Below are positions 1-34,349 of a stretch of 34,349 nt of DNA, piece after piece. The number at the start of each line of letters is the position of its first letter. The first letter of the stretch is position 1. The notes beneath the pieces were generated by a model. It saw only the letters and a program-made list of their open reading frames with translations, was not told the origin of the DNA and ran no database searches. The stretch covers positions 1-34,349 of IMG/VR virus record IMGVR_UViG_3300008110_001617. One strand, 5' to 3'. This DNA comes from a virus. Position numbers and translations under genes: made by a program.

Positions 1-948
1 GGTTGGGTTTTTTATAAGGGCAACAACAAAGTTTTGATCTGTTGTTGGAAGTGCAGCAAAGTTAGCTGGGACAATCACAGAGTCTTCTCGACCAGAAGCC
101 ATTCTTATGGCAACTATTGGGTAGTAACTTGTTCCAACAGATACAGCTGTATCACGGGATGCTGTCCATGAAGTTGATTGTTTTTGGTATCCACCATTAG
201 ATATAACTGAAATACAGATTTGCTTAAGAGTGCTACCTGAAGCAGTTAATCCAGTGTTTTCTATTTCGTATCTACATGGTAGGGATGCAGTAGTCATATA
301 AACACGATCAAGATGATTTGCGTGGTTAAACTGATGAACTGGAATAAAGTAACCGTCAATAGCAAAGCCCATGCGAACTGAGCCAACGCCTAACCATTCA
401 ATCTCTGTGAAAAGAATCTGAGATTTACTTAAATCTAAAACAATATCGCTTGGGCCATTACCATCAAGAGTATCTATATTCCACTGGGATTGAGGAATTC
501 GTGTTTCTACGATCTGACCTGTGGTGAAATCTCTTTTTACTAGATTGACAACTGTTCCATCAAGCTCTAAATAGAATCCGTTATGAATAGAAAAATATCC
601 TGCTCTTTGACGAAGATTTGCTTTTGCAGGGGCAAAGACAAAAGTTTGAAGAATCTGTAGAGATTTGCCTGGTTGATAAGAAAATACCTTTTTTGTCTCT
701 CTATAAAGCTTATCTCCAGATGCTGTCCCAATTGTGAGAGCTGCAGTACTTTGCTCTGGAATATGAGTTGCAGAAGCAGTACCAGAGGTTACATCGCTGA
801 AGTCTCCGTTTTGGCTATAGCGATGAGAAGCATCGAATAAAGTAAAGCCTTCTGAAACCTTGATACGCCCAAAAACATCTGTGCGAAAGCTGGCATAGCC
901 ATGCTGAGCTACATTGGGGATCTTGCCTTGAGCGTTGGTATTAGCCAT
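1..948 (-). CDS. Phage structural protein, C-terminus cut by window edge
   Basis: An open reading frame of 316 codons runs on the minus strand from an ATG at 948 to the left edge with no stop, so the gene continues outside the window. The N-terminus (MANTNAQGKIPNVAQHGYAS) and the following beta-rich, Thr/Ser/Gly-rich sequence resemble structural proteins of tailed phages in the tail or baseplate region. That is my recollection of the family, not a search. There is no signal peptide or obvious membrane segment. It lies downstream of the small genes at 961-1645 on the same strand, with a 12-base gap, so it is probably co-transcribed with them. The exact role (tail fibre, baseplate or decoration) cannot be told from this fragment. 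Confidence 0.75.
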   Translation of the reverse strand, partial: MANTNAQGKIPNVAQHGYASFRTDVFGRIKVSEGFTLFDASHRYSQNGDFSDVTSGTASATHIPEQSTAALTIGTASGDKLYRETKKVFSYQPGKSLQILQTFVFAPAKANLRQRAGYFSIHNGFYLELDGTVVNLVKRDFTTGQIVETRIPQSQWNIDTLDGNGPSDIVLDLSKSQILFTEIEWLGVGSVRMGFAIDGYFIPVHQFNHANHLDRVYMTTASLPCRYEIENTGLTASGSTLKQICISVISNGGYQKQSTSWTASRDTAVSVGTSYYPIVAIRMASGREDSVIVPANFAALPTTDQNFVVALIKNPT

Positions 949-960
949 AATGTAATAAGT

Positions 961-1236
961 TTACAGTGATTTTCTTTCGTGATTAACGCTAGATGGGCTC
1001 TGATGCTCACATGATCGAACATATTTAGACACATAATTAAGTATCTGCTGAGATGTCCATGTAGGGTCAAAGTGCATCTTTTCTATCTCAGATGCAAGCT
1101 CTTCAACCCATGCTTCATGACCCCAGCCAAACTTAGGCTCTAAGTACTTTGCGAATCTAGTGCTATCTGCTATACCCACTGGATTATCCTTTCTGTATTG
1201 ATTTAACATAACTTTAGCAAGTCTAGGACTCAGCAT
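961..1236 (-). CDS. Small hypothetical phage protein (91 aa)
   Basis: This 91-residue protein has no family I recognise. It is mixed charge, with a Trp-rich centre (FGWGHEAWVEEL) and no cysteine cluster or membrane segment. Its start overlaps the end of the upstream 140-residue gene by 14 bases, which suggests translational coupling within the minus-strand operon that leads to the structural protein at 1-948. The position between a small protein and a virion protein suggests a virion or assembly role, but nothing in the sequence proves it. Confidence 0.7.
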   Translation of the reverse strand: MLSPRLAKVMLNQYRKDNPVGIADSTRFAKYLEPKFGWGHEAWVEELASEIEKMHFDPTWTSQQILNYVSKYVRSCEHQSPSSVNHERKSL

Positions 1237-1645
1237 CTGTCTTCTCCAAATCTAGTGTTGCGTGTTCTACATCATTGTTTTCTGAAAATAGCTTGTAGGT
1301 CTTACCACCATTAGTTGAATAAGCATCGAAACTGCGAAGACTCTGCCATACACCTTCTTTAACCTCTTGCCATTCTTTAGGGTTGTTAGTTAGTGGGTAA
1401 AGATTTTCATATCTAAATAATCGAGCAAGAACTTCAGATGTATGAGCAGCGCTCTCTGGAGTGTGCTTAAGAGCAGAAAAGGCTTCAAGAACAGATATAT
1501 ACCAAACTATAATCTTTGGATCTTCTCCTATTAAATTTAGCTCTCCAATTCCATGAGCGGTAATTCCTGAAACGTTTTTAGGTAAAAGTCCTCCACTAGC
1601 TTTTTTAGGGTTAACTTTCTGCTTTTGTTTTCCCGATGTACTCAT
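1223..1645 (-). CDS. Conserved-looking phage protein (140 aa), function unknown
   Basis: The protein has a basic, disordered-looking N-terminus (first 20 residues rich in Lys, Gly and Ser) followed by a folded part. The later segment around residues 87-118 (NNPKEWQEV, then WQSLRSFDAYS and GGKTYKL) resembles a small-protein family I have seen in actinophage and other phage genomes without assigned function. The gene overlaps the C-terminus of the ABC-GNAT gene upstream by 35 bases and the next gene downstream by 14, so the three form one tightly coupled minus-strand unit. A virion-associated role is possible because a structural gene follows. Confidence 0.75.
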   Translation of the reverse strand: MSTSGKQKQKVNPKKASGGLLPKNVSGITAHGIGELNLIGEDPKIIVWYISVLEAFSALKHTPESAAHTSEVLARLFRYENLYPLTNNPKEWQEVKEGVWQSLRSFDAYSTNGGKTYKLFSENNDVEHATLDLEKTDAES

Positions 1646-2696
1646 GAGAATAACTCCACCTTCCTCTATTAAGATCCCACTTGGTTACTACGTTTACACC
1701 GTCTGTTCTTTTCATATGATTTTTGGAAGTTGGTTTCCAAAGCGGAGAATTGTCACGGTACTCTCCAAGACGCGGGTGAGCTGTTTTTGAGAAGAAACGC
1801 TTTCCATTATCAATGTAATGTTGAGCAACAGCTTCTGAAAGTTTAGGGCCAAAACCAAGTCCTTGGTAGTCAGGATGTATAACCAACCTGTGTTCTCTAA
1901 AAGCATTCTTGACTGTCCCTGATGGGTACGACATGATCGACTCAAAACCAACTAACTGTCCTTCCCAGAGAGCCAAGTAGCAGTGTGACGCTTTGTTGAG
2001 TGATTCGGAGAGATAGTGATGGTTAGCGAAGAACCTCCATATGGAAGACTTGGCTGGAAGTACTGTGAGAACGAGTTCAGGTCGTTGAAGATACCTTCCC
2101 GAGCTCCACTCGCCACGATCAGTATCAATTACCCAATCTGGTTCGAGGAACTCTAATACATCTCTGTGACAGGTGGCAATAGTTATATTCTTTATATCGT
2201 TTTTACGAATATACCTAGACATAGCATTGGAAGCTGCTTTAGCTACATTTCTATCTACTACAGAAGTAAATTCATCTATAACAGCATTGTCTTCAATACT
2301 ACGAGCAAGGTTTGCTCTAAACTTTTGTCCATTAGATAAACAATCAAATGGTTTTACCCAGTCTGGTACAGACATTAACCCTGCAGCTGATAGTAATTCA
2401 ACTGCCTCATCTGGTGTTGAAAAATGAGAAACAATTGCTTTCTTTGGATGCCATCCAATTGATTTTGCTTCTCCAAAAGATTTAAGCAAAGTTGATTTAC
2501 CAGTACCAGATGCTCCAACAATCACTCCGATGTTATATTCTTTTGGTAGGTCTACTGGTAGTTCATATGGATAAAAAGTAGATTTTCCATCAGTTGTATA
2601 GTCAAATGGACGGATCACTTCCCCAAGCATCTCGTCCATTTGAACTATAGACTCGAGAGGTTTCCTTGCCCTCTCAAGAGCTTTCCAATTTGTCAT
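1611..2696 (-). CDS. ABC-type ATPase fused to GNAT acetyltransferase (COG2401-like)
   Basis: The 361-residue protein joins two domains. The N-terminal part is an ABC ATPase: Walker A GASGTGKST at about 61-69, signature LSNGQ at 120-124, Walker B VIDEF at 139-143 and a switch histidine at 177. The C-terminal part from about residue 215 is a GNAT fold with the acetyl-CoA loop RLVIHPDYQGLGFG at 270-283. The same architecture is described as COG2401, an ABC ATPase fused to a predicted acetyltransferase, whose substrate I cannot name. There are no membrane segments, so this is not a transporter. I chose the ATG at 2696 over one at 2738 because a good -10 box (TATTCT) sits exactly 7 bases before it, which implies a leaderless transcript; the longer start adds an odd Trp/Pro-rich stretch that would be promoter DNA. 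Confidence 0.88.
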   Translation of the reverse strand: MTNWKALERARKPLESIVQMDEMLGEVIRPFDYTTDGKSTFYPYELPVDLPKEYNIGVIVGASGTGKSTLLKSFGEAKSIGWHPKKAIVSHFSTPDEAVELLSAAGLMSVPDWVKPFDCLSNGQKFRANLARSIEDNAVIDEFTSVVDRNVAKAASNAMSRYIRKNDIKNITIATCHRDVLEFLEPDWVIDTDRGEWSSGRYLQRPELVLTVLPAKSSIWRFFANHHYLSESLNKASHCYLALWEGQLVGFESIMSYPSGTVKNAFREHRLVIHPDYQGLGFGPKLSEAVAQHYIDNGKRFFSKTAHPRLGEYRDNSPLWKPTSKNHMKRTDGVNVVTKWDLNRGRWSYSHEYIGKTKAES

Positions 2697-2732
2697 GGGA
2701 TTAAGAATAGGCCAAAAAGGCCAAAAAGTCCA
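2697..2732 (-). promoter_or_regulatory. Candidate leaderless promoter for the ABC-GNAT gene
   Basis: On the minus strand TGGACT (2732-2727) and TATTCT (2709-2704) are separated by exactly 17 bases, and TATTCT is followed by 7 bases and then ATG. Transcription would start at or next to the start codon, as is common in actinobacteria. No ribosome binding site precedes this ATG. The spacer contains a TTTTTGGCC direct repeat. Confidence 0.45.
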
Positions 2733-2808
2733 GGTCATTTTCGCCTCGGCGTTTTGCCTGTATTATTGCTGCTTCTGTCCTATAAACTTATATAAACGAA
2801 GGAGAGCC

Positions 2809-3192
2809 ATGGCACTACACAACCATCTGCTTCTCAATGGGGCTGCCACTAAGCCTCCTGTAGATGAAGCAACCACGATTGAATGGATGAGGAAGCTTGT
2901 CGAAGATATCGATATGAAAATCATTCAAGGACCTTTTGCGTCATATGTGACAAAGGAAGGTAATAGAGGGCTTACAGCAGTTGTAATGATAGAAACTTCT
3001 CATATTGCCATGCATGTATGGGACGAGACAGATCCAGGTTTTATCCAGTTCGATCTCTATACCTGTTCAACCTTGCCTATCAGAAAAGTTGTCGACAATC
3101 TTGTGGAGACATTTGGATTGGTTGAATATCGCTACAAAGTATTAGAACGTAGCGAAGGGTTTAAAATAGTAGTTGAGGAGGAAGTAAAATGA
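2809..3192 (+). CDS. speD: S-adenosylmethionine decarboxylase proenzyme
   Basis: The 127-residue product matches the short prokaryotic AdoMet decarboxylase, a self-cleaving enzyme that makes decarboxylated AdoMet for spermidine synthesis. The processing site ETSHIAMHVW places the pyruvoyl-forming serine at 64, the processing histidine at 69 and the catalytic cysteine at 86 (YTCS), essentially at the positions known for the Thermotoga enzyme (Ser63, His68, Cys83). Length is normal. I start at 2809 because AAGGAG lies just upstream; an upstream in-frame start would read into the promoter of the divergent gene. It is a plus-strand island inside a minus-strand region and overlaps the next gene by ATGA. 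Phages are known to carry speD; here it could alter host polyamines or neutralise packaged DNA, which is inference. Confidence 0.9.
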   Translation: MALHNHLLLNGAATKPPVDEATTIEWMRKLVEDIDMKIIQGPFASYVTKEGNRGLTAVVMIETSHIAMHVWDETDPGFIQFDLYTCSTLPIRKVVDNLVETFGLVEYRYKVLERSEGFKIVVEEEVK

Positions 3193-3440
3193 AATGCAGT
3201 TTTTGTACCTACGATCATCAGCCGACTAATCCAAATTTACTAAAAGCTCACGCTGAGTTGGAGCTTCTTGAAGGAAAAACTAATGGAAAAGTTCCTCAAG
3301 TAGTATTTCGTGACGGAGATTTTCTTATTGTAGAAGAACCTTTGGAAGGCGAACAAACTTACTTTTTTAATATCTTAGATGTTATTACAAAAGAAGAAGA
3401 GGTTTTTGCTGAACCTATTCCTGAACCTGAAGAAGAATAA
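3189..3440 (+). CDS. Small acidic protein with N-terminal CxxC (83 aa)
   Basis: This gene starts inside the speD stop codon (ATGA overlap) behind a GGAGG-like site, so it is very likely translated by coupling to speD. The product begins MKCSFCTYDHQP, with one CxxC pair and nearby histidine that could hold a metal, and ends in a strongly acidic tail rich in Glu and Pro. I do not recognise the family. It ends where a minus-strand gene ends (convergent at 3440/3441, no spacer). Confidence 0.75.
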   Translation: MKCSFCTYDHQPTNPNLLKAHAELELLEGKTNGKVPQVVFRDGDFLIVEEPLEGEQTYFFNILDVITKEEEVFAEPIPEPEEE

Positions 3441-3653
3441 CTAATCTTCTAAAAAGTCCTGTTCGTCATAAATATCGTATGCCTTCTCTAAGAGGGCTTC
3501 TTCGTGTTGGATAAAATGATGACGACAGAAAAACAATTCTCCAAAAGGAAACTTAACTAAATATACAGCTTTCTGTATACAAGAGTCGCAGCGGTCAGAA
3601 GGACCTATTGCTTTTACAGGATCAAGAGTCGAAGCCGACGCCGTAGATTCCAC
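3441..3653 (-). CDS. DUF7455-like zinc-ribbon protein
   Basis: The 70-residue protein has the pattern SDRCDSC, then GELFFCRHHFIQHE, and ends acidic (DIYDEQDFLED). This matches a small actinobacterial family annotated as DUF7455 (CDxC, FCxHH, terminal acidic tail), a probable zinc ribbon without known function. The start is a GTG at 3653 behind AAGGAA, inside the coding end of the upstream DUF3039-like gene. The family is largely restricted to Actinobacteria and their phages as far as I know, so it helps place the host. Confidence 0.8.
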   Translation of the reverse strand: MESTASASTLDPVKAIGPSDRCDSCIQKAVYLVKFPFGELFFCRHHFIQHEEALLEKAYDIYDEQDFLED

Positions 3654-3816
3654 GATACATTTCCTTACATACAGGACATAGCTCTAGCTCAACGTCGGAA
3701 GTCACTGGAGCCCAATCTTCACCACAAAAGCTTTTAGCTGGTTCAGATGTTTCATATGCCACTTTTAGGGCATCAGCAGGGCAGATGTGAGCGTATCTGA
3801 TGGTATTCTCGGTCAT
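3622..3816 (-). CDS. DUF3039-like protein, divergent copy (64 aa)
   Basis: This short protein shares its plan with the gene upstream at 3851-4078: an RYAH segment near the N-terminus, then SFCGEDWAPV and a CPVCKEMY motif near the C-terminus. That is the pattern of actinobacterial DUF3039 (RFAHYV, ALCGKxWVP, CPxCKE), so the two are probably an old tandem duplication, this one more diverged and shorter at the N-terminus. Three cysteines plus the histidine could bind zinc. It overlaps the DUF7455-like gene by 32 bases. Function is unknown. Confidence 0.8.
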   Translation of the reverse strand: MTENTIRYAHICPADALKVAYETSEPAKSFCGEDWAPVTSDVELELCPVCKEMYRGIYGVGFDS

Positions 3817-3850
3817 AGGTATAGTTTACTCCCTTACTAGGTATAGTGAT

Positions 3851-4078
3851 TTAAGTAAAGAGTGCATCAAACATTTCCTTACATTCTGGACAGACAGGGT
3901 ACTTCTCTGGATCACGAGAGGGGACCCAGAGTTTCCCACAAAGAGCTTTTACAGGAGTTCCTTCTATATAAGCTCTTGCTGCATCTTCTTTTGAAACATA
4001 GTGAGCGAAACGGTCATGATCTCCGTCTCCTGTACTAAGTCTGGTATCGAGGTCCAGATCGTAGGCTGCTTCGCTCAT
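3851..4078 (-). CDS. DUF3039 family protein (75 aa)
   Basis: The sequence HDRFAHYVSKEDAARAY, then PVKALCGKLWVPSRDP and YPVCPECKEMFD is a clear match to DUF3039, a small protein of unknown function that is common in Actinobacteria. The cysteines (ALCG and CPEC) and the conserved histidine probably form a metal site. It follows the propeller protein gene by 9 bases and precedes the divergent paralogue by 34 bases on the same strand. Its presence is one of the best hints that the host is an actinobacterium. Confidence 0.88.
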   Translation of the reverse strand: MSEAAYDLDLDTRLSTGDGDHDRFAHYVSKEDAARAYIEGTPVKALCGKLWVPSRDPEKYPVCPECKEMFDALFT

Positions 4079-4087
4079 GTATAAATT

Positions 4088-5023
4088 CTAAGCCTTTATT
4101 GGATGTAGTGATTTAAGAACTGTTTCTTTTGGCAATACAGCTATATGGGAAGAAACATCTTTAGAGCCATAACTGATTAAAAAATCACTTCCTTGCTCAG
4201 ATAAGCCAGCAGCAAACTCGACACCCATTCTCTCAAAAATAAAGCCTTTAGATATCTTTTGTATCATTCCTTTTTGATCGTATTGTGCAAAATAGTGAAC
4301 ATAAAAACGCATATTGTGATTCATAATTACCCTAGTCCACATACGATGTACAACTGCTAAATATGTCCCATCTTTTAATAAATGAAGATTAGAACTTCCA
4401 CGAAGTCCAGCTATATGATCGCTGTCATTCATGTATGTAGTTAAAACATTGTCTTTTATAACTGCATTGGTTCCATAGACAAAATCAAAGTTGGGATTCT
4501 TTTCGTATGGGAGCATCCAGTTTTTCTCTGGTCTAACTCCGTCTATTCCTGGAAATTTCTCGAAAGATTCGATTGCTGTCAAATCTTTATTTAATCTACA
4601 TATTGACATTCGAGCTATCTCTGTATGACCTTTTTCCATAGTAACAGCTGTAAAATGCCAAGCACCGTCGCGGTAGAAAAGCTTTGGATCCTCTAATCCT
4701 CTACGAAGCTCTCCTTCTGGGGAAATCTTTTTTACATCAAGTAATCGAGGGTTAGTTAATTTATAAGTATTTTCATCCAACTCTGATATATAAATTTTAC
4801 TTTTAATAATTCCTTCAACCACTACTTTATATTGACCTTGCTCTGTAATAACATAATTCCCAGAGCGGAACATTCCTACATAACCTGTAGTGGAATGGTA
4901 CCCAATAGAAAGGTTTGTAGCAGACCATTCTTTTATTTTTGGATCTGCTAATCGTCTAACATTATGAATAACTCCACCAAGTTGATTTATTGTTGGATAA
5001 GATCTTTCAAGTTTAGTCGACAT
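4088..5023 (-). CDS. GH130/GH43-like five-bladed beta-propeller protein
   Basis: The 311-residue protein has motifs typical of five-bladed propeller glycosidases and phosphorylases: GLEDPKLFYRDGAWHF near 109-124, EKNWMLPY near 165, GLRGSSNLHLL near 207-217, a blade with YVHYFAQYD, and EFAAGLSEQGSDFLISYGSKD near 271-289. This pattern recalls GH130-type mannoside phosphorylases and relatives, so it probably acts on a sugar linkage, or binds sugar without catalysis. No signal peptide is seen, so it should be cytoplasmic. It overlaps the methyltransferase gene by 11 bases. A glycosyltransferase lies at 10123. The substrate is not predictable. Confidence 0.7.
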   Translation of the reverse strand: MSTKLERSYPTINQLGGVIHNVRRLADPKIKEWSATNLSIGYHSTTGYVGMFRSGNYVITEQGQYKVVVEGIIKSKIYISELDENTYKLTNPRLLDVKKISPEGELRRGLEDPKLFYRDGAWHFTAVTMEKGHTEIARMSICRLNKDLTAIESFEKFPGIDGVRPEKNWMLPYEKNPNFDFVYGTNAVIKDNVLTTYMNDSDHIAGLRGSSNLHLLKDGTYLAVVHRMWTRVIMNHNMRFYVHYFAQYDQKGMIQKISKGFIFERMGVEFAAGLSEQGSDFLISYGSKDVSSHIAVLPKETVLKSLHPIKA

Positions 5024-5801
5024 AAATTTCCTTTGGATATCTATCTAAAACACCGCTAGTTTTTTTAACTGATGCAATTAAATTATCTCCATAGTTTTTC
5101 TGTCTAAAACCTAATTGCTCTAGCATAAGAGGCAGTGAAACGATTGGATCTTCGAAGCAATCTTCTGTCCAAATTGATCCTTTAAAACCTGCAGCTGTCA
5201 AAATAGCTGTTAGGGAATGAATACTGTATTCGTAGTTATGTCTATATAAAGAGCCGTCATGTCGATATTGCATGTAAAAATATGGCTCATACCCATGGAG
5301 AAGTTTATGCATTGATTGAGTGCTTACAGCGTTAGGTGTTGTAACAATAAGCGTTCCATTATCTTTAAGAATTCTATTGACCTCTGAAAGCATTGCCATT
5401 GGATCTCGCTCCATATGTTCTAATACTTCACAGAGGAGGATTGTGTCAAAAGTGTTGTCTGGAAAAGGTAAAGGCTGATCCTCGATATTAACTCTTACAA
5501 CATTTACATCTGTTGATTTATCATTAAGAGAGCAAGTCATCATATCTACTGAAGGAAGATCTAGATTAAAATCAGTAACGGTTAAATTTACATCTACATC
5601 GAGCTCTCTTAAAGCCAAAGGAATAAGTTGAGATGTTCCTATTTCTAATAGGTTTCCTTTAGGGTTAGCTTCTAAAAGAACTTCTAAAGTTCTTGCCATT
5701 CTACGCTTATGGTTCTGATGGTAAGAATCTTCTCTAGAAATAAGAGAATCTAATACAGAAACAATCTCTGGTTTAATATTTTTATATGGTTGTTTTATCA
5801 T
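5013..5801 (-). CDS. Class I SAM-dependent methyltransferase
   Basis: The product (262 residues from the ATG at 5801) has the Rossmann methyltransferase signature: motif I NLLEIGTS at about 50-57, an acidic strand end TDFNLD near 76-81, and the post-motif segment DTILLCEVLEHM at 119-130 followed by LKDNGTLIVTTPN. This is the Methyltransf_11 type found in sugar and small-molecule methylation; the DNA-methylase motifs DPPY or PCQ are absent. It sits between the propeller protein and a 70-residue unknown, overlapping both, so it probably works in the same carbohydrate-related pathway. A TTG four codons upstream is an alternative start. Confidence 0.85.
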   Translation of the reverse strand: MIKQPYKNIKPEIVSVLDSLISREDSYHQNHKRRMARTLEVLLEANPKGNLLEIGTSQLIPLALRELDVDVNLTVTDFNLDLPSVDMMTCSLNDKSTDVNVVRVNIEDQPLPFPDNTFDTILLCEVLEHMERDPMAMLSEVNRILKDNGTLIVTTPNAVSTQSMHKLLHGYEPYFYMQYRHDGSLYRHNYEYSIHSLTAILTAAGFKGSIWTEDCFEDPIVSLPLMLEQLGFRQKNYGDNLIASVKKTSGVLDRYPKEIYVD

Positions 5802-5994
5802 CTTCGTCTTCAATGATCATTTCGTAGTAGGTTGCATATGGTTCTGCCCAGCCTATTAACTTACTGCCAAACATTGTAATTACATCTGCACAGAAAACGA
5901 TAAAACGATTAGAGGATCCTTGAACTCTGCGCCATGTAGTTCCTAGATCATCTACCTCTTCGCTAATAATTATTTCTTTACGCTTCTTCGTCAT
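5782..5994 (-). CDS. Small hypothetical protein (70 aa)
   Basis: A 70-residue protein with a basic N-terminus (MTKKRKEI), a central patch FIVFCADVITMFG that is moderately hydrophobic, and an acidic C-terminus. I do not recognise it. It overlaps the dCMP deaminase gene upstream by 17 bases and the methyltransferase downstream by 20, which is strong support that it is real and translated as part of the operon. Confidence 0.65.
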   Translation of the reverse strand: MTKKRKEIIISEEVDDLGTTWRRVQGSSNRFIVFCADVITMFGSKLIGWAEPYATYYEMIIEDEDDKTTI

Positions 5995-6373
5995 ATGTAA
6001 TCATCCTTTCAATTCCTGCTGAGGCTATCAGTTTGGCGCAGCCAGGACAAGGATTTCCAGTAATATAAATTGTTGCACCTTTGAGTTCATCCCAAGAAGC
6101 TCTTATTATTGCATTTGCCTCTGCATGAGTTGCCCAGCAAAGGTCGTAATCACCTTTAGAATGTTCTGCGTTTTGATCTAAAGCTCTAGGGCATTCCCCT
6201 GTTGCACCACATGATCGAGAATCACCAGGTGGAGTTCCATTGTACCCAGTTGAAACTATTTTATGGTCTTTAACTATTACAGCTCCATGTTGAGCTCTTA
6301 CACAGTCGCCTCTTGCTGCAACAGCAAAAGCTATTTGCATATAGTAAAGATCCCAGTCTGGTCTTTGAATCAT
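5978..6373 (-). CDS. Deoxycytidylate (dCMP) deaminase
   Basis: The 131-residue enzyme belongs to the cytidine/deoxycytidylate deaminase family, which converts dCMP to dUMP and so feeds thymidylate synthesis. The zinc site is visible: HAEANAI with His83 and catalytic Glu85, and NPCPGC with Cys109 and Cys112. The preceding GYNGTPPGDSRSC segment is typical of dCMP deaminases. Length is normal for the phage and bacterial enzymes. It is the first gene of a minus-strand unit that follows a strong terminator at 6408-6439. With the ribonucleotide reductase at 7281-9191 it forms the nucleotide-supply part of the window. Confidence 0.93.
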   Translation of the reverse strand: MIQRPDWDLYYMQIAFAVAARGDCVRAQHGAVIVKDHKIVSTGYNGTPPGDSRSCGATGECPRALDQNAEHSKGDYDLCWATHAEANAIIRASWDELKGATIYITGNPCPGCAKLIASAGIERMITYDEEA

Positions 6374-6407
6374 TGTGTCACCCTATCAAATAATATAAAA
6401 AATTAAA

Positions 6408-6439
6408 GAAGCAGGAGCAATATTTCATGCTCCTGCTTC
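6408..6439 (-). terminator. Intrinsic terminator of the WhiB/NrdJ operon
   Basis: A perfect 12-bp stem (GAAGCAGGAGCA at 6408-6419 with its complement at 6428-6439) encloses an 8-base loop. On the minus strand it is followed by a T-rich tract (CTTTAATTTTTTATATT). It lies 33 bases past the stop of the gene at 6472-6774 and separates that operon from the dCMP deaminase operon. Confidence 0.85.
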
Positions 6440-6471
6440 CACCAAAGGTAGCGAGCCTAGGTAGTTAAATT

Positions 6472-6774
6472 CTACTTTGCTTTCTTCTTGGCTACTGCCT
6501 TCTTTTTTACTGAAGCCTTAGCCTTTGGTTTAGCCTTAGCTTTTGGTTTAGCTTTGGCTGAAGTTGTTTTCTTTTTTGCTGCTGCCTTTTTTACTGGCTT
6601 AGCAACTTTTCTTTCGAATGGAGTGTTTTCAAGAATTGTTCCATCTCCATCACGATCAATCGCTCTTTTGACAAGCTTTTCGATTTCTTTGTTTTGTTGA
6701 TCTTCTTTAATTGCGTAGTAAGCAATCGCAACTGCAATAGCTCCAACAATAAGAATAATCAGATATGCGTCCAT
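6472..6774 (-). CDS. Membrane-anchored protein with Lys/Ala/Pro-rich tail
   Basis: Residues 3-22 form one hydrophobic segment (LIILIVGAIAVAIAYYAIK), followed by a charged linker with DRDGDGTILE at about 41-50, which looks like a calcium-loop-type DxDxDG motif, and then a tail from about 60 to 100 made of Lys-Ala-Pro-Lys repeats like those of histone H1 or HupB-type proteins. The likely topology puts the basic tail in the cytoplasm, where it could bind DNA or another acidic partner at the membrane. It is the last gene of its operon, before the terminator. The repeat-rich tail is low complexity, so similarity searches would be misleading. Function is unknown. Confidence 0.75.
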   Translation of the reverse strand: MDAYLIILIVGAIAVAIAYYAIKEDQQNKEIEKLVKRAIDRDGDGTILENTPFERKVAKPVKKAAAKKKTTSAKAKPKAKAKPKAKASVKKKAVAKKKAK

Positions 6775-6810
6775 GTGTAGTCCTTTTCTCGAGATATGAA
6801 CTAGGTAATC

Positions 6811-6993
6811 CTACCTCTTACCAGCCCATCCTGAGCCTCTGAATATCACTGATGTCTTACCAAAAAATTTTCTAGCTTCATTGTTGCAGATAGGACAAGA
6901 CGCCGTCTTAGGTGCCTCTCCAAAAGAAAATTTAAGCTCTACTAACTTATTACATGTATCGCATTTATACTCATAAGTTATCAAATCGGACAC
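6811..6993 (-). CDS. FmdB-like zinc-ribbon protein
   Basis: The 60-residue protein matches the FmdB / CxxC_CxxC_SSSS family: YEYKCDTCNKLVEL at 8-21, CPICNNEARKFFG at 33-45 and the C-terminal FRGSGWAGKR that is characteristic of the family. The four cysteines should bind one zinc. The family is named after a putative regulator of formamidase expression, but the biochemical role is not established. It starts inside the WhiB gene (23-base overlap). Confidence 0.88.
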   Translation of the reverse strand: MSDLITYEYKCDTCNKLVELKFSFGEAPKTASCPICNNEARKFFGKTSVIFRGSGWAGKR

Positions 6994-7288
6994 CTCTCTT
7001 TCGGAGAATTATATGACGTTGTTCCTCGGTCATCCCGCCCCACACGCCATACATTTCTGGAACACTAAGAGCGTGCTCTAAACATTGGTTTTTTACGGGA
7101 CAGGTATTACAAAGAGAAACGGCTTTACGCTCTTTTTCTTTCTTTGAAAAACCACGTTCATTGTATTCTAGAAAGAAAGACTCTGGGTCTACATTTCTAC
7201 ATGCGCCATCGAACTGCCACTCCCAGAGGTCGTAAACAGGATCTAATCTTCGATTTACATCGAATCTTGGGTTTTTATAATTAGACAT
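6971..7288 (-). CDS. whiB: WhiB-family iron-sulfur transcription factor
   Basis: The 105-residue protein has the WhiB cluster ligands Cys30 (GAC), Cys60, Cys63 and Cys69 (LCNTCPVKNQC) and the GVWGG turn at 81-85 followed by a basic C-terminal segment. WhiB proteins carry a 4Fe-4S cluster and bind region 4 of the main sigma factor; phage copies are known to interfere with host WhiB regulation, for example in the mycobacteriophage TM4. WhiB is confined to Actinobacteria and their phages, so this is strong host evidence. The ATG at 7288 is the best start, overlapping the NrdJ stop; a TTG three codons upstream is possible. Confidence 0.95.
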   Translation of the reverse strand: MSNYKNPRFDVNRRLDPVYDLWEWQFDGACRNVDPESFFLEYNERGFSKKEKERKAVSLCNTCPVKNQCLEHALSVPEMYGVWGGMTEEQRHIILRKRGVRFDNL

Positions 7289-9191
7289 TGTTTGCAATTA
7301 GCTTTATCTCGCAAGCATCTGTTGTGCAATAAGCCTCACCAATAGCATCTGCAGCAAGACCAGCATAGACGCCTGAAAAGTCGATTGGGAATAATTTCAT
7401 TGTATATTCCTCATACTCTTCTTTGGTGATTTGTGTGTATGGCATCTGAGGATATGTAAAGTTTCCTGAAGGTAGGAAAGATACAGTCTTAAGCTGGCCA
7501 TCATACATATGTAGAACTGTTCCTACATGCTCGCCTTCTTTTTCAGGATCAAACGAGATGGTTACAGAAACAGAGTTATCTGACCAGTAGCGTTGCGCTG
7601 TGGCTGCAAGAGACATCTTTTCAAAGATGGTTACATCTTTTTCTGCACGCTCTGCCATTGATTCAATTGGGAAGAAAACTACAGAAGTTGTATCTGGAGA
7701 TTCTGATGCTGGTTCAACTCTATAGTTTGCCATCTGGAAAAGTGGAAGCATTGGATCTGAGTTAGCAAAACGAATTGCACGATTGAAGTGCTTTCCACCT
7801 GGAGTCCAGTGAACTCCTGGAGACTCTCCAGCTAAGATTGAGACTGTACCTGATGGCTTAACGGTTGTGGTCTTGATTGACTCACGGATACCTAGCCATT
7901 CTGAGTAAGTGACGTCATAACTCTTAACTACAGAGTACCCTTCATCCATCCAATCCTTGAGGACTGGTAATCCAATTCGATCTGCAAAGTTAGCAACTCC
8001 AGATATTGACGTGCCAATTCTGCGATTTCTTTGCATGATCGCGTTGGTCTCTTCCCAGTGTGTTGGTAGAAGAGTGACAGTCTTAGCGTAGAGATAAGCA
8101 AACTTAAGTGTGCGCTTGAAGCGACCATACTTGCGTGATAGATCAAGCCATACAACACCTGGTTCACCATTAAGTGCAATGCCTTCAACGATTCCTGAAA
8201 GATCTTGTCCAACCTCTGCTGCAACAGAGTTGTTAGACATCCAACCCCAACCAGGTGCTGCTGGATCATAAGAATTTCTTTCTGGAAAAACTTCAGGATT
8301 CTTAAGATTTAAAAATGTTTCGTCATCTAATCTTCCGATAAGGAGTTCAGCAGAGCGACGCACATTGCCAGAAACAACGCACACGCCAATGAGATTACCA
8401 ATATCGGCAATGTCAGTACGAGTGACTTTTTCATTTTCACGTCCTGTAAATAGTTTTCTAATGTAGTTATGAAGTTTAATAAGTGGGTCTGGACCTGCTG
8501 CAGTTCCACCAAAGATTTTAATTGGTGCACCAGCTGGGCGAACAAGTGAGTAATCAAATTCAAATGTTGGCTGATCTGGTTTTAGATATGAATTAATAAG
8601 TTGTGCAGTTGTATCTACCCAACCTTCACGAGAGTCTTCAACTACTACAGTTGTAACTTCATCTTTTGGTTTATAGATAATAAAATCTTTATCTGCACCA
8701 AGATCATCAAAACCAACTCCGACACCAAGCATTGATGCTTCCATAAGAAATGCGAATGGTTTTGCTGGATCTGCTTTTGTCATTTCACGAGTCGAAACGA
8801 AAGCACAGTTTTGTAGAGCTGCAGAATTCTTTTGCTCGTTAACAAGTGGGGTTCCCATAACCCAAAGTCCGCGTCCTGGTGGAGTCCACTTCAAATTAAA
8901 TAAACGGTCAAATGCTTCTTTAGCTGATGCTGCTGCACGAGTATCTGACCAAGGAAGGCGATTTGCTTTGCAGTGATCTTTTTGAATTGAGTACATGCCA
9001 TTGATAACGCGCTCGCAAACTTCTATCCAAGTCTCTTTAGTTCCATCTTCTTTTTTACGAGAATATGTGCGAAGAAAAGTAATCTCTCCTACAGAGTTAC
9101 CACCTGCATCCCTATAACCAAAAGGTGCTTGTTTTCCCTTATAAGAGGAGACAAAATCTTCAGAGAGCTTAAACGAAAATGCAACAGACAT
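7281..9191 (-). CDS. nrdJ: Class II ribonucleotide reductase (NrdJ/RTPR type), active-site segment absent
   Basis: The 636-residue protein aligns along its length with the monomeric adenosylcobalamin-dependent ribonucleoside-triphosphate reductase: PPGRGLWVMG near 104-113, LQNCAF with Cys129 (counterpart of Cys119 in the Lactobacillus enzyme), GEPGVVWLDLSRKYGRF, NRRIGTSISG, KTTTVKPSGTVSILAG and the C-terminal redox pair Cys622/Cys627 (CTTDAC). However, after GRF at residue 358 the frame jumps straight to KRTLKFAYLYAKTVT. The family segment NPCGE...C, with the thiyl-radical cysteine, the active-site glutamate and the second cysteine of the reducible pair, is missing (about 50 residues). The frame is otherwise clean. 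I start at the ATG at 9191 behind GAGGAG; a TTG five codons upstream overlaps that site. The enzyme as encoded should be inactive unless the deletion is an assembly error. Confidence 0.92.
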   Translation of the reverse strand: MSVAFSFKLSEDFVSSYKGKQAPFGYRDAGGNSVGEITFLRTYSRKKEDGTKETWIEVCERVINGMYSIQKDHCKANRLPWSDTRAAASAKEAFDRLFNLKWTPPGRGLWVMGTPLVNEQKNSAALQNCAFVSTREMTKADPAKPFAFLMEASMLGVGVGFDDLGADKDFIIYKPKDEVTTVVVEDSREGWVDTTAQLINSYLKPDQPTFEFDYSLVRPAGAPIKIFGGTAAGPDPLIKLHNYIRKLFTGRENEKVTRTDIADIGNLIGVCVVSGNVRRSAELLIGRLDDETFLNLKNPEVFPERNSYDPAAPGWGWMSNNSVAAEVGQDLSGIVEGIALNGEPGVVWLDLSRKYGRFKRTLKFAYLYAKTVTLLPTHWEETNAIMQRNRRIGTSISGVANFADRIGLPVLKDWMDEGYSVVKSYDVTYSEWLGIRESIKTTTVKPSGTVSILAGESPGVHWTPGGKHFNRAIRFANSDPMLPLFQMANYRVEPASESPDTTSVVFFPIESMAERAEKDVTIFEKMSLAATAQRYWSDNSVSVTISFDPEKEGEHVGTVLHMYDGQLKTVSFLPSGNFTYPQMPYTQITKEEYEEYTMKLFPIDFSGVYAGLAADAIGEAYCTTDACEIKLIANNV

Positions 9192-9260
9192 AGGGATACT
9201 CCTCAAAAGTAATAAGCGATTAATGTACTAGGGATACCCTAGAAGATAATTCTACTAGAG

Positions 9261-9488
9261 TTAGAACAACACGCTTTCGACGTCTTGCTCTGATTCCTTC
9301 GGTTCTGACCTTAACACCTGTGCCTGTGCACATTCAAGTCCTGCAATAAAGTGATCTGAAATTCCCTGAAGCTTAGAAGTCTCAACTATAGCTTTAATGT
9401 CATCATAAATCTTATTTCGTACTTCGTATTCAATTTGTGAACGGTGAGTATCATAATTGCTCCAACGAACTGCAACATCGTCATGCAT
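9261..9488 (-). CDS. Small hypothetical protein (75 aa)
   Basis: A 75-residue, mostly helical-looking acidic protein beginning MHDDVAVRWSNYDTHRSQ, with one cysteine and no recognisable motif. It sits between the NrdJ gene (70 bases downstream) and the 88-residue gene (9 bases upstream) on the same strand, preceded by AGGAGAAAC. I do not recognise the family. Confidence 0.65.
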   Translation of the reverse strand: MHDDVAVRWSNYDTHRSQIEYEVRNKIYDDIKAIVETSKLQGISDHFIAGLECAQAQVLRSEPKESEQDVESVLF

Positions 9489-9497
9489 ATGTTTCTC

Positions 9498-9764
9498 CTA
9501 TATTAGATCTGTAGTTACATCAAGCCCATCGTCGACTGGGAAAAGTTTTTTCTTAACTTTCTTTTTTACTTTTTCTAGTTCTATATCTTCCTTCTTGGAT
9601 CTACATGTATGAGTAAATACATGTGGATTACAAGTATGAATAATGATTAAGATATCGTCTTGGTCGCACTCGCCACAGCAAATTTTTTGAACTTGATATC
9701 CTTGAAGAATTAAATCCTTAGCTGTCTCTGCAAGAAGCTCAGCGTTGGATTTTTTATCAAACAT
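9498..9764 (-). CDS. Cysteine-containing hypothetical protein (88 aa)
   Basis: The middle of this 88-residue protein reads ICCGECDQDD and HTCNPHVFTHTC, giving five cysteines and several histidines that could form a metal site, followed by a highly basic KKVKKKVKKK segment near residue 66. The combination suggests a small nucleic-acid- or protein-binding module, but I cannot name it. The start codon overlaps the end of the 42-residue zinc-ribbon gene upstream. Confidence 0.65.
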   Translation of the reverse strand: MFDKKSNAELLAETAKDLILQGYQVQKICCGECDQDDILIIIHTCNPHVFTHTCRSKKEDIELEKVKKKVKKKLFPVDDGLDVTTDLI

Positions 9765-9885
9765 GCTGTCCGGGACATCCTTGGATTGGGCAACGAGGTT
9801 TTGCGTTATTACCTTGAGTCTCTACTCTACGCTGTCCACAAAACGGGCAGTCATCTTGCTGATCTAGCGGTAGCTTGTCAGTCAT
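9757..9885 (-). CDS. 42-residue zinc-ribbon microprotein
   Basis: A short minus-strand gene easily missed by length cut-offs. The ATG at 9885 follows a perfect AGGAGG site five bases upstream, and the gene overlaps the stop of the 70-residue gene before it and the start of the 88-residue gene after it. The product contains DDCPFCGQRRVETQ and PRCPIQGCPGQ, that is two CPxC-type pairs spaced like a zinc ribbon. The ribosome binding site, the overlaps at both ends and the cysteine spacing together make it credible. The function is unknown. Confidence 0.7.
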   Translation of the reverse strand: MTDKLPLDQQDDCPFCGQRRVETQGNNAKPRCPIQGCPGQHV

Positions 9886-10090
9886 CCCAGCCTCCTAATG
9901 AATTCTCTCCAGTTATAAGCATTCCTTTTGGGAAAGAGGATGCCCATGATGCTAAGCACTCTGTTGAATGAAAATATCTTACTTTATCGATTGCTTTTGG
10001 CCAATGGACAGTTAAAGCTTTTGAAGGGTGAAGAGTTTCGTGACTAGGGCAGTTATCCCAAGAACAAGTGACTTCAACCAGTGTCGACAT
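9878..10090 (-). CDS. Small Cys/His protein (70 aa), first gene of the operon
   Basis: The protein begins MSTLVEVTCSWDNCPSHETL and later has RYFHSTECLASWAS, a layout (CxxxxC, then HxxxC) that could bind zinc and that I have seen in small actinophage proteins without a name. It is the first gene of the minus-strand unit that runs to the terminator at 6408. Upstream, TAAGAT ends 6 bases before the ATG, so the transcript may be leaderless, although no clear -35 box accompanies it. The divergent glycosyltransferase gene starts only 32 bases away. Confidence 0.7.
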   Translation of the reverse strand: MSTLVEVTCSWDNCPSHETLHPSKALTVHWPKAIDKVRYFHSTECLASWASSFPKGMLITGENSLGGWDD

Positions 10091-10122
10091 GTTCTAATCT
10101 TATGCTGGATGTGTATGCTTGA

Positions 10123-10785
10123 GTGGTGACGACACCTCATTACGATGTAGCAATAGCGACTCCAGGACACTCTGTAAAGGCTGAATATGTCAGGAGTTTA
10201 GTCAAGACATGCGCCAAGTTGGATGAGTGGGGTATGTCCTATACATGGTTAAACAAGTATTCAAGTTTCGTGCCAAGTGCTCGAGAACTAACTGCGACAG
10301 ACACCTACAGCCATAACTGGGCAACTAAAGTTATTGGTTCTGGAGCCTTCAGCTTAGGAAAAATCTTCTGGATAGATTCTGATATCGAGTGGGAGGTTGG
10401 AGATTTTATGAAGCTGCTGACCTCATCTGAAAGTATTATTTCCGGGCTATATCAAACCTCGCCTGATGGAACGGTTGCTGTAAATCGTTTGGATGAGAAA
10501 GGTCGCCCTATGAAGGTCAATAGGGCTGAGTTCATGCTAGATGATGAGCCTGTCGAAGTAGGTGGGGTTGGGTTTGGATTTGTGGCTATGAAGCCAGAAG
10601 TTTTTGAGACAATTCCTAGACCTTGGTTCCTGATAGATAGGGTCAAATGGGACGAAGTGGACTTTGAGTGCAATGTGGGTGAGGACTATTCGTTCTGCAA
10701 CCATGCTAGGGCTGCTGGGTTTAAGATTATGGTAGATCCTTTGGTGAGAGTAAAACACCACAAGGAAACTGTCTACCTTCCTTGA
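10123..10785 (+). CDS. GT-A type glycosyltransferase
   Basis: The 220-residue product looks like a family-2-like glycosyltransferase: a first strand VAIATPGHSVKAEYVRSL, a segment with SARELTATDTY and the metal-binding DSD in KIFWIDSDIEW near 83-93, then GGVGFGFVAMKPEVF near 147-161 and a GEDYSFCNHARAAGF acceptor-side motif near 187-201. Several phages carry such proteins to glycosylate virion proteins or modified DNA. The start is GTG at 10123; a second GTG one codon later lies 6 bases after a TATGCT box and might be the leaderless start. No clear terminator follows. Confidence 0.8.
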   Translation: MVTTPHYDVAIATPGHSVKAEYVRSLVKTCAKLDEWGMSYTWLNKYSSFVPSARELTATDTYSHNWATKVIGSGAFSLGKIFWIDSDIEWEVGDFMKLLTSSESIISGLYQTSPDGTVAVNRLDEKGRPMKVNRAEFMLDDEPVEVGGVGFGFVAMKPEVFETIPRPWFLIDRVKWDEVDFECNVGEDYSFCNHARAAGFKIMVDPLVRVKHHKETVYLP

Positions 10786-10867
10786 CATTTGATTATTTAT
10801 TATCTAAAATTATTGATTATGGCATATTAGTGCCTATTCTGAATTTTTTCGTTTTTAGGGGGTAAAA

Positions 10868-10990
10868 ATGGGGTCCAAGAAAAAAGTGCAGGAAAGTGGG
10901 GAATCCAACATGCGGTCAGAAAAAATTAAAATAATGCTTGGTAATGTGTTACCGCATAATTATAAAACTATATACTATGTATTGTATTAG
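10868..10990 (+). CDS. Possible 40-residue protein behind a GGGGTAAAAA element
   Basis: An ATG directly follows TAGGGGGTAAAA, the same arrangement seen before the genes at 27333 and 31066. The 40-codon frame begins MGSKKKVQESGESNMRSE and ends in a tyrosine-rich stretch. It has no recognisable family, and the sequence becomes very AT-rich toward the end, so it may be a chance frame. Confidence 0.3.
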   Translation: MGSKKKVQESGESNMRSEKIKIMLGNVLPHNYKTIYYVLY

Positions 10991-11109
10991 TATCTATATT
11001 TTCATATCGCGTGTGTGCGTGCGCTACGGACCTGTCAAAAACTATAGTCACTAATATGAACTATAGTCTATAATCTATAATCTAAGAGAAAATGAGCGTA
11101 AACTATCTC

Positions 11110-11138
11110 TTGACTATTGACTATAGAGGGTATAGATT
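11110..11138 (+). promoter_or_regulatory. Candidate promoter for the gene cluster 11159-12758
   Basis: TTGACT at 11110-11115 is followed after 17 bases by TAGATT (11133-11138), or after 15 bases by TATAGA (11131-11136). The start codon with its AAGGAG site lies about 20 bases further. The TTGACTAT word is directly repeated here, so the exact -35 box is uncertain. Confidence 0.5.
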
Positions 11139-11158
11139 ATTTACAAAGAAGGAGCGAC

Positions 11159-11338
11159 ATGAGTGACAAAAGATTGGCTGAGATATCTAAAGAGTTAGAC
11201 AGCATTGAGTTTCGAATGAAAAAACTTAGTGACGATGTCAAAGCTCTGAAAGTTCTGGCTGAGAAAGAATCTAAACAGATGAAAGAAATTCTTTCTATCT
11301 TGTATTTTCTAAAGGAGTTGGAAGATGCAGGAAAGTAG
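11159..11338 (+). CDS. Coiled-coil microprotein (59 aa)
   Basis: The protein is almost entirely a predicted coiled coil: heptad-like spacing of Leu/Ile/Met with alternating Lys and Glu from residue 5 to 56. The ATG at 11159 lies behind AAGGAGCGAC. It is the first of six overlapping small genes. No family is recognisable, because coiled coils match many proteins by chance. Confidence 0.7.
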   Translation: MSDKRLAEISKELDSIEFRMKKLSDDVKALKVLAEKESKQMKEILSILYFLKELEDAGK

Positions 11339-11588
11339 ACCAAGTCTTAAGTTAGTTACTGAGATGAGTAATGAAGAAGTCCAAGATGCAGTTGAGCTTG
11401 ATTTGATTGAGACGGCTGCTCTTGGATTATTAAAACGGTGGTTTCCTACAAAGGTTCCTACTGATATCGAGAAGTGGTCTGAGATAGCGTATGAAGATGC
11501 TGTAGCTGCTTTGACTGCTTTGAAAGAAGCAGGTTATCAACTAAAGATCGAAAGGACAGAAGAGACAAATGACACTGACAGTATTTGA
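11325..11588 (+). CDS. Small hypothetical protein (87 aa)
   Basis: An acidic, helical-looking 87-residue protein with a central segment KRWFPTKVPTDIEKWSEIAYEDAV. It starts 14 bases before the end of the coiled-coil gene behind AAGGAG, and overlaps the next gene by 20 bases, so expression is coupled. The start codon region also contains the word TGCAGGAAAGTAG, a near-copy of the operator-like word found in promoter spacers further right. Function is unknown. Confidence 0.7.
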   Translation: MQESRPSLKLVTEMSNEEVQDAVELDLIETAALGLLKRWFPTKVPTDIEKWSEIAYEDAVAALTALKEAGYQLKIERTEETNDTDSI

Positions 11589-11790
11589 CCTAGCCTTGAT
11601 TGGTGCCACAACTGGGCTGACTAGTTTCGTTGCTTTCGTAGTAGCAATGATTTATATGAAGATTCGTGAGACAAAGCGAAAGATGATTGTCATGCAAGAG
11701 ATGTTGAGTCAGATGCATGACCAAGCACAGACTCAGCAACAGTTCGAAGAGATAGTTGATCGCTTCAGAAAGAGCCAAGGTGACGAGTAA
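11569..11790 (+). CDS. Single-span membrane protein with coiled-coil tail (73 aa)
   Basis: Residues 5-29 (VFDLALIGATTGLTSFVAFVV and following) form a membrane helix, followed by a basic stop-transfer segment (KIRETKRK) and a Gln/Glu-rich coiled coil from about 40. This layout is common in phage small membrane proteins, including holin partners and superinfection-exclusion proteins, but nothing here decides between them. The stop overlaps the next start (TAATG). Confidence 0.7.
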   Translation: MTLTVFDLALIGATTGLTSFVAFVVAMIYMKIRETKRKMIVMQEMLSQMHDQAQTQQQFEEIVDRFRKSQGDE

Positions 11791-12314
11791 TGAGTAACCC
11801 AGCTTTAGATGCCTTAGCTGCTATGGGAGTCGATGTTCAAAAGATCGATATCTTAGATAACAGTAAAAGCAATAATAGAAGTGTTGATAGGAGAATCTGT
11901 ATCTGTGGGCACTCAGTCGACAGACACAAAGATCCAAATACTCCATACCCATACACACCAATTCTTAAAACAAGTAATCCAGATGGTGCCTTTATCTGCC
12001 AACCAAATGCTATGACCTGTAACTGTAAAAAAGTCATACCAGTGCTATTGGTCTCTAACCCAAAGTATTTCTTGAAAAAGACAGAAGGTCATGGCGAACT
12101 TCATGCTTTGACTAGAGGTATTAGAGGTTTAGCTAAAGTTGAAGGTCATACAATGGAATGGCTTATTGACCCTCAATGCAGACTTTGTGGTTCCTCTGGC
12201 GCTGGGGAAAGAATCGTTCCAGCTTCTTTTACAGTCAGCGGTGAACTTAAAAGATCACAAGGCTCAGATGGCTACGATGCTTTCATTTGTGAAAAGTGTA
12301 GGGCAGCCCATTGA
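11790..12314 (+). CDS. Cys-rich putative zinc-binding protein (174 aa)
   Basis: Two cysteine clusters are visible: CICGHSVDRH (about 37-46) followed by FICQPNAMTCNC (about 68-79), and CRLCGSSGAGERIVPASF (about 130-147) followed by FICEKCRAAH at the C-terminus. The second pair reads like an HNH- or recombination-type zinc site (CxxCG...CxxC), but no HNH catalytic pattern is obvious. I do not recognise a named family. The gene shares its stop/start with both neighbours in the coupled cluster 11159-12758. Confidence 0.75.
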   Translation: MSNPALDALAAMGVDVQKIDILDNSKSNNRSVDRRICICGHSVDRHKDPNTPYPYTPILKTSNPDGAFICQPNAMTCNCKKVIPVLLVSNPKYFLKKTEGHGELHALTRGIRGLAKVEGHTMEWLIDPQCRLCGSSGAGERIVPASFTVSGELKRSQGSDGYDAFICEKCRAAH

Positions 12315-12637
12315 GCGAACTAGATAAGAACTTCCAAGAAACAATTTTCAATATCTTGGCAACCTTACTTGCCCAAAAAAAGTTCGACACTGATACCCAG
12401 TTAGATATTTACTTAGCTGTGAAAAAAGCTGCTTTAGAAATGCAGGAAGCTAATGCAGAAAAGATCAGGTCAAGAATATCTGAATGGGACTCGATGTATG
12501 GACAAGCAGATACAAGTCTCTACACTCTAGGACTTCGTCATGCTCTAGATATAATAACTAATGAAGTCGCTACTGATTTCAATGGCTATGACGGGGAGAA
12601 GTTCCAGAAAGAAGAGACGGATGGATTTTCGATTTAA
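12311..12637 (+). CDS. Hypothetical helical protein (108 aa), TTG start
   Basis: The gene begins with a TTG that overlaps the upstream TGA stop (TTGA). The product is acidic and helical, MSELDKNFQETIFNILATLL at the N-terminus and LYTLGLRHALDIITNEVA in the second half. No motif is recognisable. The close overlap with the previous gene and the absence of an ATG nearby make the TTG start the best choice. Confidence 0.65.
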   Translation: MSELDKNFQETIFNILATLLAQKKFDTDTQLDIYLAVKKAALEMQEANAEKIRSRISEWDSMYGQADTSLYTLGLRHALDIITNEVATDFNGYDGEKFQKEETDGFSI

Positions 12638-12758
12638 GAAAACTGCAGAGGAGCTTAGACGACTTTTGGAATTACGAAGGTCGTCTGCTTCTCGTCCTGT
12701 GGAATCCAAAAAGACTTACAAGAGAAAACAAAAACACCCTAAGAAAAATCAAGACTAG
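12621..12758 (+). CDS. Highly basic microprotein (45 aa)
   Basis: From the ATG at 12621, behind AAGAGACGG and overlapping the previous gene by 17 bases, the frame encodes 45 residues of which about half are Lys or Arg, including a KKTAEELRRLLELRRSS helix and a C-terminal KRKQKHPKK tail. It could bind nucleic acid. Starts further upstream in this frame would overlap the previous gene more and lack a ribosome binding site. Confidence 0.5.
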   Translation: MDFRFKKTAEELRRLLELRRSSASRPVESKKTYKRKQKHPKKNQD

Positions 12759-12995
12759 TCAAACTCAGAAGCACTTTTTTGTACATACTTTTAACCTCTT
12801 TCGTACAATAATCTCTATAATTAGAAACCCCTAAAAACCCTTTATTTCACGCTCATTTTCATAATTTTGTTTATGAAAGGGCTAAACCGTCATGTTGTCA
12901 AACAACTCATCAAAAAAATTTTTTACCCCCTAACAGTCATGGAATCATATGTGATGCGGGGTCTCAGTTTTTACCCCCCGCAGAAACGAGTACTC
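12759..12995. other. Intergenic region with two reversed GGGGTAAAAA elements
   Basis: This 237-base gap contains two copies of TTTTTACCCC (12920 and 12968), a CACGCTCATTTT word at about 12849, and CGTACAATAATC followed by TATAATTAG near 12815-12823, a possible -10 without a clear -35. An open frame running from 12867 into the next gene looks like non-coding read-through. Confidence 0.4.
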
Positions 12996-13265
12996 GTGAA
13001 TAAAGCAGCACTGGAGTCCTACCTCCGCAACTTGGCAGGTCAAGTAATCGCGGCAGTAATGGTCGTCATGCAAGCAAAGGGCCTCGCCTCTCCATTGGAG
13101 TTTGGTCAAGGAGAATGGCTATTGGTAGCCAACGCTCTCTGGGGTTCTGTTATCCCAACAGCTCTTCGTTGGGTAAATAAGAAAGACCCAGCTTTCGGCA
13201 GAATTGCTGAAGTTGCAGCAGCAGAGGCTGGTAAGAAACTAGCCGCTAAGGCAAAGAAGAAATAA
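12996..13265 (+). CDS. Small two-span membrane protein, holin-like
   Basis: From the GTG at 12996 the product has 89 residues: a first hydrophobic stretch LRNLAGQVIAAVMVVMQA (about 9-26), a second EWLLVANALWGSVIPTAL (about 39-56), and a basic Lys/Ala-rich C-terminus ending AAKAKKK. Two short membrane helices plus a positively charged tail is the holin plan, and I recall similar actinophage proteins (NKAALESYLRNL start, NKKDPAFGR in the middle) annotated that way. However, the lysin is almost 19 kb away, so the role is uncertain. The frame is open upstream to 12867 but that stretch has two GGGGTAAAAA elements and is probably not coding. Confidence 0.6.
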   Translation: MNKAALESYLRNLAGQVIAAVMVVMQAKGLASPLEFGQGEWLLVANALWGSVIPTALRWVNKKDPAFGRIAEVAAAEAGKKLAAKAKKK

Positions 13266-13275
13266 TAACTTAATA

Positions 13276-13313
13276 GGAACCCTAGGGGGGTAAAAATCTC
13301 CCTAGGGGTTTCC
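13276..13313 (+). terminator. Imperfect hairpin with GGGGTAAAAA in its loop
   Basis: GGAACCCTAGGG (13276-13287) can pair with CCCTAGGGGTTTCC (13300-13313), leaving the GGGTAAAAATCT element as loop. It lies right after the holin-like gene and before the gene at 13330. No T-run follows, so termination is uncertain. Confidence 0.4.
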
Positions 13314-13329
13314 AAATACGGGAGACTCA

Positions 13330-13485
13330 ATGGACGCACAACAAAAAATTACAGCCGCTTATACAGCATTAGAAGAAGCAGAACCAGGCACAGACCAATA
13401 CGAATCTGCTCTCGCAGATTTGGAAGCTGGCTTATGGCTTTTGAAAAAAGAAGCAGCCGATAGAAAAGGGATACCTTTTGAGTGA
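13330..13485 (+). CDS. Small helical protein (51 aa)
   Basis: The ATG at 13330 follows GGGAGACTCA. The product is an acidic helical protein beginning MDAQQKITAAYTALEEAEPG, with LADLEAGLWLLKKEAADRK in the second half. Its TGA stop overlaps the TTG start of the next gene, so translation is probably coupled. No family is recognised. Confidence 0.6.
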   Translation: MDAQQKITAAYTALEEAEPGTDQYESALADLEAGLWLLKKEAADRKGIPFE

Positions 13486-14401
13486 GGTAGAAGTTTTTGA
13501 CGAAGACGGGCCTAGCCCGGAAAAAACATTTCCACTTGTTGATACCCCATATGACAAGAGACCTAATCTTGAAGAACTTGGTATTATAGAGGTGGAGAGA
13601 GGTGTCTGTGAGGACACAGTAGAAAATCGGCGAGCGCTTCGCCATGCAATGCTTAAATGGGATTATGTGTTCGACTCTTCTGGGAATGCAACGGGTCATA
13701 TCGCAGCAAGGTCAATCGAGCAACAACGGGATAGAGCTCTCCTCAGCATCCAACTAAAGAAACAGCTTTTGTTAGATCCTGGAAATATAAACTCAGATTT
13801 CTTAACAGGTCTCGATTTGTTACTTGACGATGAGGCATCTAAGACAGTTCCGGGTTGGGTGCTTGGTGCTACAAGGGCTTGGCAAAAAGAGCAGGAAAGT
13901 GGCCCCGTTTCTTCCCGCCGCCAACCAGCAGGGCTACCCGGTCGATGCACAATGATTAAGACTGACGGCCTCCGTTGTATGTTGTGGCATAGCGGACGGT
14001 TAAAGGACGCAGGTCTTTGCAACATTCATCTCGGCTCCACTCGCAGAACTACAAGTTCAGTTGAACGGGCCCGGGAAAAGGTAAGTCAGATTTCCATCTA
14101 TGCAGTCGATGTCCTTGAGGAACTAATGGACACCGCCCAATCTGAACCAGTCAAACTCAAAGCGGCGACAGAGATTCTTGACCGTGCTGGTGTTCGTGGC
14201 GGTATCGAACTTGGCGTTGAGGTAAATGTTAATGAACGGCCAGCGGGCGAGATTCTTAAAGAGCGGTTGGCAAGACTGAAGGCTGCAGCAGTTGAGCAAG
14301 TTATTATTTCCACAGACAACGGCGTGGAAACGCAAGAGGTTTATGAAGTTACAGATGTGACCCCTAGAGAAGACGGATCGGATCCAGATGCCCGGAACTA
14401 A
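13478..14401 (+). CDS. Terminase small-subunit-like phage protein (307 aa)
   Basis: The C-terminal half contains ISIYAVDVLEELMDTAQ, EPVKLKAATEILDRAGVRGG and an acidic/basic tail, a pattern I associate with phage terminase small subunits and related DNA-packaging proteins (a helix, then KLKAATEILDRAG). Residues about 152-190 hold a possible zinc site: GRCTMIKTDGLRCMLWHSGR then LCNIHLG, resembling Cys/His motifs of small phage DNA-binding proteins. The start is a TTG at 13478 with AAAGGG upstream. The large terminase is not in the window, so a packaging role is only inference; the adjacent repeat-rich region could then be a packaging site. Confidence 0.55.
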   Translation: MSEVEVFDEDGPSPEKTFPLVDTPYDKRPNLEELGIIEVERGVCEDTVENRRALRHAMLKWDYVFDSSGNATGHIAARSIEQQRDRALLSIQLKKQLLLDPGNINSDFLTGLDLLLDDEASKTVPGWVLGATRAWQKEQESGPVSSRRQPAGLPGRCTMIKTDGLRCMLWHSGRLKDAGLCNIHLGSTRRTTSSVERAREKVSQISIYAVDVLEELMDTAQSEPVKLKAATEILDRAGVRGGIELGVEVNVNERPAGEILKERLARLKAAAVEQVIISTDNGVETQEVYEVTDVTPREDGSDPDARN

Positions 14402-14606
14402 CAATATCGAACAGCTAGATGAGCTAGCGGCCCGCCTTCAGGAGGATATCCTTTTAGCGAAGTCCCGTGAAGAACACATTCGCTTAACGGCTCGTGCAAA
14501 TGAAGCCCGGAAAATAGTAGATGATATGAAGATCGATGCTGGGATCCCCCTCTACGATTTCGAGTCTGCTACTTTTACGAGCGGCGAGCCGGGCGGCGAG
14601 GGATAG
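14388..14606 (+). CDS. Small coiled-coil protein (72 aa) whose N-terminus is made by a GGAA-box repeat
   Basis: The protein (MPGTNNIEQLDELAARLQED and onward) is a helical, charged protein with likely coiled coil from 8 to 50 and a Gly-rich end (SGEPGGEG). Its first codons ATGCCCGGAACTAACAAT are a copy of the dispersed GGAA-box repeat, and its last codons lie in the 16-bp direct repeat that recurs at 15396. It overlaps the previous gene by 14 bases. No function is recognisable. Confidence 0.55.
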   Translation: MPGTNNIEQLDELAARLQEDILLAKSREEHIRLTARANEARKIVDDMKIDAGIPLYDFESATFTSGEPGGEG

Positions 14607-15411
14607 CGAGCGCTTTTATATAACGGTTGGCTCGCACTCATAGCTCGAGAGTGCTAACGGATATTGTTACTTCCGGGTTGCAGCTAGCTGCAGATCTGTG
14701 GATAACCGTTCAGACTTAGAACTAACCCTGTACGACTGTTGCATTCTGCTGACGGTTATGTTTTAATGATTTCCTTGTCTCAGTGGGAGTCAACGCTCGA
14801 AAGAATCACGGGTTCGGTATTCATACCCATGCATAACCGGGCGAAGGACGATCATGACATGGGTGTTCGCGGTTTGTGATTCTCTCCCAATTCGCACTCG
14901 AGTCGTACCTGCTCCCACTGGGCATCCCAATAAAACAACAACACAGGTTGTGATCAGCTTTGCCTGGAAATAACAAAACAGCAATGCACACAGAATTCGG
15001 TTGTCAGCAGCTGCAGCTGTAGCGTCATATATCAATGTTAGTTCCAGGAGATCTTCTTTAACACAATTCGGACAAATGCCCGGCACGAGGAAGACGGGCC
15101 CAGGGCCTGGAACTAATAATGTTTGAAGGCCCGATCCAGATCTGCAGCTCGATGGCGGCACGTTGTGCTGTTAGTTCCGGGATCAAATTACACGGTTGTA
15201 GTTCTGGTGGCGGTTACGGCGGAGGCGGCGTGCAAGCTCCAGCCTGGAAATAATAAAACAACGGCAGCGGCTAGGACCGACGCGTCTTCCCTGGAAAATA
15301 CAACGGCAAGTTACTGGCCAGTAGCTGTAGACAGCTCAGCGGCAAGACATCTTGTCATTTCCAGGAGGAGGATCCGTTTGTTGAAACTTCAACCAGGCGG
15401 CGAGGGATAGC
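14592..15411. repeat. 804-bp gene-free block between 16-bp direct repeats
   Basis: The word GGCGGCGAGGGATAGC occurs at 14592-14607 and again at 15396-15411, both times followed about 15 bases later by TATAACGGT. Between them I find no convincing gene. The block holds seven to eight GGAA-box copies, the palindromes TGCAGCTAGCTGCA (14679-14692) and CAGCTGCAGCTG (15008-15019), many AACGG/CCGTT words, and the nested inverted repeats at 14753-14922. It looks like an insertion or a duplication of the gene-end boundary. Confidence 0.65.
14779..14922. ncRNA. Candidate structured element: three nested inverted repeats
   Basis: Three stems nest: CAGTGGGAG (14781-14789) with CTCCCACTG (14912-14920); AGAATCAC (14802-14809) with GTGATTCT (14876-14883); ACCCATG (14825-14831) with CATGGGT (14858-14864). 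GCGAA (14841-14845) can also pair with TTCGC (14866-14870), which would make a pseudoknot. CGGTTATG (14753-14760) pairs alternatively with CATAACCG (14832-14839). The order is right for one folded RNA or a replication/packaging structure. No promoter is obvious. Confidence 0.4.
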
Positions 15412-15499
15412 AGGGGGTAAAAATATAACGGTGTGGGTTATTGACATAGCGGCGAGCGAATGGGAGGGTTATATACATAACGGATGAAGGAGTGACGAC

Positions 15500-15931
15500 A
15501 TGCAAACATTTCTGCCATATGCAGATTTTAAACGGAGTGCACAGGTACTCGACTACAGGAGACTAGGTAAACAACGGGTAGAGACTTGGCAGCTCATCAG
15601 AGCAATCAACGGTGAGACCAGAGGATGGAGGAACCACCCTGCAGCAGTGATGTGGAGGGAACACGTTCCAGCGCTCGCAGTCTACGGAAAAGTTATTTGC
15701 GAGGAATGGATTCGAAGAGGGTACAACGACTCGATGCTGCCGCGGTTTGAATTAATTATTTCCGGGTCTGAAGATCTGCAGCTGCCAGCTTGGCTGGGAA
15801 ATGAAAACTTTCATGAGTCCCATCGCAGCAATCTGCTTCGCAAGTTCCCGGAGTACTACAGGTCCCATTGGCCAGAACTTCAAGATGACCTGCCATATGT
15901 ATGGCCTGTGGATAACTTGGTTGGAGTCTGA
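15500..15931 (+). CDS. MSMEG_6728-like protein, putative pyrimidine-dimer DNA glycosylase
   Basis: The N-terminus MQTFLPYADFKRSAQVLDYR, then RLGKQRVETWQLIRAING, GWRNHPAAVMWREHVPALAVYG and CEEWIRRGYNDSML, is typical of the MSMEG_6728 family, which is annotated as pyrimidine-dimer DNA glycosylase by distant similarity to phage T4 endonuclease V. The later segment LPAWLGNENFHESHRSNLLRK also fits. Such an enzyme would start base-excision repair of ultraviolet damage. The ATG follows GAAGGAGTGACGAC. A reverse GGAA box (TTATTTCCGGG at 15756) and AGATCTGCAGCTGC are read through as codons near residue 88 without breaking the frame. Confidence 0.8.
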   Translation: MQTFLPYADFKRSAQVLDYRRLGKQRVETWQLIRAINGETRGWRNHPAAVMWREHVPALAVYGKVICEEWIRRGYNDSMLPRFELIISGSEDLQLPAWLGNENFHESHRSNLLRKFPEYYRSHWPELQDDLPYVWPVDNLVGV

Positions 15932-16012
15932 CGAGGAGGTCCAGAAGATCCAGCCTGGAACTAACAATGTTCGTTGTTACATGCACAGCTGCAGCGCTGC
16001 CAAAAATTTTTC

Positions 16013-16051
16013 TTGACAGTACTTGACATCGATTGCCCAGTTCTATAATAT
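16013..16051 (+). promoter_or_regulatory. Promoter upstream of the 16101 gene
   Basis: Two TTGACA boxes (16013-16018 and 16023-16028) precede TATAATAT (16044-16051). The second box is 15 bases from TATAAT and 17 from TAATAT. This is the most consensus-like promoter of the window. It follows a GGAA box at 15954. Confidence 0.75.
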
Positions 16052-16100
16052 AAATTCCACTAGCGAATGCTAGGTTTAAATGACGAAGGGATATCAATCA

Positions 16101-16496
16101 ATGGGTCAATATCATGTGCTCGTAAATGTCGACAAGAAGGAAGTAGTTACACCCCACCAACTCGGCTTGGGGCTCAAGCAATGGGAACATCTTGGTGAAT
16201 TCAACGGCACCTTGGCTGACGCCCTTTATGTTTTAACAATGACCAGCCCAGCTCGAGGCGGCGGCGACTTACCTGAGACTGTAATTTCCGGGAGATGGGC
16301 GGGGGACCGCTGTTTTGTTTACGGTGACTACACCGAGGAATCGGATTTACCAGACGGCATCTTCGACCAGGTCAAAGGGAAAGTAGATTCTGAGTTCACA
16401 GAAATCGGCGAGCTCGTATCCGAGGAACTTGGAAAAATATTTGGATTCCGAATGGAAGGCGAGGGTTGGAAACGGCGAGTCGTAATGACGGCTTGA
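16101..16496 (+). CDS. Conserved actinophage/actinobacterial protein of unknown function (131 aa)
   Basis: The sequence MGQYHVLVNVDKKEVVTPHQ, LGLGLKQWEHLG, LADALYVLTMTSPARGGGDLPE and SGRWAGDRCFVYGDYTE is one I recognise from actinobacterial and phage genomes as a conserved hypothetical protein. No catalytic motif is known to me. I start at 16101 because the family starts MGQYH, with AAGGGA upstream; an ATG seven codons earlier is in frame and belongs to an ATGACGAAGG leader word also present before 17094 and 22240. A reverse GGAA box (GTAATTTCCGGG at 16281) encodes the VISGR segment. Confidence 0.8.
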   Translation: MGQYHVLVNVDKKEVVTPHQLGLGLKQWEHLGEFNGTLADALYVLTMTSPARGGGDLPETVISGRWAGDRCFVYGDYTEESDLPDGIFDQVKGKVDSEFTEIGELVSEELGKIFGFRMEGEGWKRRVVMTA

Positions 16497-16619
16497 GCAA
16501 ATAGCGGCACGGGAAGAGCCCGGAAATAATAAGTTAACGGTGCACCTTTAAGCTTGGCCAGAGAGCCAGCAAGGTGCATCGTTTTTCAATAACGGCGAGC
16601 GAAAGGTGAGGGTATATAA

Positions 16620-16865
16620 ATGGGTCGCAAGATTGTGACACGGTTAGAGTTGTTTTTCGATGAGGACCTGCTGTACGAAGGAACTGACTCAACGGATAAG
16701 AGAAGTGACGAGGATGTGCTGGAGTACGCAGCGGAGTGCTTCGTCGACGATGTCTTTCAGATGGTGAAGTACAACGAGTTGTTTGCGATTGCAAAGGAGC
16801 GAACTTATTTTGTTGAATCAAACGAGGAAGACGCAGCTGCAGAACCCGGAAATAACAATGTTTGA
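16620..16865 (+). CDS. Small acidic protein (81 aa) ending in a GGAA-box repeat
   Basis: The protein begins MGRKIVTRLELFFDEDLLYE and is strongly acidic, with a SDEDVLEYAAECFVDDVFQM helix in the centre. Its last residues (AAAEPGNNNV) and stop codon are encoded by CAGCTGCAG plus a GGAA box at 16845, so the C-terminus seems to have been made by the repeat. Upstream the start is preceded by GGTGAGGGTATATAA and an AACGGCGAG word. No family is recognised. Confidence 0.6.
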   Translation: MGRKIVTRLELFFDEDLLYEGTDSTDKRSDEDVLEYAAECFVDDVFQMVKYNELFAIAKERTYFVESNEEDAAAEPGNNNV

Positions 16866-17093
16866 TGTCCGCCACCTGGATGGCATCCCAGGGCCAGGAA
16901 ATAATAACTTCAAGAAGGAGAAGAATTCTGGCAGCGCTGTCCCGGAAATAATAATGTTCGCAGATGTCCAGGGCCCCAGGTCATCAGCGGAACTGACAAC
17001 TCAACAATCAGAGGACATGTCCAGTCAAAGTCTTGACATCCACCTTTTCTATAATAGACTTGGCAGTGGCAATCAAATGACGAAAGGAATGCC
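16866..17093. other. Intergenic region with GGAA boxes and a promoter
   Basis: Two forward GGAA boxes (16894 and 16941) are spaced 47 bases apart, and further right TTGACA (17033-17038) is followed by TATAAT (17050-17055, only 11 bases away) and TAGACT (17055-17060, 16 bases away), so the second is the better -10. The leader then contains AAATGACGAAAGG, the same word as before 16101 and 22240, providing the ribosome binding site of the next gene. Frames crossing this stretch look like chance. Confidence 0.55.
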
Positions 17094-17672
17094 ATGCCAA
17101 ACTGGTGCGATAACACAGTGTCCATTACTGGGCCTGATGATGTAATAAAAAGATTAGATGAGTTCGTAGGGAGACCACTTGTAGATGGGGAAGATAAACA
17201 GGGTGAAGTTATTTTTTCACTAGCCAATATCAAACCATCCACTCCTGACCTAGACCCCAAATACGCAATGTTTCCAACAAAAGGCGAGGACGACTGGTGG
17301 AGCAATAATGTAAATAGTTGGGGAACTAAATGGGATGTAATGGGCGAAGGCGTGAGTCGGCATATGGAGAACGGCAAAGTCGGTTATTCATTTTGCTCGG
17401 CTTGGTCTCCCCCAACTCCAGTGATAGAACGGCTTGCCGAGATTTTCCCGGAAGTAAGAATAGAGTTTTCATATTATGAAACGGGTATGGATTTTTGGGG
17501 TATTGAGATTTACGAGAACGGCGAGTTGATGTCAGAGGAAGGTGGCGAGTTGAGCCACAAGGCTCTGACGGAGAAACTGAATATGGAATGTTGGAACTGC
17601 GAGCAATACGGCGAGGATGAGGACGAGGATTATCTTTACGACGACTGCCCAAGAGAAACGGCGAGCGCATAG
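17094..17672 (+). CDS. DUF1281 / Api92-like ferredoxin-fold protein
   Basis: The 192-residue protein starts MPNWCDNTVSITGPDDVIKR and contains NSWGTKWDVMG, FCSAWSPPTPVIERLAEIFPE and YYETGMDFWGIEIY. These are the hallmarks of the DUF1281/Api92-like family found on plasmids and phages, with a ferredoxin-like fold and no established function. The C-terminus has CWNCEQYG and an acidic EDEDEDYLYDDC stretch that looks lineage-specific. The ATG is the second in GCCATGCC and lies behind AAAGGAATGCC. The gene ends in AACGGCGAGCG, one of the words repeated in the following gap. Confidence 0.85.
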   Translation: MPNWCDNTVSITGPDDVIKRLDEFVGRPLVDGEDKQGEVIFSLANIKPSTPDLDPKYAMFPTKGEDDWWSNNVNSWGTKWDVMGEGVSRHMENGKVGYSFCSAWSPPTPVIERLAEIFPEVRIEFSYYETGMDFWGIEIYENGELMSEEGGELSHKALTEKLNMECWNCEQYGEDEDEDYLYDDCPRETASA

Positions 17673-17820
17673 AGGGTAAAAATCTAACGGCGAGGGGGTG
17701 GGGTAAAAACCTGCCCCCAAACAAACGGCGAGGGAAAAGACGAGAAGCTGGATCCGAACTCCCGGAACTGAAAACGGATAGATGACGCACAGCTCAGCAC
17801 GCTAGACTTGACGGATAGAG
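17657..17820. repeat. Tandem-like AACGGCGAG / ACGGATAG words
   Basis: In about 160 bases AACGGCGAG occurs at 17657, 17686 and 17724, ACGGATAG at 17774 and 17811, with two GGGTAAAAA elements (17674, 17700) and a GGAA box (17761) between them. A GGGGG...CCCCC hairpin (17694-17718) has the GTAAAAA element as its loop. The same AACGG words recur, less densely, from 14.6 to 17.8 kb. The spacing resembles iterated protein-binding sites more than coding sequence. Confidence 0.5.
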
Positions 17821-17832
17821 AAAGGAACAGAA

Positions 17833-18120
17833 ATGGGTCGCATACATTATTTTGATATTGATGGGAACTATGGAAACGCCGACAAGATAACGGTGGTGGG
17901 CACAGAGCAGTGGATAAAAGAGGATTTCCTGTTAGTGCGAGAGTGTAAAGACGAGGATAGATATATCGTTGCTCGTCTTGTGTCTGACTGGATTACAGAG
18001 GGTCGAGATAACAAGAAATATAAAAAAGAGTTCAAGAAGTATGGACTAAAGCCTCACGATACAAAACCTGTTGAACCTGAAATCCCAGAAATTGTGAAAG
18101 AGGTTGATGTAGCCAACTAA
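17833..18120 (+). CDS. Small hypothetical protein (95 aa)
   Basis: The product begins MGRIHYFDIDGNYGNADKIT and has a basic middle (DNKKYKKEFKKYGL) and a Pro/Glu-rich end. The ATG follows GAGAAAGGAACAGAA, and ACGGATAG just upstream. I recognise no family. A TAATG overlap at the stop leads into a reverse GGAA box (18124) and then a terminator, so it is probably the last gene of its unit. Confidence 0.65.
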   Translation: MGRIHYFDIDGNYGNADKITVVGTEQWIKEDFLLVRECKDEDRYIVARLVSDWITEGRDNKKYKKEFKKYGLKPHDTKPVEPEIPEIVKEVDVAN

Positions 18121-18178
18121 TAATGTTAGTTCCGAGCCACAGTGCTTTGGTGGTCATCAACGAACTAACTTTCTAACT

Positions 18179-18232
18179 TTCTGCCCCCACGCTTTTACTC
18201 GTCATTTGAGCGTTGGGGGCAGAACCTTTTTT
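18179..18232 (+). terminator. Strong intrinsic terminator before the AAA/VWA operon
   Basis: TTCTGCCCCCACGCT (18179-18193) pairs with AGCGTTGGGGGCAGAA with one unpaired base, followed by CCTTTTTT. A reversed GGGGTAAAAA element (18228) begins in the T-run, and the right stem contains the TGAGCGT word. It ends the cluster of 17833. Confidence 0.85.
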
Positions 18233-18351
18233 ACCCCCTTTCTCTATACGAACGACACTAAATAAGAAAAACTTGATTTATAGAATATATTATGGAAAAA
18301 TACTCTTATGCGTTAGGGAACGCATGAACGACAAAGAGAGAAAGAGAGAAA

Positions 18352-18804
18352 ATGCTAGATATAGAGAAGCCTATTCAGGGCGTTTCGGTCTATGCCGAGT
18401 TTTCCAAGCCCGGCTATCGCACCGAGATTTTCATTACTCCTGACGGATTTTCCGCAGAGGGAAAAGTAGTTCCTGCCAAAATCTTTAGCAGGATTACAAG
18501 CGCAGACAAGCCAAAGAAAGTTTGGCAACAATACACAGTTCAGTTGGTTGAGGACATGGCTAAGGTTGGTGAAACCTTGCTAGACCCTGCTAATCGAGAA
18601 ACTTATGTAGAGAAGCGACTAGCCCACCTAGAAAATGTATTCGTTGGTCTAGTGGCAAACGAGTGGCAGATAGTCAAAGAGCCTGTTCTCATAGAAACCA
18701 GCAAGAACGATTTGTCTGAAATCGCAGAGAGCAAGACACCTGTAAAAATTGTTTATCGTATAAATCAGAGCAGGAAAGCACTTGGCTTTCCTGATACTTG
18801 GTAA
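18352..18804 (+). CDS. Hypothetical protein upstream of the MoxR-like ATPase (150 aa)
   Basis: The product begins MLDIEKPIQGVSVYAEFSKP and has a C-terminal segment TPVKIVYRINQSRKALGFPD; I do not recognise it. The 5' part is preceded by AGAGAGAAAGAGAGAAA, a purine-rich leader, and a TATAGAAT box lies at 18279-18286. The next gene starts 15 bases after its stop and is probably in the same operon, so the protein may be an accessory or substrate adaptor of the ATPase, which is inference only. Confidence 0.65.
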   Translation: MLDIEKPIQGVSVYAEFSKPGYRTEIFITPDGFSAEGKVVPAKIFSRITSADKPKKVWQQYTVQLVEDMAKVGETLLDPANRETYVEKRLAHLENVFVGLVANEWQIVKEPVLIETSKNDLSEIAESKTPVKIVYRINQSRKALGFPDTW

Positions 18805-18818
18805 GGGGGGTAGCCAAA

Positions 18819-19871
18819 GTGGATTTGGAAACTAAATCAAAACTCGTTTCTGTTAGTGGAAGTTTTTGGAAAATCGTCAATGAGTGTCTTATTCAGGGTG
18901 TTGATGATGAGGTTAGACTTAGACTTGGCGCAGAGGTAAAGCCAAGTGGTCGTTGCGTAGAGAGAGCGAGTGGTGATGAAAGAAAAGCAAGAGTTTCTGC
19001 TACCACTCCAAGTGGAGTAGAAGTGGCAAATATGGAAGCAGACGAGTTCTACACTCGTCCTAATGGACAAAAGTATTTCACTCGCTCATGGGGAGTTCAT
19101 ACTGATGTAGCAGTTCTACGCAGAGCAAGAGAAGCAACTACAAAGTTCTTTTCAGAGGGAGTTGGTTCTCCACAATTCGCCATGTTTTATGGAGTTCCGG
19201 GAACAGGAAAAACTGCTCTCGTAGAAGCAAGTTTCCATGACGATAAAGTTATTACTTTGGTAGGTAATGGAGATACTGATACCAATGACTTTTATGGTTC
19301 GTTTATCCAAACTCCAAGTGGAAACTTTGAGTGGCTAGATGGTGGATTTATTGAGGCAGTAGAAAATGGTTATGTATTTTTTATTGACGAGATAGGTCTT
19401 ATTGACCCTAAAGCGTTGGCAATAGTTTATTCCGTTATGGACGGACGAAAAGAAATCACTATCCCAATGAACCCTGATAGAGGAACTATCAAAGTCCATG
19501 AAAACTTTTATGTAGTTTCAGCGACTAATCCAAACGCTCCCGGAGTTCGTCTTTCAGAAGCGTTGATTTCTCGTTTCCAAGTTCAGGCAGAACTAACAAC
19601 TGATTATGCGCTCGCAAAGAAGTTGGGAGTTCCAGCGACAATGGTGAGCGTTGCTCAAAATCTCTACAAGCGCACACAGGGAGATAGTGCTGAAATCTCA
19701 TGGAGTCCTCAAATGCGTGAGTTGCTTGGTTTCAGAGATACTTCTGAAATCTTTGGAACAGAGTTCGCTATCTCTAATCTGATAGCGAGCGCACCTGAAC
19801 TAGATAGAGATGTAGTCGTTGATGTTATCTCTAGGGCGTATGGGGCAGAATACAAACCTGCCAAGATTTAG
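18819..19871 (+). CDS. MoxR/CobS-like AAA+ ATPase
   Basis: The 350-residue product (GTG at 18819 behind AAGGGGGGTAGCCAAA) has an AAA+ core: Walker A GVPGTGKTA at 125-133, Walker B YVFFIDEIG at 185-193, sensor 1 VVSATNPN near 242-249 and an arginine-containing SEALISRFQ near 257-265. The SGNFEWLDGGFIEAVENG segment is typical of the MoxR/CobS/dynein-related group. These ATPases typically work with a von Willebrand A protein, here the next gene 125 bases downstream. CobS/CobT form cobaltochelatase, and cyanophages carry cobS, but in a phage of this type a protein-remodelling role is equally likely. Confidence 0.9.
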   Translation: MDLETKSKLVSVSGSFWKIVNECLIQGVDDEVRLRLGAEVKPSGRCVERASGDERKARVSATTPSGVEVANMEADEFYTRPNGQKYFTRSWGVHTDVAVLRRAREATTKFFSEGVGSPQFAMFYGVPGTGKTALVEASFHDDKVITLVGNGDTDTNDFYGSFIQTPSGNFEWLDGGFIEAVENGYVFFIDEIGLIDPKALAIVYSVMDGRKEITIPMNPDRGTIKVHENFYVVSATNPNAPGVRLSEALISRFQVQAELTTDYALAKKLGVPATMVSVAQNLYKRTQGDSAEISWSPQMRELLGFRDTSEIFGTEFAISNLIASAPELDRDVVVDVISRAYGAEYKPAKI

Positions 19872-19996
19872 AAAGGGTTTTTTACCCCCTTCTAATATAT
19901 GGGCGAAGGTGGGGGCTTCTCTCTCCCCCACCTTCCCTTTCTAGGATAGAAATGCTAGACTTAGAGAGTAAGGACACACGAAAGAAAAGGGAAAAA

Positions 19997-21775
19997 ATGG
20001 CACACATAAAGCACAAAGAAGCCACTAACTCAAAGGTGAAAACACCTAGCGAGTGGTTAGGCGTTGGCTATGAAATTACGCAGTTAGTAAATAAGTGGTC
20101 TGATAGAACAGACCTAGTTGCTCTAATAAATCAAGAAGCAGGACAAGGCGCACCTGCTTGCTATATTCCAGCGTTCGCAGAAGTAGAAGTAAATACAAAA
20201 GAAGCGTTTGGGGAAATAACAACTCCTAATCACATAAACGATTTGACGAAGCGAAGCAACCAATACGAGTGGGCTAAAGCCACAGGTGCTATTCGCCATG
20301 AGGCATACCACGCAAAGTTTTCTGCTTGGGATATGCCAAGCGCATACAAGGCACTAAAGCAAGATGAGTATGAGGCTTTGGTGTTGCTAGAGGAAGGTCG
20401 TATTGAGGCTTGGGGTATCAAGACCCACCCTGACGCAAAAGTTTTTCTACGAGCAAGTGCTATGGGTTTGATTATTGACGAAGCAAAAGAAGTATTTGGA
20501 AAAGAAACTTCTAGTGTCGCAAGTGCTAGTTCTTTAGTTGGTCTATGCCACGCAAGAGTTATAGCAGGTTCGCTTGATGAAAACGAAGCACTAGACCTAT
20601 TCACAGAAGTAGAAAAAGTATTAGGTAAAGAGTTAGTAGATAAACTAGAAGCGATTATTGAGAAGTTTCAGGCACACACTAATCACACAGATATTTCTGC
20701 TTGCTACCCACTAGCAATAGAGTGGGCAAAGTTAGTTCGTGATAAGAAAAAAGAAGCAGGAGAAAGTGAAAGCGACTTTCCTGATTTCGCAGAGATTATG
20801 AAAGAGATGTTAGGAGAAATGGAAAAGCAAGTTCCTATCTCCAATGATAAAGATTTACACGACCAAAAGCGTTCAGAGGATATGAAAGAGAGCGCAACTG
20901 CTAAAGAGCAGACTTCTAAAGAGCAAAAGAAAAACGAGGAAGTTGCTAAAGAAGTTTTCTCTAAATCAACAGGTCCGGGGGAGAGCGCAACTCGTTCTCG
21001 CCTAACAGAAAAAAGACCCCCTAATGGAAAAGAGCGCAGTAGCGCAGTAAAAATCTCTAGGGCTTTGGAAAGAGCAAAGTATCGTGAGCGTGGGATTACA
21101 GAGATAGGAAGCGTAGTTCCTCCCGGAAAACTAAATACAAGAAAGATTATTGAGGCTAAGGCTTTAGAGCAGAGAGGTATCCATACTCAACCAACTGCTT
21201 TCACAAAGAAAGTTCGTAAGCACACAGACGAACCACCACTAACAGTTGGAGTAATGGTTGATATTTCAGGCTCAATGGGAAGTGCTATGAACCCAATGGC
21301 TTCTACTGCTTGGATTATGGGTGAGGCAGTTCGCCGAGTTCAGGGAAATGTCGCTATGGTTTATTACGGAAGTGATGTATTTCCAACTCTCAAAAGAGGG
21401 CAACGACTAAAAGATGTAAATGTTTATTCTGCCCCTGACGGAACTGAAAAGTTTGATAAAGCGTTTCGTGCTTTGGACGGCGCACTTCACTTACTTTATG
21501 GTGAAGGCGCAAGACTTCTAGTAATTGTGTCGGACGGACAATACACAAGTGAGGAAACAGAAAAGGCGAAGTCATGGATACGCACCTGTTCTAAGCATGG
21601 TGTCGCAGTTCTATGGCTACCTATCGGCTCTAACGACTACTACGCAAAAGATATTTGTGCTGGTGCTAACGCAGAAATCGTTGTCGGTATAACTGACCCA
21701 ACAAGTTCGGCTTTGGCTATTGGCAAGTCTGCCGAGAAAACTCTCTCAACGGCAGGAAAGAGGTTGTCGGCGTGA
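19997..21775 (+). CDS. VWA protein with N-terminal HExxH, CobT-like partner of the AAA ATPase
   Basis: The 592-residue protein has three parts. Residues 1-200 carry GAIRHEAYHAKFSAW (HExxH at 101-105) and 25-30 residues later LVLLEEGRIEAW, whose glutamates could be the third ligand, as in gluzincin-like metallopeptidases. A Lys/Glu-rich linker runs from about 250 to 350 and a von Willebrand A domain from about 410, with MIDAS motif VDISGSMGS near 421-429 and VSDGQYT further on. This VWA plus MoxR ATPase arrangement resembles CobT/CobS and RavA/ViaA, where the VWA protein is substrate adaptor. I start at 19997 because AAAGGGAAAAA precedes it; the earlier ATG at 19952 belongs to a leader word also seen at 18352. 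Whether it cleaves proteins is unknown. Confidence 0.85.
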   Translation: MAHIKHKEATNSKVKTPSEWLGVGYEITQLVNKWSDRTDLVALINQEAGQGAPACYIPAFAEVEVNTKEAFGEITTPNHINDLTKRSNQYEWAKATGAIRHEAYHAKFSAWDMPSAYKALKQDEYEALVLLEEGRIEAWGIKTHPDAKVFLRASAMGLIIDEAKEVFGKETSSVASASSLVGLCHARVIAGSLDENEALDLFTEVEKVLGKELVDKLEAIIEKFQAHTNHTDISACYPLAIEWAKLVRDKKKEAGESESDFPDFAEIMKEMLGEMEKQVPISNDKDLHDQKRSEDMKESATAKEQTSKEQKKNEEVAKEVFSKSTGPGESATRSRLTEKRPPNGKERSSAVKISRALERAKYRERGITEIGSVVPPGKLNTRKIIEAKALEQRGIHTQPTAFTKKVRKHTDEPPLTVGVMVDISGSMGSAMNPMASTAWIMGEAVRRVQGNVAMVYYGSDVFPTLKRGQRLKDVNVYSAPDGTEKFDKAFRALDGALHLLYGEGARLLVIVSDGQYTSEETEKAKSWIRTCSKHGVAVLWLPIGSNDYYAKDICAGANAEIVVGITDPTSSALAIGKSAEKTLSTAGKRLSA

Positions 21776-21844
21776 TATAGCGCAGGTTTCGTATTCGGGT
21801 ATCTTTCCCTTTCGGATAGTGTGTCCCCCCGATTACGAATAAGG

Positions 21845-21886
21845 AAGCCCCCTACACAAGTGGTTGCGTAGGGGGTTTCTGCTTTG
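21845..21886 (+). terminator. Terminator of the AAA/VWA operon
   Basis: GAAGCCCCCTACACAA pairs with TTGCGTAGGGGGTTTC (one A-C mismatch, loop GTGG), followed by TTTCTGCTTTG. It lies 70 bases beyond the VWA stop codon. Confidence 0.75.
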
Positions 21887-22239
21887 TCGGTATATAAGAG
21901 GGGGGTAAAAAATAGACGGATAGAGTTTTACCCCCCTTCTATATATGGAACTTAGATTTTCAGTTTCCAACTCCAGCCGGGACCCCAGGCCAAAATCACG
22001 CTCAAAAATCCTGCCAGCAACAATGCTAACTTCGGGAACTGAAAACTCTGAGATGAGGTAGGACGGGTTGCTGGCAACTTATATTTTCAGATTAAAACTC
22101 AGCGTTTAATTTTTGAGCGTGGTCTTATCTGGAGTAGTCGGCAAGATAGGGAACTGAAAACTTTTGATTTGAGCAAATGCTTGAGGTTCTATTTTAGAAA
22201 TGCTACGATTACACCAAGCCAAATGACGAAAGGGTAAAA
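21887..22239. other. Gene-free region with element copies and nested inverted repeats
   Basis: The region holds a forward GGGGTAAAAA element (21902), a reversed one (21926), two GGGAACTGAAAACT words (22033, 22148) with a related reverse at 21957, the nested repeats at 21997-22121, and a candidate promoter with TATTTT at 22189. The next gene starts at 22240 with the ATGACGAAAGGG leader. Confidence 0.55.
21997..22121. repeat. Nested inverted repeats, candidate RNA or DNA structure
   Basis: CACGCTCAAAAAT (21997-22009) is the exact inverse of ATTTTTGAGCGTG (22109-22121), and inside it TGCCAGCAAC (22012-22021) is the exact inverse of GTTGCTGGCA (22067-22076). Both pairs are perfect, 13 and 10 bp. 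The inner loop contains a GGGAACTGAAAAC word. Confidence 0.6.
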
Positions 22240-22392
22240 ATGAAATACGAAGTAGTAGTTTCAGCAGAAGTAAGAACAGTATGGGAAGCCGACAGTAAAG
22301 AACAGGCTCTACGACAGGCAGAGGCTTGGACGGCAGAGGAGTATGGCGACTTGGTTCATAAAGCAAACTTTAATGCGAGAGAGGTTGCGTAA
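22240..22392 (+). CDS. Small hypothetical protein (50 aa)
   Basis: The ATG at 22240 follows GAAAGGGTAAAA, a fusion of the recurrent ATGACGAAAGGG leader and the GGGTAAAAA element. The product begins MKYEVVVSAEVRTVWEADSK and continues EQALRQAEAWTAEEYGD, the alternating pattern of a small alpha/beta protein. Its TAA overlaps the next ATG (TAATGG). No family is assigned. Confidence 0.65.
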   Translation: MKYEVVVSAEVRTVWEADSKEQALRQAEAWTAEEYGDLVHKANFNAREVA

Positions 22393-22613
22393 TGGCAGAG
22401 ATACATTTCTGTATTTCTTTTGATACCGAAACAAAAATGTGGAAGTCGGCAGACGAGGCTATGGGCGGTTTCTTTGTTCATGGCTTTGTTTGGGACGAAG
22501 CGACAAATGTATGGCGACATCTAAATTATGACGACCCAAAGGAAGTTGATATCGAATACGAAGCTTCTGAACAAGTCGGCTCGCTTCTCAAGACACTAAA
22601 CGGCTTGGGATAG
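22392..22613 (+). CDS. Small hypothetical protein (73 aa)
   Basis: Begins MAEIHFCISFDTETKMWKSA and contains a DDPKEVDIEYEASEQV segment. It starts in the stop codon of the upstream gene and is therefore coupled to it. It is acidic, without membrane or zinc motifs. No family is recognised. Confidence 0.65.
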   Translation: MAEIHFCISFDTETKMWKSADEAMGGFFVHGFVWDEATNVWRHLNYDDPKEVDIEYEASEQVGSLLKTLNGLG

Positions 22614-22638
22614 CAAGATATATAACTAGGGGGTAAAA

Positions 22639-22840
22639 ATGCCAACGGCAGGGGATTACGAGCATTTACACTCCTGACGGAGAACACCTAGATATGGTTG
22701 GTCATGGTGCTGATGAAGTGTTTGAGAGTGCCTGTGATTATCTGATAGAGCAATTTACGAACCTATGCCAAATCGAGAACAACCAAATCCCTCAAATTGA
22801 GGGCAAGCGTGTTGTGGTTGTTGATTTCGAGGACGAGTAG
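22639..22840 (+). pseudogene. Small gene with an apparent one-base frame break (or ATT start)
   Basis: The natural start ATG at 22639 follows TAGGGGGTAAAA but its frame stops after 12 codons. From the GGGG at 22651-22654 a second frame reads ITSIYTPDGEHLDMVGHGAD and on to 22840 (ending VVVVDFEDE), with no ATG before 22694. Three instead of four Gs would join both frames into one 67-residue protein. Alternatives are a sequencing error, a true frameshift mutation, slippage, a rare ATT start at 22664 (9 bases after AGGGG), or a 48-residue protein from 22694. Confidence 0.5.
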
Positions 22841-22879
22841 TTATATAATATATGCAGGGTAAAAAACGAAAGGGATACC

Positions 22880-23371
22880 ATGCATACAGTTCAATTGCTT
22901 CTCGTAGAAGCAGACACGCACCAAGAAGCAGTAGAGATAGTAGATAGCAAGATAACTGACTGGGAAGGTCATTGGTCAGACTGGCACGCCATTGGTGGTC
23001 GTTGGTCAGGTATCTTTGGCGAGAACCACCCTGATGTAATCAACTACAAGAACGAGCCTGAACTCTTTGAGAAACACATAAAAGATTTTGTAGAAGGTAG
23101 AAAAAATCATCTCAAAGAAAATCTCAAAAAGTTTGAGGAAGGCAGGAAAAGCCTTAGTGATTATGTTTCTGATTACAACCCTGAAATCTTTGATTTCGAC
23201 ATGAACCTTTATGCTCTCAAATCCTTGACTAGGATTATGGCAGGGGACTGGACTTACGACAGTTGCTTTTATGACCTAGAGGCTTATTCAGAAACTCTCC
23301 AACATTTTAGAGAACGAGTTGCGACACACCCAGAAAGACAATTCGCAGTAGCAGTTGATTTTCACTTCTAA
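22880..23371 (+). CDS. Hypothetical phage protein (163 aa)
   Basis: The product starts MHTVQLLLVEADTHQEAVEI and contains SDWHAIGGRWSGIFG near 33-47, a segment I have seen in phage proteins of unknown function. The rest is charged and helical in the middle (EGRKNHLKENLKKFEEGRK). The ATG follows GAAAGGGATACC, and a GGGTAAAAAA element lies just upstream (22856). It has no known catalytic motif. Confidence 0.7.
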   Translation: MHTVQLLLVEADTHQEAVEIVDSKITDWEGHWSDWHAIGGRWSGIFGENHPDVINYKNEPELFEKHIKDFVEGRKNHLKENLKKFEEGRKSLSDYVSDYNPEIFDFDMNLYALKSLTRIMAGDWTYDSCFYDLEAYSETLQHFRERVATHPERQFAVAVDFHF

Positions 23372-23409
23372 CTTTTATAGAATATATCCAAGAGAGAAGG
23401 GAAGCCAAA

Positions 23410-23607
23410 GTGGCTACAAAGCAAAAGACAGTAAAGCGAAAGACAGTTCCACTACCTAAGAACGAAATCTTGATAGCACCTTTATCAGATAAGGCTTTGG
23501 AAATGGAATATATGAGTTCCGTATATCCAATAGGGTTTGGATACACAGAAAAGGGAAACGCAGTAGTAATCGCTCATAGCAAAGATGATGAGGAAAGAAG
23601 CCACTAA
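23410..23607 (+). CDS. Small basic protein (65 aa), possibly joined to the next gene
   Basis: The GTG at 23410 lies behind AGAAGGGAAGCCAAA. The protein begins MATKQKTVKRKTVPLPKNEI and ends HSKDDEERSH. A TATAGAATATAT box lies at 23374. The following frame (-1 relative to this one) reads KKPLTEVGEYYRQSVWGWHP from just before this stop into the next gene, so the two may be one protein made by frameshifting, or two genes. Confidence 0.55.
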   Translation: MATKQKTVKRKTVPLPKNEILIAPLSDKALEMEYMSSVYPIGFGYTEKGNAVVIAHSKDDEERSH

Positions 23608-23672
23608 CAGAAGTTGGCGAGTATTACAGACAGAGTGTTTGGGGGTGGCATCCACTTTGGCAGTATGTCGAG

Positions 23673-24092
23673 ATGTATCACTCTCAATATGCCGAGAAGG
23701 TGAAGTATGGTCATAGCAACGATGGCGATGGTTTAGAAGCAGAGGACAGTTCGCAGTTATCACTTGCGCTAAAGCAAGACTTGATTACAGGTCTAGCAAA
23801 GCAAAGACTTGATGAGTGGCAAAAAGAGCTTGATGAATTGCCAATGGAAACTTGCGACTTGTGTGAAGGCACAGGTATCCGAACAGATGAAAAAGGAAAA
23901 GAGTTTGGACTTGATAAGAAAGAACTTTCTGCTGAAGAAAGCGAGCGATTAGGTCGCCGTATTGGCTGGTGTAATTCTTGTAGTGGAGTTGGCAAGAAAG
24001 AACCTTTTGTAAAAAACTATTCGACTAGCGTTGAGGACATTAGGGAGTTTGCTGATTTCCTAGCAGACTGTGGTGGCTTTGAGATTTGCTAG
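23673..24092 (+). CDS. DnaJ-type zinc-finger protein (139 aa or longer)
   Basis: The product has two CxxCxGxG repeats, CDLCEGTG with Cys61/64 and CNSCSGVG with Cys100/103, the pair-forming motif of the DnaJ central zinc domain, here without a J domain. It could be a small zinc-dependent chaperone-like or binding protein. The first ATG is 23673, but the frame stays open upstream with the plausible segment LTEVGEYYRQSVWGWHPLWQ and no ATG, GTG or TTG, so the real N-terminus may lie near 23600 with an unusual start or frameshift. It ends with ADCGGFEIC. Confidence 0.7.
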   Translation: MYHSQYAEKVKYGHSNDGDGLEAEDSSQLSLALKQDLITGLAKQRLDEWQKELDELPMETCDLCEGTGIRTDEKGKEFGLDKKELSAEESERLGRRIGWCNSCSGVGKKEPFVKNYSTSVEDIREFADFLADCGGFEIC

Positions 24093-24174
24093 ACACACGG
24101 AAAGGGATACTTGTTTTTACCCCTTTATATAATATAGACTTAGAACACCGAAGCGAGAGAAGGGAAAAAATCAA

Positions 24175-24303
24175 ATGACGGCTTTCGGAGAAATGGTTAG
24201 AAACACTACTTATGTAGTTCAGACACCGACTTGTTTTGTTTGTGGCAAGGACGGCGAAGTAGAAGTGCCAATGGAAGGAGGCTCAATGGAAGGGCACGCC
24301 TAA
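24175..24303 (+). CDS. 42-residue CxxC microprotein, possibly truncated
   Basis: The ATG at 24175 follows GAGAAGGGAAAAAATCAA. The protein contains TTYVVQTPTCFVCGKDGEVE, resembling the N-terminus of a small actinophage family (VETPTCPVCGK...). Family members I recall are longer, so this copy may be a shortened one. Its stop overlaps an AACGGCG word. An upstream TATAATATAG box (24127) may drive it. Confidence 0.55.
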   Translation: MTAFGEMVRNTTYVVQTPTCFVCGKDGEVEVPMEGGSMEGHA

Positions 24304-24344
24304 CGGCGTGCTCTCTCCATAAATAAGAGAGGGGTAAAAACGGC

Positions 24345-24581
24345 ATGAAGGTAAAGGACTTAGCGAAACAACTAGAAGCGTATGACGGCGAGGACGAGCT
24401 TATTGTCGCTTACTGGGATAAAAACATAATTACTATGTATGGTGCCCCGGATCTAACGGATAGCGAGTGGAGAGAGGTTGTATCCACTTATGAGAACGGA
24501 GAGTGGCATTTCCAAAGTTCAGCCGCCGAGGATTTTGTGGAGATAGCAAGTCAAGTCAAAGTGAAAGGATTTTGGTCATAA
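24345..24581 (+). CDS. Small acidic protein (78 aa)
   Basis: Begins MKVKDLAKQLEAYDGEDELI and includes WDKNIITMYGAPDLTDSEW. The start lies 4 bases after a GGGGTAAAAA element (24331), whose GAGGGG could serve as ribosome binding site. It contains a degenerate GGAA-like CCCGGATCTAACGG word (24446) as codons. The stop overlaps the next start (TAATG). No family is recognised. Confidence 0.65.
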   Translation: MKVKDLAKQLEAYDGEDELIVAYWDKNIITMYGAPDLTDSEWREVVSTYENGEWHFQSSAAEDFVEIASQVKVKGFWS

Positions 24582-24784
24582 TGTTTTTTAATGGATTTAC
24601 TTTGCTGATGATGATTATCGGTGGTGGAATTGGATTTTGGATTTCACGCTGGACAATAGATACTCAATGGCTTGTCGAAAAACTTTCTCAAAGAGTTGGT
24701 TATTACTACGACAGAGAGGGGCAGATAGTTATCAAAACAGGTCTTTATGATGAGGAACAAGAAGTCTATGCTGATGGCTACTGA
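24581..24784 (+). CDS. Single-span membrane protein (67 aa)
   Basis: The ATG at 24581 overlaps the previous stop. The first 22 residues (FFNGFTLLMMIIGGGIGFWI) are a membrane segment, followed by a hydrophilic domain with LVEKLSQRVGYYYDREGQI. The N-in or N-out orientation is not evident. It resembles many phage membrane microproteins, but no role can be assigned. Confidence 0.7.
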   Translation: MFFNGFTLLMMIIGGGIGFWISRWTIDTQWLVEKLSQRVGYYYDREGQIVIKTGLYDEEQEVYADGY

Positions 24785-24830
24785 TTTTTACCCCCTTTAT
24801 CTATACGCCAAGACACGAAATAAAATAGAT

Positions 24831-24860
24831 TTGACGAAATAAAACTATCTAGGATAGAGT
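24831..24860 (+). promoter_or_regulatory. Candidate promoter for the 24916 gene
   Basis: TTGACG (24831-24836) and GATAGAGT (24853-24860) have a 16-18 base spacer. The leader carries a CTAGGC/GCCTAG hairpin and a five-codon micro-frame (ATGAAAGGTAGGAAGTAG) just ahead of the start codon at 24916, which also provides AGGTAGGA as ribosome binding site. Confidence 0.55.
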
Positions 24861-24915
24861 TACACCACTAGGCAACGCGCCTAGAAAAGACACAATGAAA
24901 GGTAGGAAGTAGCCA

Positions 24916-25350
24916 ATGGCTAGCACTATCAAAAGCACAACCACCAGCACAACCAAGCAGGTTGCTGGTAAAGCAGTAAAGACCACCACTACTGAAACAA
25001 CAGTAGTAGAAACTAGCGAAATTATTTCGCTAGACAAGAACGCAAAGAAAGCAAAGACTCTCGTAGCAGAGTTAGTGCGTTTGCGTGAAGCCATTTCTGA
25101 TTTAGAAAAGGCAAAGCAAGAAGCCACCGAAAACATCTATCGCCTAATGGGTTGGGAACAAACTCTAGTTGGCGAAAAAACTAAGTGGGTAGGAGTTGCT
25201 AAAAAGGGAACTATCAAGGGCGCAACACTTATCACTATCTCCGAAAGAAACAGAACAGATGTGGATACTAAAGAACTAAAACTTTCGTATCCTGAAGTGT
25301 ATGCTTCGGTGGCATACGATAACCCTTACTTGGTTATCTTGACGAAGTAG
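24916..25350 (+). CDS. Protein resembling the C-terminal tail of YqaJ-type recombinases (144 aa)
   Basis: The first 40 residues are a Thr/Ser/Lys-rich low-complexity stretch. Then comes a coiled segment ELVRLREAISDLEKAKQEA and a segment TISERNRTDVDTKELKLSYP plus EVYASVAYDNPYLVILTK. This last part resembles the tail found after the nuclease domain of phage YqaJ-like exonucleases (pARtxvDtkaLkxxxPevy). The nuclease motifs themselves are absent, so this is an orphan tail or a related accessory protein. It is preceded by its own promoter. Confidence 0.55.
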   Translation: MASTIKSTTTSTTKQVAGKAVKTTTTETTVVETSEIISLDKNAKKAKTLVAELVRLREAISDLEKAKQEATENIYRLMGWEQTLVGEKTKWVGVAKKGTIKGATLITISERNRTDVDTKELKLSYPEVYASVAYDNPYLVILTK

Positions 25351-25379
25351 GTATCCCTAGTCCTACAAGTCGGCAAAAG

Positions 25380-25401
25380 CCCCTCTGCGAAAGCAGGGGG
25401 G
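25380..25401. terminator. GAAA-loop hairpin after the 24916 gene
   Basis: CCCCTCTGC, loop GAAA, GCAGGGGGG form a nine-pair stem. No T-run follows on the plus strand, so if it terminates transcription it does so weakly. It is the first of a series of hairpins with the same GAAA loop (26095, 26596, 27272, 28157, 29590). Confidence 0.45.
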
Positions 25402-25461
25402 TGAAAGAGCAGGGAAGCGTTATAGAATAGATACCACCGAACGGCTAGGGAAAGGGAAAAA

Positions 25462-25614
25462 ATGAAAGCCAGTTGCGTAGAGTGCGGGCGAGTATTCGAC
25501 CTGTCTAATGAAACGGATTTACAAGAAGCGAAGTATGGGCACGATTGTGAAGCACCAGCAAGCACCCGGAACGAAAGTTATTGGTTCGACCACCAAGACG
25601 GGAGATTTATCTAA
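25462..25614 (+). CDS. Zinc-knuckle-like small protein (50 aa)
   Basis: The ATG at 25462 follows CTAGGGAAAGGGAAAAA, the standard leader of this region, and TATAGAATAGATACC at 25419 is a likely -10. The product starts MKASCVECGRVFDL and has GHDCEA near 31-36, giving CxxC plus H and C, a probable zinc site. A GGAA box is read as codons in its 3' half (25565). The stop overlaps the next start. Confidence 0.65.
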   Translation: MKASCVECGRVFDLSNETDLQEAKYGHDCEAPASTRNESYWFDHQDGRFI

Positions 25615-25802
25615 TGAACGGCGAGGAGTTGCGTGAGTGTTGCGAACACGAATACGAGAGCGGGTGTGCGTGTTGTATCGGTGAGTGCGATAACTGCGCC
25701 ATTACAGACCCAATGGAGATGACGGACGCACAAGCGGACGCAGACACGCTAGCGAGCGCAGGTTGGGGAACGGATGAGGATTATGGTTATTACGGAGACT
25801 AG
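25614..25802 (+). CDS. Cys-rich acidic protein (62 aa)
   Basis: From the ATG at 25614 (TAATG overlap) the protein has eight cysteines in 27 residues: ELRECCEHEYESGCACCIGE followed by CDNC, then an acidic tail with DAQADADTLASAG and a YGYYGD end. This dense cluster could bind one or two zinc ions or a metal cluster. I know no family. Translation is coupled to the 50-residue gene. Confidence 0.65.
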   Translation: MNGEELRECCEHEYESGCACCIGECDNCAITDPMEMTDAQADADTLASAGWGTDEDYGYYGD

Positions 25803-25940
25803 GAAGGAGAGCATAAATAGGAGAGGGGTAAAAAATGGAAAGAGTTATGAAATAAAAATTACCCTCACTTCCATTATGACTATCGAGTATAAAGAAACAG
25901 AAATAAAAAAACACGAACTTGCTGAATTAGCACCGAGTAT
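25803..25940. other. Intergenic region with a GGGGTAAAAA element
   Basis: A forward element at 25825 is followed directly by a six-codon frame (ATGGAAAGAGTTATGAAA then stop), and at 25879 a 22-codon frame without a ribosome binding site. Neither is convincing as a gene. Confidence 0.4.
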
Positions 25941-25969
25941 TTGAAAAAGTCAGGAAACTAGAATAAACT
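25941..25969 (+). promoter_or_regulatory. Promoter with spacer-embedded operator word, driving the 29-aa gene
   Basis: TTGAAA (25941-25946), a 17-base spacer AAGTCAGGAAACTAGAA and TAAACT (25964-25969). The spacer contains the repeated word GTCAGGAAA. The transcript leader CTCACTAGGGAAAGGAGA follows, nearly identical to that of other promoters of the family. Confidence 0.65.
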
Positions 25970-25998
25970 CGTCTCACTAGGGAAAGGAGATAATCCAA

Positions 25999-26088
25999 GT
26001 GGGAAAAGAGTTACAGGAAAAGCTCGACGCAGTTGCGCCAGAGTTAGAAAAAATACTCGCCGAACTTCTTGAGGAAGTAGAAAAATAA
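25999..26088 (+). CDS. 29-residue microprotein in its own transcription unit
   Basis: A GTG start lies 13 bases after the leader GGAAAGGAGATAATCCAA. The frame encodes 29 residues, an amphipathic Leu/Glu/Lys helix (MGKELQEKLDAVAPELEKIL and onward) ending at 26088, seven bases before a strong terminator. Promoter, ribosome binding site, frame and terminator together make a complete minimal gene. The function is unknown; an amphipathic helix of this size often binds another protein. Confidence 0.7.
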   Translation: MGKELQEKLDAVAPELEKILAELLEEVEK

Positions 26089-26094
26089 AAGAAG

Positions 26095-26125
26095 TCCCTC
26101 ACCGAAAGGTGGGGGATTTTTTTTT
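26095..26125 (+). terminator. GAAA-loop terminator after the 29-aa gene
   Basis: TCCCTCACC, loop GAAA, GGTGGGGGA, then nine T. One T-G wobble in the stem. Confidence 0.9.
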
Positions 26126-26135
26126 CTGCGTGTTG

Positions 26136-26164
26136 TTGAAAATGTCAGGAAACTAGAATAGAAT
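26136..26164 (+). promoter_or_regulatory. Promoter with spacer-embedded operator word, driving DUF3846 gene
   Basis: TTGAAA (26136-26141), a 17-base spacer ATGTCAGGAAACTAGAA, TAGAAT (26159-26164), then the leader ATCTCACTAGCGAAACACGC. The spacer is one base different from that at 25947. Confidence 0.7.
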
Positions 26165-26203
26165 TATCTCACTAGCGAAACACGCTAGAGAAACTAGGGA
26201 AAA

Positions 26204-26581
26204 ATGACACAAGGTAAGGCAGTAATCATTAAGCCAAATGGCTCAAAAGAGGTTGTCACTTTCACTATTGGTGACTCTTACAAAACTCTATCGAACGCAG
26301 TTGAGGGGATGATTGAGTGCGTTCGGTTGGCAGAGGATACCGATATGTGGTGTAACGAAAATGGAATAGCAGAACGCCGAGAGTTAAACCTAATGGCTTC
26401 GGCTATCTATCAGGAAACTTTCGAGGCAAGTAATCCAATTCTCGGAAGTGTAATCATTACAGGTGGCGCAGATGATGAGGGTGAAACTCTTGGGCTTACC
26501 GAGGAGCAGGTTCAGAAGTGGCTCGCCTATAACAAGGCGGTAATTCCAACGGCTTATTTACTAGACCCGATGTATCAATAA
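26204..26581 (+). CDS. DUF3846 family protein (125 aa)
   Basis: The pattern KPNGSKEVVTF near the N-terminus, DTDMWCNENGIAERRELN near 46-63 and LGSVIITGGADDEGETLGL near 80-98 matches DUF3846, a small family spread among phages and some bacteria with no known function. The start at 26204 follows CTAGAGAAACTAGGGAAAA. It has its own promoter (26136) and terminator (26596). Confidence 0.85.
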   Translation: MTQGKAVIIKPNGSKEVVTFTIGDSYKTLSNAVEGMIECVRLAEDTDMWCNENGIAERRELNLMASAIYQETFEASNPILGSVIITGGADDEGETLGLTEEQVQKWLAYNKAVIPTAYLLDPMYQ

Positions 26582-26595
26582 GAGAAGTGAGAGAG

Positions 26596-26625
26596 TCCCC
26601 CGTCGAAAGGCGGGGGATTTTTTTA
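26596..26625 (+). terminator. GAAA-loop terminator after the DUF3846 gene
   Basis: TCCCCCGTC, loop GAAA, GGCGGGGGA, then seven T. Confidence 0.9.
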
Positions 26626-26794
26626 TCCCCTTACTAAATACGGCGATATATAGAAGGGGGGTAAAAAGGCTAGGGATTAAGCGTCGGCAGGAAGAGAGAA
26701 AGTATTTTCCGGGTGAAATGCATCGGAAGCTAGCCGGGAAATAATAATCTATGATAGAGTTTGCTTGCCGTCGAAAACTAGGGAAAGGAAAACG
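26626..26794. other. Intergenic region with GGGGTAAAAA and GGAA box
   Basis: A forward GGGGTAAAAA element (26658), a reverse GGAA box TATTTTCCGGG at 26703, a forward one CCGGGAAATAATAAT at 26734, then GATAGAGT (26753), probably the -10 of the next gene, and the leader CTAGGGAAAGGA. Confidence 0.5.
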
Positions 26795-27253
26795 ATGAGC
26801 GCAATAGAAGTACAGGCAGGGAAAATATCTTTTTCATTAAACAGCGATTGCCAATGCTTTGACTGTAATAAGTGCGGTATCGGTTATATGGGTGGAGAAG
26901 CAGGGCAACAATGCGACGATTGCACTAGTGGGACATTAGAAAATGCAAATGGTTGTATGGGTTGTTGGGACGATAGTGAAAGTATTTTTTACGACACTAT
27001 CTATGAATGGCGTAAGCAGGTTGGCGTGAATTGGGATTTAGTGCGGATAGATGGTCGCGGTATGGGCTGGACTAGAGATATGGGAAGTGGAGTCGTGCCG
27101 ATAGATAAGACTTTGAAGGCTCTAACCCTCAGAGGAGATTTTCGTATCGAGGTCGAGTTTAGTGGAAAGAGTTTCAGCGCTCGCAGATACTCTCATGACG
27201 AACCTACAGGAGCGAGTTTCTTATTTACCCTAGTCAAGGGTGAAGAAGACTAG
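26795..27253 (+). CDS. Cys-rich zinc-binding protein (152 aa)
   Basis: The ATG at 26795 follows CTAGGGAAAGGAAAACG. After MSAIEVQAGKISFSLNSDCQ the protein has CFDCNKCGIGYMGG, QQCDDC, then NGCMGCWDD: eight cysteines in CxxC pairs over 40 residues, fitting two zinc ribbons. The rest (VDGRGMGWTRDMG-like region and RIEVEFSGKSFSARRY) is beta-rich. I do not recognise a named family. Its own terminator follows (27272). Confidence 0.7.
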   Translation: MSAIEVQAGKISFSLNSDCQCFDCNKCGIGYMGGEAGQQCDDCTSGTLENANGCMGCWDDSESIFYDTIYEWRKQVGVNWDLVRIDGRGMGWTRDMGSGVVPIDKTLKALTLRGDFRIEVEFSGKSFSARRYSHDEPTGASFLFTLVKGEED

Positions 27254-27271
27254 AAAGGCTACGGACGCGAG

Positions 27272-27304
27272 AAGCCCTGCCGAAAGGTAGGGCTTTCGTG
27301 TTAT
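27272..27304 (+). terminator. GAAA-loop terminator after 26795 gene
   Basis: AAGCCCTGCC, loop GAAA, GGTAGGGCTT, then TCGTGTTATT; the T-run is interrupted. Confidence 0.65.
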
Positions 27305-27332
27305 TGTTGGCATATATAGAAGAGGGGTAAAA

Positions 27333-27644
27333 ATGGATGAATTATCAAATATAAAAAATGTAATCTTTATTGGAGATTACTTTTCAATGATTGTGAGCGT
27401 TGCCGTTCCTGAATCAGAAGTGAAGGATGGCGAAGTGTATGAGGATGCTTGCTTGCGTGCCGCCGGGCGAGTCATGAAAGAGCATTATGGTTGGGATGTA
27501 CAAGCAGTTAGTAACCATATTGGCGTGCTTGATGAGGGAGATCCTAATTGCGAGACTTGTTATGGAGAGGGAAAGGTTCGTTCAGAGGTAGCTGGCTCAA
27601 TGCGTGAAGTCGAGTGCCCCGATTGTTTTGCAAGCCGGGGGTAA
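27333..27644 (+). CDS. Small protein with C-terminal zinc ribbon (103 aa)
   Basis: The ATG lies in the element GAGGGGTAAAAATGG, so the element itself may provide the ribosome binding site. The N-terminal 70 residues look like a ferredoxin-like or RNA-binding-size alpha/beta domain (IKNVIFIGDYFSMIVSVAVP), and the C-terminus has CETCYGEGKV and ECPDCF, two CxxC pairs as in DnaJ-type zinc sites. Function is unknown. The end overlaps another GGGGTAAAAA element (27638). Confidence 0.65.
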   Translation: MDELSNIKNVIFIGDYFSMIVSVAVPESEVKDGEVYEDACLRAAGRVMKEHYGWDVQAVSNHIGVLDEGDPNCETCYGEGKVRSEVAGSMREVECPDCFASRG

Positions 27645-27650
27645 AAATTT

Positions 27651-27678
27651 TTGTACTCACTATCAAAACTGCTAGAAT
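27651..27678 (+). promoter_or_regulatory. Promoter of a candidate small RNA
   Basis: TTGTAC (27651-27656), 16 bases, TAGAAT (27673-27678). No start codon with a ribosome binding site follows for about 200 bases, but three hairpins do. Confidence 0.6.
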
Positions 27679-27684
27679 ATTATC

Positions 27685-27790
27685 ACCGGGTCGTAGCGCT
27701 AAATCCCTTTCATGCGCTCCCCGTTGAGGTGAGATACCCTACTCACCGCACTTTACCCATGCATCCCTAGCGTGGGTGAAGTGTCTCCCT
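27685..27790 (+). ncRNA. Candidate small RNA with three hairpins
   Basis: After the promoter at 27651 come AGCGC (27695-27699) pairing with GCGCT (27714-27718); GGTGAG (27728-27733) with CTCACC (27742-27747); and CACTTTACCCA (27749-27759) with TGGGTGAAGTG (27773-27783), an 11-pair stem with one wobble. The next promoter starts right after. There is no open frame of note. The 3' end is not marked by a T-run, so the length is an estimate. Confidence 0.5.
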
Positions 27791-27818
27791 TGCAAATGTC
27801 AGGTAAGTAGTTTAGAAT
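27790..27818 (+). promoter_or_regulatory. Promoter with spacer-embedded operator word for 27919 gene
   Basis: TTGCAA (27790-27795), spacer ATGTCAGGTAAGTAGTT of 17 bases, TAGAAT (27813-27818). Confidence 0.7.
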
Positions 27819-27823
27819 TAAGT

Positions 27824-27900
27824 TACTTGGTAGGGGGCAGTCGCTGGTCAAACGAAAGGCTCAGTACAAGCCCGAAACAATACGACGCCCTACCGAGTAC
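27824..27900 (+). promoter_or_regulatory. Structured 5' leader of the 27919 gene
   Basis: TACTTGGTAGGG (27824-27835) pairs over 12 bases with CCCTACCGAGTA (27888-27899), one G-U wobble, closing a domain of about 50 bases that includes GGCT/AGCC. The leader is about 95 bases long, unlike the short leaders of sister promoters. It might be a regulatory RNA or binding site; it matches no riboswitch class I can recognise. Confidence 0.45.
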
Positions 27901-27918
27901 CTAGGGAAAGGAAAGTAA

Positions 27919-28152
27919 ATGTCATACGAAGGAAGCATGAAGGGGTCAGGGATTGACTCTGTAGATGTAACTCTTGAAGTCGAGTGTGAAGAGTGCGGTA
28001 AGGCTTGGGAAGAAGATTTCAGCACCGACGATTGGGGAAATGTATCCTCAGAAGTAAAGTGCGAGTGCGGACACTCTTGGACTTTTGAGAAAGAGCAAGA
28101 AGAAATGGGAGACCCTAATGAGCCCGATAGGCTCGAAGACCTTTGGGACTAA
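27919..28152 (+). CDS. Zinc-ribbon protein (77 aa)
   Basis: The start lies behind CTAGGGAAAGGAAAGTAA. The protein has VECEECGKAWEEDF at about 21-34 and VKCECGHSWTFE at about 45-56, a clear four-cysteine zinc ribbon with a beta pattern, in an acidic protein (pI very low, ending RLEDLWD). Zinc ribbons of this kind bind nucleic acids or the transcription machinery, but no specific family is recognisable. Confidence 0.75.
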   Translation: MSYEGSMKGSGIDSVDVTLEVECEECGKAWEEDFSTDDWGNVSSEVKCECGHSWTFEKEQEEMGDPNEPDRLEDLWD

Positions 28153-28156
28153 AGGA

Positions 28157-28187
28157 AGCCCCGCCGAAAGGCGGGGTTTTTCTTTGT
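28157..28187 (+). terminator. GAAA-loop terminator after 27919 gene
   Basis: AGCCCCGCC, loop GAAA, GGCGGGG, then TTTTTCTTT. Confidence 0.88.
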
Positions 28188-28247
28188 CACGATATATAGA
28201 AGAGGGGTAAAAAATCAGGTAAGTCTAGTGCCGTTATCCTTAAAGTC

Positions 28248-28496
28248 ATGGAAATTGTTCAAAAGTATTATCACGCTAATGGTGGTGGTGCGCCTTTCAT
28301 AGTTGCAATTGTTGATGACCCTGCCGATGGAGATACAAAACTTGTAATAATGTTTGAAGAGGAAGAATGTACCGCCGTTCTTTCTTTAGACACTTTAATA
28401 GAAAGTGAAGACATAGGTAAGAAAAACTCTTATTCAGGGGAAAGATACGAGTACGCTTTGCGTGATGAACTTTGGAATGACTCTAACTACTACTAA
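28248..28496 (+). CDS. Small hypothetical protein (82 aa), possibly leaderless
   Basis: TATCCT ends exactly 7 bases before the ATG at 28248, with no ribosome binding site, which suggests a leaderless transcript. A TCAGGTAAGTCTAG word (28215) just upstream is a copy of the operator-like word. The product begins MEIVQKYYHANGGGAPFIVA and has an acidic middle. No family is known to me. The next gene starts 22 bases later. Confidence 0.65.
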   Translation: MEIVQKYYHANGGGAPFIVAIVDDPADGDTKLVIMFEEEECTAVLSLDTLIESEDIGKKNSYSGERYEYALRDELWNDSNYY

Positions 28497-28517
28497 AAAT
28501 CAGTAAGGAAAAAAGAA

Positions 28518-29087
28518 GTGACAACAATAGCTGCCGTTCAGGGTGAGGGCTGGGCTGTTGTTGGCTACGACTCTAGAGTTTCAGAAGAAGATGGCAGGGC
28601 TTATACCTTGCCAAAAGATAATGGAAAAATAGTAAAGAATGGTTCGTATCTTTTAGGTGCGGCTGGCGACATGAGAGCAATAAATCTTTTGGCTCATGTT
28701 TTCAAGCCACCGATTTGTAGTGCTACAACAAGAGGCGTGAAGTTAGATAAGTTTATTACTACACACTTTATCCCAGAACTAAAAAAATGTTTTGAAGAGA
28801 ACTCTTATTCAAAAGATGGCGAACAAGACTCTCAGATAATGGCGATAGTTAATGGAACTATTTATGAGATAGGCGAGGATTATTCTTGGTGTCACGACGA
28901 ACTGGGAGTTTATTCTATTGGTTCAGGTGCGCCGTATGCTTTGGGTGCGCTTAATGCGTTAGCAGAAGGAAAGAAAAGAACTCTTACAAATGCTAGAAGT
29001 AGTTTAAAAAGTGCGCTCGCCGTATCTTGTAAGTTTGATAAACAGTCAGGCGAGCCTATCTATTTACAGACACAATACGCCGATTAG
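28518..29087 (+). CDS. Ntn hydrolase, proteasome-beta/HslV-like
   Basis: The 189-residue product starts MTTIAAVQGEGWAVVGYDSR, closely like HslV (MTTIVSVRRNGHVVIAGDG). Removal of Met would expose Thr1, the nucleophile; Asp17 (in GYDSR) is in register, and a lysine in DNGKIVKNG, about residue 36, may replace Lys33. Later GSYLLGAAGDMRAINLL and YSIGSGAPYALGALNAL match the HslV strand-helix plan (GSGGPYA). It would be an N-terminal nucleophile peptidase, perhaps self-assembling; no ATPase partner of HslU type lies in the window, although a MoxR-type ATPase lies 9 kb away. The start is a GTG behind AAGGAAAAAAGAA. Confidence 0.85.
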   Translation: MTTIAAVQGEGWAVVGYDSRVSEEDGRAYTLPKDNGKIVKNGSYLLGAAGDMRAINLLAHVFKPPICSATTRGVKLDKFITTHFIPELKKCFEENSYSKDGEQDSQIMAIVNGTIYEIGEDYSWCHDELGVYSIGSGAPYALGALNALAEGKKRTLTNARSSLKSALAVSCKFDKQSGEPIYLQTQYAD

Positions 29088-29103
29088 AGGTTTTACCCTC
29101 TTA

Positions 29104-29229
29104 CTATTTATGTTTCGGACAGTCTGAGCAGATTAGGTTTCGGTAATAATCTCTTTGGCGTATTTGGAACTTTTCTCCGCAGAGGTAGCAGTTTATCCAA
29201 ATCATTACTTGCTTTGTTCGTGTTGCCAT
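29104..29229 (-). CDS. 41-residue zinc-ribbon protein on the opposite strand
   Basis: On the minus strand, ATG at 29229 follows AGAGAAAGGGACTCACA. The product has INCYLCGEKFQIRQRDYYRN and ICSDCPKHK, a CxxC...CxxC zinc ribbon. TAGAAT on the minus strand lies about 37-42 bases upstream of the start (near 29266-29271). It is the only minus-strand gene I can support in the 22-33 kb small-gene region, and its stop region overlaps a reversed GGGTAAAA element (29091). Confidence 0.6.
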   Translation of the reverse strand: MATRTKQVMIWINCYLCGEKFQIRQRDYYRNLICSDCPKHK

Positions 29230-29303
29230 TGTGAGTCCCTTTCTCTTGGCTTGGCATAAGTCTATTCTAGAAGTCTGATGAAATAAAGTATTTGCGTGGC
29301 GTG

Positions 29304-29332
29304 TTGTAAAAGTCAGGGAAGTAGTTTAGGCT
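29304..29332 (+). promoter_or_regulatory. Promoter with spacer-embedded operator word for 29361 gene
   Basis: TTGTAA (29304-29309), spacer AAGTCAGGGAAGTAGTT (17 bases), TAGGCT (29327-29332), then leader ATCTCACTAGGGAAAGGAGG. Confidence 0.7.
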
Positions 29333-29360
29333 TATCTCACTAGGGAAAGGAGGGAACCAA

Positions 29361-29579
29361 ATGGCTTTTGCAGGAATAGACGCACCTAAGTATCCAGAAG
29401 TGAAAGTTCAACTTACTGGAGAAGATGGAAATGCCGTAGCGATTATGGCTAGAGTTTGTCTGGCTATGAAAGAAGCAGGAGTATCTAGCGAAGAAATAGA
29501 TACTTATGTTGATGAAAGTATGTCGGGAGATTACGACAACTTGCTAAGAACTGCCGTGAAGTGGGTATCAGTAGCGTAA
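29361..29579 (+). CDS. Small helical protein (72 aa)
   Basis: Begins MAFAGIDAPKYPEVKVQLTG and contains ARVCLAMKEAGVSSEEIDTY, a helix-loop-helix typical of a small family I recall from actinophages (annotated hypothetical). The start has AAAGGAGGGAACCAA upstream. It stands alone between its promoter and the terminator at 29590. Confidence 0.7.
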   Translation: MAFAGIDAPKYPEVKVQLTGEDGNAVAIMARVCLAMKEAGVSSEEIDTYVDESMSGDYDNLLRTAVKWVSVA

Positions 29580-29589
29580 GGTTATAAAA

Positions 29590-29624
29590 GATAAGGGGGA
29601 GCGAAAGCTCCCCTTTATTTTTTA
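29590..29624 (+). terminator. GAAA-loop terminator after 29361 gene
   Basis: ATAAGGGGGAGC, loop GAAA, GCTCCCCTTTAT, then TTTTTT. It runs into a reversed GGGGTAAAAA element (29619). Confidence 0.85.
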
Positions 29625-29695
29625 CCCCCTTTGTATTTATCGCAAAAAGTTTTCCAGGACCTTTAGTACCCGGAAATGAAAACTTAGGTTTGGAC

Positions 29696-29724
29696 TTGAA
29701 AATGTCAGGGAAGTAAGTTATTAT
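29696..29724 (+). promoter_or_regulatory. Leaderless promoter with spacer-embedded operator word
   Basis: TTGAAA (29696-29701), spacer ATGTCAGGGAAGTAAGT (17), TATTAT (29719-29724), then only six bases before the ATG at 29731. The transcript should begin at the start codon. Confidence 0.75.
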
Positions 29725-29730
29725 TCAGGT

Positions 29731-29913
29731 ATGAAGTTTTTACCAGATAGCGCAATAGTGGGAACACTTAGTCGTATCAAGCACGCTGGAAAGCCACGCC
29801 CTAAGAAGCGTATGGCTCGCCTAGTTGATACACGCACCGAGTTTGTAGGTGGTGGAGACGCTAGAAGTTTCGAGCAGTTGCTCGCAGAAGCGAAGCGACA
29901 CGCTGGAAGATAA
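29731..29913 (+). CDS. Small basic protein (60 aa)
   Basis: The start is fixed by the leaderless promoter. The product begins MKFLPDSAIVGTLSRIKHAG and has a basic centre KPRPKKRMARLVDTRTEFVG, ending AEAKRHAGR. It could bind nucleic acid. I do not recognise a family. Confidence 0.7.
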   Translation: MKFLPDSAIVGTLSRIKHAGKPRPKKRMARLVDTRTEFVGGGDARSFEQLLAEAKRHAGR

Positions 29914-29925
29914 AAAGCAGGAAAG

Positions 29926-29954
29926 TAGAAAAAAGCAGGGAAGTAAGATAGAGT
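29926..29954 (+). promoter_or_regulatory. Promoter with two operator-like words for the 29980 cluster
   Basis: TAGAAA (29926-29931), spacer AAAGCAGGGAAGTAAGA (17), TAGAGT (29949-29954), leader ATCTCACTAGGGAAAGGG. A second copy (GCAGGAAAGTAG) lies at 29917 just upstream of, and partly in, the -35. Confidence 0.65.
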
Positions 29955-29979
29955 TATCTCACTAGGGAAAGGGAAACAA

Positions 29980-30177
29980 ATGGAAGCAGTATTTACTTGG
30001 GTAGAGCGAAAGACTAACTCACGCCTTACACGCAGAGGTCGCTTGGTTATTGGTTGGGCTATTGCGCTCGCCTTCCTTGTGGCGTTCGGTCTTGCTAACT
30101 ATGCGACAACACCTGCCGAGTGTCGAGTAGATGTAGAGCAGATGTCTCAATTTTGTAAGGACTTGATTTATCCATGA
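29980..30177 (+). CDS. Single-span membrane protein (65 aa)
   Basis: A basic N-terminus (VERKTNSRLTRRGR) is followed by a hydrophobic segment LVIGWAIALAFLVAFGLANY (about 22-41) and a small domain with two cysteines (AECRVDVEQMSQFCKD), suggesting N-in topology and an extracytoplasmic disulfide-capable tail. It is the first gene of the cluster 29980-31607. The end overlaps the next gene by four bases (ATGA). Function unknown. Confidence 0.7.
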   Translation: MEAVFTWVERKTNSRLTRRGRLVIGWAIALAFLVAFGLANYATTPAECRVDVEQMSQFCKDLIYP

Positions 30178-30404
30178 ACAATTATTTATTAGAAGAAAAG
30201 TTTGACCTAAGAGAGTGCGGTTGCGCTCAAGGGTGGTTCTGCGAAGAGTGCGAAGAGTTTTACCCTGTGTCTATATATAAGAGTGGGGTAAAAACAGAAG
30301 TAAGAGTTGATGAGGTTCTAATAGAAGCGTTCCGTTATTGGTTAGATGTTGTAAGTGCTAGTGATTTTGGAAATGACGAAGGACTAGAGGGGGTCTTGGT
30401 ATGA
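30174..30404 (+). CDS. Cys-rich small protein (76 aa) containing a GGGGTAAAAA element
   Basis: The N-terminal half has RECGCAQGWFCEECEEFYPV, four cysteines in 12 residues, a likely zinc site. A full element (TATATATAAGAGTGGGGTAA near 30272-30291) is read in frame as SIYKSGVKT, the only clear case inside a coding sequence. The start is in the upstream stop (ATGA) and the stop overlaps the next start. Confidence 0.65.
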   Translation: MNNYLLEEKFDLRECGCAQGWFCEECEEFYPVSIYKSGVKTEVRVDEVLIEAFRYWLDVVSASDFGNDEGLEGVLV

Positions 30405-30868
30405 GTAAGAAAAAGGGAGCAACTGCGCCGACATGGACGCCGTTCGTAGAAGTCGAGGCTATCGGTGGAGAACTTGGCGAACACGAAACAATGTGGCAGA
30501 ACAGATTTTATGTAGTGATTAGAAAGTATCTTCAGGGAACACACGAAGGCGCTATCCATTTGAGTATTCGACATATCGACAGAAAAGCAATTCGAGACTG
30601 GAGACACTTTCAGAGAATCAAAAATGAACTGGCTGGAAGCGAGCGAGAAGGGCTAGAGATTTTTCCACCCGAAGAGTATCTAGTCGATACCGCTAATCAG
30701 TATCACTTATTCGTTATGCCAGTTGGGCAAACAACCCCTTTCACTTGGAAGAGTCAGGGTCGTATCGTTGGAAATAAGGGAGACGCAGAAGTCATGCGAA
30801 AAATGGTGGACTTGGGAGTCAAGCCCGAAGAGACAGTCAATTCAGTTCAGAGAGAAGTGGAAGCATGA
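30401..30868 (+). CDS. DUF7694-like phage protein (155 aa)
   Basis: The central segment IRDWRHFQRIKNELAGSERE, followed by GLEIFPPEEYLVDTANQYHL, is the hallmark of a phage family annotated as DUF7694, of unknown function. The N-terminus is Lys-rich (MSKKKGATAPTWTPF) and the rest is alpha/beta. It starts four bases before the end of the previous gene and overlaps the next gene by four. Confidence 0.82.
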   Translation: MSKKKGATAPTWTPFVEVEAIGGELGEHETMWQNRFYVVIRKYLQGTHEGAIHLSIRHIDRKAIRDWRHFQRIKNELAGSEREGLEIFPPEEYLVDTANQYHLFVMPVGQTTPFTWKSQGRIVGNKGDAEVMRKMVDLGVKPEETVNSVQREVEA

Positions 30869-31038
30869 GCGAAGAAGTATTAGATCCACAAGCAGGGTTA
30901 TCAGACCAAGAGTTCGCATGTCTTTTGATGAGGTCGTGCGGAGTATCTAATCTAGTTGGAGCGTTGGGTTATGCCCATGCCGAAGAGTGTGGGTTTTGCC
31001 AAGGAACAAAACAGGTAGACCCAAGGAGTATTAGGTGA
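30865..31038 (+). CDS. Small Cys-containing protein (57 aa)
   Basis: The ATG overlaps the previous stop (ATGA). The product begins MSEEVLDPQAGLSDQEFACL and contains GYAHAEECGFCQGTK, with CxxC near 44-47 and further cysteines at 19 and 26. It may be a small zinc-binding protein. No family is known to me. Confidence 0.6.
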   Translation: MSEEVLDPQAGLSDQEFACLLMRSCGVSNLVGALGYAHAEECGFCQGTKQVDPRSIR

Positions 31039-31065
31039 TGAGCATATATAGAAGGGGGGTAAAAA

Positions 31066-31245
31066 ATGTACTTTGATACTGGAACGATTATTGGAATCAC
31101 TATCGCGCTCGCAGGAGCTTGTTTCGTAATGGTTGTAGGACTGCGCCGTTCAATGGAACTAGAGCAGGTCATTAGAATCAAGAATCGAAGAATCATTGAA
31201 CTAGAAGCACAATTAGATAAAATCAACAGAAAGGAAAGGATTTAG
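31066..31245 (+). CDS. Small membrane protein with coiled-coil tail (59 aa)
   Basis: The ATG is preceded directly by GGGGTAAAA, with the TATATAGAAG part before it. The N-terminal segment TIIGITIALAGACFVMVVGL (7-26) is a membrane helix and the rest (RRIIELEAQLDKINRKER) is a coiled coil. A second ribosome-binding-like AAAGGAAAGG lies at its end and serves the next gene. Confidence 0.65.
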   Translation: MYFDTGTIIGITIALAGACFVMVVGLRRSMELEQVIRIKNRRIIELEAQLDKINRKERI

Positions 31246-31248
31246 TTC

Positions 31249-31455
31249 GTGAAGGTCGTACAGATTTCAGAAGAAGCGATTCGACTATATCAAGAAGGAT
31301 TGGCTATTGAGACAGTTGCCGAAGAACTAGGGGTTTCTTATAGAACTGCTAGAAAGGCAATAAATCTCAATGGAGCAATAACCAGAGACCCTTCAACAAG
31401 GGTCAAGGGTCGAACAGACCCTAGAGGTGGAAAGAAGGTAACGAAGAAAAGATGA
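31249..31455 (+). CDS. Helix-turn-helix DNA-binding protein (68 aa)
   Basis: The GTG at 31249 follows AAAGGAAAGGATTTAGTTC. Residues about 10-36 (EAIRLYQEGLAIETVAEELG then VSYRTARKAI) are a helix-turn-helix of the resolvase or sigma-70-like group, followed by a basic C-terminus (TDPRGGKKVTKKR). It is the only clear helix-turn-helix candidate here, so it could be the protein that binds one of the repeated operator-like words, which is inference. It overlaps the membrane gene 31452 by four bases. Confidence 0.8.
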   Translation: MKVVQISEEAIRLYQEGLAIETVAEELGVSYRTARKAINLNGAITRDPSTRVKGRTDPRGGKKVTKKR

Positions 31456-31607
31456 AACTGGAAAACATAGTTTGGACTGCAGTAGTAGCCCTAGCCCTAG
31501 GACTGGCAAGCGTTGTCTCAGCGTTTATGAATCAGGAGACCCTAACTCTTGGGTTCGGGTTGTCTGCCGTGACATCAGCCTTGCTTTCATCAAGAGAAAG
31601 ACGATAG
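31452..31607 (+). CDS. Small two-span membrane protein, holin candidate (51 aa)
   Basis: ATG overlaps the stop of the helix-turn-helix gene (ATGA). The product has IVWTAVVALALGLASVVSAF (6-25) and a second apolar stretch LTLGFGLSAVTSALLSS (30-46), ending in a basic SSRERR. Two short membrane helices and a basic end, just before a lysin gene, fit a holin, although no family match can be claimed. Confidence 0.6.
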   Translation: MKLENIVWTAVVALALGLASVVSAFMNQETLTLGFGLSAVTSALLSSRERR

Positions 31608-31746
31608 AGGTTGCATTATAGAGAAGTGGGGTAAAAGCCACTTCTCTGCAACTTTTTTGAGGCATTTTAGGTTTTTAGGGGTTTTAGCACGTCGATCTAG
31701 ATTTTTATGCGTAAAAAGTTTTTTTGAGACACACGCTCAATACGAC
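31608..31746. other. Terminator and AT-rich spacer before the lysin promoter
   Basis: After the terminator (31610-31658) comes TTAGGTTTTTAGGGGTTTTA, a T/G-rich stretch, an isolated CACGCTCA word (31733) and then the promoter at 31747. I see no gene. Confidence 0.5.
31610..31658 (+). terminator. Strong terminator with GGGGTAAAA in the loop
   Basis: AGAGAAGTGG (31620-31629) pairs perfectly with CCACTTCTCT (31638-31647) around GGTAAAAG, with an outer GTTGC/GCAAC pairing, then TTTTTT. Confidence 0.88.
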
Positions 31747-31776
31747 TTGACTGCTGGACTTCCCTGCATTTATGCT
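31747..31776 (+). promoter_or_regulatory. Lysin promoter with inverted operator word
   Basis: TTGACT (31747-31752), 18 bases, TATGCT (31771-31776). The spacer contains CTTCCCTGCA (31759-31768), the reverse complement of the operator-like word in the other promoters, so the regulator would face the other way. Confidence 0.6.
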
Positions 31777-31784
31777 ATGGTTGT

Positions 31785-31920
31785 AATCAAGTAAGAACCC
31801 AAGTGACACAAGGAGATATACGAATTAGACACTTGAAGTAAGGCTATCCCCTAAGAGGCGATGGTCGGGTTGGCTAAGTCAAGCAACCTTGTCCCTGTAC
31901 CCTAACAAAGGAAAAACCGA
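31785..31920 (+). promoter_or_regulatory. Long leader of the lysin gene
   Basis: About 136 bases separate the expected transcript start from the lysin ATG. The leader has a 12-codon micro-frame (GTGACACAAGGAGATATACG, ending TAA) and a hairpin GGTTG/CAACC with stem near 31871-31891, plus GGCTATC which can pair with GATGGTC. It ends in AAAGGAAAAACCGA, a good ribosome binding site. Such length is unusual for this region. Confidence 0.45.
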
Positions 31921-32541
31921 ATGAACTATTCTCCAAAGCGAAAGGCAGAGAACCTACTGGCTATTCTATCTTTACTGATAGTAGTTAGTTCAGGAGCAGT
32001 TGCTGTAGCAGTAGAGAAAGAACAAGAGGTTGTCGCACCAAAGCAAGTGGCAACTACAGATTTATCAGCGCAACAGGCGCTCGCAGTAGAGAAGAAGGAA
32101 GTCAAGAAGCCAAAGCTTCGCCCTCTTTCTTATTTTGAAAACAAGACCAGTCTTACCGACAAAGAATTGGTAGAACTTCTTCAGGTCGTAGGCTTTACAG
32201 GTCAAGATCTAAAAGAGGCTTGGGCTATAGCCAAGAAGGAAAGTAATGGCAGACCCCTTGCTTTTAATGGCAATACCCTAACTGGAGACAATTCCTACGG
32301 TATCTTTCAAATCAACATGATAAGTAGTTTGGGAGAAGATCGTAGGGAGAAGTTTGAATTAGACCATAACGCAGACCTATTCAATCCCGTAACTAATGTT
32401 CAGATCGCTTTCCATATGAGCAATGGTGGAGAGAACTGGAGTTCATGGCATATAGGCAAAGACGCTTATACTAGTACCAGTGGAAAACATTTTGCTAAGT
32501 TCAAAGAATGGCTTAGCAGATTCCCTGGAGAGGTAAAGTAA
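31921..32541 (+). CDS. Lysin: transglycosylase/lysozyme-like endolysin
   Basis: The 206-residue protein has an N-terminal basic start, a hydrophobic segment NLLAILSLLIVVSSGAVAVA (11-30), a Lys/Glu-rich linker and from about 75 a lysozyme-like domain: AIAKKESNGRPLAFNGNTL with Glu107 as likely catalytic residue, GDNSYGIFQINM near 122-133 and NVQIAFHMSNGGENWSSW near 160-177. This fits soluble lytic transglycosylase or lysozyme-like phage lysins. The uncleaved-looking signal segment could make it a SAR-type endolysin. It is followed without gap by a peptidoglycan-binding protein. Confidence 0.85.
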   Translation: MNYSPKRKAENLLAILSLLIVVSSGAVAVAVEKEQEVVAPKQVATTDLSAQQALAVEKKEVKKPKLRPLSYFENKTSLTDKELVELLQVVGFTGQDLKEAWAIAKKESNGRPLAFNGNTLTGDNSYGIFQINMISSLGEDRREKFELDHNADLFNPVTNVQIAFHMSNGGENWSSWHIGKDAYTSTSGKHFAKFKEWLSRFPGEVK

Positions 32542-32964
32542 ATGAGCGAGCAAGAAGAGTTGAAGCCTTTACTTGGTTCAGTAGAGCCAGTAGTTCCTGC
32601 CCCTGCCCCAGTCGTACCCGACATGAACAGAGCAGAACATGGTTCAACAATGAAAGCCGAAGAGCCAAATAAAGAAAGCAAAGCACCGAAGTTGAATACC
32701 GAAGGCGACAAGATCGTTTTCATGTCTGCTTTGAAGGTCAATGCTTATGAAGGCAATTCAGAAAGCGTAAAGACAGTTCAGCTAAGACTAGTTGAACTTG
32801 GCTTTAGCAGTTGCATGAACGACAAGTTTGGTCGTTTAGGTGATGGAGCAGTAGAAGCAATAAACGCTTATAGAAAGTCTAAAGGCTTAGAAGAGTGCGG
32901 TTGCTTTGATGAAGAGGTGTTGGCGTATTTATTCGCTGGCACTAATGTAGGTGTTAAGCCTTAA
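32542..32964 (+). CDS. Peptidoglycan-binding-domain protein (140 aa)
   Basis: A Pro/Glu-rich N-terminus (residues 1-60, with VPAPAPVVPDM) leads to a C-terminal domain NSESVKTVQLRLVELGFSS followed by GDGAVEAINAYRKSKGL, the pattern of the PG_binding_1 domain. It starts directly after the lysin stop (TAAATGAGC), so the two are co-translated. It may be the wall-binding half of a two-protein lysin system. Confidence 0.8.
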   Translation: MSEQEELKPLLGSVEPVVPAPAPVVPDMNRAEHGSTMKAEEPNKESKAPKLNTEGDKIVFMSALKVNAYEGNSESVKTVQLRLVELGFSSCMNDKFGRLGDGAVEAINAYRKSKGLEECGCFDEEVLAYLFAGTNVGVKP

Positions 32965-32975
32965 AGTATTACAAC

Positions 32976-33009
32976 AAAAAACCCCCTGCCTTTTGGTAGG
33001 GGGCTTTTT
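32976..33009. terminator. Bidirectional terminator between lysis genes and 33022
   Basis: AAAAAACCCCCTGCC, loop TTTT, GGTAGGGGGCTTTTT: T-runs on both strands, so it can serve the lysis operon and the minus-strand gene at 33022. Confidence 0.88.
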
Positions 33010-33021
33010 GCTTTCTAGGGG

Positions 33022-33348
33022 TTATCCGTAAATGACTTCACCTAACACCGCAACTTGAAGAACTGCGTCACCGCAAATAGCGTCATAGTTGTCGAAGTTA
33101 AATAGATCCATGCTTACTTGATTATTGGCAATAGGAAGAGCCTTGCCGAGTTCTTCAATTCCGATAATCTTTTCAGTTCTTTCTTCAGTCACTTCGTCAA
33201 TAGCAACTAAACGAACCTTGCCGATCTTGTCCCAGTCAGTGCCGTCCAAGTATTCAACTTCGTCCCAGTGAGTTCCGAAACTTTCAAAAGCAGAACCGAA
33301 TACTGAAGACCATAATTCTTGCTCATCTATTGTGATTGTGATTTCCAT
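33022..33348 (-). CDS. Hypothetical acidic protein (108 aa)
   Basis: On the minus strand, start at 33348 behind CTAGGGAGAAACAAAA, the same leader word as the plus-strand genes. The protein begins MEITITIDEQELWSSVFGSA and includes FGTHWDEVEYLDGTDWDKIG. I have seen similar phage proteins listed as hypothetical. It has its own promoter (33400-33428) with the operator-like word. Confidence 0.7.
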   Translation of the reverse strand: MEITITIDEQELWSSVFGSAFESFGTHWDEVEYLDGTDWDKIGKVRLVAIDEVTEERTEKIIGIEELGKALPIANNQVSMDLFNFDNYDAICGDAVLQVAVLGEVIYG

Positions 33349-33399
33349 TTTTGTTTCTCCCTAGTGCGGTTTTTGGTTGGTTGTTTACCGCTAAGAAAA

Positions 33400-33428
33400 T
33401 AGTAACCTACTTCCCTGCACTTTTGCAA
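33400..33428 (-). promoter_or_regulatory. Promoter with spacer-embedded operator word for 33022 gene
   Basis: On the minus strand TTGCAA (33428-33423), spacer AAGTGCAGGGAAGTAGG (17), TTACTA (33405-33400). Confidence 0.65.
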
Positions 33429-33454
33429 GTATTAGTGCCGTGTGTTTTAGGTAA

Positions 33455-33485
33455 CAAAAAACCCCCTAGGGGGTAGGGGGTCTTT
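33455..33485 (-). terminator. Terminator after the 33498 gene
   Basis: On the minus strand CCCCCTA, loop CCCCC, TAGGGGG, then TTTTTTGTTA. Confidence 0.8.
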
Positions 33486-33497
33486 TGCCGTTAGGGG

Positions 33498-33746
33498 TTA
33501 GGAGGCAACCTGTAACAGTCTCGGTAGTGCTTTCTCTTCTAAAGTTCTTGCGGTGTTATCTAAAAAGATTCTATGAAGGATCTCTGTATCGGATAGTTTG
33601 CGGTAAGAACTTAGGAACTCTTCATGAATAACTAATGCGGTTATATCTGTTGAACCTTCAATTAATTCTTTAACACCTGCGGTTGTGTCTACATGGAAGT
33701 TGTAAGGAACTCCACCTGCGACTATATGAACTCCATATGAAACCAT
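33498..33746 (-). CDS. Hypothetical protein (82 aa)
   Basis: Minus-strand gene starting at 33746 behind CTAGGGAGAAGCAA. The product begins MVSYGVHIVAGGVPYNFHVD and has LSSYRKLSDTEILHRIFLDN. It has no motif I know. With 33022 it forms a pair of singly transcribed minus-strand genes, each with a member of the operator-word promoter family. Confidence 0.65.
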   Translation of the reverse strand: MVSYGVHIVAGGVPYNFHVDTTAGVKELIEGSTDITALVIHEEFLSSYRKLSDTEILHRIFLDNTARTLEEKALPRLLQVAS

Positions 33747-33795
33747 TTGCTTCTCCCTAGTTTAGTTTCCCTGATCTCCCTGATCAGCAAGATAA

Positions 33796-33824
33796 GTCTA
33801 TAAGACTTGTCTGCACTTTTGCAA
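33796..33824 (-). promoter_or_regulatory. Promoter with spacer-embedded operator word for 33498 gene
   Basis: On the minus strand TTGCAA (33824-33819), spacer AAGTGCAGACAAGTCT (16), TATAGA (33802-33797). The AAGTGCAG start of the spacer equals that of 33022's promoter. Confidence 0.6.
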
Positions 33825-33829
33825 GTCGT

Positions 33830-34140
33830 GTCGTGTAGATTTTTTGTCATAGCCTTGACATGAATAGTTAGATTCTTTCTAGATTTTTTTATAGTCTCAA
33901 GTTATAAGTTACTTGAAGAAAGCTTTGAGTAACTTACTCAAAAGTAACAACTTAGTTTGTTGATCTTTCTATATAAGTTCAAGACTATATGTGTTAGTCA
34001 TGACTAAGTTTTTATTATCTATATTTTATTTATAAATATTTTTTATAATAAAGAGATCTTTAGTTTGTAGATTTTTCTGCATTTTTTATACAAATAAATA
34101 ATAATAATTAGGTGGCATTAGGAATAGTCGTAGATATTTT
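33830..34140. other. AT-rich, dyad-rich gene-free region, origin candidate
   Basis: More than 300 bases without a plausible gene. It contains the palindrome TTAGTCATGACTAA (33994-34007), repeated AAGTTACTT / AGTAACTTACT words around 33901-33950, an imperfect dyad of ATAGTCT near 33891 and 33980, and then about 110 bases of almost pure A/T up to 34110. This is the usual look of an unwinding element at an origin, but also of a regulatory gap. Confidence 0.4.
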
Positions 34141-34189
34141 TTGGATCAGTTAAAGCGGAATACGGGGGGTAAAAAATATGCGGAACCGC

Positions 34190-34253
34190 AAGAAAAAATA
34201 CCCCGGAACGATTTTTGAAAAAGCCAAAAACATACCGTACCCTTCTCCGGGGT
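34190..34253 (-). terminator. Candidate terminator at the right edge, minus strand
   Basis: ACCCCGGA (34253-34246 on minus) pairs with TCCGGGGT (34207-34200) around a 38-base loop with an inner TTTTTG/CAAAAA stem, then TATTTTTTCT. The long loop lowers confidence. Confidence 0.4.
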
Positions 34254-34303
34254 CAAAATCAAAATATGGAAAGGTTCATATTTTCGTCATCATCGTACAA
34301 GAT

Positions 34304-34349
34304 CTACTGTCCTCCTTTAAATTCATCTTCTTCGTACTGCCGTACAATT
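34304..34349 (-). CDS. Possible C-terminal end of a gene beyond the right edge
   Basis: On the minus strand the frame from the edge reads IVRQYEEDEFKGGQ and a stop at 34304-34306. It is acidic and coding-like, and followed by a possible terminator, but only 14 residues are visible. Confidence 0.25.
   Translation of the reverse strand, partial: IVRQYEEDEFKGGQ

Follow-up and report, generated by a model that had tools for sequence, protein, structure and literature searches.

The reductase gene and its family

The window, i.e. the whole stretch of 34,349 nucleotides analysed here, covers positions 1 to 34,349 of the IMG/VR virus record IMGVR_UViG_3300008110_001617, which is a fragment of 37,262 bases; long relatives reach about 130 kb. 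On the minus strand, at 7281–9206, it carries a class II (B12-dependent, monomeric) ribonucleotide reductase (RNR) gene of the RTPR/NrdJ type with an internal in-frame deletion, as recognized from the open frame and from matches to domain and family profiles. Counted from a TTG, the frame is open over 641 codons; the ATG at 9191, which is the probable start and the origin of the residue numbering used below, gives 636 amino acids. The N-terminal part (8121–9191, minus strand) comprises the alpha domain, the insertion domain, the redox cysteine Cys129 (Cys119 of RTPR) and the first barrel half, as delimited by domain profiles, by alignment to the Lactobacillus leichmannii RTPR structure (PDB 1l1l) and by a 34-sequence alignment. 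The C-terminal part (7284–8120, minus strand), delimited by the TIGR02505 profile and the same two alignments, comprises the rest of the second half-barrel and the Cys622/Cys627 pair.

Family membership follows from several matches. Both the RNR alpha domain (PF17975, 2.7e-29) and the RNR-II insertion domain (PF21995, 4e-12) score above cut-off, the protein matches PHROG 367, and its only solved-structure relative by sequence is 1l1l, a monomeric adenosylcobalamin-dependent ribonucleoside-triphosphate reductase (2.3e-81). Against the RTPR profile TIGR02505 it reaches 300 bits, below the curated cut-off of 340 bits, a threshold that is not sharp for this phage group, with the intact relatives L001 and L010 at 338 and 349 bits. 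Cys129 aligns with Cys119 of 1l1l, and Cys129, Cys622 and Cys627 are invariant columns of the 34-sequence alignment. A sequence-only reading of this DNA had named these three cysteines as landmarks and had taken the protein, apart from one gap, for a normal monomeric B12 reductase; both statements are borne out. The gene is thus a member of the RTPR family by descent; as an enzyme, it fails on the defining catalytic features tested. A protein search of the 37,262-base record for a second RNR returned only the gene at 7281–9206. The Pfam large-subunit barrel profile gave zero matches over the record and, since it misses even the known RNR gene of the window, is a weak test for a second one.

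Other genes of the window include one at 1611–2738 whose product combines an ABC-type ATPase part with a part resembling an acetyltransferase (phrog_11143, 8.9e-107), and an S-adenosylmethionine decarboxylase-like phage gene at 2695–3192 (phrog_3125, 1.4e-13), the product of which is 91% identical over 134 amino acids to the L001 copy. At 18798–21775, an AAA ATPase gene is succeeded by a large one that lacks a PHROG match and that we read as resembling a VWA-type metal-binding protein; this stretch has no DNA match among 50,697 phage records.

The missing segment

Comparison with relatives places the deletion junction at 8118–8124 (minus strand), after R357, which ends at base 8121, and before F358, which starts at base 8120, with exactly 44 codons (132 nt) gone in frame. 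The placement can slide by at most 3 nt, and within this slide the removed stretch starts and stops on codon borders; as judged on the relatives, the two deletion ends share 0 to 3 nt of homology. The absent 44 residues include NPCAE, with the thiyl-radical cysteine and the catalytic glutamate, as well as the second redox cysteine. Accordingly, the alignment of 1l1l to the window protein breaks at chain residue 390 and restarts at 437: residues 391–436, with the finger loop, have no counterpart, in contrast to the Cys119 equivalent and the C-terminal region, which are kept. In the established numbering of RTPR, this unmatched stretch contains Cys408, Glu410 and Cys419. In functional terms, the finger loop NPCxE (thiyl-radical Cys408, Glu410) is deleted, the active-site redox pair Cys119/Cys419 is reduced to its first member (Cys129), and the C-terminal redox pair (Cys622 and Cys627) remains.

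The segment with NPCAE is present in 80 of the 80 closest viral relatives. In the alignments shown for the best relatives, the window protein has a single gap, of 44 residues, and the relative is ungapped; the catalytic motif was found nowhere else in the protein. The flanking motifs have their intact spacing in 159 fetched loci, about half of which came from a second survey with NPCAE among its search words, so that only the first 80 and the Actinomycetia phage DSL-LC01 (Dishui Lake) are unbiased on presence of the segment. DSL-LC01, the closest cultured relative, also has the intact spacing; its RTPR (OQ999401, WJZ48428) is 73% identical to the window protein (tblastn), and in both genomes methyltransferase and mannosyltransferase-type genes lie near the RNR gene. 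Identity is higher with the RTPR of L001 from IMG/VR (up to 88% by tblastn, 94% in the multiple alignment). Unlike the window gene, however, DSL-LC01 and the IMG/VR loci L001–L010 all carry the 44 residues, in a gene of about 681 amino acids. The break in the 1l1l alignment, the segment in the relatives and the invariant cysteines together show that the sequence-only reading was right to see the catalytic segment as absent in frame; its location stands as well, and only the size, given as about 50 residues, has to be corrected to 44.

No other record with the same junction emerged from exact-pattern scans of a viral collection of 2.9 million contigs, and two spaced-pattern scans of this collection for a shortening by 117–147 nt at the same place gave zero matches. 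These scans leave out records very near the window, and their patterns require exact conserved flanks, which places distant families outside their coverage. As a control, the same spaced pattern recovers the window gene, the shortened distance between the flanking motifs being found a single time in the window with 0.00 matches expected by chance. A degenerate pattern for the junction peptide matched one other viral contig, L083, which was rejected as a chance match lying antisense to an unrelated open frame. Three exact-word scans for records of the same species, with or without the segment, came back empty, again with records near the window left out.

The enzyme might also be completed by a separate piece, as had been proposed, the absent residues then being provided in trans or spliced in from elsewhere in the genome. 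Split RNR genes are known in phages (PMC3653736), and the record covers only 37 kb of what in relatives is a genome of about 130 kb. A search with the segment plus flanking sequence over all 37,262 bases of the record, however, matched only the remaining flank; a separate NPCxE gene, which the sequence-only reading had suggested looking for in related contigs and the rest of the record, was not found in these 37,262 bases, nor was any NPCAE-coding piece, and the window holds no NPCAEQ-like coding word. At the junction itself, the flanks join directly, with neither intein-like nor intron sequence. The lost part is, moreover, the finger loop, which lies centrally in the barrel, and we know of no case in which such a loop is provided in trans. 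A split enzyme is thus disfavoured, and we consider it extremely improbable.

Selection and the origin of the junction

Apart from the gap, the gene looks like one that has been in use. Compared with L001, dN/dS is 0.042/0.65; none of 75 residues invariant in the relatives is changed; the window branch in a codon tree measures 0.27 (0.31 for its sister L001); and two amino-acid changes are private to the window gene, with 2 to 33 in relatives by the same counting. A three-point estimate puts omega on the terminal branch at about 0.04. If 2–5% of this branch had been neutral, the probability of the observed number of amino-acid changes, P(N<=23), would be about 6e-4 to 2e-7; these values are rough because dS is high and the calculation uses NG86 distances with background omega held fixed. 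At the level of sequence, the remainder of the protein thus resembles an active enzyme under normal purifying selection, free of any trace of relaxed or altered selection.

A single record together with normal constraint elsewhere in the gene means that the loss either happened very recently, as measured on this time scale, or is not real. For the same reason, the shortened gene has not been kept up over any measurable time, and the earlier proposal that the phage 'keeps' this frame for an inactive enzyme is not supported. Nor does the open frame prove upkeep, since a deletion by a multiple of three, which occurs in one of three cases by chance, alone suffices for it. A maintained non-catalytic protein, i.e. 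a reductase without finger loop kept for B12 or nucleotide binding or for modulating a host enzyme, would fit the open frame with its intact start and C-terminus as well as the constraint across the remainder of the gene. Yet the shortened gene appears in no second record, Cys129, Cys622 and Cys627, which serve catalysis only, are unchanged, the time since the loss is too short, and the structural model shows poor packing near the junction. We therefore regard such a role, which had also been suggested from the sequence, as very unlikely; that the deletion is real and fixed in the phage, with the protein non-catalytic and acting, for instance, by sequestering B12 or by binding or modulating the host reductase, appears highly improbable. 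No positive evidence emerged for either a maintained non-catalytic role or a split enzyme.

This leaves two accounts of how the junction arose. In the first, an ordinary phage class II gene of the RTPR type would have suffered a very recent, private deletion of 132 nt by illegitimate, nearly homology-free joining. Lost with it would be the finger loop, which bears the thiyl-radical cysteine and the catalytic glutamate, the strand that follows and opens the second half-barrel, which carries the second redox cysteine, and the surrounding linkers. The shortened allele would then be a null allele within the phage population, and we propose that it can be tolerated because dNTPs come from the reductase of the host and from nucleotide recycling. 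Here we infer that actual phage DNA contains the junction, that activity is lost and that the host makes this loss bearable. We give about an even chance to such a private and recent deletion having turned an auxiliary phage gene into a null allele.

In the second account, the phage gene is normal, with about 681 amino acids, and the 132 nt went missing during library preparation or assembly, through a chimeric read or a mis-joined contig. The short form does come from a single record of an uncultured virus, all relatives are intact and the gene is fully constrained, as if active to the present; the data behind a recent deletion also fit an artefact. On the other hand, the homology of at most 3 nt at the junction, far from a repeat of k-mer size, disfavours k-mer assembly or repeat collapse, though not a chimeric read: ends that share 0–3 nt are what illegitimate joining within the phage, or a chimera formed in the library, would leave. 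Repeat-mediated deletion and repeat collapse were thus both rejected. The segment also shows no special peak of conservation shared between strains. In DNA-level comparison of six close relatives it ranks 365 of 1912 windows and, not being the gene's most conserved DNA, offers no special reason for assembly to fail there, so that failure at a strain-conserved stretch was set aside. A generally poor contig was rejected as well, the other genes of the window being intact (no gap larger than 7 amino acids against the best relatives, with the three best hits per gene shown). The assembly collapse raised by the sequence-only reading is disfavoured in its repeat-driven form; some other library or assembly artefact stays a close rival and is a serious possibility, if not the one we would put first. 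With a junction devoid of assembly-scale homology in an otherwise clean contig, we prefer a real null allele.

The shortened product, known parallels and dispersed elements

The radical cysteine of RNRs sits on a finger loop that connects the two halves of the barrel, of five strands each (PMC9669993). AlphaFold models of the window protein and of the intact L001 protein, built from the same 34 sequences, reach a pTM of 0.68 and 0.81 and a mean pLDDT of 71 and 77.5, respectively. For the window protein, pLDDT drops to 33–54 in several blocks, which lie close to the junction and in the second half-barrel; the intact model likewise has low-pLDDT blocks, at the finger loop. Both models find their best fold match in 1l1l (TM 0.79 by query for the window model). 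The window model follows 1l1l overall but lacks the strand of the ten-stranded alpha/beta barrel that comes after the finger loop. To judge from these models, the shortened product probably folds badly in its second half-barrel. According to established RNR chemistry, loss of the thiyl cysteine means loss of catalysis, and with the catalytic glutamate and the second redox cysteine deleted too, the product should not perform AdoCbl-dependent reduction of ribonucleotides, in agreement with the earlier expectation that this enzyme should not work.

Like the window gene, nrdA of a Campylobacter phage and nrdJ of the Thermus phage phiYS40 are RNR genes that are interrupted or suspected of losing function; unlike the simple internal deletion seen here, these involve insertions or splits (PMC3653736). 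Since split or degenerating phage RNR genes have already been described there, the present case is at most a further loss in a known kind of gene, and a new kind of enzyme is most likely not what the shortened gene represents. Should the deletion be real, a common auxiliary gene of phages would here have a natural null allele, which suggests that this phage can dispense with its own reductase. The picture of RNR chemistry is left unchanged. For surveys that infer phage biology from RNR genes, however, it is a caution that gene calls need a check of catalytic residues, as has been done for RTPR calls with PASV in virioplankton (PMC10547690).

Elsewhere, the window contains two families of short dispersed elements. 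Between 18228 and 31636, TA[TA]A[TG]A-N3..6-G-run-TAAAA occurs in 17 copies, distributed over both strands, and the end of some copies lies directly ahead of the start of an ORF (24345, 27333). This element, of which no copy occurs in the stretches of L010 and DSL-LC01 examined, could act as a promoter or leader specific to the phage. Repeats resembling CC[CT]GGAA[AC]TAA[CT]AATG are present in 11 copies (at most 2 mismatches; 0.13 expected), most of them in 14391–16956.
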